Positions 1-64,000 of a stretch of DNA of 64,000 nucleotides are shown in pieces. Both the position numbers and the translations under genes were made by a program. Source of the stretch: Streptomyces sp. Je 1-332 (lineage in GTDB: Bacteria > Actinomycetota > Actinomycetes > Streptomycetales > Streptomycetaceae); NCBI RefSeq assembly GCF_040730185.1, contig NZ_CP160402.1:744001-808000 (forward strand), written 5' to 3'. Position 1 is the first letter of the stretch; each line of letters opens with the position of its first letter. Under the pieces are notes generated by a model. That model was not told where the DNA came from and did no database searches. It saw only the letters and a program-made list of their open reading frames with translations.

Positions 1-1118
<1,118 letters not shown>

Positions 1119-1122
<4 letters not shown>

Positions 1123-2210
1123 GACGGCTCTCCTTCGAGGACGGCGACCAGGTTCTGCTGCAGACAGGGGCCGGATGTGGCGTGCGCGATGGCACGGTCC
1201 GACTCGCCCCGGTGGATGCGGGCGGCGGCCTCGCCGAGCCGGATCAGACCGGCGGCCATCATGGGGTTCGCGGCGAGCGCGCCTCCGGACGGGTTCACCG
1301 CCACGTCGTCGCCCAGCTTCAGCGCCTTGCGCAGGACGACCTCCTGGGAGGTGAACGGCGCGTGCAACTCGGCGGTGTCCACGGGCCGTTCGAAGGCGCC
1401 GGCCCGCTCGGCGGCCAGCCGGCTCGACGGCGAGTCGGTGAGGTCGCGTACGCCGAGGCTGTGCGCTTCGATGCGGTGGTCGATGCCACGGATCCACGCG
1501 GGCCGCTCGCAGAGCTCCCGCGCCCGGTCCCCGGCCGCGAGGATCACGGCGGCGGCCCCGTCCCCGATGGGCGGACAGTCGCCGGTGCGCAGAGGACGTA
1601 CAAGGTAGTCGCCCTGCGGCACCGAACCGCTCAGTTGCGCATGGGAGTTGGCGGCCGCGCTCTCCCGGCTGCGTGCGGCGACCCCGGCGAGGGCGGGCTC
1701 GTCGGTGTCCCCCGCGTCGATCAGGGCCTGCGCCTGGAGGGCGGCGAGTGCGACCGAGTCCGGCCACAGGGGCGCCACGTAGTAGGGGTCGAGCTGCCGG
1801 GTCAGCACGTCACGCACCGATCCGGGAGACGACTTGCCGTACGAGTAGACGAGTGCGGTGTCGGCCTCGCCGGTGAGCAGCTTGGTCCATGCCTCGTACA
1901 GCGCCCAGGCCCCGTCCATCTCGACGTGCGACTCGGAGATCGGCGGCCAGGCACCGACCCCGTCGAGCGCCATCGTGAAGGAGAAGGCGCGCCCGGCGAG
2001 ATAGTCCGACGATCCCGAGCAGGTGAAGCCGATGTCGCTCGTCTTCAGGCCGGTGGCGGCGAGGACCTCGTGCAGCACCGGCATGAGCATCTCCACCTCG
2101 GAGAGCTCGTCGGTGGAGCGCAGATGGTCGGTCTGCCCGAAGGCCACGATGGCGATGTCCCGGACGGGCCGCATCACCGACGACTTCGCGGACGGCTTGG
2201 CGGACGGCAT
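1119..2210 (-). CDS. Thiolase-fold lipid-transfer protein (Ltp4-like)
   Basis: This 363-residue protein has a thiolase fold. The N-terminal strand reads DIAIVAFGQTDH after a short S/K-rich leader, and the C-terminal signatures are HAPFTSQE and NPSGGALAANP. The segment aligned with the thiolase nucleophile reads SHVEMDGAWALYEA, again without Cys. A C-terminal Cys is present in ATSGPCLQQN. Two cysteine-deficient thiolase homologues encoded side by side suggest a heteromeric enzyme with the adjacent DUF35 protein. The ATG at 2210 directly abuts the stop of the DUF35 gene, and the 3' end overlaps the next gene by 4 bp, so the three genes form a tightly coupled operon. Inference: they act on a CoA-thioester of a steroid-like or branched acyl chain. 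Confidence 0.85.
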
Positions 2211-3170
2211 CTACACCAGCTCCTTGTACGTGTCGTAGTCGGCGTCCGGCTCGCCCGTGGGCCGGTAGTGATCGGGGAAGCGGGCACCCTCGGTCCACAC
2301 CGGTTCGACGCGGAGCCCCATCCGCACCTGGTCGTAAGGGATGCCCGCGATGCGGGCGTGCAGGGCGAGGTCGGCGCCGTCGAGGGCGATGTGGGCGTAG
2401 ACGTAGGGCACTTCGATGTCGAGGTTCTTCGCCTTGATGTTGACGATGCAGTACGTGGTGACGGTGCCGCGAGGCCCGACCTCGACCCGCTCGGTGGTGG
2501 CGACGCCGCAGGTGGGGCAGGCACCGCGGGGCGGCACGTAGACCTTGTGGCAGGAGGGGCAGCGCTCTCCGACGGTCTTCCGCTCGGAGAGCGCCTTGAT
2601 GTAGGCGGTCTGCGCGCGTCCGGGCGCGTAGGTGTAGTCGAGGCGCGCGGCGGCGATGATGCCGGTGACGGGGTCACTGAACTCGCCGGTGTGCGGGCCG
2701 GATTCACCACTGCCCGCGCCCTCGTCGGCCTCGAAGCAGGCGATGTCGGTGATGGCGCCGACGCGCTCGGCGGCCCAGCGGATCCGGACGCGCATGCCGG
2801 TGCTCACGGCGTCGGGGCCCGGCACGTCCAGAGCGTGCAGCAGTGCGGTGTCGGCGCCGTCGAGCTGCACCAGGACCCAGGCGAAGGGCCTGTCAAGGGG
2901 CTGCCCCCTGCGGGGTTCGTGGTTCCAGGCCCAGGTGGTGACGGTGCCGGTGGTGCCGATCTCGACCAGGTCGCGTATCTCGTCGGCGGTGACGGGGTCG
3001 TACTCGACGGGCGGGACGAGCGTGCGCCCGTCGGTGGCCTTCACGCCGAGCACGGTGCGCTCACGCAGCCCGGTGAGAAAGGCACTCTGCACGGGCCCGA
3101 GGGACCGGGTGAAGGGAAACTCGACGACGAGAGGCGCACGCAGCACTTCGGGGGAGGGAGCGGATGCCAT
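2211..3170 (-). CDS. Tandem DUF35 OB-fold protein with zinc ribbon
   Basis: The ATG at 3170 gives 319 residues (MASAPSPEVL...). The C-terminal half is a complete DUF35 unit. It has a rubredoxin-like zinc ribbon with CPSC (near residue 200) and CPTC 14 residues later, followed by an OB fold (GTVTTYCIVNI). The N-terminal half (residues 20-150) looks like a second OB fold without the ribbon cysteines. DUF35 proteins bind thiolase-fold partners (ChsH2-Ltp2, HMG-CoA synthase-thiolase of archaea) and shuttle acyl-CoA. Here the partner genes follow immediately, with 0-bp spacing to the first Ltp. A longer reading frame upstream to 3437 runs through an interspersed repeat and is not protein-like, which supports the 3170 start. 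Confidence 0.85.
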   Translation of the reverse strand: MASAPSPEVLRAPLVVEFPFTRSLGPVQSAFLTGLRERTVLGVKATDGRTLVPPVEYDPVTADEIRDLVEIGTTGTVTTWAWNHEPRRGQPLDRPFAWVLVQLDGADTALLHALDVPGPDAVSTGMRVRIRWAAERVGAITDIACFEADEGAGSGESGPHTGEFSDPVTGIIAAARLDYTYAPGRAQTAYIKALSERKTVGERCPSCHKVYVPPRGACPTCGVATTERVEVGPRGTVTTYCIVNIKAKNLDIEVPYVYAHIALDGADLALHARIAGIPYDQVRMGLRVEPVWTEGARFPDHYRPTGEPDADYDTYKELV

Positions 3171-3189
3171 CAGCAGAACTCCGTTTCTC

Positions 3190-3245
3190 GGGGGCGCCCG
3201 AAGGGGCGCGGGGAACTGCGCGACCAGCCACAGCGGGCCCGCAGG
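3190..3245. repeat. Streptomyces interspersed repeat (GGGGCGCGGGGAACTGCGCGACCAGCCA type)
   Basis: A GC-rich element follows the pattern (a/c)aaggggcgcggggaac-tgcgcgaccagcca. The same motif occurs three times at 18529-18771. It sits between the enoyl-CoA hydratase and DUF35 genes, where it could form a hairpin (GGGGCGCCC...GGGGCGCG). From general knowledge this is a widespread intergenic repeat of Streptomyces genomes. Its function is unknown. Confidence 0.7.
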
Positions 3246-3256
3246 CGAAACGAGAC

Positions 3257-4057
3257 CTACGCGCGCCGAAACACCGGGGGCCGCTTCTCCGCAAAGGCTC
3301 TGGAGCCCTCCTTCGCATCGGCGGTGTCGAAGATCGGCCACCCCCGCTTCAACTCCGCCGCCAGGCCGTCCGCCTCGGACATCTCGGCGGCCTCGTACAC
3401 GGACGCCTTGACCGCCTCGACGGCGAGCGGCCCGCACGCGTTGATCTGCTCGGCGATGGCGAGGGCCTTGTCCAGGGCGGTGCCGTCCGGGACGACGTGG
3501 CCGACGAGGCCGATCGACGCGGCCTCGGCGGCCGAATAGGGCCGCCCGGTCAGCAGCATCTCCAGGGCGTGCGTATGGGGAATCTGGCGTGGGAGGCGGA
3601 CGGTCGAGCCGCCGATGGGGAACAGGCCTCGCTTGACCTCGAAGAGCCCGAACGTCGCGGACTCGCCCGCGACGCGGATGTCGGTGCCCTGGAGGATCTC
3701 CGTGCCGCCCGCGACGCAGTGCCCCTCGACCGCGGCGATGACCGGTTTGCGGGGGCGGTGGTGGCGCAGCATCGCCTTCCAGTGCAGATCGGGGTCGGCC
3801 TTCATGCGGTCCCGGTACTGGTCACCGTCCATCCCCTTGCCCGCGAGGGCCTTGAGGTCCATGCCCGCGCAGAAGGCGCCGCCCGCTCCGGTGAGGACGA
3901 CGGAGCGGATGGCGTCGTCCTCGTCGGCGGCGACCCAGCCGTCGTAGAGGCCCACCAGCATCGGCAGCGAGAGCGCGTTCTTCGCCTCGGGCCGGTCGAG
4001 CGTGAGTATCAGTGTGGCGCCTTCGCGCCGCACAGCCAGATGTTCGGTCCCACCCAT
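3257..4057 (-). CDS. Enoyl-CoA hydratase/isomerase (crotonase family)
   Basis: A 266-residue crotonase. The first oxyanion-hole segment is GAFCAGMDLKAL (near residue 60). The second is GHCVAGGTEILQGTDIRV, with a catalytic-type Glu after GG. It likely hydrates or isomerises an enoyl-CoA in a beta-oxidation cycle shared with the downstream Ltp/DUF35 genes. The ATG at 4057 is preceded by GAGGGAG at good spacing. The gene is first in a minus-strand run (ECH, DUF35, Ltp, Ltp) with an 86-bp gap holding a repeat. Its promoter region is shared with the divergent acyl-CoA synthetase and contains a KstR-like box and a second inverted repeat. The substrate cannot be inferred from sequence alone. Confidence 0.88.
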   Translation of the reverse strand: MGGTEHLAVRREGATLILTLDRPEAKNALSLPMLVGLYDGWVAADEDDAIRSVVLTGAGGAFCAGMDLKALAGKGMDGDQYRDRMKADPDLHWKAMLRHHRPRKPVIAAVEGHCVAGGTEILQGTDIRVAGESATFGLFEVKRGLFPIGGSTVRLPRQIPHTHALEMLLTGRPYSAAEAASIGLVGHVVPDGTALDKALAIAEQINACGPLAVEAVKASVYEAAEMSEADGLAAELKRGWPIFDTADAKEGSRAFAEKRPPVFRRA

Positions 4058-4089
4058 AGCCGTGCTCCCTCTGCTGTCGGCTTCGGACC

Positions 4090-4103
4090 TGGAACAGGTT
4101 GCA
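4090..4103. promoter_or_regulatory. KstR-like operator box
   Basis: TGGAACAGGTTGCA matches TNNAACNNGTTNNA, the 14-bp palindromic consensus described for the TetR regulator KstR of mycobacterial cholesterol catabolism. It lies between the divergent enoyl-CoA hydratase and acyl-CoA synthetase genes. A second match (TAGAACGCGTTGCA) lies upstream of the acyl-CoA dehydrogenase at 28287. Match to the consensus is seen directly; binding is inferred. Confidence 0.5.
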
Positions 4104-4130
4104 GTAGGCGGGGAGCCAGTTCAATAGTTT

Positions 4131-4147
4131 TCTGACAGGCAGTCAGA
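4131..4147. promoter_or_regulatory. Inverted repeat TCTGAC-N5-GTCAGA, candidate operator
   Basis: This is a perfect 6-bp inverted repeat with a 5-nt spacer. It lies in the divergent intergenic region, 94 bp before the acyl-CoA synthetase start. The same architecture (TCTGAT-N5-GTCAGA) occurs at 14976-14992 upstream of the nitronate-monooxygenase-like gene. A dimeric TetR-type regulator shared by both promoters is inferred. Confidence 0.5.
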
Positions 4148-4240
4148 TTTCTTGAACGGGGACCCTTCACACTTGTGGGCGCCTCTGCTCTGATGACCGC
4201 CAGAGGACAAGAAGAGATGACGCCGGGGTCAGGAGGAGCG

Positions 4241-5854
4241 GTGGAGTACAACCTTGCCGACCTGTTCGAGTCGGTCGTCGACGTGGTCCCCGACCGCGAG
4301 GCGCTCGTGTACATCGATCACCCCGGCAGCGGGGCGGAACGCAGGCTGACGTACGCCGAGCTCGACCGGGCCGCCAACCGCATCGCGCACCACCTGATCG
4401 ACAGCGGCCTGCGGCCCGGCGAACATCTGGGGCTCCACCTCTACAACGGCGTCGAGTATCTCCAGACCGTCCTCGCCTGCCTCAAGGCGCGTCTGGTTCC
4501 CGTCAACGTCAACTACCGTTACGTAGAGGAGGAGTTGGTCTACCTCTACCGCGACGCCGACCTCGCCGCGCTCGTCTTCGACGCGGAGTTCACCGAGCGG
4601 GTCGCGGCCGCGCTGCCGCGCACGGAGAAGCTGCGGCATCTGGTGCGCGTGGGGACGCCGCCCGCCGACGCCCCCGTGCTCGACGTGGTGGGTTTCGTCG
4701 AGGCGGAGGCGGCGGGTTCGCCGGAGCGCGGCTTCGGTCCGCGCTCGGCGGACGACCTGTTCATCATCTACACCGGCGGCACCACCGGTATGCCCAAGGG
4801 CGTCATGTGGCGCCAGGAGGACCTGTTCTTCGCCGGGCTCTTCGGTGGCGAGCCCGCGGGGGAGCCGGTGAAGCGGCCCGATGAGCTGGCGGAGCGCGTC
4901 GCCGCCGGCGGTCCCGGCATCACGTTCTTCCCCGCTCCCCCGCTGATGCACGGCACCTCGACCCTGACGTCGTTCATCGCCTTCAACTACGGACAGCGGG
5001 TGGCCATTCACCGCAAGTACGTGCCCGAAGAGGTGCTGCGCACGATAGAGCGGGAGAAGGTCTCCAGTGTGTCGCTGGTGGGCGACGCGATGCTCCGGCC
5101 GCTCATCGACGCCTTGCACGGTCCGCTCAAGGGAACGGACCTGTCGTCCCTCTTCAGCGTCTCGTCATCCGGGGCGATCATGTCGGAGACGGTCCGCGCC
5201 CAGTTCCAGGAACTGGCCCCGAACGTCCTGCTCCTGAACAACTTCGGCTCATCGGAGTCCGGTTCCAACGGCAAGGCGACGGACGACTCGGGCCCGGAGA
5301 AGGGCTTCCGCCTGGAGGTCAACGAACGTACGCAGGTGGTGGACCTGGTCACCCACGACCCGGTACCGGTGGGCGTCGTGGGCCGCCTGGCCCAGCGCGG
5401 CCATGTGCCGCTCGGCTACTACAACGACCCGGCCAAGACCGCCGAGACGTTCTTCCAGAAGGGCGAGGAGCGCTGGGTGCTGCTCGGCGACATGGCCACG
5501 GTCGACGAGGAGGGCATCGTCACCGTCCTCGGCCGCGGCTCGCAGTGCATCAACACCGGTGGCGAGAAGGTGTATCCGGAGGAGGTCGAGCAGGCCCTCA
5601 AGTCCCATCCGGACGTGTACGACGCCCTGGTCGCCGGAGTCCCCGACGAACGCTGGGGCAACCGCGTGGCCGCGGTGGTCCAACTCCGCCCCGGCGCACC
5701 CGCGTTGGACCTGGCGTCGATCCAGACCCACTGCCGCACCCACCTGGCCGGTTACAAGATCCCGCGAGCCGTGGTCTTCACCCCCGAAATCCAACGCTCC
5801 CCGAGCGGCAAGGCGGACTACAGGTGGGCGAAGACGGTGGCTGCGGGGGGCTGA
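4241..5854 (+). CDS. Acyl-CoA synthetase, AMP-forming (FadD family)
   Basis: The GTG at 4241 gives 537 residues (VEYNLADLFESVV...). It follows AGGAGG at 4231-4236. An in-frame ATG at 4217 is the alternative. The ANL-superfamily P-loop YTGGTTGMPKGV is followed by MWRQEDLF, a feature of FadD17/FadD19-type acyl-CoA synthetases. Further motifs are LLNNFGSSESGSNG (A5), the GDMA hinge region and the C-terminal catalytic lysine motif PSGKADYRW. It activates a carboxylic acid to the acyl-CoA via an acyl-adenylate. Divergent arrangement with the hydratase/Ltp operon and the shared operator region suggest the same pathway, plausibly steroid side-chain or related alicyclic acids. Confidence 0.9.
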   Translation: MEYNLADLFESVVDVVPDREALVYIDHPGSGAERRLTYAELDRAANRIAHHLIDSGLRPGEHLGLHLYNGVEYLQTVLACLKARLVPVNVNYRYVEEELVYLYRDADLAALVFDAEFTERVAAALPRTEKLRHLVRVGTPPADAPVLDVVGFVEAEAAGSPERGFGPRSADDLFIIYTGGTTGMPKGVMWRQEDLFFAGLFGGEPAGEPVKRPDELAERVAAGGPGITFFPAPPLMHGTSTLTSFIAFNYGQRVAIHRKYVPEEVLRTIEREKVSSVSLVGDAMLRPLIDALHGPLKGTDLSSLFSVSSSGAIMSETVRAQFQELAPNVLLLNNFGSSESGSNGKATDDSGPEKGFRLEVNERTQVVDLVTHDPVPVGVVGRLAQRGHVPLGYYNDPAKTAETFFQKGEERWVLLGDMATVDEEGIVTVLGRGSQCINTGGEKVYPEEVEQALKSHPDVYDALVAGVPDERWGNRVAAVVQLRPGAPALDLASIQTHCRTHLAGYKIPRAVVFTPEIQRSPSGKADYRWAKTVAAGG

Positions 5855-6007
5855 GGCGGGCGGTGGTGGGCGGCCGGGTGACAGCAACCAGCCGCCTGAC
5901 AGCGGCCAGGGCACGCGCGCTCCGCTGCCCACTCACCCCTTGTCACCGCGGGGCAATCGGGTGGGTGGGCGGGAAAATCCGGCGCGAAGCGGCGGGCCAC
6001 AAGGGCA

Positions 6008-6658
6008 TCAGCCCGAGCAGACGGAGGGAAGCGCTCGCCCCAGAGCCACGACGTGCAGCGCGTCGAGCTGCCGCTCGCCCCGTACCCGTACGCCCGCCAC
6101 CGCCACAAACCCCCGGCAGGACGGCGCCGTTCGGGCAGAGTAAGACGAGGCGATCCCCCGCACCAACTCCCCGTTCACCCGGTTGATCTCCTTGCGCACC
6201 TCCGCGAGATCAGGCCGCTCCTCCGGCGTCGGCGCCTGCGAAGGATCCGCGTCCCACCGCCGATGGAACTCCCGCTGCACCACCTTGTTGGCCTCGATCT
6301 GATCCCGGAAGACCCGTACGGTCGCCTCGGGATCGGCGCCAAGGTCCCGCGCCTGCCGCGCGACGTCGTCGAGCACCTGCTTCTCGCGCGCCGGGTCGTC
6401 GATGGGGCTGCCCGTGCCGTACTTCGCGGCGGCCACGAGATCGGCGGTGGCCAGGCGCTGGGCGGCGAGATCGACAAGCGAGTGGAGCCGGGCGTACGAA
6501 GACACGACAGACGACTGCGTCGGGGAAGCGGCGACCGCCACCCCACCCCCGCCACCGGCGAGCAGAGCCGTCGTAACAACCCCGGCAGCAAGCAGACGCC
6601 TCACGGACGAGGCAGGACGCACGGCGATTCCCCTGAAGGTCGGCATGGGGGCGATCAT
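6008..6658 (-). CDS. Secreted chorismate mutase, AroQ gamma class
   Basis: This is an all-helical AroQ-gamma-type mutase of about 216 residues. The N-terminus is a signal peptide (RRLLAAGVVTTALLAGG, then AVAASP), so it is exported. Candidate active-site residues in order are Arg68 (AAQR), Lys79 (AAAK), Arg91 (DPAREK) and the Gln120/Glu122 helix (RDQIEANK). These fit the pattern of M. tuberculosis secreted chorismate mutase. A C-terminal half with two Cys (PSCRGF, PSVCSG) fits the disulfide of that class. It converts chorismate to prephenate outside the cytoplasm; the role of exported mutases is unclear. The start could be ATG 6658 or 6646; neither has a strong ribosome binding site. It is flanked by two unrelated ligase genes. 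Confidence 0.85.
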   Translation of the reverse strand: MIAPMPTFRGIAVRPASSVRRLLAAGVVTTALLAGGGGGVAVAASPTQSSVVSSYARLHSLVDLAAQRLATADLVAAAKYGTGSPIDDPAREKQVLDDVARQARDLGADPEATVRVFRDQIEANKVVQREFHRRWDADPSQAPTPEERPDLAEVRKEINRVNGELVRGIASSYSARTAPSCRGFVAVAGVRVRGERQLDALHVVALGRALPSVCSG

Positions 6659-6779
6659 CACATCCCACGCCGCACCCGGACAATGCCGCGAGGCCATCGC
6701 GCCCCAGCTCAAGGCCGCCCTGCGCGATCTCTTGACGGCCGCCTCCGGGGCTGGATTACTGACCTTGACGGAAGATCGA

Positions 6780-6797
6780 CGACCGAATGATCGGTCG
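6780..6797. promoter_or_regulatory. 7-bp inverted repeat upstream of phenylacetate-CoA ligase (PaaR-like box)
   Basis: CGACCGA-atga-TCGGTCG is a perfect 7-bp inverted repeat 26 bp before the paaK start. Its core ACCG-N6-CGGT fits the half-site spacing I recall for the TetR-type PaaR box of Corynebacterium glutamicum. A TTGACG hexamer at 6765-6770 may be the -35 element, so a bound repressor would block the promoter. Confidence 0.5.
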
Positions 6798-6822
6798 CCC
6801 GTTTGGGACGGAGAAACGCCAT

Positions 6823-8109
<1,287 letters not shown>

Positions 8110-8112
8110 GTC

Positions 8113-9612
8113 CTACGACGCGCTGAAGCGGTCCCGCAGCTCCCGCTTGAGGATCTTCCCGCTCGCGTTGCGCGGCAGCTCGTCCACGAAGAGGACCCTC
8201 TTGGGTGCCTTGAAGTGGGCGAGCTTCTCGCGCGCGTGGTCGATGAGTTCGGCCTCGGTGACCTCTCCGTTGCGTACGACGACGGCGGTGACCGCCTCGA
8301 TCCAGCGCTCGTCCGGCAGTCCGATCACCGCCGTCTCCGCGACCCGCTCGTGGGTGTAGAGCGCGTCCTCGACCTGGCGCGAGGCGACAAGGACACCGCC
8401 GGAGTTGATGACGTCCTTCACGCGGTCGACGACGGTGAAGTAGCCGTCGGCGTCCCGCACGGCGAGGTCCCCGGAGTGGAACCACCCGTCACGGAACGCC
8501 TCTTTGCTCTCCTCGGGCTTGTCCCAGTAGCCCTCGCACAACTGCGGTGAGCGGTAGACGACTTCGCCCCGGGTGCCGTCGGGCACCTCCACCCCGCGCT
8601 CGTCCACGACCCGCGCCTCGACGAAGAGGACGGGCCGCCCGCAGGAGTCCATCCGCCCCTCGTGCTCGTCGGGCCCCAGAACCGTGGCGAGCGGGCCGAT
8701 CTCGCTCTGCCCGAAGCAGTTGTAGAAGCCGAGCGACGGCAACCGTGCACGCAGCCGCTCCAGGACGGGGACGGGCATGATCGACGCCCCGTAGTACGCC
8801 TTGCGCAGGGCGCCGAGGTCGCGGGTGGCGAAGCCGGGGTGGTTCGAGAGGCCGATCCACACGGTGGGCGGCGCGAAGAGGCTGTCGGCGCAGCCGGCCT
8901 CGACGAGCTCGAAGATCCGCTCGGCGTCGGGCGCGTCGATGATGGTGTTCTCGGCACCCACCGCGAGGTACGGCAGAAGGAAGACGTGCATCTGCGCCGA
9001 GTGGTAGAGCGGCAGCGAGTGGACGGGTTTGTCCGTCTCCTTGAGGTCGAGGGCGGTGATGGCACTGACGTACTCGTGCACGAGGGCGCGGTGCGTCATC
9101 ATCGCGCCCTTGGGGAGGGCGGTGGTGCCGGAGGTGTAGAGCAGCTGGGCGAGGTCCTCCGCGCCGGGCTCTTCCCCCTCGTACGCCGGTGCGGCCGTGA
9201 GCCGCGCGAGCAGTGAGTCGTCCGCGTCACGCAGGGCGAGCACGCGGACGTCGCCGGGCAGGCGCGGGGCGAGATCCGGGTCGGCGAGGACCAGGGAGCA
9301 GCCCGACTGGCCCACGATGTACGCCAGGTCGTCACCGACGAGGTTCTGGTTGACCGGCACATGGACCAGGCCCGCCCGGGAGCAGGCCAAGAACCCGGTG
9401 AGGTAGGCGTCGGAGTTGTGGGCGTAGGCACCGACGCGGTCACCGTGGCCAAGGCCCGCCGCACGCAGCACCTGAGCGGCACGCGACACGGCCGTGTCCA
9501 GCTCCGCGTACGTCCAGACCCGCTCCCCGTAGCGCAGAGCCACTCGCCCCGGCACGCGCCGCGCACTCCGTCGAAGGACCCCGTCGACCGTGTTGCTGCG
9601 TACACCCGTCAT
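8113..9612 (-). CDS. Fatty-acyl/aryl-CoA synthetase, AMP-forming
   Basis: This 499-residue ANL enzyme starts at ATG 9612 (AGGA 7 nt upstream); a frame extending to 9648 is less likely. Motifs: YTSGTTALPKGAMMTHRA (P-loop), YNCFGQSEIGPLAT (A5), FHSGDLAVRDADGYF (A7) and RVKDVINSGGVLV (A8 hinge). The C-terminal catalytic lysine is in PRNASGKILKREL. It activates an unknown acid to its CoA ester. It is convergent with paaK and divergent from the secreted acylase gene. An overlapping pair of inverted repeats at 9692-9712 lies between the two divergent starts. It could process acids released by the acylase, but that is speculation. Confidence 0.9.
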   Translation of the reverse strand: MTGVRSNTVDGVLRRSARRVPGRVALRYGERVWTYAELDTAVSRAAQVLRAAGLGHGDRVGAYAHNSDAYLTGFLACSRAGLVHVPVNQNLVGDDLAYIVGQSGCSLVLADPDLAPRLPGDVRVLALRDADDSLLARLTAAPAYEGEEPGAEDLAQLLYTSGTTALPKGAMMTHRALVHEYVSAITALDLKETDKPVHSLPLYHSAQMHVFLLPYLAVGAENTIIDAPDAERIFELVEAGCADSLFAPPTVWIGLSNHPGFATRDLGALRKAYYGASIMPVPVLERLRARLPSLGFYNCFGQSEIGPLATVLGPDEHEGRMDSCGRPVLFVEARVVDERGVEVPDGTRGEVVYRSPQLCEGYWDKPEESKEAFRDGWFHSGDLAVRDADGYFTVVDRVKDVINSGGVLVASRQVEDALYTHERVAETAVIGLPDERWIEAVTAVVVRNGEVTEAELIDHAREKLAHFKAPKRVLFVDELPRNASGKILKRELRDRFSAS

Positions 9613-9691
9613 GGCGTGATCCTGTGCCGCGCGCGTCGCGGCGGTCAAGGCTCCGGACGGGGCGCGAAACCTGGCCGGTCCGGTACTCGAT

Positions 9692-9712
9692 CAACTGACA
9701 TACCAGTTGGTA
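9692..9712. promoter_or_regulatory. Overlapping inverted repeats between divergent ligase and acylase genes
   Basis: CAACTG-N6-CAGTTG (9692-9709) overlaps TACCA-GT-TGGTA (9701-9712). The segment is noticeably AT-richer than its surroundings, as expected for a TetR-type operator. It lies 80 bp before the ligase start and 59 bp before the acylase start, so it could control both. The regulator is not evident in the window. Confidence 0.45.
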
Positions 9713-9770
9713 CGCTCAACCACCCTTGCTCTGAGATCAATTGCACCAGTTGCATCAGTTGGGAGGCAGT

Positions 9771-12188
9771 ATGCGTTCCCGCTCCAGGCGGCTGACGGCC
9801 CTCGGCATCAGCCTGTTGACCGCCTCGGCACTTCTGCCCTCGTCCGCCGCCACCGCCGGCGCAGCGGACGCGCGTGACGGCCGTCCGTCGGACGGCGGTC
9901 TGTCCGCGACCGTCCGCTACACCCAGTACGGGATTCCGCACATCCTCGCCAAGGACTACGAGAACCTCGGCTTCGGCACCGGCTGGGCGCAGGCCGCCGA
10001 CCAGGTGTGCACCCTCGCCGAGGGATATGTGACCGTACGCGGCGAGCGGTCACGTCACTTCGGCCCCAAGGGCAAGCCCGACGGCTCGCTGTCCTCGGCG
10101 ACCACCAACCTCTCCAGTGACCTCTACTTCGGCGGCGTCCGTGACACGCGGACGGTGGAGAAGCTCCTCAAGCAGTCCGCCCCCGCCGGGCCGAGCGCCA
10201 CGTCGAAGAAACTGATGCGTGGTTTCGCGGCGGGCTACAACGCGTGGCTGAAGCAGAACCGCGTGACGGACCCCGCGTGCAAGGGCGCCAAGTGGCTGCG
10301 CCCGATCACCTCGCTGGACGTGGCCCGGCAGGGCTTCGCCGTCCAGGTCCTCGGCGGTCAGGGACGCGGCACAGACGGCATCACCGCCGCGCAGCCGCCG
10401 CGCGCGAAAGACACGGACCGCGCGCCCGAACCCGAGCGCACCGCGAAGAAGGCCCGCGCGCTCTTCTCCGCCGACGAGGCCGTCATGGGGTCCAACGCCG
10501 TCGCGTTCAGCGGGAAGGCCACCGCGAACGGCAAGGGCCTGCTGCTCGGCAATCCGCACTACCCCTGGCAGGGCGGCCGGCGCTTCTGGCAGTCCCAGCA
10601 GACCATCCCCGGCGAGCTGAACGTCTCGGGCGGTTCGCTGCTCGGCACGAGCGTCGTCAACATCGGCTTCAACCGCGATGTGGCGTGGAGCCACACGGTG
10701 GCGACCGGCGTGACCCTCAATCTGCATCAACTCACCCTGGCTCCGGGCGATCCGACCACCTATCTGGTGGACGGCAAGCGCGAGAAGATGACGAAGCGGA
10801 CGGTCGAGGTGCCGGTCAAGGGCGGCCCCCCGGTGACCCGCACCCAGTGGTGGACCCGGTACGGCCCGGTCACTACCAGCCTCGGCGACCAGCTTCCGCT
10901 GCCCTGGTCGGCGAAGACGGCGTACGCCCTGAACGACCCCAACGCCACGAACATGCGCGGCAGCGACACCGACCTGGGCTTCGGCAAGGCCCGCTCCACC
11001 GAGGGGGTGTTGAAGGCCCTGCGCGACACGCAGGGGCTCCCCTGGGTCAACACCGTGGCCGCCGACCGCGAGGGCAACTCGCTGCTCAGCCAGTCGCAGG
11101 TGCTGCCCCGCATCACCGACGACCTCGCGCGGCGGTGCTCCACGGACCTGGGCAAGACGACGTACCCGGAGTCGGGCGTGGCCGTGCTCGACGGTTCGCG
11201 TGGTGACTGCGCCATCGGCTCGGACGAGGACGCCGTCCAGCCCGGCATCTTCGGCCCGTCGAAGATGCCCACGCTCAAGAACGCCCCGTACGCGGAGAAC
11301 TCCAACGACAGCGCCTGGCTGACCAACGCCGACCGGCCGATCACGGGGTACGAGCGGATCTTCGGGACGATCGGCACGCAGCGCACCATGCGGACGCGCG
11401 GCGCCATCGAGGATGTCGCGGCGATGGCGAAGGAGGGTGACCTGACGGTCAAGGATCTCCAGAAGCAGCAGTTCGCCAACCGCGCCCCGGCGGGCGACCT
11501 GGCCGCCGACGACGCGGCGCGTGCTTGTGTCGCGCTGCCGGGCGGCACCGCGACAGGCAGCGACGGAAAGGCGGTTGACGTACGCAAGGCCTGTACCGCC
11601 CTCAAGGCCTGGGACCACAGCATGGACACGGACAGCAAGGGCGCCCTGCTCTTCGACCGGTTCTGGCGCAAGCTGGTCGCCGCCGTGCCTGACGCCGAGC
11701 TGTGGAAGGTGCCGTTCTCGGCCACCGACCCGGTGCGCACCCCGAACACCCTCAACACAGCGGCGCCGGGCTTCGCGACCGCGCTCGCCGACACGGTGGC
11801 CGAGCTGAAGAGCGCGGACGTCGCGCTCGACGCGCCGCTCGGCGAGAACCAGTTCGTCGTACGCGGCTCGGAGCGGCTGCCGATCCATGGCGGCACGGAG
11901 TCGATCGGAGTGTGGAACAAGGTCGAGCCCGAGTGGGACGCTAAGGGCGGCGGTTACACCGAGGTCGCGCATGGTTCGAGCCACGTCCAGGCGGTCGGCT
12001 GGGACAAGGGCCGCTGCCCGAAGGCGCGTACGCTCCTCACCTACTCGCAGTCATCGAACCCCAACTCGCCGCACTACAGCGATCAGACGCGGCTGTACTC
12101 CGACGAGCGCTGGGTGACGTCACGCTTCTGCGAGAAGGACATCCTGGGCGACCCGAAGCTGAAGGTGGTGAAGGTCCGCCAGCGCTGA
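9771..12188 (+). CDS. Secreted penicillin-acylase-family hydrolase (AHL/lipopeptide acylase type)
   Basis: The ATG at 9771 follows GGGAGG (9761-9766). The 805-residue precursor has a signal peptide (RRLTALGISLLTASALLPSSAATAGA), then an alpha chain (TVRYTQYGIPHILAKDYENLGFGTGWAQAADQVC). It has the autoproteolytic site of Ntn hydrolases at MG|SNAVAF, where Ser241 would become the N-terminal nucleophile of the beta chain. Downstream landmarks are GNPHYPWQGGRRFWQ and NSNDSAWLTNADRP (oxyanion Asn region). The length equals that of AhlM-type AHL acylases and aculeacin acylase, about 800 residues from memory. It should hydrolyse the amide of N-acyl compounds (acyl-homoserine lactones, lipopeptides, penicillins). 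The exact substrate cannot be read from sequence. A strong terminator follows. Confidence 0.9.
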   Translation: MRSRSRRLTALGISLLTASALLPSSAATAGAADARDGRPSDGGLSATVRYTQYGIPHILAKDYENLGFGTGWAQAADQVCTLAEGYVTVRGERSRHFGPKGKPDGSLSSATTNLSSDLYFGGVRDTRTVEKLLKQSAPAGPSATSKKLMRGFAAGYNAWLKQNRVTDPACKGAKWLRPITSLDVARQGFAVQVLGGQGRGTDGITAAQPPRAKDTDRAPEPERTAKKARALFSADEAVMGSNAVAFSGKATANGKGLLLGNPHYPWQGGRRFWQSQQTIPGELNVSGGSLLGTSVVNIGFNRDVAWSHTVATGVTLNLHQLTLAPGDPTTYLVDGKREKMTKRTVEVPVKGGPPVTRTQWWTRYGPVTTSLGDQLPLPWSAKTAYALNDPNATNMRGSDTDLGFGKARSTEGVLKALRDTQGLPWVNTVAADREGNSLLSQSQVLPRITDDLARRCSTDLGKTTYPESGVAVLDGSRGDCAIGSDEDAVQPGIFGPSKMPTLKNAPYAENSNDSAWLTNADRPITGYERIFGTIGTQRTMRTRGAIEDVAAMAKEGDLTVKDLQKQQFANRAPAGDLAADDAARACVALPGGTATGSDGKAVDVRKACTALKAWDHSMDTDSKGALLFDRFWRKLVAAVPDAELWKVPFSATDPVRTPNTLNTAAPGFATALADTVAELKSADVALDAPLGENQFVVRGSERLPIHGGTESIGVWNKVEPEWDAKGGGYTEVAHGSSHVQAVGWDKGRCPKARTLLTYSQSSNPNSPHYSDQTRLYSDERWVTSRFCEKDILGDPKLKVVKVRQR

Positions 12189-12195
12189 GTGGCAC

Positions 12196-12233
12196 AGGGC
12201 CACCCCGCGTCGGGCTCGACGCGGGGTGGCCCT
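12196..12233. terminator. Bidirectional hairpin terminator
   Basis: A perfect 17-bp stem with a 4-nt loop starts 8 bp after the acylase stop and ends 7 bp before the stop of the convergent acyl-CoA synthetase. It can serve both genes. No U-tract is present, as is common in Streptomyces. Confidence 0.85.
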
Positions 12234-12239
12234 GCTTGG

Positions 12240-13805
12240 TTACAGCGCGCGCTCCCGTCCCTCCCAGTACGGCTCTCGCAGCCGTCGCTTGTAGAGCTTG
12301 CCGTTCGGGTCGCGGGGCATGGCCTCGATGAAGTCGACGCTCTTCGGGCGTTTGTAGCCCGCCAGTTGGCGTTCGCAGTGGTCGAGGATCTCCGTGGCCA
12401 GGGCGTCGCCCGCCGTGTGCCCCTCCGCCACCTCGACGACCGCCTTGACCTGCTCGCCCCACTCGTCGTGCGGGATGCCGAACGCCGCCGCGTCCGCGAC
12501 GGCGGGGTGGGTGAGCAGGGCGGACTCGATCTCGGCGGGGTAGATGTTGACTCCACCCGAGATGATCATGTCGATCTTGCGGTCGCGGAGGTAGAGATAC
12601 CCGTCCTCGTCCAGGAGGCCGAGGTCGCCGACCGTGAAGAAGTCGCCGATGCGGTTCTTCTTCGTCTTGGACTCGTCCTTGTGGTACGAGAAGCCGCCCG
12701 TGCTCATCTTCATGTAGACGGTGCCGAGTTCGCCGGGCGGCAGCTGGTTGCCGTCGTCGTCGAAGACCGCCAGTTCACTGATGGGCCAGGCCTTGCCGAC
12801 GGTGCCCGGCCGCTTCAGCCAGTCCTGTGCGGTGGCGAAGGCGCCGCCGCCCTCGCTGGCCGCGTAGTACTCCTCGACGCACTCGCCCCACCACTCGATC
12901 ATCGCCCGCTTGACGTGGTCCGGGCAGGGCGCGGCGCCATGGATGGCGTGGCGCATCGACGACACGTCGTACGCCGCCTTCGTCTCGTCCGGCAGCGCGA
13001 GCAGGCGGTGGAACTGGGTCGGCACCATGTGGGTGTGCGTGCACTTGTAGGTGTCGATGAGGCGCAGCATCTCCTCGGGCGTCCACTTGTCCATCAGGAC
13101 CAGCGGGTGGCCGATGTGCAGGGCGGCGCCCGCGAACTGGAGTACCGCCGTGTGGTAGAGCGGCGAGCAGACGAGGTGCACGTTGCCGTCGAAGGGCTTG
13201 ACACCGAAGATGCCGAGGAAACCGCCGAGGTACGACTCCTCGGGGAGCTTGCCGGAGAGGGGGCGCCGGATGCCGCGCGGGCGTCCCGTCGTGCCCGAGG
13301 TGTAGTTCATGACCCAGCCGAGGGTGCGGTCGGCCGGGGCCGACTCCTGCTGCCCGGTGAGGAGTTCGGCGTACGGGCGGAAGCCGGGGACATCGCTCAC
13401 GGAGTACCGGTGCGTGGCCGGGAGCTTCGCCTCGTCGGCGGCGTCGGTGGCCGCCTGCGCGAACCGCTCGTGCGCGATCAGTACCTTCGCGCCGGAGTCG
13501 GCGACGATCCAGGCGATCTCGGGTCCGATCAGGTGGTGGTTGACCGGGACCAGGTAGAAGCCGGCCTGCGATGCCGCGAGATAGGCGGTGAGGAACTCGA
13601 CGCCGTTGGGCAGCACGACGGCGAAGGCGTCGCCGCGCTCCAGGCCTGCGGCGCGCAGCCCGTGGACGAGTTGGTTGGTCGCCGCGTGCAGGCGCCGCGC
13701 GGTCCACTGCTCGCCGTCGGGCGCGGTCAGGACCGTGCGGTCCGGGTCGGCTTCGGCCTGTGCCCAGAAGCCGTTGGGGGGCGTGCTGCCCGGCATGCTG
13801 CTCAT
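12240..13805 (-). CDS. Acyl-CoA synthetase, AMP-forming
   Basis: A 521-residue ANL ligase. P-loop MNYTSGTTGRPRGIRRPL; histidine-rich acceptor segment LVCSPLYHTAVLQ; A5 region VEEYYAASEGGGAF; A7/A8 region FFTVGDLGLLDEDGYLYLRDR; hinge IISGGVNIYPAEIE; C-terminal lysine motif PRDPNGKLYKRRLREPYW. This pattern is typical of the FadD4/FadD13-like synthetases found in actinobacterial lipid and steroid clusters. The gene lies 24 bp downstream of the nitronate-monooxygenase-like gene on the same strand, so the two are probably co-transcribed from the promoter at about 14.95 kb that carries the TCTGAY-N5-GTCAGA repeat. The substrate is unknown. Confidence 0.9.
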   Translation of the reverse strand: MSSMPGSTPPNGFWAQAEADPDRTVLTAPDGEQWTARRLHAATNQLVHGLRAAGLERGDAFAVVLPNGVEFLTAYLAASQAGFYLVPVNHHLIGPEIAWIVADSGAKVLIAHERFAQAATDAADEAKLPATHRYSVSDVPGFRPYAELLTGQQESAPADRTLGWVMNYTSGTTGRPRGIRRPLSGKLPEESYLGGFLGIFGVKPFDGNVHLVCSPLYHTAVLQFAGAALHIGHPLVLMDKWTPEEMLRLIDTYKCTHTHMVPTQFHRLLALPDETKAAYDVSSMRHAIHGAAPCPDHVKRAMIEWWGECVEEYYAASEGGGAFATAQDWLKRPGTVGKAWPISELAVFDDDGNQLPPGELGTVYMKMSTGGFSYHKDESKTKKNRIGDFFTVGDLGLLDEDGYLYLRDRKIDMIISGGVNIYPAEIESALLTHPAVADAAAFGIPHDEWGEQVKAVVEVAEGHTAGDALATEILDHCERQLAGYKRPKSVDFIEAMPRDPNGKLYKRRLREPYWEGRERAL

Positions 13806-13829
13806 AAGGACCTCTCCTGAGTCGTCTCG

Positions 13830-14933
13830 TCAGTCGCGTCCGGCGATGCGGTTCACCCGGTCGATGGCGCGCTCGAAGCCGCTGGTCAGGTCGTCGAAGA
13901 CCGCCTGGACGCCGCGTTCGCTGTTCATACGGCCGACGATCTGCCCGACGGGTGTGCCGAGCAGCGCCTGGACCTCGTACTTCTGGATGCGCGACACCGC
14001 CTCGGCGACCAGGAGCCCTTGCAGCGGCATGGGCAGCGTGCCGGGCCCGGCCGGGTCGTCCCAGGCGTCGGTCCATTCCGTGCGCAACTGGCGTGCGGGT
14101 TTCCCGGTCAGGGCGCGTGAGCGGACCGTGTCACCGGAGCCCGCAGCCAGGAGCTTCTCGGTGAGCGCCCGTGAGTGCATGTCGGCCTCCGTCGTGGTGA
14201 GCCAGAGGGAGCCGAGCCACACGCCCTGCGCGCCGAGCGCGAACGCGGCCGCGATCTGTTCCCCGCTGCCGATGCCGCCTGCCGCGAGGACCGGCAACGG
14301 CGCGACGGCCTCGACGGCCTCGGGCGTCAGGACCATGGAGGCGATCTCGCCGGTGTGGCCACCCGCCTCGTAGCCCTGCGCGACGACGATGTCGATGCCC
14401 GCCTCCGCGTGTTTGCGCGCGTGCCGGGCGCTGCCGGCAAGCGCGGCGACGAGTACGTCGTTCTCGTGGGCGCGCTGGATGACGTCCGCCGGCGGTGAGC
14501 CGAGCGCGTTGGCGAGCAGTTTGATCGGGTAGTCGAAGGCCACGTCGAGCTGATTGCGGGCGACCTGTTCCATCCAGCCGGTGATGCGCCAGCCGGATGC
14601 CTCACCTTCGGCGAGTTCGGGTACGCCGTGCTTGCCGAGGGTGTCCTTGACGAACTGGCGGTGGCCTTCGGGGATCATCGCCTCGACGTCGGCCTCGCTC
14701 ACCCCCTCGACCTTCTTCGCCGGCATCACCACATCGAGTCCGTAGGGCCGGTCGCCGACATGCTCCTGCATCCAGTCGAGATCCCGGGCCAGCTCGTCGG
14801 GGGCGGTGTAGCGGACCGCCCCGAGCACACCGAATCCGCCCGCCCTGCTGATGGCGGCCGCCACCGCCGGGAAGGGTGTGAAGCCGAAGATGGCGTGCTC
14901 GATCCCCAGTTTCCTGCTCAGGTCTGTCTGCAT
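13830..14933 (-). CDS. Nitronate monooxygenase family flavoprotein (IpdC-like)
   Basis: A 367-residue FMN TIM barrel of the 2-nitropropane dioxygenase family. It begins IEHAIFGFTPFPAVAAAISRAG. The signature AQGYEAGGHTGEIASMVL holds the catalytic-type His, and the phosphate-binding segment is VLAAGGIGSGEQIAAAFALGAQGVWLGS. The family includes true nitronate monooxygenases and the IpdC-type flavoproteins of steroid C/D-ring degradation. With acyl-CoA ligase, hydratase and Ltp genes nearby, an IpdC-like role is at least as likely as nitronate oxidation. It is first gene of a probable operon with the acyl-CoA synthetase. Confidence 0.85.
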   Translation of the reverse strand: MQTDLSRKLGIEHAIFGFTPFPAVAAAISRAGGFGVLGAVRYTAPDELARDLDWMQEHVGDRPYGLDVVMPAKKVEGVSEADVEAMIPEGHRQFVKDTLGKHGVPELAEGEASGWRITGWMEQVARNQLDVAFDYPIKLLANALGSPPADVIQRAHENDVLVAALAGSARHARKHAEAGIDIVVAQGYEAGGHTGEIASMVLTPEAVEAVAPLPVLAAGGIGSGEQIAAAFALGAQGVWLGSLWLTTTEADMHSRALTEKLLAAGSGDTVRSRALTGKPARQLRTEWTDAWDDPAGPGTLPMPLQGLLVAEAVSRIQKYEVQALLGTPVGQIVGRMNSERGVQAVFDDLTSGFERAIDRVNRIAGRD

Positions 14934-14975
14934 GGGCGCAGGATGCCGCAGCCGTCCGGACGACGGAAGAGATTT

Positions 14976-14992
14976 TCTGATGCGGTGTCAGA
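14976..14992. promoter_or_regulatory. Inverted repeat TCTGAT-N5-GTCAGA, candidate operator
   Basis: Same 17-bp architecture as the repeat at 4131-4147, located 43 bp upstream of the IpdC-like start. Arms TCTGA/TCAGA are perfect; the sixth pair is T-G. It suggests co-regulation of the two acyl-CoA loci by one dimeric regulator. Confidence 0.5.
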
Positions 14993-15034
14993 TCTTTGCC
15001 GCGCGCCCGTGGTTGACAGGGCGGGGCACTGACA

Positions 15035-15076
15035 TGAAAGTTTCAGCAGTCTCTTGTGATCCCGAAAGATAATTTC
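15035..15076. promoter_or_regulatory. Paired GAAA...TTTC palindromes upstream of the serine hydrolase
   Basis: TGAAAGTTTCA (15035-15045, perfect 5-bp arms) and GAAAGATAATTTC (15064-15076, 4-bp arms) lie 33-74 bp before the hydrolase start. Two similar palindromes at that spacing suggest a cooperative operator. RpiR-type regulators of amino-sugar and muropeptide genes bind GAAA/TTTC sites, but no regulator gene is adjacent. This assignment is inference. Confidence 0.4.
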
Positions 15077-15108
15077 AGCCCAGGAGCGTTTCAGGAGGGG
15101 GCACGGTC

Positions 15109-16917
15109 ATGGCCGAGGACAGCGGGGCGGCGTCGGACAGAGCGGGTGGCGGGCTGAGCCGCCGGCAACTGGGGGCGCGGGCAGTCGCCTTGGGTGGCGC
15201 GCTCGCGCTGGTGCCCTTCCCCGCGGGCCCGGCCGCGGCGGCGGGCGCCGCGACCGGAACCAAGCATCCGACACTGCGGCCCGGCAGTCCCGAGCGGGCG
15301 GGGCTGCTCGCCGGGCACCTGCGCCAGCTGGTCGCCGACGCGGAGCAGTTCCTCGACCCCTCCCCCAAGCACCCCTGGTACGCGGGCGCCGTCCTGCTCG
15401 CGGGCCGCGGCGGCACGGTCGCCCTGCACCAGCCCATCGGCAAGGCGGTGCGCTACGCGGCGTACGACGAGAAGACCGACACCGGCGTCGAGCTGCCTGC
15501 CGACCGGCAGATCCCGATGGCCAAGGACACGGTCTTCGACCTCGCCTCCGTATCGAAGCTGTTCACCTCGCTGCTCGCGGTGCAGCAGATCGAGCGGGGC
15601 AAGCTGGAGCTGGAGGCCACGGTCGCCTCGTATCTCCCCGATTTCGGGGGTGGCGGCAAGCAGGACGTCACCATCCGACAGCTCCTCACGCACACCTCCG
15701 GGTTCCGTGCCTGGATTCCCCTCTTCAAGGAACCCACGCGCGAGGGTCAGCTGCGCCTCATCTGGAACGAGGCACCGCTCAACCCGCCCGGCACCAAGTA
15801 CCTCTACTCGGACCTGAACCTGATCTCGCTGCAACTCGTGCTCGAAGAGATCACGGGTCGTCAGTTGGACACACTGCTCCGCGACGAGATCACTGCTCCA
15901 CTCGGGATGCACCGCACACGCTTCAACCCGCCCGCGTCCTGGCAGCCGAAGATCGCCGCGACCGAGGACGCCCGCCTGCCCTGGTCGGGCCTCGACCGCG
16001 GCATGGTGTGGGGCGAGGTGCACGACGAGAACGCCTTCGGCTTCGGCGGGGTCGCGGGCCACGCGGGGGTCTTCTCGTGCGCCTGGGACCTCGCGGTCCT
16101 CGGCCGCACGCTCCTCAACGGCGGAATCTACGGCCGCTCCCGCATCCTCACCGCCGAGTCCGTGAAGCTGCTGTTCACGGACTTCAACACCGCCTTCCCC
16201 GGTGACGAGCACGGCCTGGGCTTCGAGCTCTACCAGCACTGGTACATGGGCGCCATGGCGACACCGCGCACCGCGGGCCACACGGGGTTCACCGGCACGT
16301 CCCTCGTCCTGGACCCGACGACCGACTCGTTCCTGGTCGTACTCGGCAACTCGGTGCACCCGGTGCGCAGTTGGCGCTCCGGGTCGGCCCCGCGGGTGGC
16401 GGCGGCGAACCGCATGGCACGCGCCGTGCCGGTGCGTCCCGCGCGCGGACGCACCGCCTGGTTCTCCGGCATGACGAACGCCACCGCGGCTACCCTGACC
16501 CTGCCGCCGCTCTCCCTCACCACGGACCGGGCGAGGCTGCGCTGCGAACTGTGGTGGGACACCGAGCCGGGCTCGGACCAGCTGCGCCTGGAATCCTCGC
16601 GGGACGACGGCACGACGTGGCAGCCGGTGCCGTTCACGACGCAGCACAGGGGATCGGATCCCCGCAGGCACCCCGACGGCACCGCGTCCGGCTGGTCGGG
16701 GCGCGTCTGGCACCGCCTCACCGCGGACCTCTCGGGCCTGCGGGGCGAGCAGGTGCGGCTGCGGTGGCGGTACACGACGGATCAGCTCTACGTGGGGCGC
16801 GGGGCGTACGCCGACGGGCTGCGGGTCGAGGACGGCGGGCGTACCGCCTTCGACGAGGCACGGCCCGCCGACGCGGCCCGCATCGAGGCGGTGGGGTGGG
16901 CCCCGTCGGCCGACTGA
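15109..16917 (+). CDS. Tat-exported serine hydrolase (beta-lactamase/PBP4* type) with C-terminal beta domain
   Basis: The ATG at 15109 is preceded by AGGAGGGGG. The 602-residue protein begins with a twin-arginine signal (SRRQLGARAVALGGALALVP). The class C beta-lactamase-like fold has SxxK at Ser147-V-S-Lys150, the YxN-like segment YLYSDLNL and the third motif HTGFTG (about residue 394). Residues 450-600 form an extra domain (LRCELWWDTEPGSDQLRLE, WSGRVWHRLTADLSGL). It resembles the carbohydrate/cell-surface jelly-roll domain attached to immune-inhibitor-A peptidases. The hydrolase family covers D-amino peptidases, esterases and muropeptide-active enzymes. Upstream GAAA/TTTC palindromes hint at amino-sugar or peptidoglycan-related control. 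Confidence 0.85.
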   Translation: MAEDSGAASDRAGGGLSRRQLGARAVALGGALALVPFPAGPAAAAGAATGTKHPTLRPGSPERAGLLAGHLRQLVADAEQFLDPSPKHPWYAGAVLLAGRGGTVALHQPIGKAVRYAAYDEKTDTGVELPADRQIPMAKDTVFDLASVSKLFTSLLAVQQIERGKLELEATVASYLPDFGGGGKQDVTIRQLLTHTSGFRAWIPLFKEPTREGQLRLIWNEAPLNPPGTKYLYSDLNLISLQLVLEEITGRQLDTLLRDEITAPLGMHRTRFNPPASWQPKIAATEDARLPWSGLDRGMVWGEVHDENAFGFGGVAGHAGVFSCAWDLAVLGRTLLNGGIYGRSRILTAESVKLLFTDFNTAFPGDEHGLGFELYQHWYMGAMATPRTAGHTGFTGTSLVLDPTTDSFLVVLGNSVHPVRSWRSGSAPRVAAANRMARAVPVRPARGRTAWFSGMTNATAATLTLPPLSLTTDRARLRCELWWDTEPGSDQLRLESSRDDGTTWQPVPFTTQHRGSDPRRHPDGTASGWSGRVWHRLTADLSGLRGEQVRLRWRYTTDQLYVGRGAYADGLRVEDGGRTAFDEARPADAARIEAVGWAPSAD

Positions 16918-16956
16918 GGACGGGCCGCCGGGGCAGAGGCCGCCGGGGCAGCCGCC

Positions 16957-18507
16957 CTACTCCCCCAGCGCGGCCATGGCCGCGTTGTGCCCGGGGATGC
17001 CGCTGACCCCGCCGCCGCGCACGGCGCCCGCGCCGCACAGCAGGACGTTCGCGTGGCGCGTCTCCACGCCCCAGCGGCCGGTGCCGTCCTGGGCGTAGGG
17101 GAAGGCGAGGTCGCGGTGGAAGATGTTGCCGCCGGGCAGGCGCAGGTCGCGTTCCAGGTCCAGCGGCGTCTTGGCCTCGATGCAGGGGCGGCCTTCGGCG
17201 TCGGTGGCGAGGCAGTCGGCGAGCGGCTCGGCCAGGTGCGCGTCCAGCTGCGCCAGGGTCGACTTCAGGAGTTCGGCGCGTACGGCGTCGTTGTCCTGGG
17301 CGAAGAGACGGGCGGGGGTGTGGAGCCCGAAGAGGGTGAGGGTCTGACAGCCGCGCTCCACGAGTTCGGGGGCGAGGATGCTGGGATCGGTCAGGGAGTG
17401 ACAGTAGATCTCGGAGGGCGGCGCGGCGGGCAGCTCACCGGCCGCGGCCTGGGCGTACGCGGCTCCCAACTCCCCGTAGCCCTCCCCGATGTGGAAGGTC
17501 CCGGCGAACGCCTCGTGCGGGTCGACGGATGTGTCGCGCAGCCTCGGGAGCCGTTCGAGCAGCATGTTGACCTTGAGCTGGGCGCCTTCGGCCGGGGCGG
17601 GCGGGGCGTCGCCGACGAGCGCGGCTAGCTCCTGCGGTGAGGCGTTGACCAGGACGTGCCGGGCGGCGACGGTGGCCTCGCGCTCGGGGGTGCGGTAGGT
17701 GACCTCGGCGCTCTGTCCGTCGGACTCGATGCGGGTGACCTCGTGGCCGGTGGCGAGCTCGGCGCCCGCGGCGCGGGCCGATGCCGCGAGGGCGCCGGTG
17801 AGGGCGCCCATGCCGCCGACGGGCACGTTCCAGTCGCCGGTGCCGCCGCCGATGACGTGGTAGAGGAAGCAGCGGTTCTGCCGCAGGGACGGGTCGTGGG
17901 CGTCGGCGAACGTTCCGATGAGGGCGTCGGTGAGCACCACGCCGCGCACCAGGTCGTCCGCGAAGCGCTCCTCGATGGCGGCGCCGATGGGCTCCTCGAA
18001 CAGCGCGCGCCAGGCGGTCTCGTCGCCGATCCGTTCGCGCAGGGCCTCGCGCGTCGGCAGGGGTTCGGTGAGCGTGGGGAACACCTGCTCGGCGACGTGC
18101 CCCGTCATGGCGTAGAACTCCCGCCAGGCCTCGTACTCGCGCGGGCCGCCGGTCAGCCGCTCGAAGGCTTGCCTGGTGCGCGCGTCGCCCCCGCCGACGA
18201 GCAGTCCGGTCGGACGCCCGTCGCGCTCGGTCGGGGTGTAGGAGGAGACGGTGCGGGTGCGTACCCGGAAGTCCAGGTCGAGGTCCCGGACGATCTTCCG
18301 CGGCAGCAGGCTGACGAGGTACGAGTAGCGCGAGAGCCGGGCGTCGACGCCGGCGAAGGGCCGACTGGACACGGCGGCACCGCCGGTCCCGGAGAGCCGC
18401 TCCAGGACCAGGACGGAGCGTCCGGCGCGGGCGAGATAGGCGGCGGCCACGAGTCCGTTGTGACCACCGCCGACGATGACGGCGTCGTATCGATCGCGAG
18501 GAGGCAT
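16957..18507 (-). CDS. FAD-dependent phytoene-desaturase-like oxidoreductase
   Basis: The ATG at 18507 gives 516 residues. The N-terminus is a dinucleotide-binding motif (DAVIVGGGHNGLVAAAYLARAG) followed by LERLSGTGGAA. The C-terminus is the CrtI/amine-oxidase-type FAD segment (HANVLLCGAGAVRGGGVSGIPGHNAA). This matches the PYROXD2-like subgroup of the phytoene desaturase superfamily, which is common in actinomycetes and whose substrate is unknown. No carotenoid genes are adjacent. Longer frames upstream of 18507 run into the repeat cluster and are not protein-like. It is convergent with the serine hydrolase, with 39 bp between the stops. Confidence 0.82.
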   Translation of the reverse strand: MPPRDRYDAVIVGGGHNGLVAAAYLARAGRSVLVLERLSGTGGAAVSSRPFAGVDARLSRYSYLVSLLPRKIVRDLDLDFRVRTRTVSSYTPTERDGRPTGLLVGGGDARTRQAFERLTGGPREYEAWREFYAMTGHVAEQVFPTLTEPLPTREALRERIGDETAWRALFEEPIGAAIEERFADDLVRGVVLTDALIGTFADAHDPSLRQNRCFLYHVIGGGTGDWNVPVGGMGALTGALAASARAAGAELATGHEVTRIESDGQSAEVTYRTPEREATVAARHVLVNASPQELAALVGDAPPAPAEGAQLKVNMLLERLPRLRDTSVDPHEAFAGTFHIGEGYGELGAAYAQAAAGELPAAPPSEIYCHSLTDPSILAPELVERGCQTLTLFGLHTPARLFAQDNDAVRAELLKSTLAQLDAHLAEPLADCLATDAEGRPCIEAKTPLDLERDLRLPGGNIFHRDLAFPYAQDGTGRWGVETRHANVLLCGAGAVRGGGVSGIPGHNAAMAALGE

Positions 18508-18528
18508 AGCCCTTGGTAACACGCGGAG

Positions 18529-18771
18529 CGCCCCAAAGGGCCGCGAGGAACGGCGCGCCCAACCACGACGCACCGCCATCCGACCACCCACCCGGGCCAG
18601 GACCGCGCCCCAAAGGGGCGCGGGGAACGGCGCGACCAGCCACGATGCACCGGCAGCCGACCACCCACCCCACAGGCCCCGCACGCAAGTCCCGCCGGTC
18701 AGGACCGCGCCCCAAAGGGGCGCGAGGAACTGCGCGACCAGCCACGACGCAGCGGCAGTCGAACATCCACC
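18529..18771. repeat. Three tandemly arranged copies of a Streptomyces interspersed repeat
   Basis: Three degenerate copies start near 18529, 18604 and 18706. Each has the core gcgccccaaaggggcgcg(g/a)ggaac followed by (t/g)gcgcgaccagccacgaygca. They fill the 294-bp gap between the kinase and the desaturase-like gene, where no coding frame is convincing. The CCCC-AAA-GGGG arms can fold as short hairpins. A fourth copy is at 3190-3245. Confidence 0.75.
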
Positions 18772-18801
18772 GAAGCCGCGCAGCGAAAGGCGCCCCGCGG
18801 G

Positions 18802-21039
18802 TCAATGCCCTCCCGTCGCCCGCCGCTGGCGCAGCGCCGCCACCCGGCGGTACAGCTCGACCGCCTCCGTGCCGCGGCCCAGCTGTTCCAGGCAGTGCGC
18901 CTCGTCGTTGCGGCTGGCCAGGGCGTCGGGGTGGTCGGCGCCGAGCACCTGTTCGCGGGCGGCGGCGACGCGGCGGTACTCGGTGAGGGCGTCGGCCCAG
19001 CGGCCGAGCCAGCCGAGCCCCACGGCCACCTCGCGGCGGCTGACCAGGGTGTCCGGGTGGTCACCGCCGAGGACGCGCTCGCGTATCGCGCAGACGTCAC
19101 GGGCCTCGGCAAGGGCTTCCTCCCAGCGACCCTGGCGGCCGAGGTTGACGCCGAGGCCGTGCCTGGCGCGCAGGGTCTCGGGGTCGGCGGGGCCGTTCAC
19201 GCGGGTGCGGTCGTCGATCAGGTCGCGGTAGAACTGCAGGGCCTCGCCGCTGCGGCCCAGCCTGCCGAGGCTGATGCCCACCTCGTAGCGGGCGGCGAGG
19301 GTGTCGGGGTGGTCGGCGCCGAGCGCCCGCACCCGCGCGTCGGCGACCTCGCGGTACGTCTGGAGCGCCTCGGGCCAGCGTCCCAACTGACCCAGCGCGT
19401 AAGCGACTTCGTAGCGGGTCACGAGAGTGTCGGGGTGCGTGGCGCCGAGGACACGCGCCCGCGCAAGCGCCACTTCGCGTGCCAACTGGTAGGAATCCTC
19501 CAGGCGGCCGAGCCTGCTGAGGTTGTACGCGAGGTTGTGCCGGCAGCGCAGGGTGTCGGGATGGTCGGCGCCCGCGGTCCGCTCCCGGACGGCGAGCACG
19601 GAGGTGTACATCTGGTGGGCCTCGAAGTGCCGCCCCAACTGACCCATGACGTACGCCATTTCCTGCCGCGCGGCCAGCGTGTCCGGGTGCTCGGGGCCCA
19701 GGGTGCGCTCCCGCCCCTGGGCGACGCGCCCGTACTCCCGCAGGGCGTCGGCCGCGCGCCCGGTGCGGCTGAGCGTGAAGCCCACCTCGTACCGGCTGGC
19801 GAGCGTGTCCGGATGGTCGGGGCCGAGCGCGTGCTCCCGCTCGGCGGCCACCGCGCGGTGGACCTCGCCCGCCTCCGCCCAGCGGCCGAGGCGGCCCAGG
19901 CTCAGGCCCGCGTTGTGCCGGCTGACGAGGGTGGCGACCACCTCGGGTGACGGCGTGGGCCGTTCGGGCCTGCGCGGGGTCGCGGCCCGGCGCGCGTCGG
20001 TGCGCGGGATCCACTCGCCGGTCAGGCCCGCCGCCGCGTCGGGCGGCGTCGTCCGCAGCACGGAGGCGCCGTTCGCCTTGTGCCCGGTCGTCATGCCGCG
20101 GGTCCACGAGGGCAGCCGCGGCTCACGCGACGGCGGCTGCTCGGGGCGCCGGACGGGCGGGGTGACGACGGTCGGGACGTACGTGGGCACCGTGCGGCCG
20201 GTGACTATACGGCGCCCCAGCTCGCGAGCGTCGCTCGGCCGCTCGTCCGGTTCCTTGGCGAGCAGGTCGAGGACGATCTTCTCGAAGTACTCGGGCAGCT
20301 CGTCGCGGTGCGTGCGCGGCGGCTCGGGAGCCGTGTCACGGTGGCCGACGAGCACCGCCCAGGCGTCCTCCAGGTCGAACGGCGGCGCGCCGGTGGCGAT
20401 CTCGTACAGCACGCATCCGAACGAGTAGAGGTCGCTGCGCTGGTCGACCTGGGCGCCGCTGATCTGCTCGGGCGACATGTAGTGCGGGGTGCCCATCGCG
20501 ATGCCCGTGCCGGTAAGCCGTGAGGTGAAGCCGATGTCGTGGCCGAGTCTGGCGATCCCGAAGTCGCAGATCTTCACCGTGCCGTCCGTGAGCCGCATGA
20601 TGTTCGCGGGCTTCAGGTCCCGGTGCACGATGCCCTGTTCGTGGGTGTACGCGAGCGCGGCGGAGACCTGGTCGGCGATCTCCACGACGTCCGCGACGGG
20701 CAGCGGATGCTGTTTGTTCTCCTCCAGGAGCTGGCTGAGGTTGCGTCCTTCGAGCAGCTCCATGACCAGATACAGGACGCCGTCGTGCTCCCCGAAGTCA
20801 TGGACGACGGTCACGCCGCGGTGCTGCAGCGCGGCGGCGACGCGAGCCTCGCGGCGGAACCGCTCACGCAGCACTCGGGTGAAGGACTGGTCGTGCTGGG
20901 GCCCCATCGGCTTGAGGCATTTCACCGCGACCCTGCGCCCGAGCGACTCGTCGCGGGCACGCCACACCTCGCCCATGCCGCCGCGTCCGATCAGGTCCAG
21001 TAGCCGGTACCGGCCCTGGATCAGCCTGGTGTCCGCCAT
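18802..21039 (-). CDS. Cytoplasmic Ser/Thr protein kinase with nine TPR repeats
   Basis: The ATG at 21039 gives 745 residues. Residues 1-275 are a Hanks-type kinase: GRGGMGEV (glycine loop), AVKCLK (ATP lysine), HRDLKPANIM (catalytic loop), DFGIARL (metal), MSPEQ (activation-segment end). A proline-rich linker follows. From about residue 368 to the end there are nine consecutive 42-residue TPRs of the LGxDHPDTLxxRxxVAxxLGxLGRxxEALxxYR type; the last one is incomplete. There is no transmembrane segment, unlike PknB-type kinases, so it is probably cytosolic and uses the TPR superhelix to dock partners. The start overlaps the upstream oxygenase gene by 19 bp, suggesting translational coupling. 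Confidence 0.9.
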   Translation of the reverse strand: MADTRLIQGRYRLLDLIGRGGMGEVWRARDESLGRRVAVKCLKPMGPQHDQSFTRVLRERFRREARVAAALQHRGVTVVHDFGEHDGVLYLVMELLEGRNLSQLLEENKQHPLPVADVVEIADQVSAALAYTHEQGIVHRDLKPANIMRLTDGTVKICDFGIARLGHDIGFTSRLTGTGIAMGTPHYMSPEQISGAQVDQRSDLYSFGCVLYEIATGAPPFDLEDAWAVLVGHRDTAPEPPRTHRDELPEYFEKIVLDLLAKEPDERPSDARELGRRIVTGRTVPTYVPTVVTPPVRRPEQPPSREPRLPSWTRGMTTGHKANGASVLRTTPPDAAAGLTGEWIPRTDARRAATPRRPERPTPSPEVVATLVSRHNAGLSLGRLGRWAEAGEVHRAVAAEREHALGPDHPDTLASRYEVGFTLSRTGRAADALREYGRVAQGRERTLGPEHPDTLAARQEMAYVMGQLGRHFEAHQMYTSVLAVRERTAGADHPDTLRCRHNLAYNLSRLGRLEDSYQLAREVALARARVLGATHPDTLVTRYEVAYALGQLGRWPEALQTYREVADARVRALGADHPDTLAARYEVGISLGRLGRSGEALQFYRDLIDDRTRVNGPADPETLRARHGLGVNLGRQGRWEEALAEARDVCAIRERVLGGDHPDTLVSRREVAVGLGWLGRWADALTEYRRVAAAREQVLGADHPDALASRNDEAHCLEQLGRGTEAVELYRRVAALRQRRATGGH

Positions 21040-21941
21040 CTCCCGCCGTCGCCCCCGTTGCCTCGCTTCGCCCTCCCCGGCCCGTCCAGTATGGCTGCCC
21101 GCCTGCCGAGTTTGTACGGGGCAGGCCGGGCGCCGGGCCCGAGCCTGGCCATGGCGCGCAGAATGTGCTTCGGGGGAAGTTGCCAGCGTAGACGTGCGGG
21201 AACGGTGCGCAGGATGGTGCCGGTGGTGACGAGCCGCCGGGTCACGGTGGCGGGCGGCGGGGCCGTCCTGCCGTACAACTCGTGGGCGTAAGGCGGCAGC
21301 GAGGCGTACGCCAGATTCGCCACGCGCCGCCACAGCAGGGTGCGCGCCGGGATCAACAGCGGGTGGGTCGGCGGGCGTTGGAGGAAGTCGTCGACGTCGC
21401 GCGCCTCGGGCCCGGCGGCGAGGTCGGGCCGCACCCGCTCGAAGTACGCGGCGAGTTCGGCGGTCGACGCAGGGACGCCTTCGGGGTCGAGGCCGACGAG
21501 CCGGGCGCTCTCCCGCTGTTCGGCGACATACCGGTCGGCGAGTTCGCCGGTGAGCCGGAACCCCGACCGGCGCGCGACGTGCAGATAGGAGTCGATCTCG
21601 GCGCAGTGCACCCACAGCAGCAGCTCGGGCTCGTCGACGCCGTACCGCTCCCCCGTCTCGGGATCGGTGGCTTTTATCATCGTGTGGATCTTCCGCACGC
21701 GCGCCCCCGCGTGCTCGGCGACCTCGGTGGTGCCGTACGAGATGGTGCCCACGAAGTTGGCGGTCCGCATGAGGCGGCCCCAGGCGTCCTTGCGGAAGTC
21801 GCTGTTCTGCATGACGCCGCGGACCGCGCGGGGGTGCAGGGCCTGTAGATACAGGGCGCGGATCCCGGCGACCCACATCATCGGGTCGCCGTGCATCTGC
21901 CAGGTCACGGACGAGGGACCGAAGAGCCCCGGGTCGGCCAT
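21021..21941 (-). CDS. MpaB-family oxygenase (DUF2236)
   Basis: The ATG at 21941 follows AGGAGGT and gives 306 residues. The fold matches the DUF2236/ER-bound oxygenase MpaB family, to which the heme latex-clearing proteins also belong. Recognisable segments are MHGDPMMWVAGIRALYLQALHP, FVGTISYGTTEVAEHAGARVRKIH and WVHCAEIDSYL. Candidate heme/active-site residues are the conserved Arg/His in the second and third segments. Members are thought to act as oxygenases, but the substrate here is unknown. The gene is 32 bp downstream of the TetR gene and overlaps the kinase start, so it may be a bridge between the catabolic operon and the kinase. Confidence 0.8.
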   Translation of the reverse strand: MADPGLFGPSSVTWQMHGDPMMWVAGIRALYLQALHPRAVRGVMQNSDFRKDAWGRLMRTANFVGTISYGTTEVAEHAGARVRKIHTMIKATDPETGERYGVDEPELLLWVHCAEIDSYLHVARRSGFRLTGELADRYVAEQRESARLVGLDPEGVPASTAELAAYFERVRPDLAAGPEARDVDDFLQRPPTHPLLIPARTLLWRRVANLAYASLPPYAHELYGRTAPPPATVTRRLVTTGTILRTVPARLRWQLPPKHILRAMARLGPGARPAPYKLGRRAAILDGPGRAKRGNGGDGGRWRTPG

Positions 21942-21973
21942 ACAACCACCTCCTGGACGCAGGCTACGCCGGG

Positions 21974-22651
21974 TCAACTCCGGCCCGTGCGAGGGAGATC
22001 CGAGGTCAGATAGGAGATGACCATGTCCCCCAGCATCGTCCGGTAATGCGCACGGCGCGAGGCCTCGGTGAGGTCGCGGCCGAAGAGGGTGCGGAAGGTG
22101 TGCCGGTTGGAGACGCGGAAGAAGCAGAACGAGCTGATCATCGCGTGCAGGTCGACCGCGTCCACCTCGGCGGTGAACACGCCCTCCTCGCGCCCGGTTT
22201 CGAGAATGGAGGCGATGACGTCGATCGCCGGAGAGCTGAGGGAGGCGAGACTCGGTGAGGCGCCGATGTGCTTCGCCTCGTGGATGTTCTCGATGCTGAC
22301 GAGACGGATGAAGTCCGGGTGCGCCTCGTGGTGGTCGAAGGTGAGCTCGGCGAGCCGCCTGATCGCGGACACCGGGTCCAGATGCCCGACGTCGAGCTGC
22401 TGCTCCTCGTGCCGGATGACCTTGTACGCCCGCTCCAGGACCGCGGTGAACAGCTGGTCCTTGCTGCCGAAGTAGTAGTAGATCATCCGCTTCGTGGTCC
22501 GCATGCGGGCGGCGATCTCGTCCACCCTGGCTCCCGCGTATCCCATGCGGGCGAACTCCTCGGTGGCCACGTCGAGGATCTCCCCCCGCGTACGGGCCGC
22601 GTCCCGGGTTCGCTTGACGGGCGGGGACGGCGGGGGGACAGCGGCGGCCAT
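21974..22651 (-). CDS. TetR-family transcriptional regulator (shikimate/quinate operon)
   Basis: The ATG at 22651 (GAGGAG upstream) gives 225 residues. The N-terminal helix-turn-helix is at residues 15-62 (RGEILDVATEEFARMGYAG, then TTKRMIYYYFGSKDQLF). The ligand-binding domain (DFIRLVSIENIHEAKHI) resembles regulators of the TetR_C_33-like group. It is the fourth gene of a minus-strand run with the dehydratase, dehydrogenase and transporter genes, so it very likely represses that operon and binds the palindrome at 26902-26928. Likely inducers are quinate, shikimate, dehydroshikimate or protocatechuate; this is inference. Confidence 0.88.
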   Translation of the reverse strand: MAAAVPPPSPPVKRTRDAARTRGEILDVATEEFARMGYAGARVDEIAARMRTTKRMIYYYFGSKDQLFTAVLERAYKVIRHEEQQLDVGHLDPVSAIRRLAELTFDHHEAHPDFIRLVSIENIHEAKHIGASPSLASLSSPAIDVIASILETGREEGVFTAEVDAVDLHAMISSFCFFRVSNRHTFRTLFGRDLTEASRRAHYRTMLGDMVISYLTSDLPRTGRS

Positions 22652-22688
22652 GCGGCTCCTCAGGGCGGATACATCGGCGCCGGTCAGT

Positions 22689-24515
22689 CTAATGCTGGTG
22701 AAGATGCTGAGCCGCGAGCCGGACCGCCGCGTTCTGGGCTCCGTATCCCCGGTAGCCGCCTGTGCGTTGCACCAACTCGAAGAAGACCCGCCCGACCGTG
22801 GCCGTGTAGCAGTGGAGGAACTCCCCCCTCTCGTCGCGGTCGTAGAGGATGCCGAGCTCCGCGAGGGTGGCCAGGTGCTGGGCATCCAGCTCGTGGCGGG
22901 CGTCGAGGTCGTCGTAGTAGTTGGCGGGGATCGGAAGCAGGCCCGTGCCGTGCTCTCGTACGCGCCGGGCCGCGCCGACGATGTCGTCCGTCGCGAGCGC
23001 GATGTGCTGAAGGCGGCTGCCCTCGGCGTCCGGCGCCGGCGCGATGTTGAGGACCATGCGCACGCCGCCGTCGTGGGACGCGACGGCCCGGCTGCGCACG
23101 AGGCCGTATGGGTCGGCAAGATCGTGGCTGTCATCGGCTTCCAGGCCCAGCACGCCCCGGTGGAACAGCGATGCCTCGTCGAACTGGTGCCAGGGCTGGG
23201 TGAGGGCGATGTGGTCGATGCGGCGGACTGCGTTGGCCGGTTCGCCTGCCCCCTCCCCCAGCAGCGCCCGCGGCCCGACGCCGGTGAAGTCACCGGTCCA
23301 ACTCGGGTGGTCGGTCTGCTCCGTGCGGCAGAAGAAGAACTCCGTGCCGTCGGGCGCGGCCACCGCGTCCAGGGGCGCGTCCCGCGGCCCCCTGCGCCTG
23401 GGCACCACGGGGGCGAGCAGCGCCTCGGCACGCCGTGCGGACCGGTCCGGGTCGGGGGTCTCCACGCCGACAGCGGTCAGCGCGGGGCCTTGACGACGGT
23501 CGCCGGCACTGCCGCCGACGCCCACACCGGTGTTCAGCAGAATCCGGGCGTCCCCCTGCTCCCACAGCTCGACCGGCTTCCAGGTGTGCCGTGCGGTGTG
23601 GGCGAAGCCGAGGGACTCGAGGACTCCCCGCAGCGGTTCGGTGTCCGCCGCGGTCAGCTCGGCGAAGGCGAACCCGGAGGGCGCGGCGGCGACGGGCAGC
23701 GCGGACAGACCGGCCGATTCCTCCAGGAGGAGCAGGGAGCGGAGCGCGTCGACGGCGGTCGAGGCGGCGCCCGCCTGCCGGAAGACGTCGTTGAACACTT
23801 CGAGGGACAGCGGCCCTTGATATCCGGCCCGCACGGTGGCGGCCACCAGAGGGGCGAGGTCGAAGCCGCCCTGGCCGGGGAAGCAGCGGTAGTGCCTGCT
23901 CCACTGGAGGACGTCCATCGCCATCAGGGGGGCGTCCGCGAGCTGGAGGAAGAAGATCTTCTCGCCGGGGATGTCCGCGATGCCCTTGGGGTCGGACCCA
24001 CGGGAGAGGATGTGGAAGCTGTCCAGGCAGGTGCCGAGTGCCGGATGGTCCGCCTGTTCGACGATCCGCCAGGCATGGTCGTACGTGCTGACGTGCCGGC
24101 CCCAGGCCAACGCCTCGTAGGCGATACGGATGCCGTGGGCCGCCGCCCGGTCGGCGAGCAGCCGCAGCTGCTCGGCGGCGAGCGCGTCGTCGTCGACCGA
24201 CTCGGGGGCGACGCTGGAGCAGACGAGCAGCAGGTCCGCGCCGAGGCGCTCCATCACGGCGAACTTGCGTTCCGCGCGCCGAAGGTTGCGGGCGAGGACG
24301 TCGGCGGGGACGGCCTCGAAGTCGCGGAACGGCTGGTAGAGGTCGATGCCCAGGCCGAGGTCGGCACAGCGCAGCCGTACGTCCTCGGGGCTGAGCGGGG
24401 CGCCGAGCAGGTCGTTCTCGAAGATCTCCACGCCGTCGAATCCGGCGGTGGCGATGGCGGTGAGCTTCTCGGAGAGCGGGCCGCTGAGCGAGACGGTGGC
24501 GATCGATTTACGCAT
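22689..24515 (-). CDS. 3-dehydroshikimate dehydratase fused to HPPD-like domain (QuiC type)
   Basis: The ATG at 24515 follows AGGAGGA and gives 608 residues. A longer frame upstream lies in the aroE-like gene and is not used. Residues 1-280 are an AP-endonuclease-type TIM barrel with metal ligands in YEALAWG (Glu), CLDSFHI (Asp), FLQLADA (Gln) and SLEVFND (Glu). Residues 290-608 are a two-module VOC/4-hydroxyphenylpyruvate-dioxygenase-like domain with the His-His-Glu triad in IDHIAL, LQHIALA and VFFELVQR. This two-domain layout is that of bacterial QuiC/QsuB dehydratases, which convert 3-dehydroshikimate to protocatechuate. The dioxygenase half often has no known activity. Confidence 0.9.
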   Translation of the reverse strand: MRKSIATVSLSGPLSEKLTAIATAGFDGVEIFENDLLGAPLSPEDVRLRCADLGLGIDLYQPFRDFEAVPADVLARNLRRAERKFAVMERLGADLLLVCSSVAPESVDDDALAAEQLRLLADRAAAHGIRIAYEALAWGRHVSTYDHAWRIVEQADHPALGTCLDSFHILSRGSDPKGIADIPGEKIFFLQLADAPLMAMDVLQWSRHYRCFPGQGGFDLAPLVAATVRAGYQGPLSLEVFNDVFRQAGAASTAVDALRSLLLLEESAGLSALPVAAAPSGFAFAELTAADTEPLRGVLESLGFAHTARHTWKPVELWEQGDARILLNTGVGVGGSAGDRRQGPALTAVGVETPDPDRSARRAEALLAPVVPRRRGPRDAPLDAVAAPDGTEFFFCRTEQTDHPSWTGDFTGVGPRALLGEGAGEPANAVRRIDHIALTQPWHQFDEASLFHRGVLGLEADDSHDLADPYGLVRSRAVASHDGGVRMVLNIAPAPDAEGSRLQHIALATDDIVGAARRVREHGTGLLPIPANYYDDLDARHELDAQHLATLAELGILYDRDERGEFLHCYTATVGRVFFELVQRTGGYRGYGAQNAAVRLAAQHLHQH

Positions 24516-24541
24516 GGGTGTCCTCCTGTCGTGCCGGGACG

Positions 24542-25405
24542 TCAGGCCGCCGGGGAGGCGGCCAGATCCCCGAGGTCGGCGAGCATCGGTCCGGTGTGCG
24601 GTTCGAGCCCGGTGAAGAGCCGGAAGGCGTCGGCCGCCTGGAAGACGGCCATGCCTCCACCGTCGAGGGTGCGGCACCCGATGGCGCGCGCCGCGCGCAA
24701 CAGGTCGGTCTCCAGCGGCCGGTAGACGACTTCGGCCACCCACAGTCCGGGCCTGAGCAGCGTGACCGGCAACGGCAGGCCCGGGTGCGCGAGCATGCCG
24801 GTCGGCGTGGCGTGCACGAGACCGTCCGCGGCGGCGAGGCGCTCGGCCGTCACCGTGGTGGGCGCGGACGCCGCACGGCCGGGGCCGAAGCGTGCGGTCA
24901 GCGCGGTGGCGAGGGCGCCGGAGCGGGCCGGGTCGGTGTCGATGAGGGTGACCCGGTCGACGCCGAGGTTCAGCAGGGCGTGCGCCACCGCGGCGCCTGC
25001 GCCACCCGCGCCGAGCTGGACGACGTCACCGGTCGGCGCGTCGGCGAGGCCGCGGGCGAAGGACTGGGCGAAGCCGGTGGCATCGGTGTTGTGCCCGATC
25101 GCCCGACCGTTTCTGAAGACAACGGTGTTGACGGCGCCGAGCTCGGCGGCGTCGGGGGCGAGCTCGTCCAGGTGCTCGATGACCAGCTGTTTGCAGGGGT
25201 GGGTGATGTTCAGGCCGTCGAAGCCGAGACGCCGGGCGGCGTGCACCAACTCCCCGACGTCATCGGGCGCGACGCCGAGGACGTCGATGTCGAGGGTGCG
25301 GTAGACGAGGCGCACCCCGTGCCGGTCCGCCTCGCGTTCGTGCAGGGCGGGGCTCAGGGAGGGGCCGATGCCGGAGCCGATCAGGCCGGTGAGGTACGAG
25401 GTCAT
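24542..25405 (-). CDS. Shikimate/quinate dehydrogenase, NAD-type (QsuD-like)
   Basis: A 287-residue AroE-family enzyme. Substrate motifs: GSGIGPSLSPALHE (Ser pair) and NITHPCKQ with the catalytic Lys. NTDATGF follows, then the cofactor loop GAGGAGAAVAHAL. After the second Rossmann strand the sequence is LIDTDPARS. An Asp there favours NAD, whereas biosynthetic AroE has NRT-type NADP-binding residues, so this is a catabolic dehydrogenase by inference. It would oxidise shikimate (or quinate) to the 3-dehydro form, feeding the dehydratase encoded 26 bp downstream. Operon position and chemistry agree. Confidence 0.9.
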   Translation of the reverse strand: MTSYLTGLIGSGIGPSLSPALHEREADRHGVRLVYRTLDIDVLGVAPDDVGELVHAARRLGFDGLNITHPCKQLVIEHLDELAPDAAELGAVNTVVFRNGRAIGHNTDATGFAQSFARGLADAPTGDVVQLGAGGAGAAVAHALLNLGVDRVTLIDTDPARSGALATALTARFGPGRAASAPTTVTAERLAAADGLVHATPTGMLAHPGLPLPVTLLRPGLWVAEVVYRPLETDLLRAARAIGCRTLDGGGMAVFQAADAFRLFTGLEPHTGPMLADLGDLAASPAA

Positions 25406-25467
25406 CGAGAGTTCCTGTGGGTCGGCTTGGCGGGGTGGTTCACGAGGTCGCGGCGGGGGTGGTTGTC

Positions 25468-26841
25468 TCAGAGAGCGGCGGCCTCGGGCCGCGTCGTCGG
25501 CGCCTTGGCCGCACCGTCGCGCACACCGAGATCGGCCGTGGGCACCGTGTGCGTCTCGCGCCCCGTGGCCACGGCGATCGCACAGATCGCGCAGAAGGCG
25601 GCGGTGAAGGTCGCGACGCCGACCCAGCCGTCGCCGTCGGGGCCGTCGATCTGGGCCGCGAAGGTCACCGCGAAACCGGCGATGGCGAAGCCGATCTGGG
25701 TGCCGATGGCCATGCCGGAGAGCCGAACCCTGGCGGGGAACATCTCACCGTAGAACGAGGGCCAGATGCCGTTGGCCGCGCTGTAGACGACGCCGAAGAG
25801 CAGCACGCCGGTCACGAAGACCAGGGGGTAGCTGCCGGTGGAGATCGCCCACAGGTAGACGAAGATCATCACTGCGCTGCCGATCGCCCCGACGAGGAAG
25901 ACGGGCTTGCGGCCGATCCGGTCGGAGAGCCTGGCCCAGAGCGGGATGGCGAGCAGGGCGACCGCGTTGGCGCTGCCGGCGACCCAGAGCATGCCGGTCT
26001 TGTCGAGGCCGACCGCGTCACTCGTGGCGAACGACAGCGCCCAGACGGAGAAGATGGTGCTGACGGTCGCGATCAGCGCGGCGGCGACCACCCGCAGTAC
26101 GTCGGCCCAATGGTCCCTGAGCAGCTCCGCGAGCGGCATCTTGGCCACCTCCCGGTCGGCGGAGACCTGTTGGAAGACGGGGGTCTCGTCGAGGGTGCGG
26201 CGGATGACGTATCCGGCGACCGCGACGAGGGCGCTCAGCAGGAACGGAACACGCCAGCCCCAGCTGTAGAGCTGTTCGTCCGGCAGGGCGGCGACCGGCA
26301 GGAACACCAGGGTCGCGAGGAGCTGACCGGCCTGGGTCCCGTTGAGCGTGAAGCTCGTGTAGTAGCCGCGCCGGTGTTCCGGCGCGTGCTCCAGCGTCAT
26401 CGCGTTGGCGCTGGCCTGCTCGCCGGCCGCGGACAGTCCCTGGAACACCCGCATCAGGACGAGGAGCACCGGGGCGACGGTGCCGACCTGGGCGTACGTC
26501 GGCAGACAGCCGATGAGGAAGGTGGAGAGCCCCATCAGGATCAGCGTCCAGACCATGATCTTCCGTCGGCCGAGCCGGTCGCCGAAGTGGCCGAGGACGA
26601 GAGCGCCGAGGGGGCGGGCGGCGTAGGCGACACCGAAGGTCGCGAGGGAGATGAGGGTGGCGGTGGCCGGGTCGTCCGGGTCGAAGAAGACCTTGGGGAA
26701 GACGAGGGCGGCGGCGCTGCCGTAGATGAAGAAGTCGTAGTACTCGAGCGCGCTGCCGATCCAGGCGGCGAAGGCGGCCTTGCGTGGCCGGCCCTGGGGC
26801 GGGGTGGCCGGAGGCTGGTCTGCCTGCGGGTGAGCGGACAC
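25468..26841 (-). CDS. MHS-family MFS transporter (shikimate permease type)
   Basis: A 457-residue 12-TM major facilitator of the metabolite:H+ symporter family. The hallmark loop GHFGDRLGRRKIMVWTL follows TM2, and RVFQGLSAAGEQASAN lies in TM4. The N-terminus FAAWIGSALEYYDFFIYGSAAAL is typical of ShiA/KgtP-like symporters. As the first gene of the operon with dehydrogenase, dehydratase and TetR genes, it most likely imports shikimate, quinate or dehydroshikimate. The leader carries an AT-rich palindromic operator at 26902-26928. Confidence 0.88.
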   Translation of the reverse strand: MSAHPQADQPPATPPQGRPRKAAFAAWIGSALEYYDFFIYGSAAALVFPKVFFDPDDPATATLISLATFGVAYAARPLGALVLGHFGDRLGRRKIMVWTLILMGLSTFLIGCLPTYAQVGTVAPVLLVLMRVFQGLSAAGEQASANAMTLEHAPEHRRGYYTSFTLNGTQAGQLLATLVFLPVAALPDEQLYSWGWRVPFLLSALVAVAGYVIRRTLDETPVFQQVSADREVAKMPLAELLRDHWADVLRVVAAALIATVSTIFSVWALSFATSDAVGLDKTGMLWVAGSANAVALLAIPLWARLSDRIGRKPVFLVGAIGSAVMIFVYLWAISTGSYPLVFVTGVLLFGVVYSAANGIWPSFYGEMFPARVRLSGMAIGTQIGFAIAGFAVTFAAQIDGPDGDGWVGVATFTAAFCAICAIAVATGRETHTVPTADLGVRDGAAKAPTTRPEAAAL

Positions 26842-26901
26842 GTGAACTCCTCGGGGAGAGCAGCCCGGCCCCGCCGGGGGGGGAGGCTGCGAGGGGACGT
26901 A

Positions 26902-26928
26902 GTTAACGCACTAGATAGTTAATTAACT
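26902..26928. promoter_or_regulatory. AT-rich palindromic operator of the shikimate catabolic operon
   Basis: AGTTAATTAACT (26917-26928) is a perfect 12-bp palindrome, and GTTAAC (26902-26907) is a second perfect half-size copy 10 bp away. They lie 61-87 bp upstream of the transporter ATG in otherwise GC-rich DNA, where a -10 region would be expected. The adjacent TetR is the likely ligand. Confidence 0.6.
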
Positions 26929-26986
26929 TGGGTGAGATGCTGGCCCGCCCCTCGGGCCGTGTCAATACTTCTGGGTGTAACAGCTG

Positions 26987-27030
26987 CGGGGGTGGCCGCG
27001 AGACCTCGACGAGGTCCCGGGCCACCCCCG
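26987..27030. terminator. Hairpin terminator of the acyl-CoA dehydrogenase gene
   Basis: An 11-bp outer stem (CGGGGGTGGCC with GGCCACCCCCG) encloses an inner 6-bp stem (GACCTC/GAGGTC). It lies 20 bp past the dehydrogenase stop and insulates it from the transporter promoter. Confidence 0.8.
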
Positions 27031-27049
27031 GCAAACAGGCGAACGAGGG

Positions 27050-28228
27050 TCAGCGGCGCACCCGCGGCATCCCCAGCCCGATCCAGGAGATGATCTCTCG
27101 CTGGATCTCGTTGTTGCCGCCGCCGAAGGTGAAGATGACGGCGCTGCGGTAGCCGCGCTCCAGCTCTCCGTGGAGGACCGCGCCCGCGGAGCCCTCCTTG
27201 AGCGAACCCGCAGAGCCGACCACTTCCATGAGCCAGGCGTACGCGTCCCTGCGCGCCTCGGAGCCGTACACCTTCACGGCGGAGGCGTCCTGGGGGGTGA
27301 GGGTGCCCTCCTGGACGGCGTTCACCATCTGCCAGTTGAGGAGCTTCATCGCGTCCAGCTTGGTGTGCGTCCTGGCCAGGCGCTGGCGGACCCACGCGAG
27401 GTCGATGACGCGGCGGCCGTCGGCGAGCTTGGTGTCGGCGGCCCAGCGCTGGACGTTGTGGAAGGCGCGGATCGCCATGGTGCCGTGCGCGGCGAGCGTG
27501 ACGCGTTCGTGGTTGAGCTGGTTGGTGATGAGCCGCCAGCCCTTGTTCTCCTCGCCCACGCGGCGTGACACCGGGACGCGGATGTTCTCGTAGTAGCTCG
27601 CCGTGGTGTCGTGCGAGGCAAGGGTGTTGATGATGGTGCAGGAGTAGCCGGGGTCGCTCGTCGGCACCAGGAGCATGGTGATGCCCTTGTGCGACGGGGC
27701 GTCCGGATCGGTGCGTACGGCCAGCCAGACCCAGTCGGCGGTGTCGCCGTTCGTGGTCCAGATCTTCTGCCCGTTGACGACATACTCGTCGCCTTCGCGT
27801 ACCGCCTTGGTCTTGAGCGCCGCGAGGTCCGTGCCGGCGTCCGGCTCGCTGTAGCCGATCGCGAAGTCGAGCTCACCGGAGAGGATCTTCGGCAGGAAGT
27901 ACGCCTTCTGCTCCTCCGTGCCGAACTGCATCAGGGTCGGCCCGACGGTGTTCAGGGCCATCAGGGGCAGCGGGACGTTGGCCTGTGCGGCCTCGTCGAA
28001 GAAGATGAACTGCTCCATCGGGGAGAGCCCGCGGCCACCGAACTCCTTGGGCCAGCCGACGCCCAGCCATCCGTCGGAGCCGAGGCGGCGGATGGTCTCC
28101 CGGTAGAACTGCTTCTGGGCGGCGGGGTCGGCGTATCGGGCGTACGCGTTGTCGGGCACCAACTCGGCGAAGTACGAACGCAGCTCGGTACGCAACTGCC
28201 GCTGCTCAGGCGTGTATTCGAGGTGCAC
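27050..28228 (-). CDS. Acyl-CoA dehydrogenase
   Basis: The GTG at 28228 is preceded by AGGAGG and gives 392 residues. The ACAD fold is complete: N-terminal helical domain with GWPKEFGGRGLSPME, FAD-binding beta domain (IGYSEPDAGTDLAAL, VNGQKIWTTNGDTADW) and C-terminal helices ending IFTFGGGNNEIQREIISWIGLGMP. The close of the sequence is typical of the actinobacterial FadE group that works in steroid side-chain and ring degradation as alpha2-beta2 heteromers. No partner FadE is adjacent. A KstR-like box 59 bp upstream links it to the hydratase/ligase promoter at 4.1 kb. Confidence 0.9.
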   Translation of the reverse strand: MHLEYTPEQRQLRTELRSYFAELVPDNAYARYADPAAQKQFYRETIRRLGSDGWLGVGWPKEFGGRGLSPMEQFIFFDEAAQANVPLPLMALNTVGPTLMQFGTEEQKAYFLPKILSGELDFAIGYSEPDAGTDLAALKTKAVREGDEYVVNGQKIWTTNGDTADWVWLAVRTDPDAPSHKGITMLLVPTSDPGYSCTIINTLASHDTTASYYENIRVPVSRRVGEENKGWRLITNQLNHERVTLAAHGTMAIRAFHNVQRWAADTKLADGRRVIDLAWVRQRLARTHTKLDAMKLLNWQMVNAVQEGTLTPQDASAVKVYGSEARRDAYAWLMEVVGSAGSLKEGSAGAVLHGELERGYRSAVIFTFGGGNNEIQREIISWIGLGMPRVRR

Positions 28229-28286
28229 GGCCCCTCCTGCTTTCGCTGGCTCGCCCTCCGGGCTTGGGCTTGACGGCGCACACAGT

Positions 28287-28300
28287 AGAACGCGTTGCAG
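28287..28300. promoter_or_regulatory. KstR-like operator box
   Basis: TAGAACGCGTTGCA matches TNNAACNNGTTNNA and shares TNGAACNNGTTGCA with the box at 4090-4103. It lies 59 bp upstream of the acyl-CoA dehydrogenase GTG. Two such matches at two lipid-metabolism promoters are unlikely to be coincidence. Confidence 0.55.
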
Positions 28301-28392
28301 AAATAGGGAATGGCGGTGACGTAAGCGCTGCGCGCGCGTGGGCGGCAGGTGGTTCGGCGCCTACCCGGCCGCCGCAAGTCCGCCGCGTTCGG

Positions 28393-28917
28393 CTAGGCCC
28401 GCGGGTCACCCGCGGAGTACAGAACCTGCGCCGCACCCCATTCGACGAACGTCTCCGCCTGCTCCATGCCGATCGACTCGAGCAGGCGACGCGACCGAGC
28501 ATTGGCTTCCTGCGTGACCGCGACCACCTCCGAGCCCTCGGCGGTCACCTCGCGCACCCAGGCGACCGCGGCGGTCACCGCCTCACGGCCGTATCCCAAC
28601 CCCCAGTGTTCGGGCAGCAGTTGGTACGACACCTCGGTCCGCCCGGCATGCCGTGAGTCAGGTTTCAGCTGTACGCTGCCGATCACCGCTCCGGCCGTTC
28701 GCAGCGTCACGCCGAAGGCGCCGCGCACACCGACGCAGTGCTCCTCGCGCACGCGAAGTGTCTCCTTGTCGACCGGCCCGCCGAGGTGGCGGCGGACGTC
28801 CTCGTCCGTCCAGAGACGCGTCATGGCGGGGACGTCGCCCTCCTCGATCGGGCGCAGGACGAGGCGGTCCGTGGTGAGGGTGGCGGGCCAGGGGAACGTG
28901 CTCGGTGATCGCGACAT
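28393..28917 (-). CDS. GNAT-family N-acetyltransferase (RimJ/RimL type)
   Basis: A 174-residue GNAT protein. It starts TTDRLVLRPIEEGDVPAMTRLW, the usual opening of RimJ/RimL-like acetyltransferases. The acetyl-CoA pyrophosphate loop is LLPEHWGLGYGREAV, and motif B is ANARSRRLLESIGM. It transfers an acetyl group to an amine, either a protein N-terminus or a small molecule; the acceptor is not predictable. It is encoded alone, between the dehydrogenase promoter and the isocitrate dehydrogenase terminator. Confidence 0.85.
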   Translation of the reverse strand: MSRSPSTFPWPATLTTDRLVLRPIEEGDVPAMTRLWTDEDVRRHLGGPVDKETLRVREEHCVGVRGAFGVTLRTAGAVIGSVQLKPDSRHAGRTEVSYQLLPEHWGLGYGREAVTAAVAWVREVTAEGSEVVAVTQEANARSRRLLESIGMEQAETFVEWGAAQVLYSAGDPRA

Positions 28918-28956
28918 GATGGCGATCCTCCCGGACCGGGCCCCGGGACACGCGAA

Positions 28957-28998
28957 CAGCTCCGCCCCGGCAGCGAGTTCGCTGCCGGGGCGGAGCTG
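28957..28998. terminator. Strong hairpin terminator of icd
   Basis: A 20-bp perfect inverted repeat with a 2-nt centre (42 nt in all) ends 18 bp beyond the icd stop. It also faces the start of the GNAT gene transcribed in the same direction, so it separates the two units. Confidence 0.85.
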
Positions 28999-29015
28999 GT
29001 TCAGGCGGAGGCGCG

Positions 29016-31325
<2,310 letters not shown>

Positions 31326-31464
31326 TCACAGCCCGTAGCCCCCGTCACGCTCCGTGGTGCGCGCCGCCACGGATGGTTGCTGTCCGGTTCCCACAAGATC
31401 CGGTCCGTCGTTCCTGGCGGTGACAGGGCCCTTGCGGCCGGGCCCGCGCGGCGAGGATGAGCGG

Positions 31465-32793
31465 ATGATCGCTCCCCCGGACGTCGCTTTCCTAGACGTC
31501 GCTCCCCCGGACATCGGTCCCCCGGACATCGCTCCACTGGACCCGGCTGATCCCGTCTTCGCGCGCGACCCGTACCCCTATTACGCGCGCCTCCGCGACC
31601 AGGGGCCCGCCGTGCGAGTGCCGCTCGCCAACGGGACGTACGCCTGGCTCGTCACCGGGTACGAGCCGACGCGGGCCGTGCTCGCCGACCCCCGCTTCTC
31701 GAACGCGCCCCCGCAGGGTGCCGGGCAGCCGAAGGGTGACTCGCCCGCGCAGCGCGCCCGCGCCTGCCTCGGCCGGCACATGCTCAACGCCGACGCCCCC
31801 GATCACACCCGACTGCGGCGGCTGACCACCGCCGCGTTCGCCCCGCGCCGCGTCGACGCGCTGCGGCAGCGGATCGAGGAGCTGACCGCCGGGCTTCTGC
31901 GGGAGATGGTGCTACGGCTGCGGCGCGAGGGGAGCGTGGATCTGGTGGACGCCTTCGCCTTCCCCCTCCCGGTCCTGGTGATCGGTGAGGTGCTCGGTGT
32001 GCCGGAGGCCGACCGGGCGGATCTGCGGGAGTGGACGTACCGGGTCGGCTCCCCCGCCGACGCGCTGGAGCCGGGTGCGGTGGACGAGGCGTGGAGCGGT
32101 CTGTACGGCTACTTCACCGAGCTGATCGCCCGCAAGCGGCGCGCGCCCGGCCCCGACCTGTTCAGCGCGCTCACGCAGGACGCGACAGACGGCGGCCTCG
32201 ACGACGGGGAACTGCTCGCCATGGCGTTCCTCCTCCTGTTCGCGGGCTACGAGACCACGATGAACCTCCTCGCCTCGGCGTCACTGCTGCTGCTCACCCA
32301 CCCCGAGGAGCTGGCAGCAGCCCGTCGTGATCCCGGGCGCTGGCCCGCCGTCGTGGAGGAGACGCTGCGGCACGCCAGCCCGCTGGAGGGCACGACCTGG
32401 CGGCACACGACGCAGGACGTGGACCTCGGCGAGGGCGTGGTCATCCCCCCGGGCGCCTCCGTCCTCGCGGTACTCGCCGCTGCCAACCGCGACCCCCGCC
32501 ACTTCACGGAACCGGACTCCTTCCGTCCAGCCCGCTATCTGGCAGGCCACGAGGGATCGCGCACGGCGCCGCACGCCGCGTTCGGTCACGGAGCGCACTT
32601 CTGCCTCGGCTCACGTCTGGCCCGCCTGGAGGCGAGGATCGCGCTTCCCCAGCTGTTCGCGGCGTTCCCGCGCCTCCACCTGACGGCCGACCCGGCCCAA
32701 CTCCCCTACCGGCCGGGCCTTTTGGTACGAGGCCCGCTGAGTGTCCCCGTCACCACCGCGCCACTGCCCGCCGGGACCACGGTCACCGCGTGA
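31465..32793 (+). CDS. Cytochrome P450 with N-terminal pentapeptide repeats
   Basis: The ATG at 31465 (GAGGA upstream) gives 442 residues. Oxygen-binding I-helix LFAGYETTMN, K-helix ExxR as ETLR, and heme loop AFGHGAHFCLGSRLARLE are all intact, so it should be an active class I bacterial P450. Before the P450 fold the N-terminus consists of five short repeats, APPDV-AFLDV-APPDI-GPPDI-APLDP, encoded by near-identical 15-bp units. The end overlaps the convergent phosphodiester glycosidase gene by 11 bp. No ferredoxin or biosynthetic partner is adjacent, so the substrate is unknown. Confidence 0.92.
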   Translation: MIAPPDVAFLDVAPPDIGPPDIAPLDPADPVFARDPYPYYARLRDQGPAVRVPLANGTYAWLVTGYEPTRAVLADPRFSNAPPQGAGQPKGDSPAQRARACLGRHMLNADAPDHTRLRRLTTAAFAPRRVDALRQRIEELTAGLLREMVLRLRREGSVDLVDAFAFPLPVLVIGEVLGVPEADRADLREWTYRVGSPADALEPGAVDEAWSGLYGYFTELIARKRRAPGPDLFSALTQDATDGGLDDGELLAMAFLLLFAGYETTMNLLASASLLLLTHPEELAAARRDPGRWPAVVEETLRHASPLEGTTWRHTTQDVDLGEGVVIPPGASVLAVLAAANRDPRHFTEPDSFRPARYLAGHEGSRTAPHAAFGHGAHFCLGSRLARLEARIALPQLFAAFPRLHLTADPAQLPYRPGLLVRGPLSVPVTTAPLPAGTTVTA

Positions 32794-34366
32794 GCAGCAG
32801 CGCGTCTCCCACCGCGCGTTCCGTACCGTCCGACGGGGAGTTGATCACCTTGCCGTTCACCGTCATCGTGACCGAACCGCCGCCGTCCAGCGCCATGGCC
32901 CGTACCGCGCCGAGCGACTTCATCAGCTCCGCGCCTTCGCCCAGGCCGAGCCCGTCGCTGTGGCCGGGCTGCCTGCCGTCCGTGGCCGCCAGGAGCATGC
33001 GGCCCTGCCGGTCGACGCCCAGGAGCATGCGCGGGTTGCGCTTGATGCCCCAGGTGTACGCGAAGGAACGGTCTCCGGCGCGCTCGATGCCGTCGGCGGC
33101 GTAGTTCACGGCCACCTCGCCGCCGCGCACCAGCTCGGGGCCGCCGTTGACGATGTCGTCCTGCGGGCCGAGCTTCAGCTCCCGGCCCCGCTCGTCCAGG
33201 ACGCGCTCCCGTAGTTTCAAGACGCTGCCCTGCTTCGCGTGTGTACGCAGCCAGGTGGCGCCGGATCCGATGCCCGCGAGGACGCTGCTGCCTTCCGGCA
33301 CCGCGCCGCCGCGCGCACGCACCTCTCGTACGCGCCCGTTCGCGTCGAGAACCGCCTCCACCCCCTCGCCCGCCGGGGTGTTCGCGCCGAGCTCGTCGGT
33401 GAACTTCACGATCTCGTCGGGGTCGGTGCAGGTCACGTCGTGCTGCGGACGCTCCGTCGGGGAATCGCCGCCGACACCGCCGCAGTTGCGGACCAGGCCC
33501 GGGACTCGGTTCACACCGTCCACGACCGCGGACGCCGATCCCGCGGCGACCCGGAGCTCCGTGCTCAGCTTCTTGAACTCCGGACGCAGACCGTCACCAC
33601 GCAGCACCGCCGCGATCCGCCCGTTGGTGGCCGCGCTCTGCAACTCCCCGTCATACGCGGCGATTCCGGCTGCCGCGCCCGGCACCCCGTCCTTGCCCTC
33701 CATGACGAAGAAGCCCGCGTTGACGCCGAGCAGGGCGTCTTCGCCCGCGGCCATGCTGCTCACCGTCTCGCGGCCGGCCACATCCGTGCCGTACGTGCCC
33801 TTCATCGAACCGCCGTAGTGCTTCGGGTCGACGACCGCCACCTTCACCCGGGCGACTCCGGCGCGGGGCGCACCGTCGGCGCCGGTCCACTCGCTCACCG
33901 CGTCGAACCCGGCGGCGGCGAGCTCCTTTTGCCGGGCGTCGGCCTCGGCACGCGCGTCGTACTCCCCCACCCGAACGCGCACCCCGATCACGCCGGTCCT
34001 GTCGGAGCCCCGCGGCCACGAGACCGCCTCGGCCCGCGCGCCGAACCCCGCCGCGCGCACCCGCTCGGCCAGCGCCTCCGCTTCCGGCTCGGCGGCGAGG
34101 TGAGCGCCGTCCGCCCGCACGGTGACGGTCCAGTGGTCGGCCCCGGGCCGCCCCGAGATGGTCCCCTGGTAGAGATCGACCCCAGCGGCGAGGCGGTCGT
34201 GCTGCCAGTCGGCGATCGGCTCCGGGACAGCGGCAGTTGACGGGGCGGCGGCAGCGGCGTCACCGTACCGGTCGACGACGACACCGGGGGCGAGGAGCCC
34301 CGCGGCGGCGACGGCCACCACCGACGCCTTCGCTGCGGCTCCGGACGGACGGCGGGCAAGGACCAC
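32783..34366 (-). CDS. Secreted phosphodiester glycosidase family protein (NAGPA domain) with SPOR-like region
   Basis: The GTG at 34366 (AGGAG upstream) gives 527 residues; the frame extends further but without a start signal. Residues 1-40 form a signal peptide (AAAKASVVAVAAAGLLAPG). Residues 80-160 have alternating beta/alpha sequence with ALAERVRAAGF and DARQKELAAAGF, like tandem SPOR repeats that bind denuded peptidoglycan. Residues 200-520 are a NAGPA/phosphodiester glycosidase domain (GVNAGFFVMEG, NGGPELVRGGE, MLLAATDGRQPGHSDGLGL, AMALDGGGSVTM). A role in trimming cell-wall glycopolymers is plausible. The enzyme's true substrate in Streptomyces is not known. Confidence 0.82.
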   Translation of the reverse strand: MVLARRPSGAAAKASVVAVAAAGLLAPGVVVDRYGDAAAAAPSTAAVPEPIADWQHDRLAAGVDLYQGTISGRPGADHWTVTVRADGAHLAAEPEAEALAERVRAAGFGARAEAVSWPRGSDRTGVIGVRVRVGEYDARAEADARQKELAAAGFDAVSEWTGADGAPRAGVARVKVAVVDPKHYGGSMKGTYGTDVAGRETVSSMAAGEDALLGVNAGFFVMEGKDGVPGAAAGIAAYDGELQSAATNGRIAAVLRGDGLRPEFKKLSTELRVAAGSASAVVDGVNRVPGLVRNCGGVGGDSPTERPQHDVTCTDPDEIVKFTDELGANTPAGEGVEAVLDANGRVREVRARGGAVPEGSSVLAGIGSGATWLRTHAKQGSVLKLRERVLDERGRELKLGPQDDIVNGGPELVRGGEVAVNYAADGIERAGDRSFAYTWGIKRNPRMLLGVDRQGRMLLAATDGRQPGHSDGLGLGEGAELMKSLGAVRAMALDGGGSVTMTVNGKVINSPSDGTERAVGDALLLTR

Positions 34367-34493
34367 GGGAACTCCTGGGTCGCGTAGGGACACCCGCAGC
34401 GAACGTGAGCGCGCGGACGGCGATCGATCCCAGGAGTGAATACCAGAAGTCCGGCCGGAGAACAGACCCCGTTCCCCGCGATTCGGCCCGCGT

Positions 34494-34796
34494 TCAGCCG
34501 TCCCGGCCCGTGGAGCGCGCCCGGTGTCTGCGGACCGCGTCACGGTTGGCGCACCGCTGGGAGCAGTAGCGCTGCCGCCCGGTGCGTGAAGTGTCGGCGA
34601 AGATCGTGGCGCACTCGGTCACGGCACACCGCCGGAGCCGATGCATGCCACGCCCGGCCAGGTGCAGCGCCGTACCGACGGAGATCAGCTGGAACAGCAG
34701 GGCGCCGAGGGGCTGCCGGTCGTCGCGGTAGTGCAGATGCCAGCCCGAACCGTCGTGGTCGGTCAGCCGGGGGTGGGCGGCGGACGCCGCGAGCAT
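34494..34796 (-). pseudogene. C-terminal remnant of a CGNR zinc-finger regulator
   Basis: Only the C-terminal part of an ABATE/CGNR protein is recognisable: HPRLTDHDGSGWHLHYRDD, then the zinc finger LRRCAVTECATIFADTSRTG-RQRYCSQRCANRDAV with four Cys. The N-terminal ABATE half is missing. The frame continues past 34796, but the sequence there is antisense to an MFS remnant. No ribosome binding site precedes the ATG at 34796. CGNR regulators are usually about 180-200 residues, so about half is gone. Confidence 0.75.
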
Positions 34797-34811
34797 CCGG
34801 TGGTCGCCCAC

Positions 34812-35141
34812 GTGACCGAATCGGCTCCGCCGCACCGGACGGGATTCGCCCTCGGACTCGCCATGGCCGTCAACCAGATCGCCATCGTGGTGATGCCACC
34901 GGTGCTCGGCCTGCTCAAGGACCTCACCGGCAGCTTCGTGCCGGTCTGGGGGCTCCTGTCGGCGGTGACCGCGGCCGCCCTGACCATCTCGGTCCGGGCA
35001 CGGCCGGGCAACCGGCCCCTTCGTGTGGCCGACACGGCGTCTGCGGTCCACCGTGAAGCAGTACGAGGTGTCGCCGCCACCACGGTGGGTAGCCGCGCCT
35101 CCGCAGCGGAAGCCGCCGTGAGACCACGCGGAACGACGTGA
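34812..35141 (+). pseudogene. C-terminal remnant of an MFS transporter
   Basis: The frame from about 34812 encodes the last membrane segments of an MFS protein: HRTGFALGLAMAVNQIAIVV, MPPVLGLLKDLTGSFVPVW, LLSAVTAAALTISVRARPG, then a hydrophilic tail. The preceding ten helices are absent; upstream sequence is the oppositely oriented CGNR remnant. There is no ribosome binding site. The pair is best explained by deletion of the shared promoter region and both 5' halves of a divergent regulator-transporter pair. Confidence 0.72.
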
Positions 35142-35161
35142 CGAGGACTGGAGGGATCACC

Positions 35162-35410
35162 GTGAGCGAGGAGCTGCCCGAGACCCGGGGCGAGGACGAG
35201 ACGCCCGTGCCGAGGGATCTGCCCGATCAGCAGGCATCGGACGAGGAGGACCACTGGGAGCCGGACGACGAGTCGGCCACCACGGGCAACGCCCCGGACG
35301 CCGACGACGACGTACCGGACACGGACGAGGCGGGCACCGGCCGGCGCGGCGCGCCGCACTCGGGCGGCGTGCGTCCGGACCAGCCGGTGCCTGACGAGCC
35401 CGCCGACTGA
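35162..35410 (+). CDS. Small acidic, probably disordered protein
   Basis: The GTG at 35162 with GGAGG 7 nt upstream gives 82 residues. The product is rich in Asp, Glu, Pro and Gly (SDEEDHWEPDDESATTG), without hydrophobic core, Cys or transmembrane segment. It follows the transporter remnant by 20 bp. Similar small acidic hypothetical proteins occur in Streptomyces. No function can be assigned. A weak GC hairpin (35411-35445) follows. Confidence 0.65.
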   Translation: MSEELPETRGEDETPVPRDLPDQQASDEEDHWEPDDESATTGNAPDADDDVPDTDEAGTGRRGAPHSGGVRPDQPVPDEPAD

Positions 35411-35455
35411 GCGGGGGTCACTGAGGTACCCGGGGCGGCCCCCGCCTGCGTACGC

Positions 35456-35854
35456 TCAGCGGGGCGGCCTCGGCTCGGCGGACACGGCGAGGGTGAACGA
35501 GTGGCCCGCCGGGTCGCTGTAGGTCCGGGTATCCCTGGGGCCGGAGTTGTCCTTGGTGTCCACGGGCCGGGCGCCCAGGCCGATGGCCTCACGCTCCGCC
35601 TCGTCGATGTCGCCGCGGTCCACCAGGATCCTGAGGTGCGCCTGCTGCGCGTCCTCGGGACGCGGCCAGCTCGGGGGCGCGTAGCCGTAGTCCCGGTGGA
35701 TCGCGAGGCAGATGCCCTGGCCGTCGTAGACCTCGACGTAATCGGGGTCGTTGCCCATGCTGGCCGTGGCGCCGAGCAACCCCGCGTAGAACTCCGCGAG
35801 CTCCTCCGGCTTCGCACAGTCCAGGACGAGGACAGCGGTCTTCTTCACACCCAT
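35456..35854 (-). CDS. VOC-family (glyoxalase-like) protein
   Basis: The ATG at 35854 with AGAGGA upstream gives 132 residues. The single VOC module has two beta-alpha-beta-beta-beta units: KTAVLVLDCAKPEELAEFYAGLLGA and QAHLRILVDRGDIDEAEREA, ending TYSDPAGHSFTLAVS. It belongs to the small glyoxalase-like/bleomycin-resistance group used as dioxygenases, isomerases or binding proteins. Metal ligands are not clear. It is similar in layout to the VOC protein at 60806-61177, including the DPAGH ending. Confidence 0.82.
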   Translation of the reverse strand: MGVKKTAVLVLDCAKPEELAEFYAGLLGATASMGNDPDYVEVYDGQGICLAIHRDYGYAPPSWPRPEDAQQAHLRILVDRGDIDEAEREAIGLGARPVDTKDNSGPRDTRTYSDPAGHSFTLAVSAEPRPPR

Positions 35855-36035
35855 GGGGGTTCCTCTTCTGTCGGCTGGATCGACGTGGATCGGCATGCGT
35901 CGTCGTAGATCGGCACAGAGGCGGTGGCCGTCCCGCCCGACCACGCCGCGACTGTCCGAGTGCCCCGCTCGGCCCGCCTCAATCGGCATACACCGGCGGG
36001 CGCACGGGTGACCCCGCGCGGGCGACACTGGGGGC

Positions 36036-36776
36036 ATGCGCCTCGTCGACCAGAGCCCGTCCCCGTCCCTCTACGGCCGTCTCCGCGTCGAGCGGCGCGA
36101 CCTGTCGCCCGCCCGCTGGCTGGAGCAACGCCCGCCCCACGACGACGGATTCGGCACGGTCGCCGGTGTCTGCGCGCCCGGCTTCGACGCGTACGCGCGC
36201 GTCCTGCACCCGGCCTGGCTCGGCGCTCGGCCGGTGCGGTGGGACCAAGTGGCGGCCGCGTACGGCCGTTCGGTGTCGGCGGCCACGCGATGGCACGAGC
36301 TGATCGGCTTCGGGGGCCGCCTCCTCTACCGGAACGACGACACACCGACCCTCCCCGGCGTCTGGGACGAACACCCCGACGAGGGCCCGACCCCCGCCCA
36401 CCTCGCCCGCACCCTGATCTCCGTCCTTTCCCGGCACACCCGTACCCCTGACCGCTGCTGGTACGGACTCTGGGAGGGATACGGCCAGTACAACTGGGAC
36501 GGCTGCCCCGTGTTCCGCACGCCGGGCCGCGACGAAATCCTGCTCTCCGGGCCGCTGGACGACGCCGACTCGCCCGCGTCACCGGGCGGTGATCCCGATG
36601 AGGGGGTGCCCGAGCTCCCCGACCTGTGGTGGCCCGACGACCGCGCCTGGTGCGTGGCCGGTGACGTCGATCTGGTGAGTACGTACGTCGGCGGTTCGGC
36701 GGCCTGCGTAGCGGATCTCCTCGCGACTCCCGGCCTTGAGGCGTACGAGATCGCCGAGACCTCGGCGGTCGACTGA
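36036..36776 (+). CDS. Conserved hypothetical protein
   Basis: A 246-residue soluble protein with no signal peptide or membrane segment. It is rich in Trp and Tyr: WYGLWEGYGQYNWDG, PDLWWPDDRAWCVAGDVD, STYVGGSAACVADLL. Coding character is good (strong third-position GC, no frame breaks), and the gene stands alone between a divergent VOC gene and the conservon. I do not recognise a domain. The Trp-rich block and the ending resemble small actinobacterial proteins loosely grouped with SUKH/SMI1-like folds, which is only an impression. Confidence 0.75.
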   Translation: MRLVDQSPSPSLYGRLRVERRDLSPARWLEQRPPHDDGFGTVAGVCAPGFDAYARVLHPAWLGARPVRWDQVAAAYGRSVSAATRWHELIGFGGRLLYRNDDTPTLPGVWDEHPDEGPTPAHLARTLISVLSRHTRTPDRCWYGLWEGYGQYNWDGCPVFRTPGRDEILLSGPLDDADSPASPGGDPDEGVPELPDLWWPDDRAWCVAGDVDLVSTYVGGSAACVADLLATPGLEAYEIAETSAVD

Positions 36777-37046
36777 TCTGCCGTCACCGGAGGTGATCTA
36801 CCGTCACCGTCGGGGTCGAACTCCTCTATCACGGCGCCATGTTCGAGGGGCGAGATCACGACGAAAGCCTCGTCTCGGCGGCCTCTTGCGCCTCCCTGTC
36901 CTGCGCGCGCCGCGGGGTGACTAGCATGGCGCGATGTGTGGTCCGGAAGATCGCCGTCCCCTTTGGCGTTCCCGCCGGACCCGCGACCGATGCGTACATC
37001 GGTCGGCTCGCTGCTTACCTGCACTCAAGGACCGAGGGACCGCTGA

Positions 37047-38870
37047 ATGCCCGTGCCTGCTCCTCCCAGCCCGCACCGAATAGAGAAGGCGCCCCGGCCC
37101 GCGTCGGCCCTGCCCGTGGTCGTGCTGGTGGTGACCGCCGCGGCCGGTGCCGTCGCGGGCCTCATGGCGCCGGACAACGCCCGGGTCTGGACGGTGGCTT
37201 CGGTCCTGACCGGCTGGCTGTGTCTGGCGATCACGCTCGTGACGAGTTCGCTGCTCGTCAAGCGGGTCCGCGGGGCCGCCGCCGCCGACCGCTCCGAGGC
37301 CGCGTCCCTCAAGGCGCAGCTGGCGCGCCAGGGCGCCGAGTCCGCACATCTGGTGAACGTCACGCTGCCGACCGTGGTGAAACGGCTGCGCGAGGGGACG
37401 AGTGCCACCGAGACCTTGGCGCAGACCGCCCCACCGTCGGACCCGCAACTGCGCCAGGTCATCCACGTGTTCGCGTCCGTGGTGGAGGAGACCGTCCGGC
37501 ACGCGGCCGACGTCGAGTCCCGACGCGACCAGGCGCAGGGGCAACTCGCCAACGCGGCCGAGGAGTTGGACCAGCTGACCGGGGTGACGCTGCCGGCCGC
37601 GATCGAGCGGCTGCGTGAGGGCGCGTCCGCGGACACGGTGCTGGCCGCTCTGGAGTGGCCCCGCAATCCCCTGCTGCGGGTGCCCGCCGAATCGTTCGTA
37701 CGGGAACTCGCCTACAGCGAGCGGCGCGCCGCGGCCGCGCAGGCGGCGTCCGCCAAGGCGCTGAGCCGCGTGCAGGCCAAGTCCGTGAGCATGCTCGCCG
37801 ACCTGCGGGACATGCAGGAGCGGCACGGCGTCGAGGTCTTCGGCGATCTGCTGCGTCTGGACCACAGCACGTCGCAGCTGGGTCTCATGACCGACCGCCT
37901 CGCCCTGCTGATGGGTGGTCGCTCCAGCCGCGCCTGGAACAAGCCGATCGTCATGGAGAGCATCCTGCGGGGCGCGGTGGGCCGGATCTCCGCGTACCAG
38001 CGGGTGCGGCTGCACTGCTCGACGACGGTGGCGATCGCCGGTTTCGCCGCGGAGGGCGTCATGCACGTCCTGGCCGAACTGATGGACAACGCGGCGAACT
38101 TCTCGCCGCCCATCGACGAGGTGCACGTCTATGTGGAGGAGCGCAGCGCCGGGATCGTCGTGACGATCGAGGACAGCGGCCTGAAGATGGCCGACGCGGC
38201 GATGCGCCGTGCGGAGGAGGCGGTCTCCGGGCACGTGAATGACCTGGCATCGCTGCAGGGCACCCGGCTCGGTCTCGCGGTGGTCGGGCGCCTCGCCGCC
38301 AAGTACGGCATGAGCGTCAACTTCCGGCCGTCCTCACGCGGCGGCACCGGCGTCGTGGTGCTCCTGCCCCCGCAGCTCCTGGCCCAGCAGCGCGACCCCG
38401 CTCCCCAGCAGCTCGCTCCCCGCGGCGTGGAACCGACGCCCGCGCAGGCACCGGCGACTGCCGCGCCGGCAGTTCCCGCGCAGGGGACCCCGGAGTCCCC
38501 CGCAGCCACCCCGGAGCAAGCCGCCTCCGCTCAGCCCGCCACCGGTACGGAGACCCGGCCCCAGCCCCAGCCGGAGCACTCCCGCCCCGCGGCCGCCACC
38601 ACCAACGGTCTGCCCGTGCGCGCCCCCGGCCGCACGATGGCCGAGGCGGAGCGTGAGCGCGAGCAGCGCAGGGCGGCGTCCGACGCGGCCGCCGGAGCCG
38701 GGACGCTCTCCGGGGACGCGGGTCTTCCGCCGCGGGACGCCGGTTCGCGTTTCGGTGCCTTCCACCGTGCGCGGCGGGCCGCGGGCGACGTGCCCGGCTC
38801 CCCCGCGGCTCCCGAGTCCACCGCGGCTCCTGAGTCCCCCGCCGATCACGGGCCGCCGCCCGCCGAGTAG
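37047..38870 (+). CDS. cvnA: Conservon sensor histidine-kinase-like protein CvnA
   Basis: The ATG at 37047 gives 607 residues. Two transmembrane helices lie at about residues 22-42 and 48-70, with almost no extracytoplasmic loop. A coiled helical region follows, with two imperfect repeats (LVNVTLPTVVKRLREGTSA; LTGVTLPAAIERLREGASA). The dimerisation-like segment is RLDHSTSQLGLMTDRLALL. The HATPase_c domain has N-box ELMDNAANFSPP, G1 EDSGLKMAD and G2 LGLAVVGRLA. The C-terminal 190 residues are Pro/Ala-rich and disordered. It heads a full conservon (cvnABCDE), in which it is thought to act like a receptor for the CvnD GTPase. Confidence 0.92.
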   Translation: MPVPAPPSPHRIEKAPRPASALPVVVLVVTAAAGAVAGLMAPDNARVWTVASVLTGWLCLAITLVTSSLLVKRVRGAAAADRSEAASLKAQLARQGAESAHLVNVTLPTVVKRLREGTSATETLAQTAPPSDPQLRQVIHVFASVVEETVRHAADVESRRDQAQGQLANAAEELDQLTGVTLPAAIERLREGASADTVLAALEWPRNPLLRVPAESFVRELAYSERRAAAAQAASAKALSRVQAKSVSMLADLRDMQERHGVEVFGDLLRLDHSTSQLGLMTDRLALLMGGRSSRAWNKPIVMESILRGAVGRISAYQRVRLHCSTTVAIAGFAAEGVMHVLAELMDNAANFSPPIDEVHVYVEERSAGIVVTIEDSGLKMADAAMRRAEEAVSGHVNDLASLQGTRLGLAVVGRLAAKYGMSVNFRPSSRGGTGVVVLLPPQLLAQQRDPAPQQLAPRGVEPTPAQAPATAAPAVPAQGTPESPAATPEQAASAQPATGTETRPQPQPEHSRPAAATTNGLPVRAPGRTMAEAEREREQRRAASDAAAGAGTLSGDAGLPPRDAGSRFGAFHRARRAAGDVPGSPAAPESTAAPESPADHGPPPAE

Positions 38871-38949
38871 ACCGAAGCCACCCGCACGGCGCCCGGGCTC
38901 TGGCGCCCCCCTTCCCCGCTCGAAATCGTGAGATTGGAGGGACGGGCAG

Positions 38950-39405
38950 GTGACCGGAAGAACCGCGCATCTCGCCCCGCCTACCATGCAGACCACTGAC
39001 AACAGCCTGACCTGGCTCCTGCAGAGCCTCCTGAAGCGCACCCCCGGTACGCGGCACGCCCTGGTGCTCTCCCGGGACGGCCTGAAGCTGTGCTGGAGCG
39101 AGCATCTGACGCTCGACCAGGCTGACCAGCTGGCGGCGATCTGCTCCGGCATCCAGGCGCTCGCCCAGGGCGCCTCGATGGAGTTCGGCGACGGGACCGG
39201 CGGTGTCCGGCACTCGATGACCGAGTTCCACGGCGGGCTGCTCTTCATCGTCGAAGCCGGTCTTGGCGCGCATCTGGCCGTGGTGGCGGAGGAGAACGCC
39301 GACCCGGGAGTCGTGGGGCATCAGATGACCGAACTGGTCGAGCAGATCGGTGAACATCTGCGTGCCGAGCCGCGCGGTCAGGGCGAAGGCAGCGGCTCCT
39401 CGTGA
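38950..39405 (+). CDS. cvnB: Conservon roadblock/LC7 protein CvnB
   Basis: A GTG at 38950, preceded by GGAGGG, gives 151 residues. The roadblock/LC7 fold is seen in NSLTWLLQSLLKRTPGTRHALVLSRDGLKLCWSE (split over two strands and a helix) and HGGLLFIVEAGLGAHLAVVAEENAD. Roadblock proteins act as GTPase regulators or scaffolds, as MglB does for MglA, so it is the likely CvnD regulator. It sits 79 bp after cvnA and overlaps cvnC by 4 bp. Confidence 0.9.
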   Translation: MTGRTAHLAPPTMQTTDNSLTWLLQSLLKRTPGTRHALVLSRDGLKLCWSEHLTLDQADQLAAICSGIQALAQGASMEFGDGTGGVRHSMTEFHGGLLFIVEAGLGAHLAVVAEENADPGVVGHQMTELVEQIGEHLRAEPRGQGEGSGSS

Positions 39406-39764
39406 CGCCGCGCAGGCCCGTGGACATCGGTGATCCGGACCGGCTCTACACGGTCACCGGCGGTCGCAGCCGCGCCGACGACGATTCGTTCGACCTGGTC
39501 ACGCTGGTGGTGAGCGAGTGCGAGCCCACTGCCGGGATGCAGTCGGAGCACGTACGGATCCTCGAACTGTGCCGGCATCCGACGGCCGTGGTGGAGATCG
39601 CCGCGGAGATGAAGCTGCCGATCACGGTGGTGCGGATCCTCCTGGGTGACCTGCTCGCGATGGGCCGGATCACCGCCCGCCATCCCCGCGCGGCCGGCTC
39701 GGCCGCCTCGATCCCCGATTCCGCCCTTCTCAAGGAGGTGCTCCATGGGCTCCGCAACATCTGA
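39402..39764 (+). CDS. cvnC: Conservon DUF742 protein CvnC
   Basis: A GTG start in a GTGA overlap with cvnB gives 120 residues. It is a DUF742 protein: DPDRLYTVTGGRSRADDDSFDLVTLV at the start, then a winged-helix-like segment (ILELCRHPTAVVEIAAEMKL, VVRILLGDLLAMGRI). DUF742 proteins occur only in conservon-type operons. The helix-turn-helix character suggests protein or nucleic-acid binding, but its role is unproved. It overlaps cvnD by 20 bp. Confidence 0.9.
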   Translation: MTPRRPVDIGDPDRLYTVTGGRSRADDDSFDLVTLVVSECEPTAGMQSEHVRILELCRHPTAVVEIAAEMKLPITVVRILLGDLLAMGRITARHPRAAGSAASIPDSALLKEVLHGLRNI

Positions 39765-40359
39765 GCTGCCCTCCCGTACGCCCCTTTCCGACACTGCCGA
39801 GACCGGCCTGAAGATCGTCGTCGTGGGCGGCTTCGGGGTCGGCAAGACCACGCTGGTCCGGTCGGTCAGCGAGATCCGTCCGCTGAACACCGAAGAGGTG
39901 ATGACACAGGCCGGCATCGGCGTCGACGAGACGGCCGACGTCGCCGCCAAGACCACTACGACGGTGGCCTTCGACTTCGGCCGCATCAGCCTCAACGAGC
40001 GTGTGGTGCTCTATCTGTTCGGCGCTCCCGGCCAGGAGCGCTTCTGGTTCCTGTGGGACCGGCTCTTCGCCGGCACGCTCGGCGCGGTCGTCCTGGTCGA
40101 CACGCGGCGCATGGACGAGTCCTGGTACGCCATCGACCGTCTCGAACATCACAAGACGCCGTTCGTGGTGGCCGTCAACCGCTTCGACGACGACACCTCC
40201 ACGCACTCCCTGGAGGAGATCCGCCAGGCCCTCGCGCTGCCCGACCATGTGCCGCTGATCGACTGCGACGCACGGGTGAGATCGTCGGGCAAGGACGTCC
40301 TGATCACCCTCGTGGACCACCTCTACGCACTGGCCATGGCCCAGGAGATGACACCGTGA
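39745..40359 (+). CDS. cvnD: Conservon small GTPase CvnD
   Basis: The ATG at 39745 follows AAGGAGG and gives 204 residues; a longer frame has no start signal. GTPase motifs: P-loop VVGGFGVGKTTLV, switch II LFGAPGQERFW (Ala-Pro-Gly-Gln in place of the usual DxxGQ) and G4 VNRFDDD. The lack of the switch-II Asp is typical of the conservon/MglA-related group. It is likely a signalling switch controlled by CvnA/CvnB. It overlaps cvnE by 4 bp. Confidence 0.92.
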   Translation: MGSATSELPSRTPLSDTAETGLKIVVVGGFGVGKTTLVRSVSEIRPLNTEEVMTQAGIGVDETADVAAKTTTTVAFDFGRISLNERVVLYLFGAPGQERFWFLWDRLFAGTLGAVVLVDTRRMDESWYAIDRLEHHKTPFVVAVNRFDDDTSTHSLEEIRQALALPDHVPLIDCDARVRSSGKDVLITLVDHLYALAMAQEMTP

Positions 40360-41627
40360 CCGAGCCGACCGGATCCCCTTACGAGCAGAGCCCGCCGCCC
40401 GGGTGCCCGGCCCACGCGGGTACCGGCGCGGTGCGCCTGGGCGGTCTGGAGTACCAGCAGACGCCGTCGCAGCTCTACCGCAGCCTGCGCAGGGAACACG
40501 GCGCCGTCGCGCCGGTGCTGCTCGACGGTGACGTGCCCGCGTGGCTGGTGCTCGGCTACTCCGAGGTCAGCTATGTGACCGGCCACGACGAGCTGTTCGC
40601 CCGTGACTCGCGGCGCTGGAACCAGTGGGAGCACATACCCGCGGACTGGCCGCTGCTCCCGTTCGTCGGCTACCAGCCGTCGGTCCTGTTCACCGAGGGC
40701 GCGGAGCACCGGCGGCGGGCGGGGGTCATCACGGAGGCCCTCGAAGGGGTCGACCAGTTCGAACTGGCCCGGGACAGCGCCCGGATCGCCGACCGGCTCA
40801 TCGCCGAGTTCGCCGGCAGCGGCCAGGCGGAGCTGATGGACGCGTACGCGCACGCGCTGCCCATGATCGCCGCGGTGCAGATGTGCGGCATGCCGGAGGC
40901 GAGCACGGACACCCAGCAGCTGGTGGACGATCTGCGGATCTCGCTCGACGCGCACGAGGGTGACGACCCGGTGGCGGCGTACACCCGCGTCGCGGAGCGC
41001 ATCCAGCTCCTGGTCAAGGAGAAGCGGGAGAAGCCGGGCGCCGACGTCACGTCGCGGATGCTGACGCATTCGGCGGGCCTCACCGACGAGGAGATCGTCC
41101 AGGACTTGATCTCCATCATCGCGGCGGCGCAGCAGCCGACGGCCAACTGGATCTGCAACACGCTGCGGTTGATGCTGACCGACGAGCGGTTCGCCCTGAA
41201 CGTGTCCGGCGGGCGCCTCAGCGTGGGCGAGGCGCTCAACGAGGTGTTGTGGCTCGACACCCCGACCCAGAACTTCATCGGCCGCTGGGCGGTGCGCGAC
41301 ACCCAGCTCGGCGGGCGGCAGATCCGGGCGGGCGACTGTCTGGTGCTCGGCCTCGCCGCGGCCAACACCGACCCGCAGATCTGGCCCGAGTCGCATGTCG
41401 GCCCGGAGAACTCCGCGCACCTGTCCTTCAGCCACGGCGAGCACCGCTGCCCCTACCCGGCGCCGCTGCTCGCGGACGTCATCGCGAGGACCGCGGTCGA
41501 GACGCTCCTGGAGCGGCTGCCCGACCTCGTCCTCGCGGTGGAGCCGCACGAGCTGACCTGGCGCCCGTCCATCTGGATGCGCGGTCTGACGTCGCTGCCG
41601 GTGCAGTTCACGCCTGTGGCGCACTGA
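40356..41627 (+). CDS. cvnE: Conservon cytochrome P450 CvnE (CYP157-like, lacks ExxR)
   Basis: A GTG in a GTGA overlap with cvnD gives 423 residues. The heme loop FSHGEHRCPYPAPLLA has the thiolate Cys365. The K-helix reads E296-V-L-W299, so the otherwise invariant ExxR arginine is Trp. The I-helix reads IIAAAQQPTANW, without the usual acid-alcohol pair. These two departures are the hallmark of the CYP157 family in Streptomyces conservons. It may be a poor monooxygenase and act as a heme sensor or need an unusual redox route; this is inference. It ends at a UUCG-loop terminator. The five-gene set with a P450 resembles the rar/cvn9 operon of S. griseus and S. coelicolor. Confidence 0.92.
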   Translation: MTEPTGSPYEQSPPPGCPAHAGTGAVRLGGLEYQQTPSQLYRSLRREHGAVAPVLLDGDVPAWLVLGYSEVSYVTGHDELFARDSRRWNQWEHIPADWPLLPFVGYQPSVLFTEGAEHRRRAGVITEALEGVDQFELARDSARIADRLIAEFAGSGQAELMDAYAHALPMIAAVQMCGMPEASTDTQQLVDDLRISLDAHEGDDPVAAYTRVAERIQLLVKEKREKPGADVTSRMLTHSAGLTDEEIVQDLISIIAAAQQPTANWICNTLRLMLTDERFALNVSGGRLSVGEALNEVLWLDTPTQNFIGRWAVRDTQLGGRQIRAGDCLVLGLAAANTDPQIWPESHVGPENSAHLSFSHGEHRCPYPAPLLADVIARTAVETLLERLPDLVLAVEPHELTWRPSIWMRGLTSLPVQFTPVAH

Positions 41628-41634
41628 GACGGGG

Positions 41635-41664
41635 CCGGGGCGCCGCCTTCGGGCGGCGCCCCGG
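41635..41664. terminator. Bidirectional terminator with TTCG loop
   Basis: A perfect 13-bp stem closed by TTCG, 7 bp after the cvnE stop and 4 bp before the stop of the convergent P450 gene. Confidence 0.88.
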
Positions 41665-41668
41665 TGCG

Positions 41669-42895
41669 TCAGTCGGTGACGGGGGTGAACTCCACCGGCA
41701 GCGACTGCGGCCCCCGGGTGAAGACACCCTGCTCCACGGGGTCGAAGCCCTTCGCGAGCCGTACGTCCGGCATGGCGTCCAGGAGTTGGCCGACGCCGAT
41801 CTCCACCTCGGCCTTGGCGAGCAGCGCGCCCACGCAGAAGTGCCGGCCGAGGGCGAAGGAGAGGTGGTCGGCGGCGGCGGAGAACGCGGTCGTCGTGGTC
41901 AGGTCCTCGCGGAAGATGTCGAAGCGGTCGGGGTCGCCGTAGCGCCGTTCGTCGCGGTTGGCCGAGCCGATGAGGCAGGTGACGGTGGCCCCGGCGGGGA
42001 TGGTGCCGCCGGTGACCTCGACGTCGGTCGCCGACTGCCGCATGATCATGTGGACGGGCGGCGTGTGGCGCAGGGTCTCGGCGAAGGCGCGGGCGATCAG
42101 GGTGCGGTCCTGCCGGACGGCTTCGAGCTGCTCGGGGTGCATCAGGAGGTTGGCGAAGATGCTGGCGATGGCCTTGTCGGTGGTCTCGCCGCCCGCCGCG
42201 AGCAGCAGGCTGCAGAAGGCCTTGATGTCCTCGTCGCTCATGCGCACGCCGTCGACCTCGGCGGCGCACAGCGTGGAGAGCAGGTCGTCGCCGAGGTTGT
42301 CGCGGCGCTCCCGGATGATCGGGATCATGTAGTCGGCGAACTCGACCCGGGTGCGTTCGCCGGCCGCCGCGACCTCGGGGTCGCCCGCCAGGTTGCCGAG
42401 GAAGGCGATGACGGTGGTGTACCAGCCGTGGAAGCGCGCGTGGTCGGCCTTGTCGAGGCCGAGCATGTCGGCGATGACGTTGACGGGGAAGCGGGTGGCG
42501 TAGTCCGCGACCAGGTCGACGCTGCCGGTGTGCCGGAAGGTGTCGATGAGTTCGCGGGAGTTGCGCTCGATGACGGGCAGGAACTTCTCCTGGAGGTCGC
42601 TGCCGCGGAAGGCCGGTGCGACGAGCGCGCGCCGTACGGAGTGCTCACGGCCGCTGAGCTGGAGGATCGTCTTGCCGTGTACGGGCTCGATCTGCCAGTC
42701 GTAGTTGTCGGTGGTGAACTGCGAGGCCTTGTCCTTGAACACCCGCTCGACGTCCTCGTACCGCGAGATGATCCAGCTCTGCGTCGCCTCGTGCCAGAAC
42801 AGTGGCGCGCTCTCCCGCATCGCTCGATAGGCGGGGTACGGGTCCTTGGCGAACTCGGGCGAGAGGATGTCGGGGACCTGCTGCGCGGTGGACAT
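41669..42895 (-). CDS. Cytochrome P450 convergent to the conservon
   Basis: The ATG at 42895 (TAGGAGC upstream) gives 408 residues. Oxygen-binding helix LLLAAGGETTDKA, K-helix FAETLRHTPP with intact ExxR, and heme loop FALGRHFCVGALLAKAE are all canonical. It should be catalytically competent, in contrast to CvnE next door. P450 pairs beside conservons are known in Streptomyces (CYP157 with CYP154, CYP155 or CYP156 members). This protein may be the working partner, but the subfamily cannot be fixed by eye. The region upstream holds no redox-partner gene. Confidence 0.9.
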   Translation of the reverse strand: MSTAQQVPDILSPEFAKDPYPAYRAMRESAPLFWHEATQSWIISRYEDVERVFKDKASQFTTDNYDWQIEPVHGKTILQLSGREHSVRRALVAPAFRGSDLQEKFLPVIERNSRELIDTFRHTGSVDLVADYATRFPVNVIADMLGLDKADHARFHGWYTTVIAFLGNLAGDPEVAAAGERTRVEFADYMIPIIRERRDNLGDDLLSTLCAAEVDGVRMSDEDIKAFCSLLLAAGGETTDKAIASIFANLLMHPEQLEAVRQDRTLIARAFAETLRHTPPVHMIMRQSATDVEVTGGTIPAGATVTCLIGSANRDERRYGDPDRFDIFREDLTTTTAFSAAADHLSFALGRHFCVGALLAKAEVEIGVGQLLDAMPDVRLAKGFDPVEQGVFTRGPQSLPVEFTPVTD

Positions 42896-43008
42896 GTGGC
42901 TCCTAGGTCGAAAACAGGCAACGCGCACCAGGCTATTGATCACTTACTGAGGCAACCAGCCCCTCCCGGCCGACGGTTGAGCGCTGCACTAATGTTGGCC
43001 GAAAATCA

Positions 43009-43044
43009 CCCTCGCCCCACCGGTCGGAGCCGGCGGGGCGAGGG
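43009..43044. terminator. Hairpin terminator of the chitinase gene
   Basis: Arms CCCTCGCCCC and GGGGCGAGGG (10 bp) plus inner CCGG/CCGG, separated by single unpaired bases and a 6-nt loop. It lies 30 bp past the chitinase stop. Confidence 0.8.
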
Positions 43045-43073
43045 GAGCTCTCACGTGGCAGCCCAGGCCGCCG

Positions 43074-43811
43074 TCAGCAGCTGAGCTTGTCGCCCGGGGT
43101 GACGCCGAGGATGCCGGTGAACTTGGTGTAGTTGTTGATCCGGCTCTGCACCTGCCCGGGGTTGGCTCCGTTGCATTCGAGGGTTCCGTTGATGCTGCGG
43201 ATCGTCTCGCCGAACCCCGCGCCGTTGACCATGGCGTTGTGCGGCGTCATGGTCCCCGGGCCGTTCTGCGTGTTCCAGTACCAGAGGCCGGTCTTCCACG
43301 CCACGGCCGAATCGTTCTGCACGAGGTCGGGGTTGTTCAGGAGGTCGATGTTCAGGGCGTCGCCCGCCGCCTTGTAGTTGAAGTTCCAGCTGAGCTGGAT
43401 CGGACCGCGCCCGTAGTACTTGTCGTTGCCCGCCGGGCAGCCGTAGGGCTGGGAACTGTCGCAGTAGTGCGGGTAGTTGGCGGTGTTCTGCTCGACGACG
43501 TGGACCAGGCCGCCCGTCTCGTGGCTGACGTTGGCCAGGAAGGCCGCGGCCTCCTGCTTGCGTACGGTGTCGCTGCCGGTCTGGGTGAACTCGGGGTAGG
43601 CGCTGAGGGCCTGCGTGAGTCCGCTGTAGGTGTAGAAGGAGTTCCTGTTCGGGAACATCTGGTTGAACTGGGCCTCGCTGACGAGGAATTCCGCCGCCGC
43701 CCGCTTGCCGGACTCCGCCTTCTCCGCGGAGGCGTTGGGCGCGAGGGTCAGCAGGGTGAGCGCGGCGGCCGACGCGGTCGCGGTCAGCGCGGCAAGGACA
43801 CGAAGACGCAT
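43074..43811 (-). CDS. Secreted GH19 chitinase, catalytic domain only
   Basis: The ATG at 43811 (AAGGAG upstream) gives 245 residues. Residues 1-29 are a signal peptide ending ASA. The GH19 domain includes FLVSEAQFNQMFPNRNSFYTY, FLANVSHETGG with the catalytic acid Glu, and YYGRGPIQLSWNFNYKAAG. The C-terminus is disulfide-rich and ends GDKLSC. There is no chitin-binding domain, unlike ChiC/ChiF-type enzymes, so it may prefer soluble or non-crystalline chitin. It cleaves beta-1,4-GlcNAc polymers by inversion. A DasR-type site lies about 190 bp upstream. Confidence 0.93.
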   Translation of the reverse strand: MRLRVLAALTATASAAALTLLTLAPNASAEKAESGKRAAAEFLVSEAQFNQMFPNRNSFYTYSGLTQALSAYPEFTQTGSDTVRKQEAAAFLANVSHETGGLVHVVEQNTANYPHYCDSSQPYGCPAGNDKYYGRGPIQLSWNFNYKAAGDALNIDLLNNPDLVQNDSAVAWKTGLWYWNTQNGPGTMTPHNAMVNGAGFGETIRSINGTLECNGANPGQVQSRINNYTKFTGILGVTPGDKLSC

Positions 43812-44392
43812 GGGGGATCACTCCTTGGCGGGCCGGCGCATGCGGGTGCACGGCCGCCCGTCACGTGGTGGGGGGAGGATGTGGGGTCCGCCTCTTGGAC
43901 GCGTACGAGGGGTGAGGGGCGCGAAGAGACGCGGCAGGAGTCCACCAGTGATCACCGGCTCACCGGGAGCTGCAGCTGCCCGGAATGGCTCCTACCGTTG
44001 GACTAGACCATACCGAGTGACGGGTCCGCGTCAATACCCCTTCGCATGCTCACAGTTGACGGGGAGCCGAGGCGGAGATCGCCGGGCGTATTCCGGTACG
44101 TCCGTGGCCGGCCCCCGCGGCCGTACACTGAAGCGGTGTCGGGCAGGTCCCTGCTCCGCCCGGCCACCCGTGATCAGCCCTCCGCGACCCGGATCCGGTC
44201 CTCTGCGACCAGTCGCGCGGCGCGCGGGTAGCGCCCTCGGCCGTCCTGGCCCTCGGGCCGCACGCAGATATCCCCCTGCGGGGCAAGCTCGCCCAACGCG
44301 TATCACCGCGGATTCCGGTTCGCCGTCGCCCCGCCCCGCCCCTTTGGCCGGGCGTGCGCGGTGTGCCCCGGACCGCCTTCGAGGGGACTGTT
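43812..44392. other. Long intergenic region between chitinase and MurE-like gene
   Basis: This 581-bp divergent spacer has no convincing gene; the open frames in it lack ribosome binding sites and natural composition. It holds the DasR-like box at 43999-44010. On the plus strand TACACT at 44124-44129 could be a -10 for the MurE-like gene, but no good -35 is visible. The rest shows nothing I can interpret. Confidence 0.6.
43999..44010. promoter_or_regulatory. DasR-responsive element (dre-like)
   Basis: TGGACTAGACCA is a near-perfect palindrome matching the TGGTCTAGACCA core of dre sites, the 12-bp repeats upstream of Streptomyces chitinase genes. It is 188 bp from the chitinase ATG. DasR represses chitin-utilisation genes until aminosugar phosphates release it. 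One box is seen; chitinase promoters often have two. Confidence 0.7.
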
Positions 44393-45868
44393 GTGAAGCT
44401 CAGCGCACTGCTCGACGGGCACGACCACCACGTTCTGCACGGCGACCCGGGAGTCCCGGTCGCCGCGGGAATCACCTTCGACGCCGGACAAGTGGCGTCA
44501 GGATCGCTGTACGTCGCCGTTCCCGGCCACGAGGAGGGCGGGCCCGGGGGCATCGGCCTGGCACTGGAACGAGGGGCGGTGGCGGTCCTCTGCGAGGACG
44601 GTGCGCTGCCGGCCGTGGAGCCCGCCGGGCAGGAGGTGTGCGTGGTGCGGGTGACCGACGCACGGGCGGCCGCCTCGCTCGCCGCCTCCCGGTACTACGG
44701 CGACCCCGGCCGCGCGATGGACGTCGTGGCGATCACCGGGACGAACGGCAAGACCTCCGTCTCGTACATGGTCGAGTCGGCGCTCAGGCTGGCCGAGGGC
44801 GCGAAGGTGGGGGTGATCGGCACCTCGGGAAGCCGCATCGGCACGGAGCGGATCCCGATGCCGCGGTCCGTCCTGAGCACCCCCGAGTCGCCGGATCTGC
44901 ACTACCTCCTCGGCCACATGCGCGACCGGGACACCAGCAGTGTGGTGCTCGAAGCCACGTCCATGGGTCTGCTGCAGCGGCGCCTCGACCATGTGCCCGT
45001 GGACATCGGTGTCTTCACCAATCTCACCCAGGACCATCTGGACGACCACGGGACGATGGAGCACTACAAGAACGCCAAGCTGCGCCTCTTCAGCGAGCTG
45101 TGCGACCGCGCGGTGGTCAACGCCGACGACCCCGTCAGCGCCGAGATCATGGCCCTGATGCCCGGCGCGGTGACCACCTACGGCCTGGACACACCGGCCG
45201 ACTACCGGGCGAGCGACCTGGCCGTGGACGCGGCGGGCACCCGTTTCACGCTCCACCACGACGGCCGCAAGTACCCCGCCGCGATCCCGATACCGGGCCG
45301 CTTCTCGGTGTCCAACGCCCTGGCCACCCTCGCCGCGTGCCATCTGCTCGGCCATGAACTGCCCGCCCTCGTCGCGGCCCTTGACCGGATGCCGCCGACT
45401 CCGGGCCGGCTGGAACGCTTCACCACGGCCCAGGGGGTCTGCGTGATCGTCGACTACGCGCACTCCCCCGACTCGCTGGAGAAGGTCCTCGCCACGATCC
45501 GCGGCTTCGCGACCGGGTCGGTGATCACCGTCTTCGGCTGTGGCGGCGACCGCGACATCACCAAGCGGGCCCAGATGGGCGAGATCGCGGGCCGTCGATC
45601 CGATCTGTGCGTCCTCACGTCGGACAACCCTCGCGGCGAGGATCCCGAGGCGATCCTCGACCAGATCGTTCCCGGCCTGGCATCGACCGGGACCCCGTTC
45701 CACCGGGTGGCCGACCGCCGCGCCGCGATCTCGCGCGCGCTCACCGCCGCACGGCGTGGCGACATAGTGCTCGTCGCGGGCAAGGGCAGCGAGCCGCACC
45801 AGATCGTCGGCGAGCAGCTCATCCCCTTCGACGACATGACCGTCGTCCGCGAACTCGACGCGCTGTAG
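44393..45868 (+). CDS. Stand-alone MurE-like Mur ligase
   Basis: The GTG at 44393 with GAGGGG upstream gives 491 residues. All three Mur-ligase domains are present: N-terminal UDP-binding domain (SGSLYVAVPG), central ATPase (ITGTNGKTSVSYMVE, TNLTQDHLDDHGTMEHY, the carbamylated-Lys region NAKLRLF) and C-terminal domain (DYAHSPDSLEKVL, GCGGDRDITKR). The diamino-acid motif reads SDNPRGEDPEAI, so a diaminopimelate-type substrate is likely. The SSH motif of canonical MurE is ATSMGL here. It is not in a division/cell-wall cluster, so it is presumably a second MurE with a specialised role, perhaps resistance, recycling or biosynthesis of an amino-acid conjugate. Confidence 0.85.
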   Translation: MKLSALLDGHDHHVLHGDPGVPVAAGITFDAGQVASGSLYVAVPGHEEGGPGGIGLALERGAVAVLCEDGALPAVEPAGQEVCVVRVTDARAAASLAASRYYGDPGRAMDVVAITGTNGKTSVSYMVESALRLAEGAKVGVIGTSGSRIGTERIPMPRSVLSTPESPDLHYLLGHMRDRDTSSVVLEATSMGLLQRRLDHVPVDIGVFTNLTQDHLDDHGTMEHYKNAKLRLFSELCDRAVVNADDPVSAEIMALMPGAVTTYGLDTPADYRASDLAVDAAGTRFTLHHDGRKYPAAIPIPGRFSVSNALATLAACHLLGHELPALVAALDRMPPTPGRLERFTTAQGVCVIVDYAHSPDSLEKVLATIRGFATGSVITVFGCGGDRDITKRAQMGEIAGRRSDLCVLTSDNPRGEDPEAILDQIVPGLASTGTPFHRVADRRAAISRALTAARRGDIVLVAGKGSEPHQIVGEQLIPFDDMTVVRELDAL

Positions 45869-46026
45869 GGGCGGTTCACGCGGGCGGGTGTGCGATTCAT
45901 CCACCGCGTCGCCTCGCGCAGTGCGAATCGGGCACTGGTGCGGCGGGGACCACGGCGTTTACGGTCCCTGCACTTTCCGCCACAGCACCTGGCACGTTCA
46001 TGGTGCTGTCACCCAGGGAGCCGCCT

Positions 46027-47592
46027 GTGCCCAAGGAGCCATCTCCGTCCGTCACCGAGGTCGAGACGCACGGAGTCGAACGCATCCCGGACGCGGACCG
46101 CTCCGCGGGGCCGCTCGATCTGTTCCGTCTCGCGTTCGGCGGCGCCAACACCTTCGCCACCTGTGTGCTCGGGGCGTTCCCGATCCTGTTCGGACTCTCC
46201 TTCTGGCAGGGTCTCGCGGCGATGCTCCTCGGACTGTGCGTCGGTGCGCTGCTGCTCGCCCCGATGGCGGTGTTCGGGCCGCGCAACGGCACGAACAACG
46301 CCGTCTCCTCATCGGCGCATCTGGGCGTGCACGGCAGGATCGTCGGTTCCTTCCTCTCGCTGCTCACCGCCGTGGCGTTCTTCTCCCTGTCGGTGTGGAG
46401 TTCGGGCGACGCGCTCATCGGCGGCGCGCACCGGCTGCTCGGGGTGCCGGAGAGTGACGTGGCCTACGGCTGCGCGTACGCGGTCTTCGCCGCTCTCGTC
46501 CTCGCCGTGTGCGTCTACGGTTTCCGCTTCATGCTGCTCGTCAACAAGGTCGCGGTGGTGGCGGCGACCCTGCTGTTCGTCCTCGGCCTCGTCGCCTTCG
46601 CGGGGGACTTCGATCCTTCGTACGCCGGGATCTTCACCGCGGAGGCCGACCGGGCGACCCAGGACCTGTTCTGGCCGTCCTTCATCGGCGCCGCGCTGAT
46701 CGTGCTGTCCAACCCGGTCTCCTTCGGCGCCTTCCTGGGCGACTGGGCGCGCTACATCCCTGCCGACACCCCTCGCCGCAAGGTGATGGGCGCGGCCTTC
46801 CTCTCGCAGGCCGCCACGGTGCTGCCGTTCGGCTTCGGTCTTGCGACGGCGGCGATCATCGCCGAGCAGGCACCGAAGTACATGGACCCGGCCGCCCCCA
46901 ACTTCGTCGGCGGTCTGCTCGCGATCGCGCCCGCCTGGTACTTCCTGCCGGTCTGTCTGATCGCGCTGATCGGCGGCATGTCGACCGGCACCACCGCCCT
47001 GTACGGCACCGGCCTCGACTTCTCCTCGGTGTTCCCGCGGCTGAGCCGCGTCCGGGCCACGGTCCTGATCGGCGTCCTGTCCATCACGTTCATCTTCGTG
47101 GGCCGATTCGGGTTCAACCTCGTCCAGGCCATCTCCACCTTCGCCACGATGATCATCACCTGCACCGTGCCGTGGATGATCGTCATGATGCTCGGTTACG
47201 TCACCCGGCGCGGCTGGTACGACCCCGAGGCGTTGCAGGTCTTCACGCGTAGGCAGCACGGCGGGCGCTACTGGTTCGCCCGTGGCTGGAACTGGCGCGG
47301 CATGGCAGCCTGGTGGGCCGGTGCGGTGACCGGCGTGCTCTTCACCAACATTCCGGGCCAGTTCGTCGGGCCGCTCGGCGACCTCGCGAACGGCGCCGAC
47401 ATCAGCCTCCCGCTGGGGGCGGCCGTCGCGGCGGTCCTCCACCTCGCCCTGCTCGGGGCGTTCCCGGAGCCGCGCGGGGTGTTCGGGCCCGAAGGGCCGC
47501 GCTGGGTACGCGCGGCCGACACACCGATCGCTCCGATCACCGGGCCGGAGGGCGGCGCCCCCGAGGAACACTCCGCGACGGTGCGAGCGTAG
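46027..47592 (+). CDS. NCS1-family cytosine/purine permease
   Basis: The GTG at 46027 follows AGGGAG by 6 nt and gives 521 residues, the family length; an ATG at 46000 is less favoured. There are about 12 membrane segments. NCS1 features: the amphipathic N-terminus followed by LFRLAFGGANTFATCVLGAFPILFG, GPRNGTNNAVSSSAHLGVHG (substrate loop), FGAFLGDWARYIP, and RFGFNLVQAISTFATMIIT. It should import a nucleobase or related ring compound with H+ or Na+. It follows the MurE-like gene by 158 bp and is convergent with an SRPBCC gene 1 bp away. Confidence 0.88.
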   Translation: MPKEPSPSVTEVETHGVERIPDADRSAGPLDLFRLAFGGANTFATCVLGAFPILFGLSFWQGLAAMLLGLCVGALLLAPMAVFGPRNGTNNAVSSSAHLGVHGRIVGSFLSLLTAVAFFSLSVWSSGDALIGGAHRLLGVPESDVAYGCAYAVFAALVLAVCVYGFRFMLLVNKVAVVAATLLFVLGLVAFAGDFDPSYAGIFTAEADRATQDLFWPSFIGAALIVLSNPVSFGAFLGDWARYIPADTPRRKVMGAAFLSQAATVLPFGFGLATAAIIAEQAPKYMDPAAPNFVGGLLAIAPAWYFLPVCLIALIGGMSTGTTALYGTGLDFSSVFPRLSRVRATVLIGVLSITFIFVGRFGFNLVQAISTFATMIITCTVPWMIVMMLGYVTRRGWYDPEALQVFTRRQHGGRYWFARGWNWRGMAAWWAGAVTGVLFTNIPGQFVGPLGDLANGADISLPLGAAVAAVLHLALLGAFPEPRGVFGPEGPRWVRAADTPIAPITGPEGGAPEEHSATVRA

Positions 47593-47593
47593 T

Positions 47594-48097
47594 TCAACCC
47601 GCCTGCTCCAGCTCCCGCTTGAGGTTCTTCAGGGTCCTGTCGATGTTGCCGACCTGGAAGACCGCGAAGGTGCGCCCGCCCGTGGCGATACGGTCGAAGG
47701 CGTTGGCCACGAAGGTGGGCCAGGACCGCCTGTCGTCCGTCCAGGTCTCGGTCACCTTGGTGCCGCCCTCGCTGTCCTGGAAGCGGTACTCCCAGGTGGC
47801 GATGGGCGCACGCAGCCGGGGGCGCTTGAGTCCGATCGCGTGCACGCGGAAGGCGAAACGCCGCCCCGGCTCGGCCTTGGTCACCGTGCAGCGCGTGGTC
47901 CAGCGGAAGGGGCCGCGTTTGTTGTGTCCGTCGAAGACCAGGCCGACGGTGGCGGGCGCCTCACCTCCGGGCACGGTCGCCCCGAGGTTCTCGGGGCTCC
48001 AGCGCCCCATCAGAGCGGGCTGACTGACCTGCTCGTACACCGTCCGAGGCGGCGCCTCGACCAGGATGCTGCGGGACACTGTGAACGTGCGGGTCAT
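47594..48097 (-). CDS. SRPBCC-family (START-like) protein
   Basis: A 167-residue helix-grip protein. The N-terminal strand FTVSRSILVEAPPRTVYEQVSQPALMGRWSP is typical of polyketide-cyclase/dehydrase-like SRPBCC proteins. The sheet runs through FRWTTRCTVTKAEPGRRFAFRV and WEYRFQDSEGGTKVTETWTD, and the long C-terminal helix is GNIDRTLKNLKRELEQ. It would bind a hydrophobic ligand. No polyketide genes are nearby, so it is most likely one of the many orphan SRPBCC proteins. Confidence 0.85.
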   Translation of the reverse strand: MTRTFTVSRSILVEAPPRTVYEQVSQPALMGRWSPENLGATVPGGEAPATVGLVFDGHNKRGPFRWTTRCTVTKAEPGRRFAFRVHAIGLKRPRLRAPIATWEYRFQDSEGGTKVTETWTDDRRSWPTFVANAFDRIATGGRTFAVFQVGNIDRTLKNLKRELEQAG

Positions 48098-48173
48098 GGC
48101 AACTCCGTTCCTCGACCCGCGACCTTACTCACCAGTAGCACGAATGTCAGCCCCTCTCCCGCCGCGGAGGGCC

Positions 48174-48521
48174 TCAGACCAGGCCGGTGACCGTGACGGT
48201 GATGCCGGACACGGCAGGCTCACCGGTCACGCGCTCGACGGCCTTCGCCGTGGCCGAACGCACCTCCCGCGTCACGTCCAGGCTCCGCCGCCCCCGGTGC
48301 AGGACGACGTACACCTCCACGCTCAAGGACCCGGTGTCCTTCTCCCGCCGCACCTGTACTCCCGCGGAGCCCGGCGGAGTGCTGGGCAGACCGCGCCGCA
48401 GCACCGCCGACGACCGCAGCAGGTCCGCGAGGCCCGGCCGCAGGAAGGCGACACCCGGGGTGTCGAGCACCGCCTCTATGACGGCCTCCGCCACCACGCG
48501 CGCAACGTCTCGCTCGCTCAT
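48174..48521 (-). CDS. Asp23/Gls24-family protein (short)
   Basis: The ATG at 48521 overlaps the previous gene by 4 bp; 115 residues. An N-terminal helix (ARVVAEAVIEAVLDTPGVAFL) is followed by the alternating strands VQVRREKDTGSLSVEVYVVLH and a helix TREVRSATAKAVERVTGE, ending VSGITVTVTGL. This is the Asp23 envelope-stress fold. It is the last gene of a run with the ECF sigma factor. Confidence 0.75.
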   Translation of the reverse strand: MSERDVARVVAEAVIEAVLDTPGVAFLRPGLADLLRSSAVLRRGLPSTPPGSAGVQVRREKDTGSLSVEVYVVLHRGRRSLDVTREVRSATAKAVERVTGEPAVSGITVTVTGLV

Positions 48522-49180
48522 CGCCGCCGCCCTTCTGTGCTGTCGCCACCGGCGCCGTCGATGACATCGGCGATCGTCACGTCGACGAACGCGATCCGCA
48601 TGCCCAGCTCGTCGTCCACCGCGTCGCGCACCCTGTCGCGTACGCGGTCCGCGACCTCCTGAAGATGCCACGTGAGCGGGACCTGCACCTCGATCCGGAT
48701 CCTGACCGGCCCCCGCGCGAGGCGGCCCGCGGGCGCCGGGGGCGCGGGCTCGTCGAGCGGCCCGATGCGGCAGCTGCCCGCACGCACGCCCGGCAGTGAC
48801 TCGGCCGCGGCCCGGACCGTCCTGGCCGCGGCGGCCTCGACGATCCACGTGTCCTCGTCCTCGTCGCCCAGGGGCAGCGTCCTTCCCGGCCGCAGTTCCA
48901 GTCGCACCACGTCCATGACACGCCCCGCGAGCGCGGAGGTGTCCTGCTCCCGCGGCGCCGTGTCGCGCGCCTGGGTGACGATCCCCTCGAGGCGCAGCAG
49001 GGTGTTCAGGGCCTCGGTGCAGTGCGGGCAGCCGTCGGCGTGGGGATCGGGCACGCCCGCCTCGTGCTGTTCCCATACGTACGACAACTCGCGCCCGCAG
49101 GGCAGAAGTTCGTCCTCGGGCAGCACTCCGAAGCCCGCCTCCCGCTCGTCGTCCCGTCCGGATTCCCCGTTCATCGCCAT
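48518..49180 (-). CDS. Zinc-finger/Asp23-like protein encoded next to sigma factor (candidate anti-sigma)
   Basis: 220 residues from ATG 49180 (GGAGG 10 nt upstream); ATG 49174 in an ATGA overlap is the alternative. Residues 20-60 have a zf-HC2-like pattern (LPCGRELSYVWEQHEAG, HADGCPHCTEAL) as in zinc-containing anti-sigma factors. Residues 95-215 look like an Asp23 domain (VRIRIEVQVPLTWHLQEVADRVRDRV, IAFVDVTIADVI). It overlaps the sigma gene, so it is a candidate anti-sigma or coupling protein. The lack of a membrane segment means a cytosolic sensor. Confidence 0.75.
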   Translation of the reverse strand: MAMNGESGRDDEREAGFGVLPEDELLPCGRELSYVWEQHEAGVPDPHADGCPHCTEALNTLLRLEGIVTQARDTAPREQDTSALAGRVMDVVRLELRPGRTLPLGDEDEDTWIVEAAAARTVRAAAESLPGVRAGSCRIGPLDEPAPPAPAGRLARGPVRIRIEVQVPLTWHLQEVADRVRDRVRDAVDDELGMRIAFVDVTIADVIDGAGGDSTEGRRR

Positions 49181-49800
49181 GCGGCCATCGCCTCCGTCAG
49201 ATAGCGCCGCGCCCTGAAGACACGGCCGCGGACAGCCTCCGGACTGATGCCGACCGTCTCGGCGATGACCTCGTACGACGCGCCGTCCAGCTCGCGCAGC
49301 ACCCAGCACACCCGCTGCTCCGGCGAGAGGCCCGCCATCGCCCGGCCCAGGTCCGCCACGGCGGCGTACCCTTCGGCCGCCCGCGCCGGCGAGACCTCGT
49401 GCTCAGGCGCGGCCGGCTCGGGCAGCCCGTCGAGGGCCACGACCGGCCGCCGCGCACGCAGCAGGTTCAGGCAGCGGTTGGTGACGATGCGGTAGATCCA
49501 CGTGCCGAACCGCGCGTCCCCGCGGAACTCCGGCAGCTTGCGCCAGGCGCTGACGAAGGAGTCCTGCACGGCGTCCTCCGCCTCGGGGCGGCTCCCGAGC
49601 AGGCGCGTCGCGAGGCGCAGCGCCATGGGCGCGTGCCGGTGCACGAGAGCCTCGAAGGCCTCCTCGTCGCCCTCCGCTGCCCGCACGGCGAGCAGTCCGT
49701 CGTCATGGGTGGACGACGCGTCCGCTTCCCCGGCTGCGGCGTCCGCTCCCCCGGCTGTCGCGTCCGCTTCCCCGGCTGTTCCGCCCCGGTCGCCCGGCAC
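49171..49800 (-). CDS. ECF-family RNA polymerase sigma factor
   Basis: The GTG at 49800 has AGGAG 6 nt upstream; 209 residues. Region 2 is LVHRHAPMALRLATRLLG, EAEDAVQDSFVSAWRKL and FGTWIYRIVTNRCLNLLR. Region 4 is LSPEQRVCWVLRELDGASYEVIAETVGISPEAVRGRVFRARRYL, split across its helix-turn-helix. The N-terminal 28 residues are a low-complexity Ala/Gly/Glu/Asp stretch made of repeats GEADATAGGADAAAGEADA, encoded by near-identical 21-27 bp units. It diverges from the Asp23 operon and likely controls it. Confidence 0.9.
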   Translation of the reverse strand: MPGDRGGTAGEADATAGGADAAAGEADASSTHDDGLLAVRAAEGDEEAFEALVHRHAPMALRLATRLLGSRPEAEDAVQDSFVSAWRKLPEFRGDARFGTWIYRIVTNRCLNLLRARRPVVALDGLPEPAAPEHEVSPARAAEGYAAVADLGRAMAGLSPEQRVCWVLRELDGASYEVIAETVGISPEAVRGRVFRARRYLTEAMAAWR

Positions 49801-49850
49801 ACGCGGCTCCTCTCACCTCGGTCGTGCTGCTACGACACACGAAGGGCCCG

Positions 49851-49913
49851 CCGCGTTACGCGGCCCAGGAACGCTACATGCCGGGGCGGGAAATTCCCGC
49901 GAGGCGCGTAACG
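49851..49913. promoter_or_regulatory. Palindromic control region between sigma-factor and Asp23 operons
   Basis: Three symmetric elements lie in the 179-bp divergent spacer: CCGCGT-T-ACGCGG (49851-49863), GCGGGAA-A-TTCCCGC (49886-49900) and a second CGCGTAACG facing CGTTACGCG. A GGAAC at 49869-49873 could be an ECF -35 element. Two identical half-sites in opposite orientation flanking a palindrome suggest a cooperative regulator or paired promoters. Confidence 0.5.
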
Positions 49914-49979
49914 GAGGCGGGGTACTCGGGTCGGAGCAGGTGAAGAGGCGGACAGACCCGACGACGAGGAGACGCCACC

Positions 49980-50501
49980 ATGACGACGCAGGACCTCACC
50001 TCGAACACAGCAGCACCCGGCAGCACGGAGAAGGACCTCGGCAGCGAGCTTCACCGCACCACTGGGGGAGCCACCACCGTCAGCGGAGCCACCGGCGCGG
50101 CCCAGCCCGCGGCGACGCGGGGCAAGACGTCCATTGCCGATGTCGTGGTCGTGAAGATCGCCGGCATGGCGGCCCGCGAGATCCCCGGCGTCTTCGACAT
50201 GGGAGGCGGCCTGTCCCGCACCATCGGCGCCGTGCGCGACCGCGTTCCCGGCGGGCGCCCCAACGTCGGCCGCGGGGTGAAGGTCGAGGTCGGTGAGCGG
50301 CAGACGGCGATCGACCTGGACATCGTCGTCGAGTACGGCGTGCCCATCACCGACGTCGCCCACGACGTGCGCGAGAACGTCATCTCGGCGGTGGAGCGCA
50401 TCACGGGGCTCGAAGTGGTCGAGGTGAACGTCGCCGTGAACGACGTGCACCTGCCCGAGGACGACAACGCGGACTCCGGCGCCGAGACCCGCGTCGAGTA
50501 G
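49980..50501 (+). CDS. Asp23/Gls24-family envelope-stress protein
   Basis: 173 residues from ATG 49980. A Thr/Ala/Gly-rich N-terminus is followed by the Asp23 domain from residue 50 (TSIADVVVVKIAGMAAREIPGV, VKVEVGERQTAIDLDIVVEYG, VAHDVRENVISAVERITGLEV, NVAVNDVHLPED). Asp23 is a membrane-associated stress protein in Firmicutes anchored by AmaP. Here it opens a plus-strand run with a small membrane protein, a DUF6286 protein and an AmaP-like protein, so the whole unit is an envelope-stress module. Confidence 0.88.
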   Translation: MTTQDLTSNTAAPGSTEKDLGSELHRTTGGATTVSGATGAAQPAATRGKTSIADVVVVKIAGMAAREIPGVFDMGGGLSRTIGAVRDRVPGGRPNVGRGVKVEVGERQTAIDLDIVVEYGVPITDVAHDVRENVISAVERITGLEVVEVNVAVNDVHLPEDDNADSGAETRVE

Positions 50502-50546
50502 GGCGGGGCCCTGCCCCGCGCGGGCCACGGCGCGACGTTCCCCTTG

Positions 50547-50582
50547 TCGTGACGCTTCTCGTGACGCTTCTCGTGACGTTCC
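50547..50582. repeat. Triple 12-bp tandem repeat before the small membrane protein
   Basis: Three copies of TCGTGACGCTTC (the last ending GTTCC) lie between the Asp23 stop and the next start, flanked by two copies of GACGTTCCCCTT. It follows a small hairpin (GCGGGG/CCCCGC, 50503-50519). It looks like replication slippage in an intercistronic spacer. Confidence 0.7.
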
Positions 50583-50605
50583 CCTTCTGTGGTGTGAGGT
50601 GAGTG

Positions 50606-50791
50606 GTGAGCACAGCTCTGGTCGGCCTCATGGCGGGCATGGCCCTGGGATTCGCCGGGTGGTTCGGCGGCTTCGGCGCGTTCCTCCTGGTCGCCGCGCT
50701 CGGTGCCGTCGGCTTCGTCCTTGGGTGCTTTGTCGACAACGGCACGGACATACGCGCCTTCCTCGGCGGGCGTGACCGGGAGCGGCGGTGA
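50606..50791 (+). CDS. Small membrane protein, DUF2273-like
   Basis: The GTG at 50606 gives 61 residues (an in-frame GTG lies at 50603). Two glycine-rich hydrophobic helices are seen: VGLMAGMALGFAGWFGGFG and FLLVAALGAVGFVLGCFV, then a charged tail ending DRERR. DUF2273 members are small membrane proteins found with Asp23/AmaP genes. It overlaps the next gene by 4 bp (GTGA). Confidence 0.78.
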   Translation: MSTALVGLMAGMALGFAGWFGGFGAFLLVAALGAVGFVLGCFVDNGTDIRAFLGGRDRERR

Positions 50792-52065
50792 CCACGCCGG
50801 CGGCGGAGCGCGGGACGACGACCGTCGCGGACCGCGCGGTGCGCCGCATCGCACAGCGCGCCGCGACGGAGGCGCTCGCGCCCGGCGCGGTCGAGGTCGA
50901 GGGAGGTGCGGCGGCCGTGCGCGGCAGGCGGGCCCAGGTGGGCGTCACGGTGACGCTGCCGTATCCCGCCGTGCTCGACGAGGCGGGCGAGAGCGTACGG
51001 GCGCACGTCACCGAGCGCACGGAGCGGCTCACCGGCCTCACCGTGTCCTCGGCACGGATTCGCGTGCGGGGGCTGTCCCGGGGCCTGGCCCGCCGCGAAC
51101 TGCCCGCCGGGCAGCTCGCACCGCCGGTCGAGGCTGCTGGGCGTGCCCACCGCCCCTGGTCTCAACGCCGCCTGCCCGTCGGGGTGTTGACCCTGCTCGC
51201 CGCCGCGGTCTGCGGGGTGCTGCTGTACGACGTGGTGTCCGTGCACGCGGCCGGGCAGGCTCCCGCACGGTGGCGGGTCCGGGCGATGGAGTGGCTCGGC
51301 ACCCACGGGCCCTACGGCGGCACGACCTCGGGCGTCCTCGCGGCGATCGCCGTCTTCGCGCTCGGTGTCTGGCTGCTGGTCCTCGCCCTCGCCCCGGGCC
51401 GTCGCGGCGTTCTCCCGATGAGGCCGCCGCTGCCGGGGGTGCGCGCGGCAGTGGACCGGCGGGCGGTCGCGGTCCTGCTGCGGGATGCCGTGACCGGCGT
51501 ACCGGGCGTCGGCAGGGTCCGGGTGAGGGTCGGCCGCCGTACGGCACGGGTGCGCGCCGGGCTCGAGTTCGGCGAGCTGGAGGGCGCGCGCCGGGCGGTG
51601 GCCGAGACCGCCGAGGCGACGACGACGGACCTCGCCCTCGCCGGCCCGCTGCGGCTGCGCGTGCGCCTGCGTACGGCACCCGGCTGGCGCGCTCCTGCGG
51701 GGGCCGGGGCAGGGAGCGGGCCCGAGTCAGGGGCTGGGTCCGGGAGCCGGGCTGGGGCTGGGCCCGGGAGAGGGACCGGGTCCGTGCCCGACGCGGGGTC
51801 CGACCCGGGGGCTGAGTCGAGGCCCTGGAGCGGGGCAGGGTCCAGGAACGGGCCGGGGTCCGGAGCGGGGAGCGAGGCACGGCCCGGGCCCGGGGCAGGG
51901 AGCGAGCCCGAGGCAGAACCCGGGTGCGGGCCCGTGCCCGAGGCAGGGTCCGGGCCCGGGGCTGAGACAGGGCCCGGGCGCGGGGCAGGGCCCTGGAGCG
52001 GCGCCGAGGCCGGGAGCGGGCCCGGTGTGAGGGAGAGGAGTGGCCCTGATGAGCCGAATCCGTAG
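50788..52065 (+). CDS. DUF6286-type Asp23-domain membrane protein with long low-complexity tail
   Basis: 425 residues from GTG 50788. Residues 10-105 form a first Asp23-like domain (RAVRRIAQRAATEALAPGAVEVEGG), then two membrane helices (VGVLTLLAAAVCGVLLYDVV; LAAIAVFALGVWLLVLAL), then a second Asp23-like domain (RAVAVLLRDAVTGVPGVGRVRV). From about residue 304 to the end the protein is a Gly/Ala/Ser/Pro/Glu low-complexity tail of about 120 residues. Its DNA is strongly G-rich on the plus strand. Length is greater than usual for the family because of the tail. It overlaps the AmaP gene by 17 bp. Confidence 0.8.
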   Translation: MTTPAAERGTTTVADRAVRRIAQRAATEALAPGAVEVEGGAAAVRGRRAQVGVTVTLPYPAVLDEAGESVRAHVTERTERLTGLTVSSARIRVRGLSRGLARRELPAGQLAPPVEAAGRAHRPWSQRRLPVGVLTLLAAAVCGVLLYDVVSVHAAGQAPARWRVRAMEWLGTHGPYGGTTSGVLAAIAVFALGVWLLVLALAPGRRGVLPMRPPLPGVRAAVDRRAVAVLLRDAVTGVPGVGRVRVRVGRRTARVRAGLEFGELEGARRAVAETAEATTTDLALAGPLRLRVRLRTAPGWRAPAGAGAGSGPESGAGSGSRAGAGPGRGTGSVPDAGSDPGAESRPWSGAGSRNGPGSGAGSEARPGPGAGSEPEAEPGCGPVPEAGSGPGAETGPGRGAGPWSGAEAGSGPGVRERSGPDEPNP

Positions 52066-52633
52066 CGGTGTGAACCGGGTGACTCTGCTCTGTGCGGCGG
52101 TAGTTCTCCTGGTTTCGGGAGCGGCTCTGGCCTCCGCGGTCGCTCCCGTCCGTGAGCGGCTGCCGGCGGCCCTGCCCCGCCTCGGCGCCGACCGGGTGTG
52201 GCTGGGCCGGGAGATGCTCGGCCGGTGGCGTGACCACGGCTGGTGGCCGCCCGTCGTGATCGCCGCGCTGGCCCTGCTCGCCGTCCTGTTCCTCTGCTGG
52301 GCCGCCGCCCAGATCCGCACCGGCCGGCTGCGCGAACTACCGCTCGGGCAGCCCGGGATCACGCTCTCCGCCACGGCCCTGGCCTCCGCGATGGCCGAAC
52401 GCGCCCGAGCCGTCGACGGCGTGGCCCGCGCGCACGTACGACTCCTCGGACGCCCCCGGCGGCTGCGCGCCCGCATCACGCTGGTCCTTGAGCCCGACGG
52501 CTCCCCCGAAGCGGTGTTGCGCGAGCTCGCCCGGGACACCATCGCGGAGGCGCGGGCTGCGACCGCACCCCGCGTCCTGGAGGCGGACGTTCGCTTCACG
52601 ACCCGGCGGCACCGGGTGCGGCGCACTCACTGA
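52049..52633 (+). CDS. amaP: AmaP-like alkaline-shock membrane anchor
   Basis: The ATG at 52049, 8 nt after GAGGAG, gives 194 residues. Two membrane helices (VTLLCAAVVLLVSGAALASAV; WWPPVVIAALALLAVLFLCWA) bracket a short loop, then a cytosolic Asp23-like domain (GITLSATALASAMAERARAVDGV, RITLVLEPDGSPEAVLRELARDTI). In Staphylococcus aureus AmaP anchors Asp23 to the membrane. It closes the plus-strand stress operon. Confidence 0.82.
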   Translation: MSRIRSGVNRVTLLCAAVVLLVSGAALASAVAPVRERLPAALPRLGADRVWLGREMLGRWRDHGWWPPVVIAALALLAVLFLCWAAAQIRTGRLRELPLGQPGITLSATALASAMAERARAVDGVARAHVRLLGRPRRLRARITLVLEPDGSPEAVLRELARDTIAEARAATAPRVLEADVRFTTRRHRVRRTH

Positions 52634-52651
52634 AGCTGAAGCGCCGGGAGG

Positions 52652-52689
52652 TCAGAGGGCTTCCAGCGTGTCAGAGGGCTTCCAGTGTG
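52652..52689. repeat. 19-bp tandem duplication at the 3' end of the rhodanese gene
   Basis: TCAGAGGGCTTCCAGCGTG is followed directly by the same unit with one change (T for C). The second unit codes the last residues and stop of the rhodanese gene, so the duplicate leaves a copy of the gene end outside the frame. Confidence 0.8.
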
Positions 52690-53231
52690 GTGCGCAGGTC
52701 GGTGGCGCGAGGGCGGTTGTGGGGAAGCCTCGCGAGCACGGCGGCCATGCCACAGCTGTCGGTGACGGCGGAGAAGACGAGGCCGGCGCCGACACCCGCG
52801 GCCAGCCAGCGCGCGGGCCGCAAGCGGGTTCCGGCGGCGAGGCCGAGGACGACAAGGGCCCCGGCGGCGAGCCGCACCTGGCGCTCCATCGGCCAGGCCG
52901 TAGGCGCGCCCTCCGAGGGGTGGAGCGGGTGGCCCTGTTCGGCCCAGGCCGTGGTGCCGCCCGCGAGGGTGGCGGCGGGGATGTCGGCGGCGGCCAGCTC
53001 GTCGCACGCGGAAGCGGAGCGCTTCCCGGAGGCGCAGACCATCAGGAGCTCGCCACGGGCAGCGGCGGCCTTGAGCTCGGGCAGCGCCATGTGCAGGTGA
53101 TCGACGGGGATGTTGTGGGCCCCGGGCAGGTGGCCGGCGGCGTACTCGCCGGGGCTGCGGACGTCGATGACGGTGTAGCGGTCGAGGCGTGCGGCCGCCT
53201 CGGCGGGGGCCAGATCGGTGGGGGAAGTCAT
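52671..53231 (-). CDS. Rhodanese-domain protein with C-terminal DUF2892
   Basis: 186 residues from ATG 53231. The rhodanese domain (residues 10-110) contains YTVIDVRSPGEYAAGHLPGAHNIP and the active-site loop LMVCASGKRSAS with the persulfide Cys. Residues 115-175 are a DUF2892-type membrane segment (ALVVLGLAAGTRLRPARWLAAGVGAGLVFSAV, two helices). It would carry sulfane sulfur near the membrane. It is convergent with the AmaP gene and lies about 190 bp from the divergent SDR gene. Confidence 0.88.
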   Translation of the reverse strand: MTSPTDLAPAEAAARLDRYTVIDVRSPGEYAAGHLPGAHNIPVDHLHMALPELKAAAARGELLMVCASGKRSASACDELAAADIPAATLAGGTTAWAEQGHPLHPSEGAPTAWPMERQVRLAAGALVVLGLAAGTRLRPARWLAAGVGAGLVFSAVTDSCGMAAVLARLPHNRPRATDLRTTLEAL

Positions 53232-53421
53232 GTGGTGCTGTCCTTTCGTCGAGCCAAGGCTCTCACTCCGACGCGGGGGCGATCAGCCGCCCGGCGGGGG
53301 CGTCGGACGTATGTCGGCGATGACCTTGATCTGTAGGCGGTGTGTCGGTGGGGGCTGCGACCTTGGGCGGGTCGATCGTTGCTCCCCCTGAGCACGCTGC
53401 CCCGAACACCAGGAGCCCACC

Positions 53422-54372
53422 GTGTCTTCCGTATCCCAGAGCCGAGCGTGGGACGTTCACCGGCTGCCGACCGCCGAGGGCAGGAACTTCCTGATCACCG
53501 GGGGCAACGCCGGGATCGGCTACTTCGCCGCGGAGCAGCTCGCCGCCACCGGTGCCCTCGTCGTGCTCGGCAGCCGGAACGCCGCGAAGGCCGACGCCGC
53601 CATGGCATCGATCCGCTCGCGCGTCCCCGATGCGCGGCTGCGGCACCTGCGACTCGACGTCGCCGACCTGTCGTCCCTGAGGAGCGCCGTGGACGGACTG
53701 GGCCTCGCGCGTCTCGACGCGGTGGTCCACAATGCGGGGGTCGCGCTCGACGACCCGCCGCGGCGCGAGACCGAGGAAGGGCATGAGCTGATGTTCGCCA
53801 CCAACCACCTCGGCCACTTCGCGCTCACCCGGTGGCTGGCTCCCCTGCTGTCCTCGGCTCCGGCGGGCCGCGTCGTGACGGTGGGCAGCTTCGCGGCGCG
53901 GTCCGAGCGGCTGGACCTGGGCGATCTGCAGTCGTCCCGGGACTACCGGCCCAAGCACGCCTACGGCCGGTCGAAGCTCGCGCAGATGTGCTTCGGCTTC
54001 GAACTCGACCGCCGCCTGCGTGCGGTCGGCAGCACGGTGCTGAGTGTGGTGGCCCACCCGGGCGGCGCCCTGGACTCCCTCACCCCTTCCCGCCCACCGG
54101 TACACGTGACGTCCCCCGGCGAGCGGCTGCGGTCCTTGCCCGCCGGGCTCCTGGTGCAGGGCAAGGACGCCGGCGCGTGGCCCGTCGTGCGTGCCGTTCT
54201 CGACCCGGAAGTACGGGGAGGTCAGCTGTGGGGACCTAGAGCCTTCGGCCTCCGCGGCCGGCCACGCCTCGAACCCGTCCCCTCACACATGTCCGACCCG
54301 TCCGTCGCCGCTCACCTGTGGACCGCGAGCTGCGAACTGACGGGCACGGACCCCGAGCTCGGCTTCGGATAG
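53422..54372 (+). CDS. SDR-family oxidoreductase
   Basis: GTG 53422 with AGGAG upstream gives 316 residues. It is a classical short-chain dehydrogenase with cofactor loop LITGGNAGIGYFAAEQLA, dinucleotide selectivity SRNAAK (Arg favours NADP), NNAG-type strand VVHNAGVAL, catalytic Ser in VVTVGSFAARS and YxxxK in HAYGRSKLAQ. It resembles the retinol-dehydrogenase/protochlorophyllide-reductase-like SDRs common in actinomycetes. The substrate is unknown. It is a single-gene unit. Confidence 0.88.
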   Translation: MSSVSQSRAWDVHRLPTAEGRNFLITGGNAGIGYFAAEQLAATGALVVLGSRNAAKADAAMASIRSRVPDARLRHLRLDVADLSSLRSAVDGLGLARLDAVVHNAGVALDDPPRRETEEGHELMFATNHLGHFALTRWLAPLLSSAPAGRVVTVGSFAARSERLDLGDLQSSRDYRPKHAYGRSKLAQMCFGFELDRRLRAVGSTVLSVVAHPGGALDSLTPSRPPVHVTSPGERLRSLPAGLLVQGKDAGAWPVVRAVLDPEVRGGQLWGPRAFGLRGRPRLEPVPSHMSDPSVAAHLWTASCELTGTDPELGFG

Positions 54373-54412
54373 GAACATCCGGCCGCTCGCGGCGCCGCAG
54401 GACGTCAAGGGT

Positions 54413-55954
54413 TCACGACTCCCGGGTGGCCTCGGCAGCCGTTGTGGCGGTGGTTTTCGCCGTGCGCTGTTCGGCCGTGCGGGTGATGTTGCGGGCCATG
54501 CCGCCGAAGACGAGTGCGTGGAACGGCGAGACGCTCCACCAGTACGCGTGTCCCAGCAGGCCGTGCGGGTGGAAGAGCGCCCGCTGCCGGTAGCGGGCGC
54601 GGCCCTTGCCGTCCTCCTCCGCGTACATCTCCAGCCAGGCGAGGCCCGGCAGTCGCATCTCGGCGCGCAGCCGCAGCAGCCGGCCCGGTTCGATCTCCTC
54701 CACCCGCCAGAAGTCCAGCGAGTCCCCCACCCGCAGCCGCTGCGCGTCCCGGCGTCCCCGTCTCAGGCCGACCCCGCCGACGAGCCGGTCGAGCCAGCCG
54801 CGCACCGCCCAGGCGAGCGGGAACGAGTACCAGCCGTTGTCACCTCCCACGCCTTCCACGACACGCCACAGGGCCTGCGGCGACGCGTCCACGGTCCGTT
54901 CCCGCCGGTCCGAGTAGAGGCTGCCGCCCGCCCAGTCGGGGTCGGTGGGCAGCGGGTCGCTGGGGGCGCCCAGCACCGATGCGGACGACCAACGGGTGCT
55001 GACCTGGGCATCCTTGACGCGCTCCAGGGCCAGCGAGAGCGCCCTGTCGAAGCCGATCGGGACGCCCGGCTCGTCGGGGACGTAGCGGGCGATGTCGTGT
55101 TCGCGGCAGACGACCTCGTACCGCAGGGACTCCGCGAGCGGCCGGGCGATCGACGCCGGTACGGGGGTGACGAGGCCGACCCAGTGGCTGGAGAGGCGCG
55201 GGGACAGCATGGGCACCGGCAGGATGAGGCGGTGCGGCAGCTTCGCCACCGCCGCGTACCGGCGCATCATGTCGGCGTACGTGACGACGTCGGGGCCGCC
55301 GATGTCGAAGGGGCGGCTGACGTCGTCGGGCAGGGTGGCGCTGCCCACGAGGTAGCGCAGGACGTCGCGCACGCCGATCGGCTGGATCCGGGTGCGCACC
55401 CAGCTCGGCGTGACCATCACCGGCAGGCGTTCGGTGAGGTAGCGCAGCATCTCGAAGGACGCGGAGCCGGAGCCGATGATCACTGCGGCGCGGAGCACGG
55501 TGGCCGGCACGCCCGACTCCAGGAAGATCCGGCCCACTTCGGCCCGGGAGCGCAGATGCGGCGACAGCTCCTCCTCCGGGACGCCGTCGGGGATGAGCCC
55601 GCCGAGGTACACGATGCGCCGCACGCCCGCCGCGCGTGCCTGCTCGGCGAAGATGCGGGCCGCCGTGCGGTCCGTCTTCTCGAAGCCGCGGCCGGTGCCG
55701 AGCGAGTGGATGAGGTAGTACGCGACGTCGATGTCCCGCATGGCCGCGCCGACCGACTCGGCGTCGGACGCGTCGCCCCGCACCACGTCGGCCCGCCCGG
55801 CCCAGGGGTGGTCGCGCAGCTTCGCGGGCGAGCGGGCGAGGCACCTCACCCGGTGCCCGGCGTCGAGCAGTTCGGGCACCAGCCGCCCGCCGATGTATCC
55901 GGTCGCTCCGGTCACCAGGCAGCGCAGCCCCTGCGCACCTTCGCCGCTGTCCAT
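54413..55954 (-). CDS. YbjT-like NAD(P)-binding protein fused to DUF2867
   Basis: The ATG at 55954 (GGAGG upstream) gives 513 residues. Residues 1-320 are an atypical SDR: LRCLVTGATGYIGGRLVPELL, VAYYLIHSLGTGRGFEKTD, VIIGSGSASFEMLRYLTERLPVM. Residues 350-490 are DUF2867, an SRPBCC-like module (LRVGDSLDFWRVEEIEPGRL, RARYRQRALFHPHGLLGHAYW). The same two-domain layout occurs in many actinobacteria; function is not established. The last 30 residues are Thr/Ala-rich. Confidence 0.85.
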   Translation of the reverse strand: MDSGEGAQGLRCLVTGATGYIGGRLVPELLDAGHRVRCLARSPAKLRDHPWAGRADVVRGDASDAESVGAAMRDIDVAYYLIHSLGTGRGFEKTDRTAARIFAEQARAAGVRRIVYLGGLIPDGVPEEELSPHLRSRAEVGRIFLESGVPATVLRAAVIIGSGSASFEMLRYLTERLPVMVTPSWVRTRIQPIGVRDVLRYLVGSATLPDDVSRPFDIGGPDVVTYADMMRRYAAVAKLPHRLILPVPMLSPRLSSHWVGLVTPVPASIARPLAESLRYEVVCREHDIARYVPDEPGVPIGFDRALSLALERVKDAQVSTRWSSASVLGAPSDPLPTDPDWAGGSLYSDRRERTVDASPQALWRVVEGVGGDNGWYSFPLAWAVRGWLDRLVGGVGLRRGRRDAQRLRVGDSLDFWRVEEIEPGRLLRLRAEMRLPGLAWLEMYAEEDGKGRARYRQRALFHPHGLLGHAYWWSVSPFHALVFGGMARNITRTAEQRTAKTTATTAAEATRES

Positions 55955-56201
55955 GGGAACCTCCGGCCCTCGGGTAACTCCTCGGCTCCACCATCTCCCG
56001 GGGGCGTCCTGCCGCGCACGGTCAGCGCGGTGGAGGTCCGCGGAGCCCGGCCGCCGGACGGGGCGGATGGCCCGGCCCCCAGACCCGTCTCCAGACCCAC
56101 CCCCACCAGGCGTCATCACGCTCCGAAATCGCTTGACATGCAGGGAGTTACGACGCGTGCCACGATGAGAAAACCAATCCGCCCTCACGAGGAGTGAACT
56201 C

Positions 56202-56381
56202 ATGGGCAAGCAAAAGCGGTCCGCCGATCCGTCCCGTCAGACCCCCGGGCGCCAGGAGCCCCCGCAGCGGGGTCAGCGTCCGCAGGACCCGGCACAGCCG
56301 GGCCAGCGCCGCCAGCAGGAGCGTGAAGCGGGCGACGCTCGCGCGCAGCACCGCCAGGGCCTGGAAGACGACCTGGTCTGA
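56202..56381 (+). CDS. Small basic, Gln/Arg-rich protein
   Basis: ATG 56202 with GAGGAG 7 nt upstream gives 59 residues, too short for usual ORF limits. The sequence starts GKQKRSADPSRQTPGRQEP and continues with Gln/Arg/Pro-rich repeats, ending GLEDDLV. It has no hydrophobic core. A perfect 18-bp terminator follows directly, and the start has a good ribosome binding site, which makes this a real gene rather than chance. A TTGACA hexamer at 56133-56138 may belong to its promoter. Function unknown; may be a stress-related small protein. Confidence 0.65.
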   Translation: MGKQKRSADPSRQTPGRQEPPQRGQRPQDPAQPGQRRQQEREAGDARAQHRQGLEDDLV

Positions 56382-56401
56382 CGCGCGGACCGCGTGATCC
56401 C

Positions 56402-56438
56402 CCGAGGGGCGCACCCAGTTACTGGGTGCGCCCCTCGG
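56402..56438. terminator. Perfect 18-bp hairpin terminator
   Basis: CCGAGGGGCGCACCCAGT and its exact inverse complement are separated by a single T. It starts 21 bp after the stop of the small gene and ends 105 bp before the FAD-Rieske gene. Confidence 0.88.
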
Positions 56439-56542
56439 CAGTACGTCCGAACGGATACCCGACTACTGAGACTCCTCGCCGGGGGTACCCGTCCCCGTCA
56501 GCGCAGTGATGACCACGTGCCACCGGTCCCCCAGGAGAAGAC

Positions 56543-58093
56543 ATGACCACCCCACGCCGCACAGTTGACGAGTCGTACTGGATGGCGACCACGCCCGGCA
56601 CCGGGTATCCGGCCCCCGACGCGGATCTGACGGCGGACGTCGTGGTCGTCGGCGGCGGTATCGCCGGTCTCTGCACCGCCTGGGACCTGGTCCGTGCCGG
56701 TCTGGACGTCGTCGTCCTGGAGGCGGACCGGATCGCCGCGGGCGTGAGCGGCTACACCACGGCCAAACTCTCCGCCGCGCACGGCCTCATCTATGCCGGT
56801 ATCGAGGCGAAGCACGGCGCGGACGACGCCCGGCTCTACGCCCTCTCGCAGCAGGAGGCGGTCGAGCGAACCGCCGCCCTCTGCGCCGAGCTCGGCATCG
56901 ACGCGGAGCTGGAACGCGCCCCCGCCTTCACCTACTTGCAGGACCCCGCACGCGTCGACGAGCTGCGGCAGGAGGCGAATGCCGCCCGGCGGGCCGGTCT
57001 CGACGCGTCCTTCGTGACCGAGACGGAGCTGCCCTTCGAGGTCGCGGGCGCGGTACGTGTCGAGGGCCAACTGCAGTTCCATCCACGTAAATTCCTGCTT
57101 GCCCTGGCCGAGCACATCACTCGCGAAGGCGGACGCATCTTCGAGCGTGCCCGGGTCACGGACCTGCACGACGGCGCCCGGTGCCGGGTCACCACGGAAT
57201 CCGGTGTCACGGTCGAGGCACGCGACACGGTCGTCGCGACGCACTACCCCGTCTTCGACCGCACCCTGCTCTTCACCCGCATCAAGCCCCACCGGGAGCT
57301 GGTGATCGCGGCGCCCGTGCCCTCGGAGGCGGCGCCCACGGGCATGTACATCACGCCGGAGGGCGGGACCCGTTCGCTGCGCAGTGCCCCCTACGAGGAG
57401 GGGCGGCGGCTGCTCATCGTCACCGGGGAGTCGTTCGAGCCGGGTGCGGGCGGTGTGCGCGGACGGTTCGACCGCCTGGAGGCCTGGGCGCGCGAGCATC
57501 TGCCGCACTTCGCCGAGCAGGGCGACGCCTACCGGTGGGCGGCGCAGGACAACGACTCCGCCGACCAGCTGCCGTACGTCGGCCATGCCCACCCCGGCAC
57601 CCAGCACGTCTTCGTCGCCACCGGCTTCGGCGGCTGGGGCATGAGCAACGGCGTGATGGCGGGGCGCCTGCTCACCGCCCATATCGCGGGCGGACCGCGG
57701 CCGGCCTGGACCGATCTGTACGACCCGCGCCGCCTGCCGCCCGTCCGCGACGCGGGCCAGATCGCCTCCTACCAGGCGTCCGCAGCGAAGCACTTCATCG
57801 GCGACCGGCTGCACACCAGCCACGTCGACTCGCTGACCGACATCCCGCCGGGCAGCGGAGCCGTCGTACGCCTGCAGGGCAAGCGCTGCGCGGTGTATCG
57901 CGACGAGGACGGGAACGCCACCGCGCTCTCCGCGCGCTGCACCCACCTGGGCTGTCTGGTGCAGTTCAACGACGCGGAGCGGGTCTGGGAGTGCCCCTGC
58001 CACGGCTCACGCTTCGGGACGGACGGCTCGGTCCTGCACGGCCCCGCCACCCATCCCCTGGAACCGCGCGAGACCCCGGATTCCCCGGCCTAG
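56543..58093 (+). CDS. FAD-dependent oxidoreductase fused to a Rieske domain
   Basis: 516 residues. Residues 1-400 are a DAO-type flavoprotein with VVVGGGIAGLCTAWDLVRAG, LEADRIAAGVSGYTTAKLSAAHG and the C-terminal FVATGFGGWGMSNGVMAGRLL. Residues 425-516 are a Rieske [2Fe-2S] domain: ligands Cys466, His468, Cys484 and His487, with Cys471 and Cys486 placed to form the disulfide of high-potential Rieske proteins. Such fusions probably pass electrons from the flavin to the cluster; the substrate is unknown. The following flavin-reductase gene starts only 17 bp downstream and may be its partner. Confidence 0.9.
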   Translation: MTTPRRTVDESYWMATTPGTGYPAPDADLTADVVVVGGGIAGLCTAWDLVRAGLDVVVLEADRIAAGVSGYTTAKLSAAHGLIYAGIEAKHGADDARLYALSQQEAVERTAALCAELGIDAELERAPAFTYLQDPARVDELRQEANAARRAGLDASFVTETELPFEVAGAVRVEGQLQFHPRKFLLALAEHITREGGRIFERARVTDLHDGARCRVTTESGVTVEARDTVVATHYPVFDRTLLFTRIKPHRELVIAAPVPSEAAPTGMYITPEGGTRSLRSAPYEEGRRLLIVTGESFEPGAGGVRGRFDRLEAWAREHLPHFAEQGDAYRWAAQDNDSADQLPYVGHAHPGTQHVFVATGFGGWGMSNGVMAGRLLTAHIAGGPRPAWTDLYDPRRLPPVRDAGQIASYQASAAKHFIGDRLHTSHVDSLTDIPPGSGAVVRLQGKRCAVYRDEDGNATALSARCTHLGCLVQFNDAERVWECPCHGSRFGTDGSVLHGPATHPLEPRETPDSPA

Positions 58094-58110
58094 GGAAGGT
58101 GGACGTTTTG

Positions 58111-58599
58111 GTGGCTGTGGACGGGTTCACCGACCTCCTCGACTACCCGATGTACGTGGTGACGGCCGCTGCTGCCGACGGCGGTGCGCCGGCCGGCTGC
58201 CTGGTCGGTTTCGCCTCGCAGTGCGCGTTGAAGCCGCCTCGCTTCGTGGTGTGGCTGTCCCGGGCGAACCACACGTATCGGGTGGCCCGGGACGCCGCTT
58301 TCCTCGGCGTGCATCTCATCGGACGCGACCAGCATCAACTCGCGCAACTGTTCGGCGGCGAGTGCGGCGAGCGAGTCGACAAGTTCGCCGACGTCCGCTG
58401 GGAGGCGCGCACGGGCGGGACGCCCGTGCTCCTGGACTCCTGCGCCTGGTGGGTCGGCAGGATCGAGCGGCACGCCGACTGGGGAGATCACGTGGGCTTT
58501 CATCTCACGCCGGTGGAAGCCGGCGCGGACCCGCCGCCGCACGGGGAGCTGCTGCGTCTGAGCGACGTCACCGACCTCTCCCCCGGCCATCCGGCATGA
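58111..58599 (+). CDS. Flavin reductase family protein
   Basis: A GTG at 58111 gives 162 residues; GTG 58099 is the alternative. The split-barrel flavin-binding fold is recognisable: YPMYVVTAAAADGGAPAGCLVGFASQCA, PPRFVVWLSRANHTYRVA, AFLGVHLIGRDQHQLAQLFG, and VGRIERHADWGDHVGF. It should reduce or bind FMN/FAD using NAD(P)H. It is in an apparent operon with the FAD-Rieske protein, so it may supply reduced flavin or electrons to it. Confidence 0.85.
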   Translation: MAVDGFTDLLDYPMYVVTAAAADGGAPAGCLVGFASQCALKPPRFVVWLSRANHTYRVARDAAFLGVHLIGRDQHQLAQLFGGECGERVDKFADVRWEARTGGTPVLLDSCAWWVGRIERHADWGDHVGFHLTPVEAGADPPPHGELLRLSDVTDLSPGHPA

Positions 58600-58683
58600 T
58601 CCCGGCAGGGCGGCCCGACAGGACTATCCTTGAACTTGACAAGGACCCACGGCAGCCTGCGCCCTCAGCTGCTGGAGGTAGCC

Positions 58684-59025
58684 ATGAAAGGCGAACGCCC
58701 CGGCCGCCGCGGGCACCCGCAGACGGATCCGGACCCGCAGGCGGAGTCACGCCCGCGGACGGAGCACGGCCTGACGAGCGCCGGTCCGCACACGCACCGC
58801 GCCCACCGTCTGCGCCACCTGCTCACCTACCTCTACACACCGCTCTTCCTGGCCCTCGCCGTGCTCTTCGGGGTGTGGGCGACGCGTTCAGTGAGCGGCA
58901 AACCTCCCAGCCCATGGGCGTTGGCAGGCCTCGCGATCCTCTTCGCTCTCCTCGCCCTTCTCGCCCTGGCCGTCCTCTCGGCCCTGCACCACCGTCACCA
59001 GGACCACAAACGCCCGCGGCACTGA
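58684..59025 (+). CDS. Small two-helix membrane protein
   Basis: The ATG at 58684 follows GGAGGT and gives 113 residues. A hydrophilic, Pro/Arg-rich N-terminus of 40 residues precedes two membrane helices (LTYLYTPLFLALAVLFGVW; ALAGLAILFALLALLALAVL), and the C-terminus is His/Arg-rich (HHRHQDHKRP). I do not recognise a family. It lies 15 bp before the HhH protein gene. Confidence 0.75.
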   Translation: MKGERPGRRGHPQTDPDPQAESRPRTEHGLTSAGPHTHRAHRLRHLLTYLYTPLFLALAVLFGVWATRSVSGKPPSPWALAGLAILFALLALLALAVLSALHHRHQDHKRPRH

Positions 59026-59040
59026 ACAAGGAAGGTGGAC

Positions 59041-59685
59041 ATGGCCGGTCAGAAGGCTGTGATGAGGGAACTGCTCAGGACGTCGGGCCAGACGTACGCG
59101 GCGGAGGCGGGCATCCGACTGACCGACACTCCCCAGCCGCTCTACCGCACGCTCGTCCTGTCCTGCCTGCTCAGCGCCCGGATCCGGGCATCCGTCGCGG
59201 TGGCGAGCACCCGCGCGCTGTACGAGGCCGGGATGCGGGGTCCGCGGCAGATGGCCGACGCCAGCTGGCAGCAGCGGGTCGACGCCCTGGGGCAGGGCGG
59301 CTACCGGCGCTACGACGAGCGGACCGCGACCCAGCTCGGCGACGGCGCACGGATCGTGCTCGACGAGTGGGGCGGGGACCTGCGCAGGCTGCGCGAGAAG
59401 GCCGACGGCGACGCGGCGGCCCTGAAACGGCTGCTGCGTGAAGTGCCGGGCCTCGGGCCCACCGGCGCGGACATCTTCCTGCGCGAGGTGCAGGACGTGT
59501 GGACCGAGTACGCGCCCCGCTTCGACGCCAAGGTGCTGCAAGGAGCCGAGCGCCTCGGTCTGCCCAGGGACACGTCCGCGCTGCTGCGGCTCGCGGGCAA
59601 GGAGAAGGCCGGCGTGACCGCAGCGGCACTCGTCCGGGCCGCCCTGGACCGGAAGCTGGCGGAGGCCGCCCGCGACTCCTCGTGA
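59041..59685 (+). CDS. HhH-GPD-like DNA repair protein
   Basis: The ATG at 59041 gives 214 residues. It is all-helical, with a helix-hairpin-helix LREVPGLGPTGADIFLREVQ (residues 140-160), followed by the Asp-containing RFDAKVL region as in endonuclease III/AlkA-like glycosylases. The canonical HhH catalytic Lys is not obvious, so it may be a monofunctional or inactive member. The downstream Ku gene starts 84 bp away and suggests a repair context. Confidence 0.72.
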   Translation: MAGQKAVMRELLRTSGQTYAAEAGIRLTDTPQPLYRTLVLSCLLSARIRASVAVASTRALYEAGMRGPRQMADASWQQRVDALGQGGYRRYDERTATQLGDGARIVLDEWGGDLRRLREKADGDAAALKRLLREVPGLGPTGADIFLREVQDVWTEYAPRFDAKVLQGAERLGLPRDTSALLRLAGKEKAGVTAAALVRAALDRKLAEAARDSS

Positions 59686-59769
59686 CGTGTCCCGCGGCCC
59701 TCGGCCTCGGGATGCGGCACGCCCCCTCCCGGTGTGCCATGAGAGGAGACCGAAAGGGGTGACGCAGCC

Positions 59770-60777
59770 ATGGCACGTCCGGTGTGGAGCGGGACCGTCA
59801 CGTTCGGCCTTGTCTCCCTGCCCGTCCAGATGTTCACCGCCACGGACAGCCACACCGTCCGCTTCCACCAGCTGCAGCGGGGCACGTCCGACCGGGTGCG
59901 CAACAAACGGGTGAATGAACGCACCGGCGACGAAGTAGGCCTCGACGACATCGTCAAGGCCTATGACGCCGGGGACGAGTACGTACTGATCGAGCCGGAC
60001 GAGCTGGACGACATCGCGCCGGGACGCTCCAAGACGCTGGAGATCACGGGCTTCGTCGATCTGGAGGAGATCGAGCCGATCTTCTTCGACAAGACCTACT
60101 ACCTGGGCCCGAAGGGCAAGGAGTACACCAAGGTCTACGCCCTGCTGGAGAAAGCCCTCGCCGAGGCGGACAGAGCCGGGATCGCCACGTTCGTGATGCG
60201 CAATCACCAGTATCTGGTCGCGGTGAAGGCCGAGGGCGGTCTCCTGACGCTGCACACCCTCCACTGGGCCGACGAGATCCGTGACCCGCGCGAGGAGATC
60301 GACGACCTGCCCGGGAAGACGAAGGTCACCGACCGCGAGCTGAAGATGGCACGCCAGCTGGTCGACACGCTCCGCATCGACTGGAACCCCGACGACTTCC
60401 ACGACACCTACCAGGAGCAGGTGGCCGCCCTCATCGACGCCAAGCGCAAGGGCGAGAAGGTCGAGAAGGCGGAGCCGCCCGCGGAGTCCACCAACGTCGT
60501 CGACCTCATGGACGCCCTGAAGGCGAGCGTGGACCGGGCGAAGAAGCCGGGAGGCTCGAAGAAGTCCGCGGCCTCGAAGAAGGCCGCAGGCTCGAAGAAG
60601 TCCGGGAGTTCCCGGTCCAAGAAGGCCGCAGGCACGAAGAAGGCGGACCTCGATGGACTGACGAAGGCCGAGCTCCACCGCCGGGCCGCCGACGCCGACA
60701 TCCCCGGCCGCTCGTCCATGAACCGGGACGAGCTGATCGAGGCTCTACGCGGCGTACGGCAGCCCAAGGCCTCCTAG
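59770..60777 (+). CDS. ku: Ku protein (NHEJ) with Lys-rich tail and SAP-like domain
   Basis: 335 residues. The bacterial Ku core (1-250) begins ARPVWSGTVTFGLVSLPVQMF and contains VDLEEIEPIFFDKTYYLGP. It is followed by an about 40-residue Lys/Ser/Gly tail (GSKKSAASKKAAGSKKSG, repeated) and a SAP/Rho-N-like DNA-binding segment (LDGLTKAELHRRAADADIPG). Ku binds double-strand ends and recruits LigD. No ligD is in the window. Extended lysine tails are known in mycobacterial and Streptomyces Ku and contact DNA. Confidence 0.95.
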   Translation: MARPVWSGTVTFGLVSLPVQMFTATDSHTVRFHQLQRGTSDRVRNKRVNERTGDEVGLDDIVKAYDAGDEYVLIEPDELDDIAPGRSKTLEITGFVDLEEIEPIFFDKTYYLGPKGKEYTKVYALLEKALAEADRAGIATFVMRNHQYLVAVKAEGGLLTLHTLHWADEIRDPREEIDDLPGKTKVTDRELKMARQLVDTLRIDWNPDDFHDTYQEQVAALIDAKRKGEKVEKAEPPAESTNVVDLMDALKASVDRAKKPGGSKKSAASKKAAGSKKSGSSRSKKAAGTKKADLDGLTKAELHRRAADADIPGRSSMNRDELIEALRGVRQPKAS

Positions 60778-60805
60778 GTCCTAGGCCGAAGTAAGAAGTC
60801 GGAAG

Positions 60806-61177
60806 TCACCCCTGGCAGAGGCAGAAGGGGTGTCCCGCCGGGTCGGCGTAGACACGCCACCCCCGCTTTCCGCCGTTGTCGTCGAGGTCGAGCGGTGCCG
60901 CCCCCACGGCGAGCACCTCGTCGTGCGCCTTCTCCATGTCGGTGACGGTGAAGTCGAGGTGCAGCTGCTGCGAATCCGACTCCGCCTGCGGCCACTTGGG
61001 CGGCCGGTGGTCCGGTGCGCGCTGGAAGGAGATGCGTGCGCCGCCCGGCACATACAGGTCGTACCAGTCCTCGTCGTACGGCCGGATCTCACCGCCGAGC
61101 ACGGCCTGGTAGAACCGGGCAAGTGGCTCGGGCTCCGGGCAGTCCAGCGCAACCAGGGTGTAGGTCGCGATCGCCAT
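60806..61177 (-). CDS. VOC-family (glyoxalase-like) protein
   Basis: 123 residues from ATG 61177. Two beta-alpha-beta-beta-beta modules: TYTLVALDCPEPEPLARFYQAVLGG and LHLDFTVTDMEKAHDEVLAVGA, ending RVYADPAGHPFCLCQG. It resembles the VOC protein at 35456-35854 in layout and ending. It is convergent with ku, with stops 28 bp apart. Function not assigned; members act as metal-dependent lyases, dioxygenases or binding proteins. Confidence 0.85.
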   Translation of the reverse strand: MAIATYTLVALDCPEPEPLARFYQAVLGGEIRPYDEDWYDLYVPGGARISFQRAPDHRPPKWPQAESDSQQLHLDFTVTDMEKAHDEVLAVGAAPLDLDDNGGKRGWRVYADPAGHPFCLCQG

Positions 61178-61233
61178 GGGCGGTTCGCCTCCCGCGTCTC
61201 GACGTGCAGAGGGGAATCGGGTTCCCCGCCTTT

Positions 61234-61791
61234 TCACCGTAAACCCGCCGCTTCTCCCGTGCCTGTCCCGTCGCCGCTCAGGCCCGCCGCGTCCCGCTGT
61301 CGCGAGACCGCACGCCGTACCGCATCGTCGACAGCGGGAAGCGCCGCCTCCAGGTCGCTGAAGACTACGTACTCGACCGTCGCCACCGCGTGCAGCCCGC
61401 GGACGAGGAACGCGTACTCCTTGCCCTCCTCGAGCAACAGCACGATCGGTTTCCCGAAGGCGCTGGCCCAGCCCATCTCTATATGCGTGCCGGGAGAGGC
61501 GGGGAGCCCGGGGAAGGCCACGAACACGTCGGCCTTGCGGATCTCCTCCTGGTCGAGCGGGGTGCATTGGGCGGGGGCCATCAGTTCGGCGCCCCATGCC
61601 TCACGGCGGTGTGCGTTGTGGACGCTGAACCCGTGCCCCTCGAAGTGCTCGATCAGGGAGGCGAAGGGTGCCCGCGTCCCCGACGGCATCTCGCCGGTGG
61701 CGGGATCGAGCAGCTGGAGGAAGGGTCCCGCGAGGAACAGGGTGTTGACGCCGAGTTCACCGGCGAGCTCGCGGGCGGGAGTCGTGGTCAT
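61234..61791 (-). CDS. Nucleoside 2-deoxyribosyltransferase-fold hydrolase (MilB-like)
   Basis: 185 residues from ATG 61791, overlapping the upstream gene by 4 bp (ATGA). The fold opens NTLFLAGPFLQLL, a phosphate-binding loop, and has PGTHIEMGWASAFGKPI where Glu105 is the usual catalytic nucleophile. In mildiomycin biosynthesis a member of this family (MilB) cleaves (hydroxymethyl)CMP to release the base. Here the upstream gene is a TS-fold enzyme, the same gene pair as milA/milB, so hydrolysis of a modified pyrimidine nucleotide is the favoured hypothesis. Confidence 0.78.
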   Translation of the reverse strand: MTTTPARELAGELGVNTLFLAGPFLQLLDPATGEMPSGTRAPFASLIEHFEGHGFSVHNAHRREAWGAELMAPAQCTPLDQEEIRKADVFVAFPGLPASPGTHIEMGWASAFGKPIVLLLEEGKEYAFLVRGLHAVATVEYVVFSDLEAALPAVDDAVRRAVSRQRDAAGLSGDGTGTGEAAGLR

Positions 61792-62789
61792 GCGGAGACC
61801 TCCTGGTCGGCAGCGGTACGGGGCCAGCGGCACAGCATCATCCGGCGGTACAGGGGCGGGAGTTCGTCGAGCAGCTCACGGTCCGTCAGTGGCTCGAAGG
61901 TCAGTTGACGGTGCAGCTCGAAGAGTCCGATCACGTCCTGCCAGTAGCGGGGCAGGTCGAGGGCGCGCAACGCGGTGGGGCCGAGCCGGAGCCGATCGGT
62001 GCGCAGTCGCGCCTCGATCCGCAGCACGTCGCGCACATGCGGCCAGTTGTCCCCCGCGGGCATCGCTGGGAACGGCTCCGGGTCGGTGTCGTCCGCGCCC
62101 TCGCGCAGGACCCGTTCCACAAGCGGGGCATCGCTGTCGTACACATGCAGGGAGCCCACCTGATGGACGTAACTCCCCACCTCGACACCCAACTGCCTGG
62201 CGAGCATCTCCAGGAGGAAGGTGAAGGAGAAGACGTCGCTCACCATGCCGCGGTAGGCGTCGTTGGCGCGCATGAAGCCGACCGCGTGCAGTCTCCCCTC
62301 ACGGAGCATGAACTGCAGGGCGAGGGTGCACGCGACGTCGATGTTGCCCGGTTCGCGCAGCTCGCCCGGGTGGAAGATCTGCACCACCGCGCGTTTGCTG
62401 TCCGGGTCGTCCGTCAGTACGTCGATGACGCTGCGCCACTGGTCGAGGCCTGTCCCCCGGTAGTCGAATATCCGTGGCCCATAGGCGGTGCCGGTCAGCG
62501 TGGCGCCGTCGGACGAGTACTTGCGCATGCTCGGCGCGTAGTGGGCGACGAGCTCCAGGTCGGCCGAGCCCGACAAATACCAGAGGGCTTCGGCGAAGTT
62601 GAAGACCAGGTTGGACCTGCGCCCCGGCAACGCGACATGGCGCTGCACGGGGTTCCGGACCAGGAAGCCGGCGCCCAGTCGCTCACGGCTGGGGAAGCCG
62701 CGCGGGGCGTTGCGGAACGCCGCGCCGAGATAGGTGCTGCGCAGCTCCGTCAGGTAGGCGTCCTCGACGGTTTCGTAGGTGCTGTGCAC
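61788..62789 (-). CDS. Thymidylate-synthase-fold enzyme with cytosine-type active site (MilA-like)
   Basis: GTG 62789 gives 333 residues. Recognisable TS landmarks: FAEALWYLSG (Glu67, equivalent of the TS general base), TAYGPRI, DPDSKRAVVQIF (phosphate Arg), DVACTLALQF with nucleophile Cys154, RANDAYRG (Arg174) and GSLHVYDSD (His215, Tyr217). The residue equivalent to E. coli Asn177, which reads uracil, is Asp185 here (GMVSDVF). An Asp at that position is found in dCMP/CMP hydroxymethylases, which read cytosine. I therefore infer a CMP/dCMP hydroxymethylase or similar C5-modifying enzyme rather than dTMP synthesis. It is 10 bp downstream of the methyltransferase gene. Confidence 0.8.
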   Translation of the reverse strand: MHSTYETVEDAYLTELRSTYLGAAFRNAPRGFPSRERLGAGFLVRNPVQRHVALPGRRSNLVFNFAEALWYLSGSADLELVAHYAPSMRKYSSDGATLTGTAYGPRIFDYRGTGLDQWRSVIDVLTDDPDSKRAVVQIFHPGELREPGNIDVACTLALQFMLREGRLHAVGFMRANDAYRGMVSDVFSFTFLLEMLARQLGVEVGSYVHQVGSLHVYDSDAPLVERVLREGADDTDPEPFPAMPAGDNWPHVRDVLRIEARLRTDRLRLGPTALRALDLPRYWQDVIGLFELHRQLTFEPLTDRELLDELPPLYRRMMLCRWPRTAADQEVSA

Positions 62790-62799
62790 GTGGCCCCCG

Positions 62800-63462
62800 T
62801 CAGTCCTTGTAGAAGCACTGGATGTACGCGTCACCCGAGGTGCCGTACGTGTACTCGGTGGTGTCGTACGCGGTGTACGGGTGGCGCTCCACGCGGATGG
62901 TGCGGAAGTGCTCGACGTACTGCCACCGCAGTTCGGGCTTGGTGCTGAAGAAGGGGATGAAGACCCCGCCGGGGCGCAGCGCGCGGACGACCTCCGGCAT
63001 GGTCTTGCGCCAGAGTTCCGCGTCCTTCCACACCTCCATGTCGAGCGCGGGGTCGAAGAACATGCCGTCGATGCTCTCCGTCTCGAGATCGAAGACACGC
63101 TGGAAGAAGTCGCCGCGTTCGATGGAGAGGGTTTCGGGGAGTTTCGGGTGCTGTTCGCGGAACAGGTCTTCGACCTCTCCGAAGAGTTCGAGGACCCGGT
63201 GGCTGCGGGTGACGGGGTGCTCGGCGATGCGCAGGGCCGAGAGACCGAGGCCGAGGCCCACCTCGTAGAAGTCCTTGCCGTGGCCGCAGAGCATGTCGGC
63301 GCTGGCCCACATCAGGTCGCGTTCCCAGGCCTGCATGGCCTGTTCGCCGCCGATGCTGAGGGTCAACTCGCCGTCGTGGTCGATGATTTCGATGTCGGGT
63401 GTGGGGGTCTTCTTCTCGGAGGACTTCTTCTCGGGGGTCTTCTTCTCGGGGGTCTTCTCCAT
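62800..63462 (-). CDS. Class I SAM methyltransferase, guanidinoacetate-methyltransferase-like
   Basis: ATG 63462 with AAGGACGG upstream gives 220 residues. The first 22 residues are Lys/Glu/Pro repeats (EKTPEKKTPEKKSSEKK). The motif I region DFYEVGLGLGLSALRIAEHP followed by RVLELFGEVEDLF matches the GAMT-type sequence EVGFGMAIAAS/ECNDGVF (by recollection). Later motifs are SIDGMFFDPALDMEVW and RALRPGGVFIPFFSTK. GAMT-like enzymes methylate guanidino groups, so a guanidino-type acceptor is possible. It is likely co-transcribed with the downstream TS-fold and hydrolase genes. Confidence 0.78.
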   Translation of the reverse strand: MEKTPEKKTPEKKSSEKKTPTPDIEIIDHDGELTLSIGGEQAMQAWERDLMWASADMLCGHGKDFYEVGLGLGLSALRIAEHPVTRSHRVLELFGEVEDLFREQHPKLPETLSIERGDFFQRVFDLETESIDGMFFDPALDMEVWKDAELWRKTMPEVVRALRPGGVFIPFFSTKPELRWQYVEHFRTIRVERHPYTAYDTTEYTYGTSGDAYIQCFYKD

Positions 63463-63514
63463 GACAACCGTCCTTCGTCGGGTGAGTGCCGGGGTGGTGG
63501 TCGTGGCGCCCTCT

Positions 63515-64000
63515 TCAGCCATGGCCCGGGACGACGCCGAAGTGCCGCCGGGCGGTGGAGACAGCGAGGTCCTGCACGGCGAAAACCGTGAAGTAGTAGG
63601 CCTGCGGGGCGGTGTCGGGTGCGAACCGCACCTTGAACACGACGTCCCGCGCGTGCTCGTCCGAGGCGCGGACCTTGACCTTCGCCGGTTCCACGGTGGT
63701 GTCGTCACGCAGATAGCTCGGCAGGAACAGACCGAGGCGTACGGGGCCGGGACGGGCCGCGGTGAGGGAGGCGCGCACTTCGAGCACGCCGCCCTGCGCC
63801 ACCTCGTCGGCCGCGTGGGCGAGGAGCTGCGGCGCGTCGGGAACGCGGAAGGTGACATCGCCGCAGCGCATGCACACCACGCAGAGGGTGTCGAGGATGT
63901 GCGGCAGGAGCCCGCGCCTTGCGAACTCCTGGGCGGGACGCCCGCAGTGGCAGACGACCTCGTGGACAGCGGGGTCCAGTGAGCTGCGGTCACCGAAGTG
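63515..64000 (-). CDS. Zinc-ribbon protein, 5' end beyond window
   Basis: The frame is open from the right edge to a stop at 63515 (161 residues visible). Near the edge are CHC (VVCHCGRP) and about 25 residues later CVVCMRCGDV, a plausible zinc site. The rest has beta-rich segments (VLEVRASLTAARPGPVRLGLF, VVFKVRFAPDTAPQAYYFTVFAV). I do not recognise a named family. It precedes the methyltransferase gene by 52 bp on the same strand and could be part of the same operon. Confidence 0.65.
   Translation of the reverse strand, partial: HFGDRSSLDPAVHEVVCHCGRPAQEFARRGLLPHILDTLCVVCMRCGDVTFRVPDAPQLLAHAADEVAQGGVLEVRASLTAARPGPVRLGLFLPSYLRDDTTVEPAKVKVRASDEHARDVVFKVRFAPDTAPQAYYFTVFAVQDLAVSTARRHFGVVPGHG

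Follow-up and report, generated by a model that had tools for sequence, protein, structure and literature searches.

The closest described relatives of the locus studied here are the mildiomycin and blasticidin S clusters, together with bacimethrin-type gene pairs. The mildiomycin cluster (mil) of Streptoverticillium rimofaciens encodes the CMP 5-hydroxymethylase MilA and the hydrolase MilB; published reports state that Lys133 and Ala176 of MilA read the ribose and Asp186 the cytosine (PMC5175136), and that MilH, MilI, MilM, and MilN have been proposed to serve the mildiomycin side chains (PMC11784345). According to a published rule, MilA-linked hydrolases carry Arg or Lys at the deciding position, which is Arg23 in MilB. 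PMC4081090 describes the activity of the MilB R23L variant as having fallen to very low levels, and BlsM as favoring CMP over 5-hydroxymethyl-CMP (hmCMP) about 3-fold (kcat/KM 675 versus 205) while still hydrolyzing hmCMP. In bacimethrin BcmA/BcmB-type pairs, a CMP hydroxymethylase likewise adjoins an hmCMP hydrolase. Both 5-hydroxymethylblasticidin S and blasticidin S are attributed to one strain, Streptomyces setonii A83094, in the title of Larsen 1989.

We analyzed a 64,000-nucleotide stretch of the Streptomyces sp. Je 1-332 genome (the window), at the end of which the initial annotation had described four packed genes on the minus strand. All four reading frames were found. They encode a putative CMP/hydroxymethyl-CMP N-glycosidase of the BlsM/MilB family (61234..61791, 185 aa; PDB search and alignment), a TS-fold protein of the MilA type with a GTG start (61788..62789, 333 aa; PDB search, alignment, and residue mapping), a probable BlsL-type guanidino N-methyltransferase (62800..63462, 220 aa; GAMT match and identity to the S. 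griseochromogenes locus), and, in the fourth frame (63515..64000), which runs off the window end, the C-terminal portion of a protein of 626 aa, the rest lying beyond. The spacing given earlier was exact, with a 4-bp overlap between the TS-fold and hydrolase genes and a 10-bp gap between the methyltransferase and TS-fold genes. No full nucleoside cluster had been visible to the initial annotation, but extension past 64 kb revealed seven further complete genes, making up a complete biosynthetic cluster of eleven genes that the window cuts in two. Its proposal that these genes belong to a cytosine nucleoside antibiotic pathway is supported by a complete bls-type cluster. Within the flank, NCBIfam equivalog models scored over their cut-offs for CGA synthase (TIGR04467, 1.4e-150), BlsE decarboxylase (TIGR04466, 3.3e-195), a CGA-synthase-related protein (TIGR04469, 7.7e-99), and arginine 2,3-aminomutase (TIGR04468, 6.8e-198).

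We then compared the cluster with nine Streptomyces loci (L053-L061) that contain a full-length CHAT-like protein at least 70% identical to the 626-aa protein. The ten genes other than milA were co-ordered in all nine. One of these loci (L060) is that of S. griseochromogenes, where the hydrolase and the BlsM chain are 100% identical over 161/163 residues and both published blsL primers (sequences from PMC5572114) are present with no mismatch. Across the ten genes covered by this comparison, order and orientation were equal and identity ranged from 51 to 83% in tblastn alignments, whereas the S. griseochromogenes locus has no milA and its hydrolase carries Met in place of the window's Leu. In the window, milA is the eleventh gene, flanked by those for the N-methyltransferase (BlsL) and the hydrolase (BlsM); the aligned methyltransferase and hydrolase parts are 45-139 bp apart in L053-L061 and L088, and the window fills this slot with milA. 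We take the neighboring genes to correspond to blsD to blsM, of which BlsE, BlsL, and BlsM alone are anchored by sequence evidence here. The methyltransferase matched guanidinoacetate methyltransferase (GAMT, 3orh; E = 4.8e-06) and was 83% identical to the S. griseochromogenes gene holding both blsL primers exactly, which supports the guanidino-methylating function suggested for it earlier.

The TS-fold protein matched MilA (5jnh) at E = 5.9e-128 in the PDB search and was 58% identical to it by alignment. Residue mapping showed that the catalytic set is kept (Cys154, Glu67, His215, and Tyr217, equivalent to the MilA nucleophile Cys155 and to Glu68, His216, and Tyr218), as is the CMP-selective set (Lys132, Ala175, and Asp185, equivalent to MilA Lys133, Ala176, and Asp186). 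The Cys154 and Asp185 noted in the initial annotation are real, and Asp185 aligns opposite both MilA Asp186 and the Asn of two thymidylate synthase chains; the match to MilA and the kept residues agree with the CMP-type hydroxymethylase that it had envisaged. We also considered a housekeeping thymidylate synthase. The TS-fold protein is the only PF00303 match in the genome and a ThyX gene is located elsewhere, which makes a housekeeping role unlikely, and we rejected it on the ThyX gene and the CMP-type residues. As judged from its residues, the protein is of the MilA type, a predicted CMP 5-hydroxymethylase.

The initial annotation had also allowed for a self-contained nucleotide-modifying or anti-phage defense module. 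A TS-fold enzyme beside a methyltransferase recalls phage base modification, and PHROG thymidylate synthase families do match the TS-fold protein (best 8.6e-45); the CHAT-like fold described below also serves defense, as in Craspase. A PADLOC scan with E up to 1 gave a weak match of the methyltransferase to mad2 (6e-8) and nothing for the other three of the four proteins. The residues of the TS-fold protein, however, are those for the ribonucleotide CMP, and a complete antibiotic cluster in the same gene run indicates antibiotic biosynthesis rather than defense. We dropped this reading, which is exceedingly improbable, once the full cluster was seen beyond the window.

The hydrolase matched BlsM (5vto) at E = 2.4e-63 and MilB (4jem) at E = 1.5e-57 in the PDB search, and in the alignment it carries Leu25 at the position of MilB Arg23 and Glu105 at that of MilB Glu103. 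It therefore lacks the Arg or Lys that defines the MilB type and has the BlsM-type motif F-L-(G/A)-(G/A)-P-F-X (X not Arg/Lys; here FLAGPFL) together with the catalytic Glu105. In the ten milA-less bls-type loci, this position is occupied by Leu (7), Met (2), or Thr (1). Either Leu or Met is also present in three strains similar to this one. At its deciding residue, the window hydrolase is thus of the BlsM type and not the MilB type, and its sequence suggests an enzyme acting on both CMP and hmCMP. The earlier assignment to the MilB/BlsM family of N-glycoside hydrolases stands, while the proposed milA/milB pair of mildiomycin biosynthesis does not, Leu25 placing the hydrolase with BlsM in a cluster that is that of blasticidin S plus milA.

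Taken together, the locus is very probably a complete bls-type peptidyl-nucleoside antibiotic cluster with an added milA, the predicted product being 5-hydroxymethylblasticidin S together with blasticidin S. With each enzyme step assigned by homology from the gene content, order, and residues observed here, MilA would convert CMP to hmCMP, and the BlsM-type hydrolase would free 5-hydroxymethylcytosine, plus cytosine from CMP. Cytosylglucuronate synthase would then attach glucuronic acid to the base, decarboxylation would fall to the radical SAM enzyme of the BlsE type, and the DegT enzyme would supply the 4′-amino group. Arginine 2,3-aminomutase would provide β-arginine for attachment by the ATP-grasp ligase, BlsL would methylate the guanidine, and the MFS protein may act as exporter. 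A mixture is predicted since the hydrolase has no Arg/Lys with which to select hmCMP. The compound known from S. setonii A83094 since 1989 is the same as the product predicted here, for which the cluster may offer a genetic basis; in the open-access literature we found no gene cluster tied to 5-hydroxymethylblasticidin S, which is weak evidence of absence, as subscription papers lay largely outside the search. The very weak activity reported for MilB R23L counts against the explanation favored here, yet Leu occurs naturally in seven of the ten milA-less bls-type hydrolases.

Alternatively, the strain could make blasticidin S only, with the milA product not being channeled onward by a CMP-preferring hydrolase of the BlsM type. 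Leu in place of the hmCMP-reading Arg/Lys would fit this, as would the roughly 3-fold CMP preference of BlsM and the badly impaired MilB R23L variant reported in PMC4081090. BlsM does hydrolyze hmCMP, however, and milA is intact with its active-site residues, packed in the gene run, and has its nearest relatives (93% and 86% identity) in two other Streptomyces strains; milA thus appears to be kept, and production of blasticidin S alone is improbable. An antibiotic like mildiomycin or arginomycin would share milA and the hydrolase, and the TIGR04467 name covers both hydroxymethyl and plain forms. Such a product is harder still to reconcile with arginine 2,3-aminomutase scoring over its cut-off, the BlsL-type methyltransferase, and the bls gene order, and the family scan recognized none of MilH, MilI, MilM, and MilN among the eleven genes; we regard it as very improbable. 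In the window cluster, genes for β-arginine and guanidine methylation replace the mildiomycin side-chain genes proposed in PMC11784345. The mil cluster also differs in having Arg23 in MilB, and its MilA falls outside the clade of bls-type MilA proteins. Production of 5-hydroxymethylblasticidin S alongside blasticidin S would make this locus a natural experiment in which one base-modifying enzyme was added to an antibiotic pathway.

We next examined how widespread milA is in bls-type clusters. Of 392 genomes searched, 20 had the CHAT-like protein; the 11 bls-type loci among these (the window, L053-L061, and L088) included just one with milA, a rarity that counts against our preferred explanation. 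TS-family matches occurred in 46 of the 392 genomes, the window genome included; each of the 13 other neighborhoods fetched contained a MilA-like gene, four of them also a hydrolase, and none another bls gene, and the remaining 32 matches, of 39-44% identity, lie outside this neighborhood survey. Three more draws of 394, 393, and 353 genomes yielded no MilA at least 68% identical outside the window genome; because they overlap one another and the 392-genome draw, the combined total is smaller than the sum. Six new MilA matches (56-58%) in the 394- and 393-genome draws were all accompanied by a hydrolase (6/6), and none of their neighborhoods contained a further bls gene. The strain with the 86% MilA relative has bls-type proteins on a contig matching in size, the linkage in other milA-bearing strains being read from protein tables (contigs of equal size) and not from DNA. 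In trees built by a quick method, the window MilA and those of four Streptomyces strains formed one clade (5 rows, SH-aLRT 98), and the four milA-bearing clusters fell in two branches of the tree of the 626-aa protein, whose starred branches force at least two changes. Shuffled labels did equally well in 170 of 500 trials on the latter tree, where milA status is unknown for 70 of the 84 rows. The trees do not show that milA arose just once, in a single branch of the bls-type clusters, and they do not tell transfer from loss.

The 626-aa protein spans C1:807515-809395 of the genome, its N-terminal part (C1:808001-809395) lying beyond the window. The zinc-ribbon protein of the initial annotation turned out to be no small protein in its own right but the C-terminal part of this one, with a likely zinc ribbon (Cys482/484/508/511) and a β-sandwich. 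The N-terminal part has a predicted caspase/gingipain/CHAT-like fold (clan CD-like); the first Foldseek rows were mostly β-sandwich matches, and gingipain and CHAT matches appeared in a second look. No Pfam or NCBIfam family matched, and no relative in the PDB was convincing by sequence (best E 0.056). His222 and Cys282 were invariant in 28/28 aligned rows, and the protein was present in every bls-type cluster fetched. No open-access paper that we found assigns it, and this too is weak evidence, subscription papers being largely outside the search. We put forward this caspase/gingipain-fold protein as a candidate for the leucyl transfer step of blasticidin S biosynthesis. A broader proposal, that milA entered bls clusters without the hydrolase gaining Arg/Lys, giving the two-antibiotic mixture contrary to the published rule, and that the CHAT-like protein is leucyldemethylblasticidin S synthetase, is speculative and rather unlikely to hold in both parts; if true, a protease fold and its His-Cys dyad would serve acyl transfer in antibiotic self-protection.

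Finally, the published Arg/Lys rule became testable across named MilA loci. Among the best 80 of 93 confirmed, a hydrolase match lay within the fetched stretch in 57 and in none of the other 23; the residue was Lys in 49 of the 57, Phe in 4, Tyr in 2, Leu in 1, and Trp in 1. The 49 loci with Lys, as in BcmB, are presumably bacimethrin loci, a type that differs from the window in this residue and in being without blasticidin genes. The rule fails in the window and in 8/57 of these other loci, and no other bls gene was found within the fetched stretches of those eight, which rules out a non-Arg/Lys hydrolase beside milA as a unique property of bls clusters with milA. In the locus with Trp (L092), the hydrolase lies about 7 kb away from milA.

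The minus-strand genes belong to a variant blasticidin S-type (bls) cluster that carries milA, a real and well-explained feature. The initial annotation had reported four genes; the reading frames, checked on the window DNA, confirmed all four in the places it gave. The window (C1:744001-808000 of the source genome, 8.27 Mb in one contig) ends inside the fourth, and the overlapping stretch L002 (C1:803001-823000) holds seven further complete genes beyond it, again on the minus strand. In transcription order, all on the minus strand, the eleven genes encode cytosylglucuronate (CGA) synthase (C1:816370-817677, 435 aa), a radical SAM protein (C1:815391-816377, 328 aa), a CGA-synthase-related protein (C1:814462-815403, 313 aa), arginine 2,3-aminomutase (C1:813254-814465, 403 aa), a DegT enzyme (C1:812079-813257, 392 aa), an ATP-grasp ligase (C1:810838-812082, 414 aa), an MFS transporter (C1:809508-810770, 420 aa), a CHAT-like/zinc-ribbon protein (C1:807515-809395, 626 aa), a methyltransferase (C1:806800-807462, 220 aa), a MilA-like protein (C1:805788-806789, 333 aa), and, last, a hydrolase (C1:805234-805791, 185 aa). 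With start codons assigned by overlap and homology, the successive intergenic spacings are -8, -13, -4, -4, -4, 67, 112, 52, 10, and -4 bp, and such tight packing makes transcription as one or a few units likely.

Pfam matches above cut-off comprised TS (1.5e-22), Nuc_deoxyrib_tr (8e-7, barely above), and, among the other cluster genes, Radical_SAM (twice), DegT, LAL_C2, and MFS_1; for the ligase, LAL_C2 exceeded its cut-off while the ATP-grasp models proper stayed below theirs. NCBIfam equivalogs above cut-off were CGA synthase, BlsE decarboxylase, CGA-related protein, and arginine 2,3-aminomutase. The 626-aa protein gave no match in Pfam and NCBIfam scans, and the methyltransferase matched no Pfam or NCBIfam model at cut-off. 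Its resemblance to GAMT, already pointed out in the initial annotation, is correct and is explained by the same low similarity recorded in PMC5572114.

In PDB searches with the TS-fold protein, MilA, the mildiomycin CMP 5-hydroxymethylase, scored 6e-128, against 1.4e-20 for the highest-ranking thymidylate synthase. MilA residues Glu68, Lys133, Cys155, Ala176, Asp186, His216, and Tyr218 are identical in the window protein (67, 132, 154, 175, 185, 215, and 217). PMC5175136 links Lys133 and Ala176 to ribose preference and Asp186 to cytosine. Asp185 had been proposed as the equivalent of the TS Asn, and it indeed faces Asn of the two TS chains displayed in the search alignments. The first refuting condition named in the initial annotation is thus not borne out, Asp185 being the Asn equivalent. 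The gene is the sole PF00303 match in the genome, and ThyX is encoded elsewhere.

Relatives of the 626-aa protein occurred in 20 of 392 genus genomes, the source genome included, and we fetched 20 kb, or up to the contig end, around the other 19. Nine loci (L053-L061; 71-78% identity in the 626-aa protein) match the window cluster in all ten genes other than milA and in their order, with milA absent from every one; a tenth (L088), truncated by a contig end, showed three cluster genes in conserved order. L060 is the S. griseochromogenes bls locus, with BlsM 100% identical over 161 residues, the 626-aa protein at 99.7%, and exact matches to both published blsL primers; it shares ten genes and their order with the window cluster, whereas milA is present only in the latter. 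The source genome belongs to the same genus as S. griseochromogenes (G388) and is therefore a Streptomyces. The aligned parts of the methyltransferase and hydrolase lie 45-139 bp apart in the ten loci, and the same slot holds milA in the window. The component parts are known; the combination of a bls cluster with milA, and the adjoining hydrolase residue, appears to us to be new and was not found in the open-access literature searched.

Past the 3′ end of the cluster, the Ku gene (window 59770-60777; PF02735, 1e-48) and the Glyoxalase_6 gene (window 60806-61177; PF18029, 7e-26) probably lie outside it, judging from their lack of a counterpart in the ten other bls-type loci. None of the flanking Ku, FAD/Rieske, LysR, FAH, and glyoxalase-like genes was matched in these loci, and since at least 7.7 kb past the hydrolase was covered in all ten, the cluster is bounded at that end. 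Coverage past CGA synthase was just 0.1-1.1 kb in nine loci and none in L088, so the LysR gene may or may not be part of the cluster.

Among more distant loci, L062 (G193:C1:4268101-4288100) carries a rearranged, diverged blasticidin-like cluster with a BlsE-like protein (73%), CGA synthase (48%), two DegT genes, and a hydrolase (38%) with Val at the position equivalent to MilB Arg23. The remaining eight hold 626-aa relatives at 41-48% identity in different gene settings. At L066, L067, L068, and L069, distant relatives directly adjoin an ATP-grasp gene (43-48% to the cluster ligase), with no other blasticidin genes found within the fetched stretches; these pairs possibly serve other amide-bearing products.

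MilA homologues were also found in Streptomyces NPDC058471 (93%), NPDC015131 (86%), NPDC000594 (69%), and NPDC053048 (68%). The last three encode 626-aa-like and hydrolase proteins on contigs of equal size (533252, 221885, and 492026 for NPDC015131, NPDC000594, and NPDC053048), and the three proteins are taken to share one contig in each; NPDC058471 showed no such link to bls-type proteins. The window MilA and those of the four strains form one clade (SH-aLRT 98), separate from mildiomycin MilA, whereas the 626-aa proteins of milA-bearing hosts do not form one clade.

PMC4081090 reports Arg or Lys at position 23 in all MilA-linked MilB homologues and other residues in nine unlinked ones. None of the four MilA-linked hydrolases here follows this rule (Leu in the window and NPDC015131; Met in NPDC053048 and NPDC000594), and in the ten bls loci that lack milA the residue is Leu (7), Met (2), or Thr (1). 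The hydrolase therefore retained its BlsM character when milA arrived, or milA was lost elsewhere. In the same paper, BlsM accepts both substrates, with 675 per M per s for CMP against 205 for hmCMP, but MilB R23L has very low residual activity, so Leu alone does not predict rate.

The rule is not general either: of 57 hydrolase-bearing loci within the best 80 of 93 confirmed MilA loci, Lys stands at this position in 49, and Phe, Tyr, Leu, or Trp in the other 8. Actinobacterial MilA loci with one of these four residues are L089, L090, L091, L092, L097, L098, L099, and L111, with no further blasticidin gene within the fetched stretch. Lys-bearing MilA-MilB pairs also occur in Pseudoalteromonas, Prodigiosinella, Xenorhabdus, and Photorhabdus (L144, L154, L156, L160, L163, and L164); as a guess, these are possibly bacimethrin-like.
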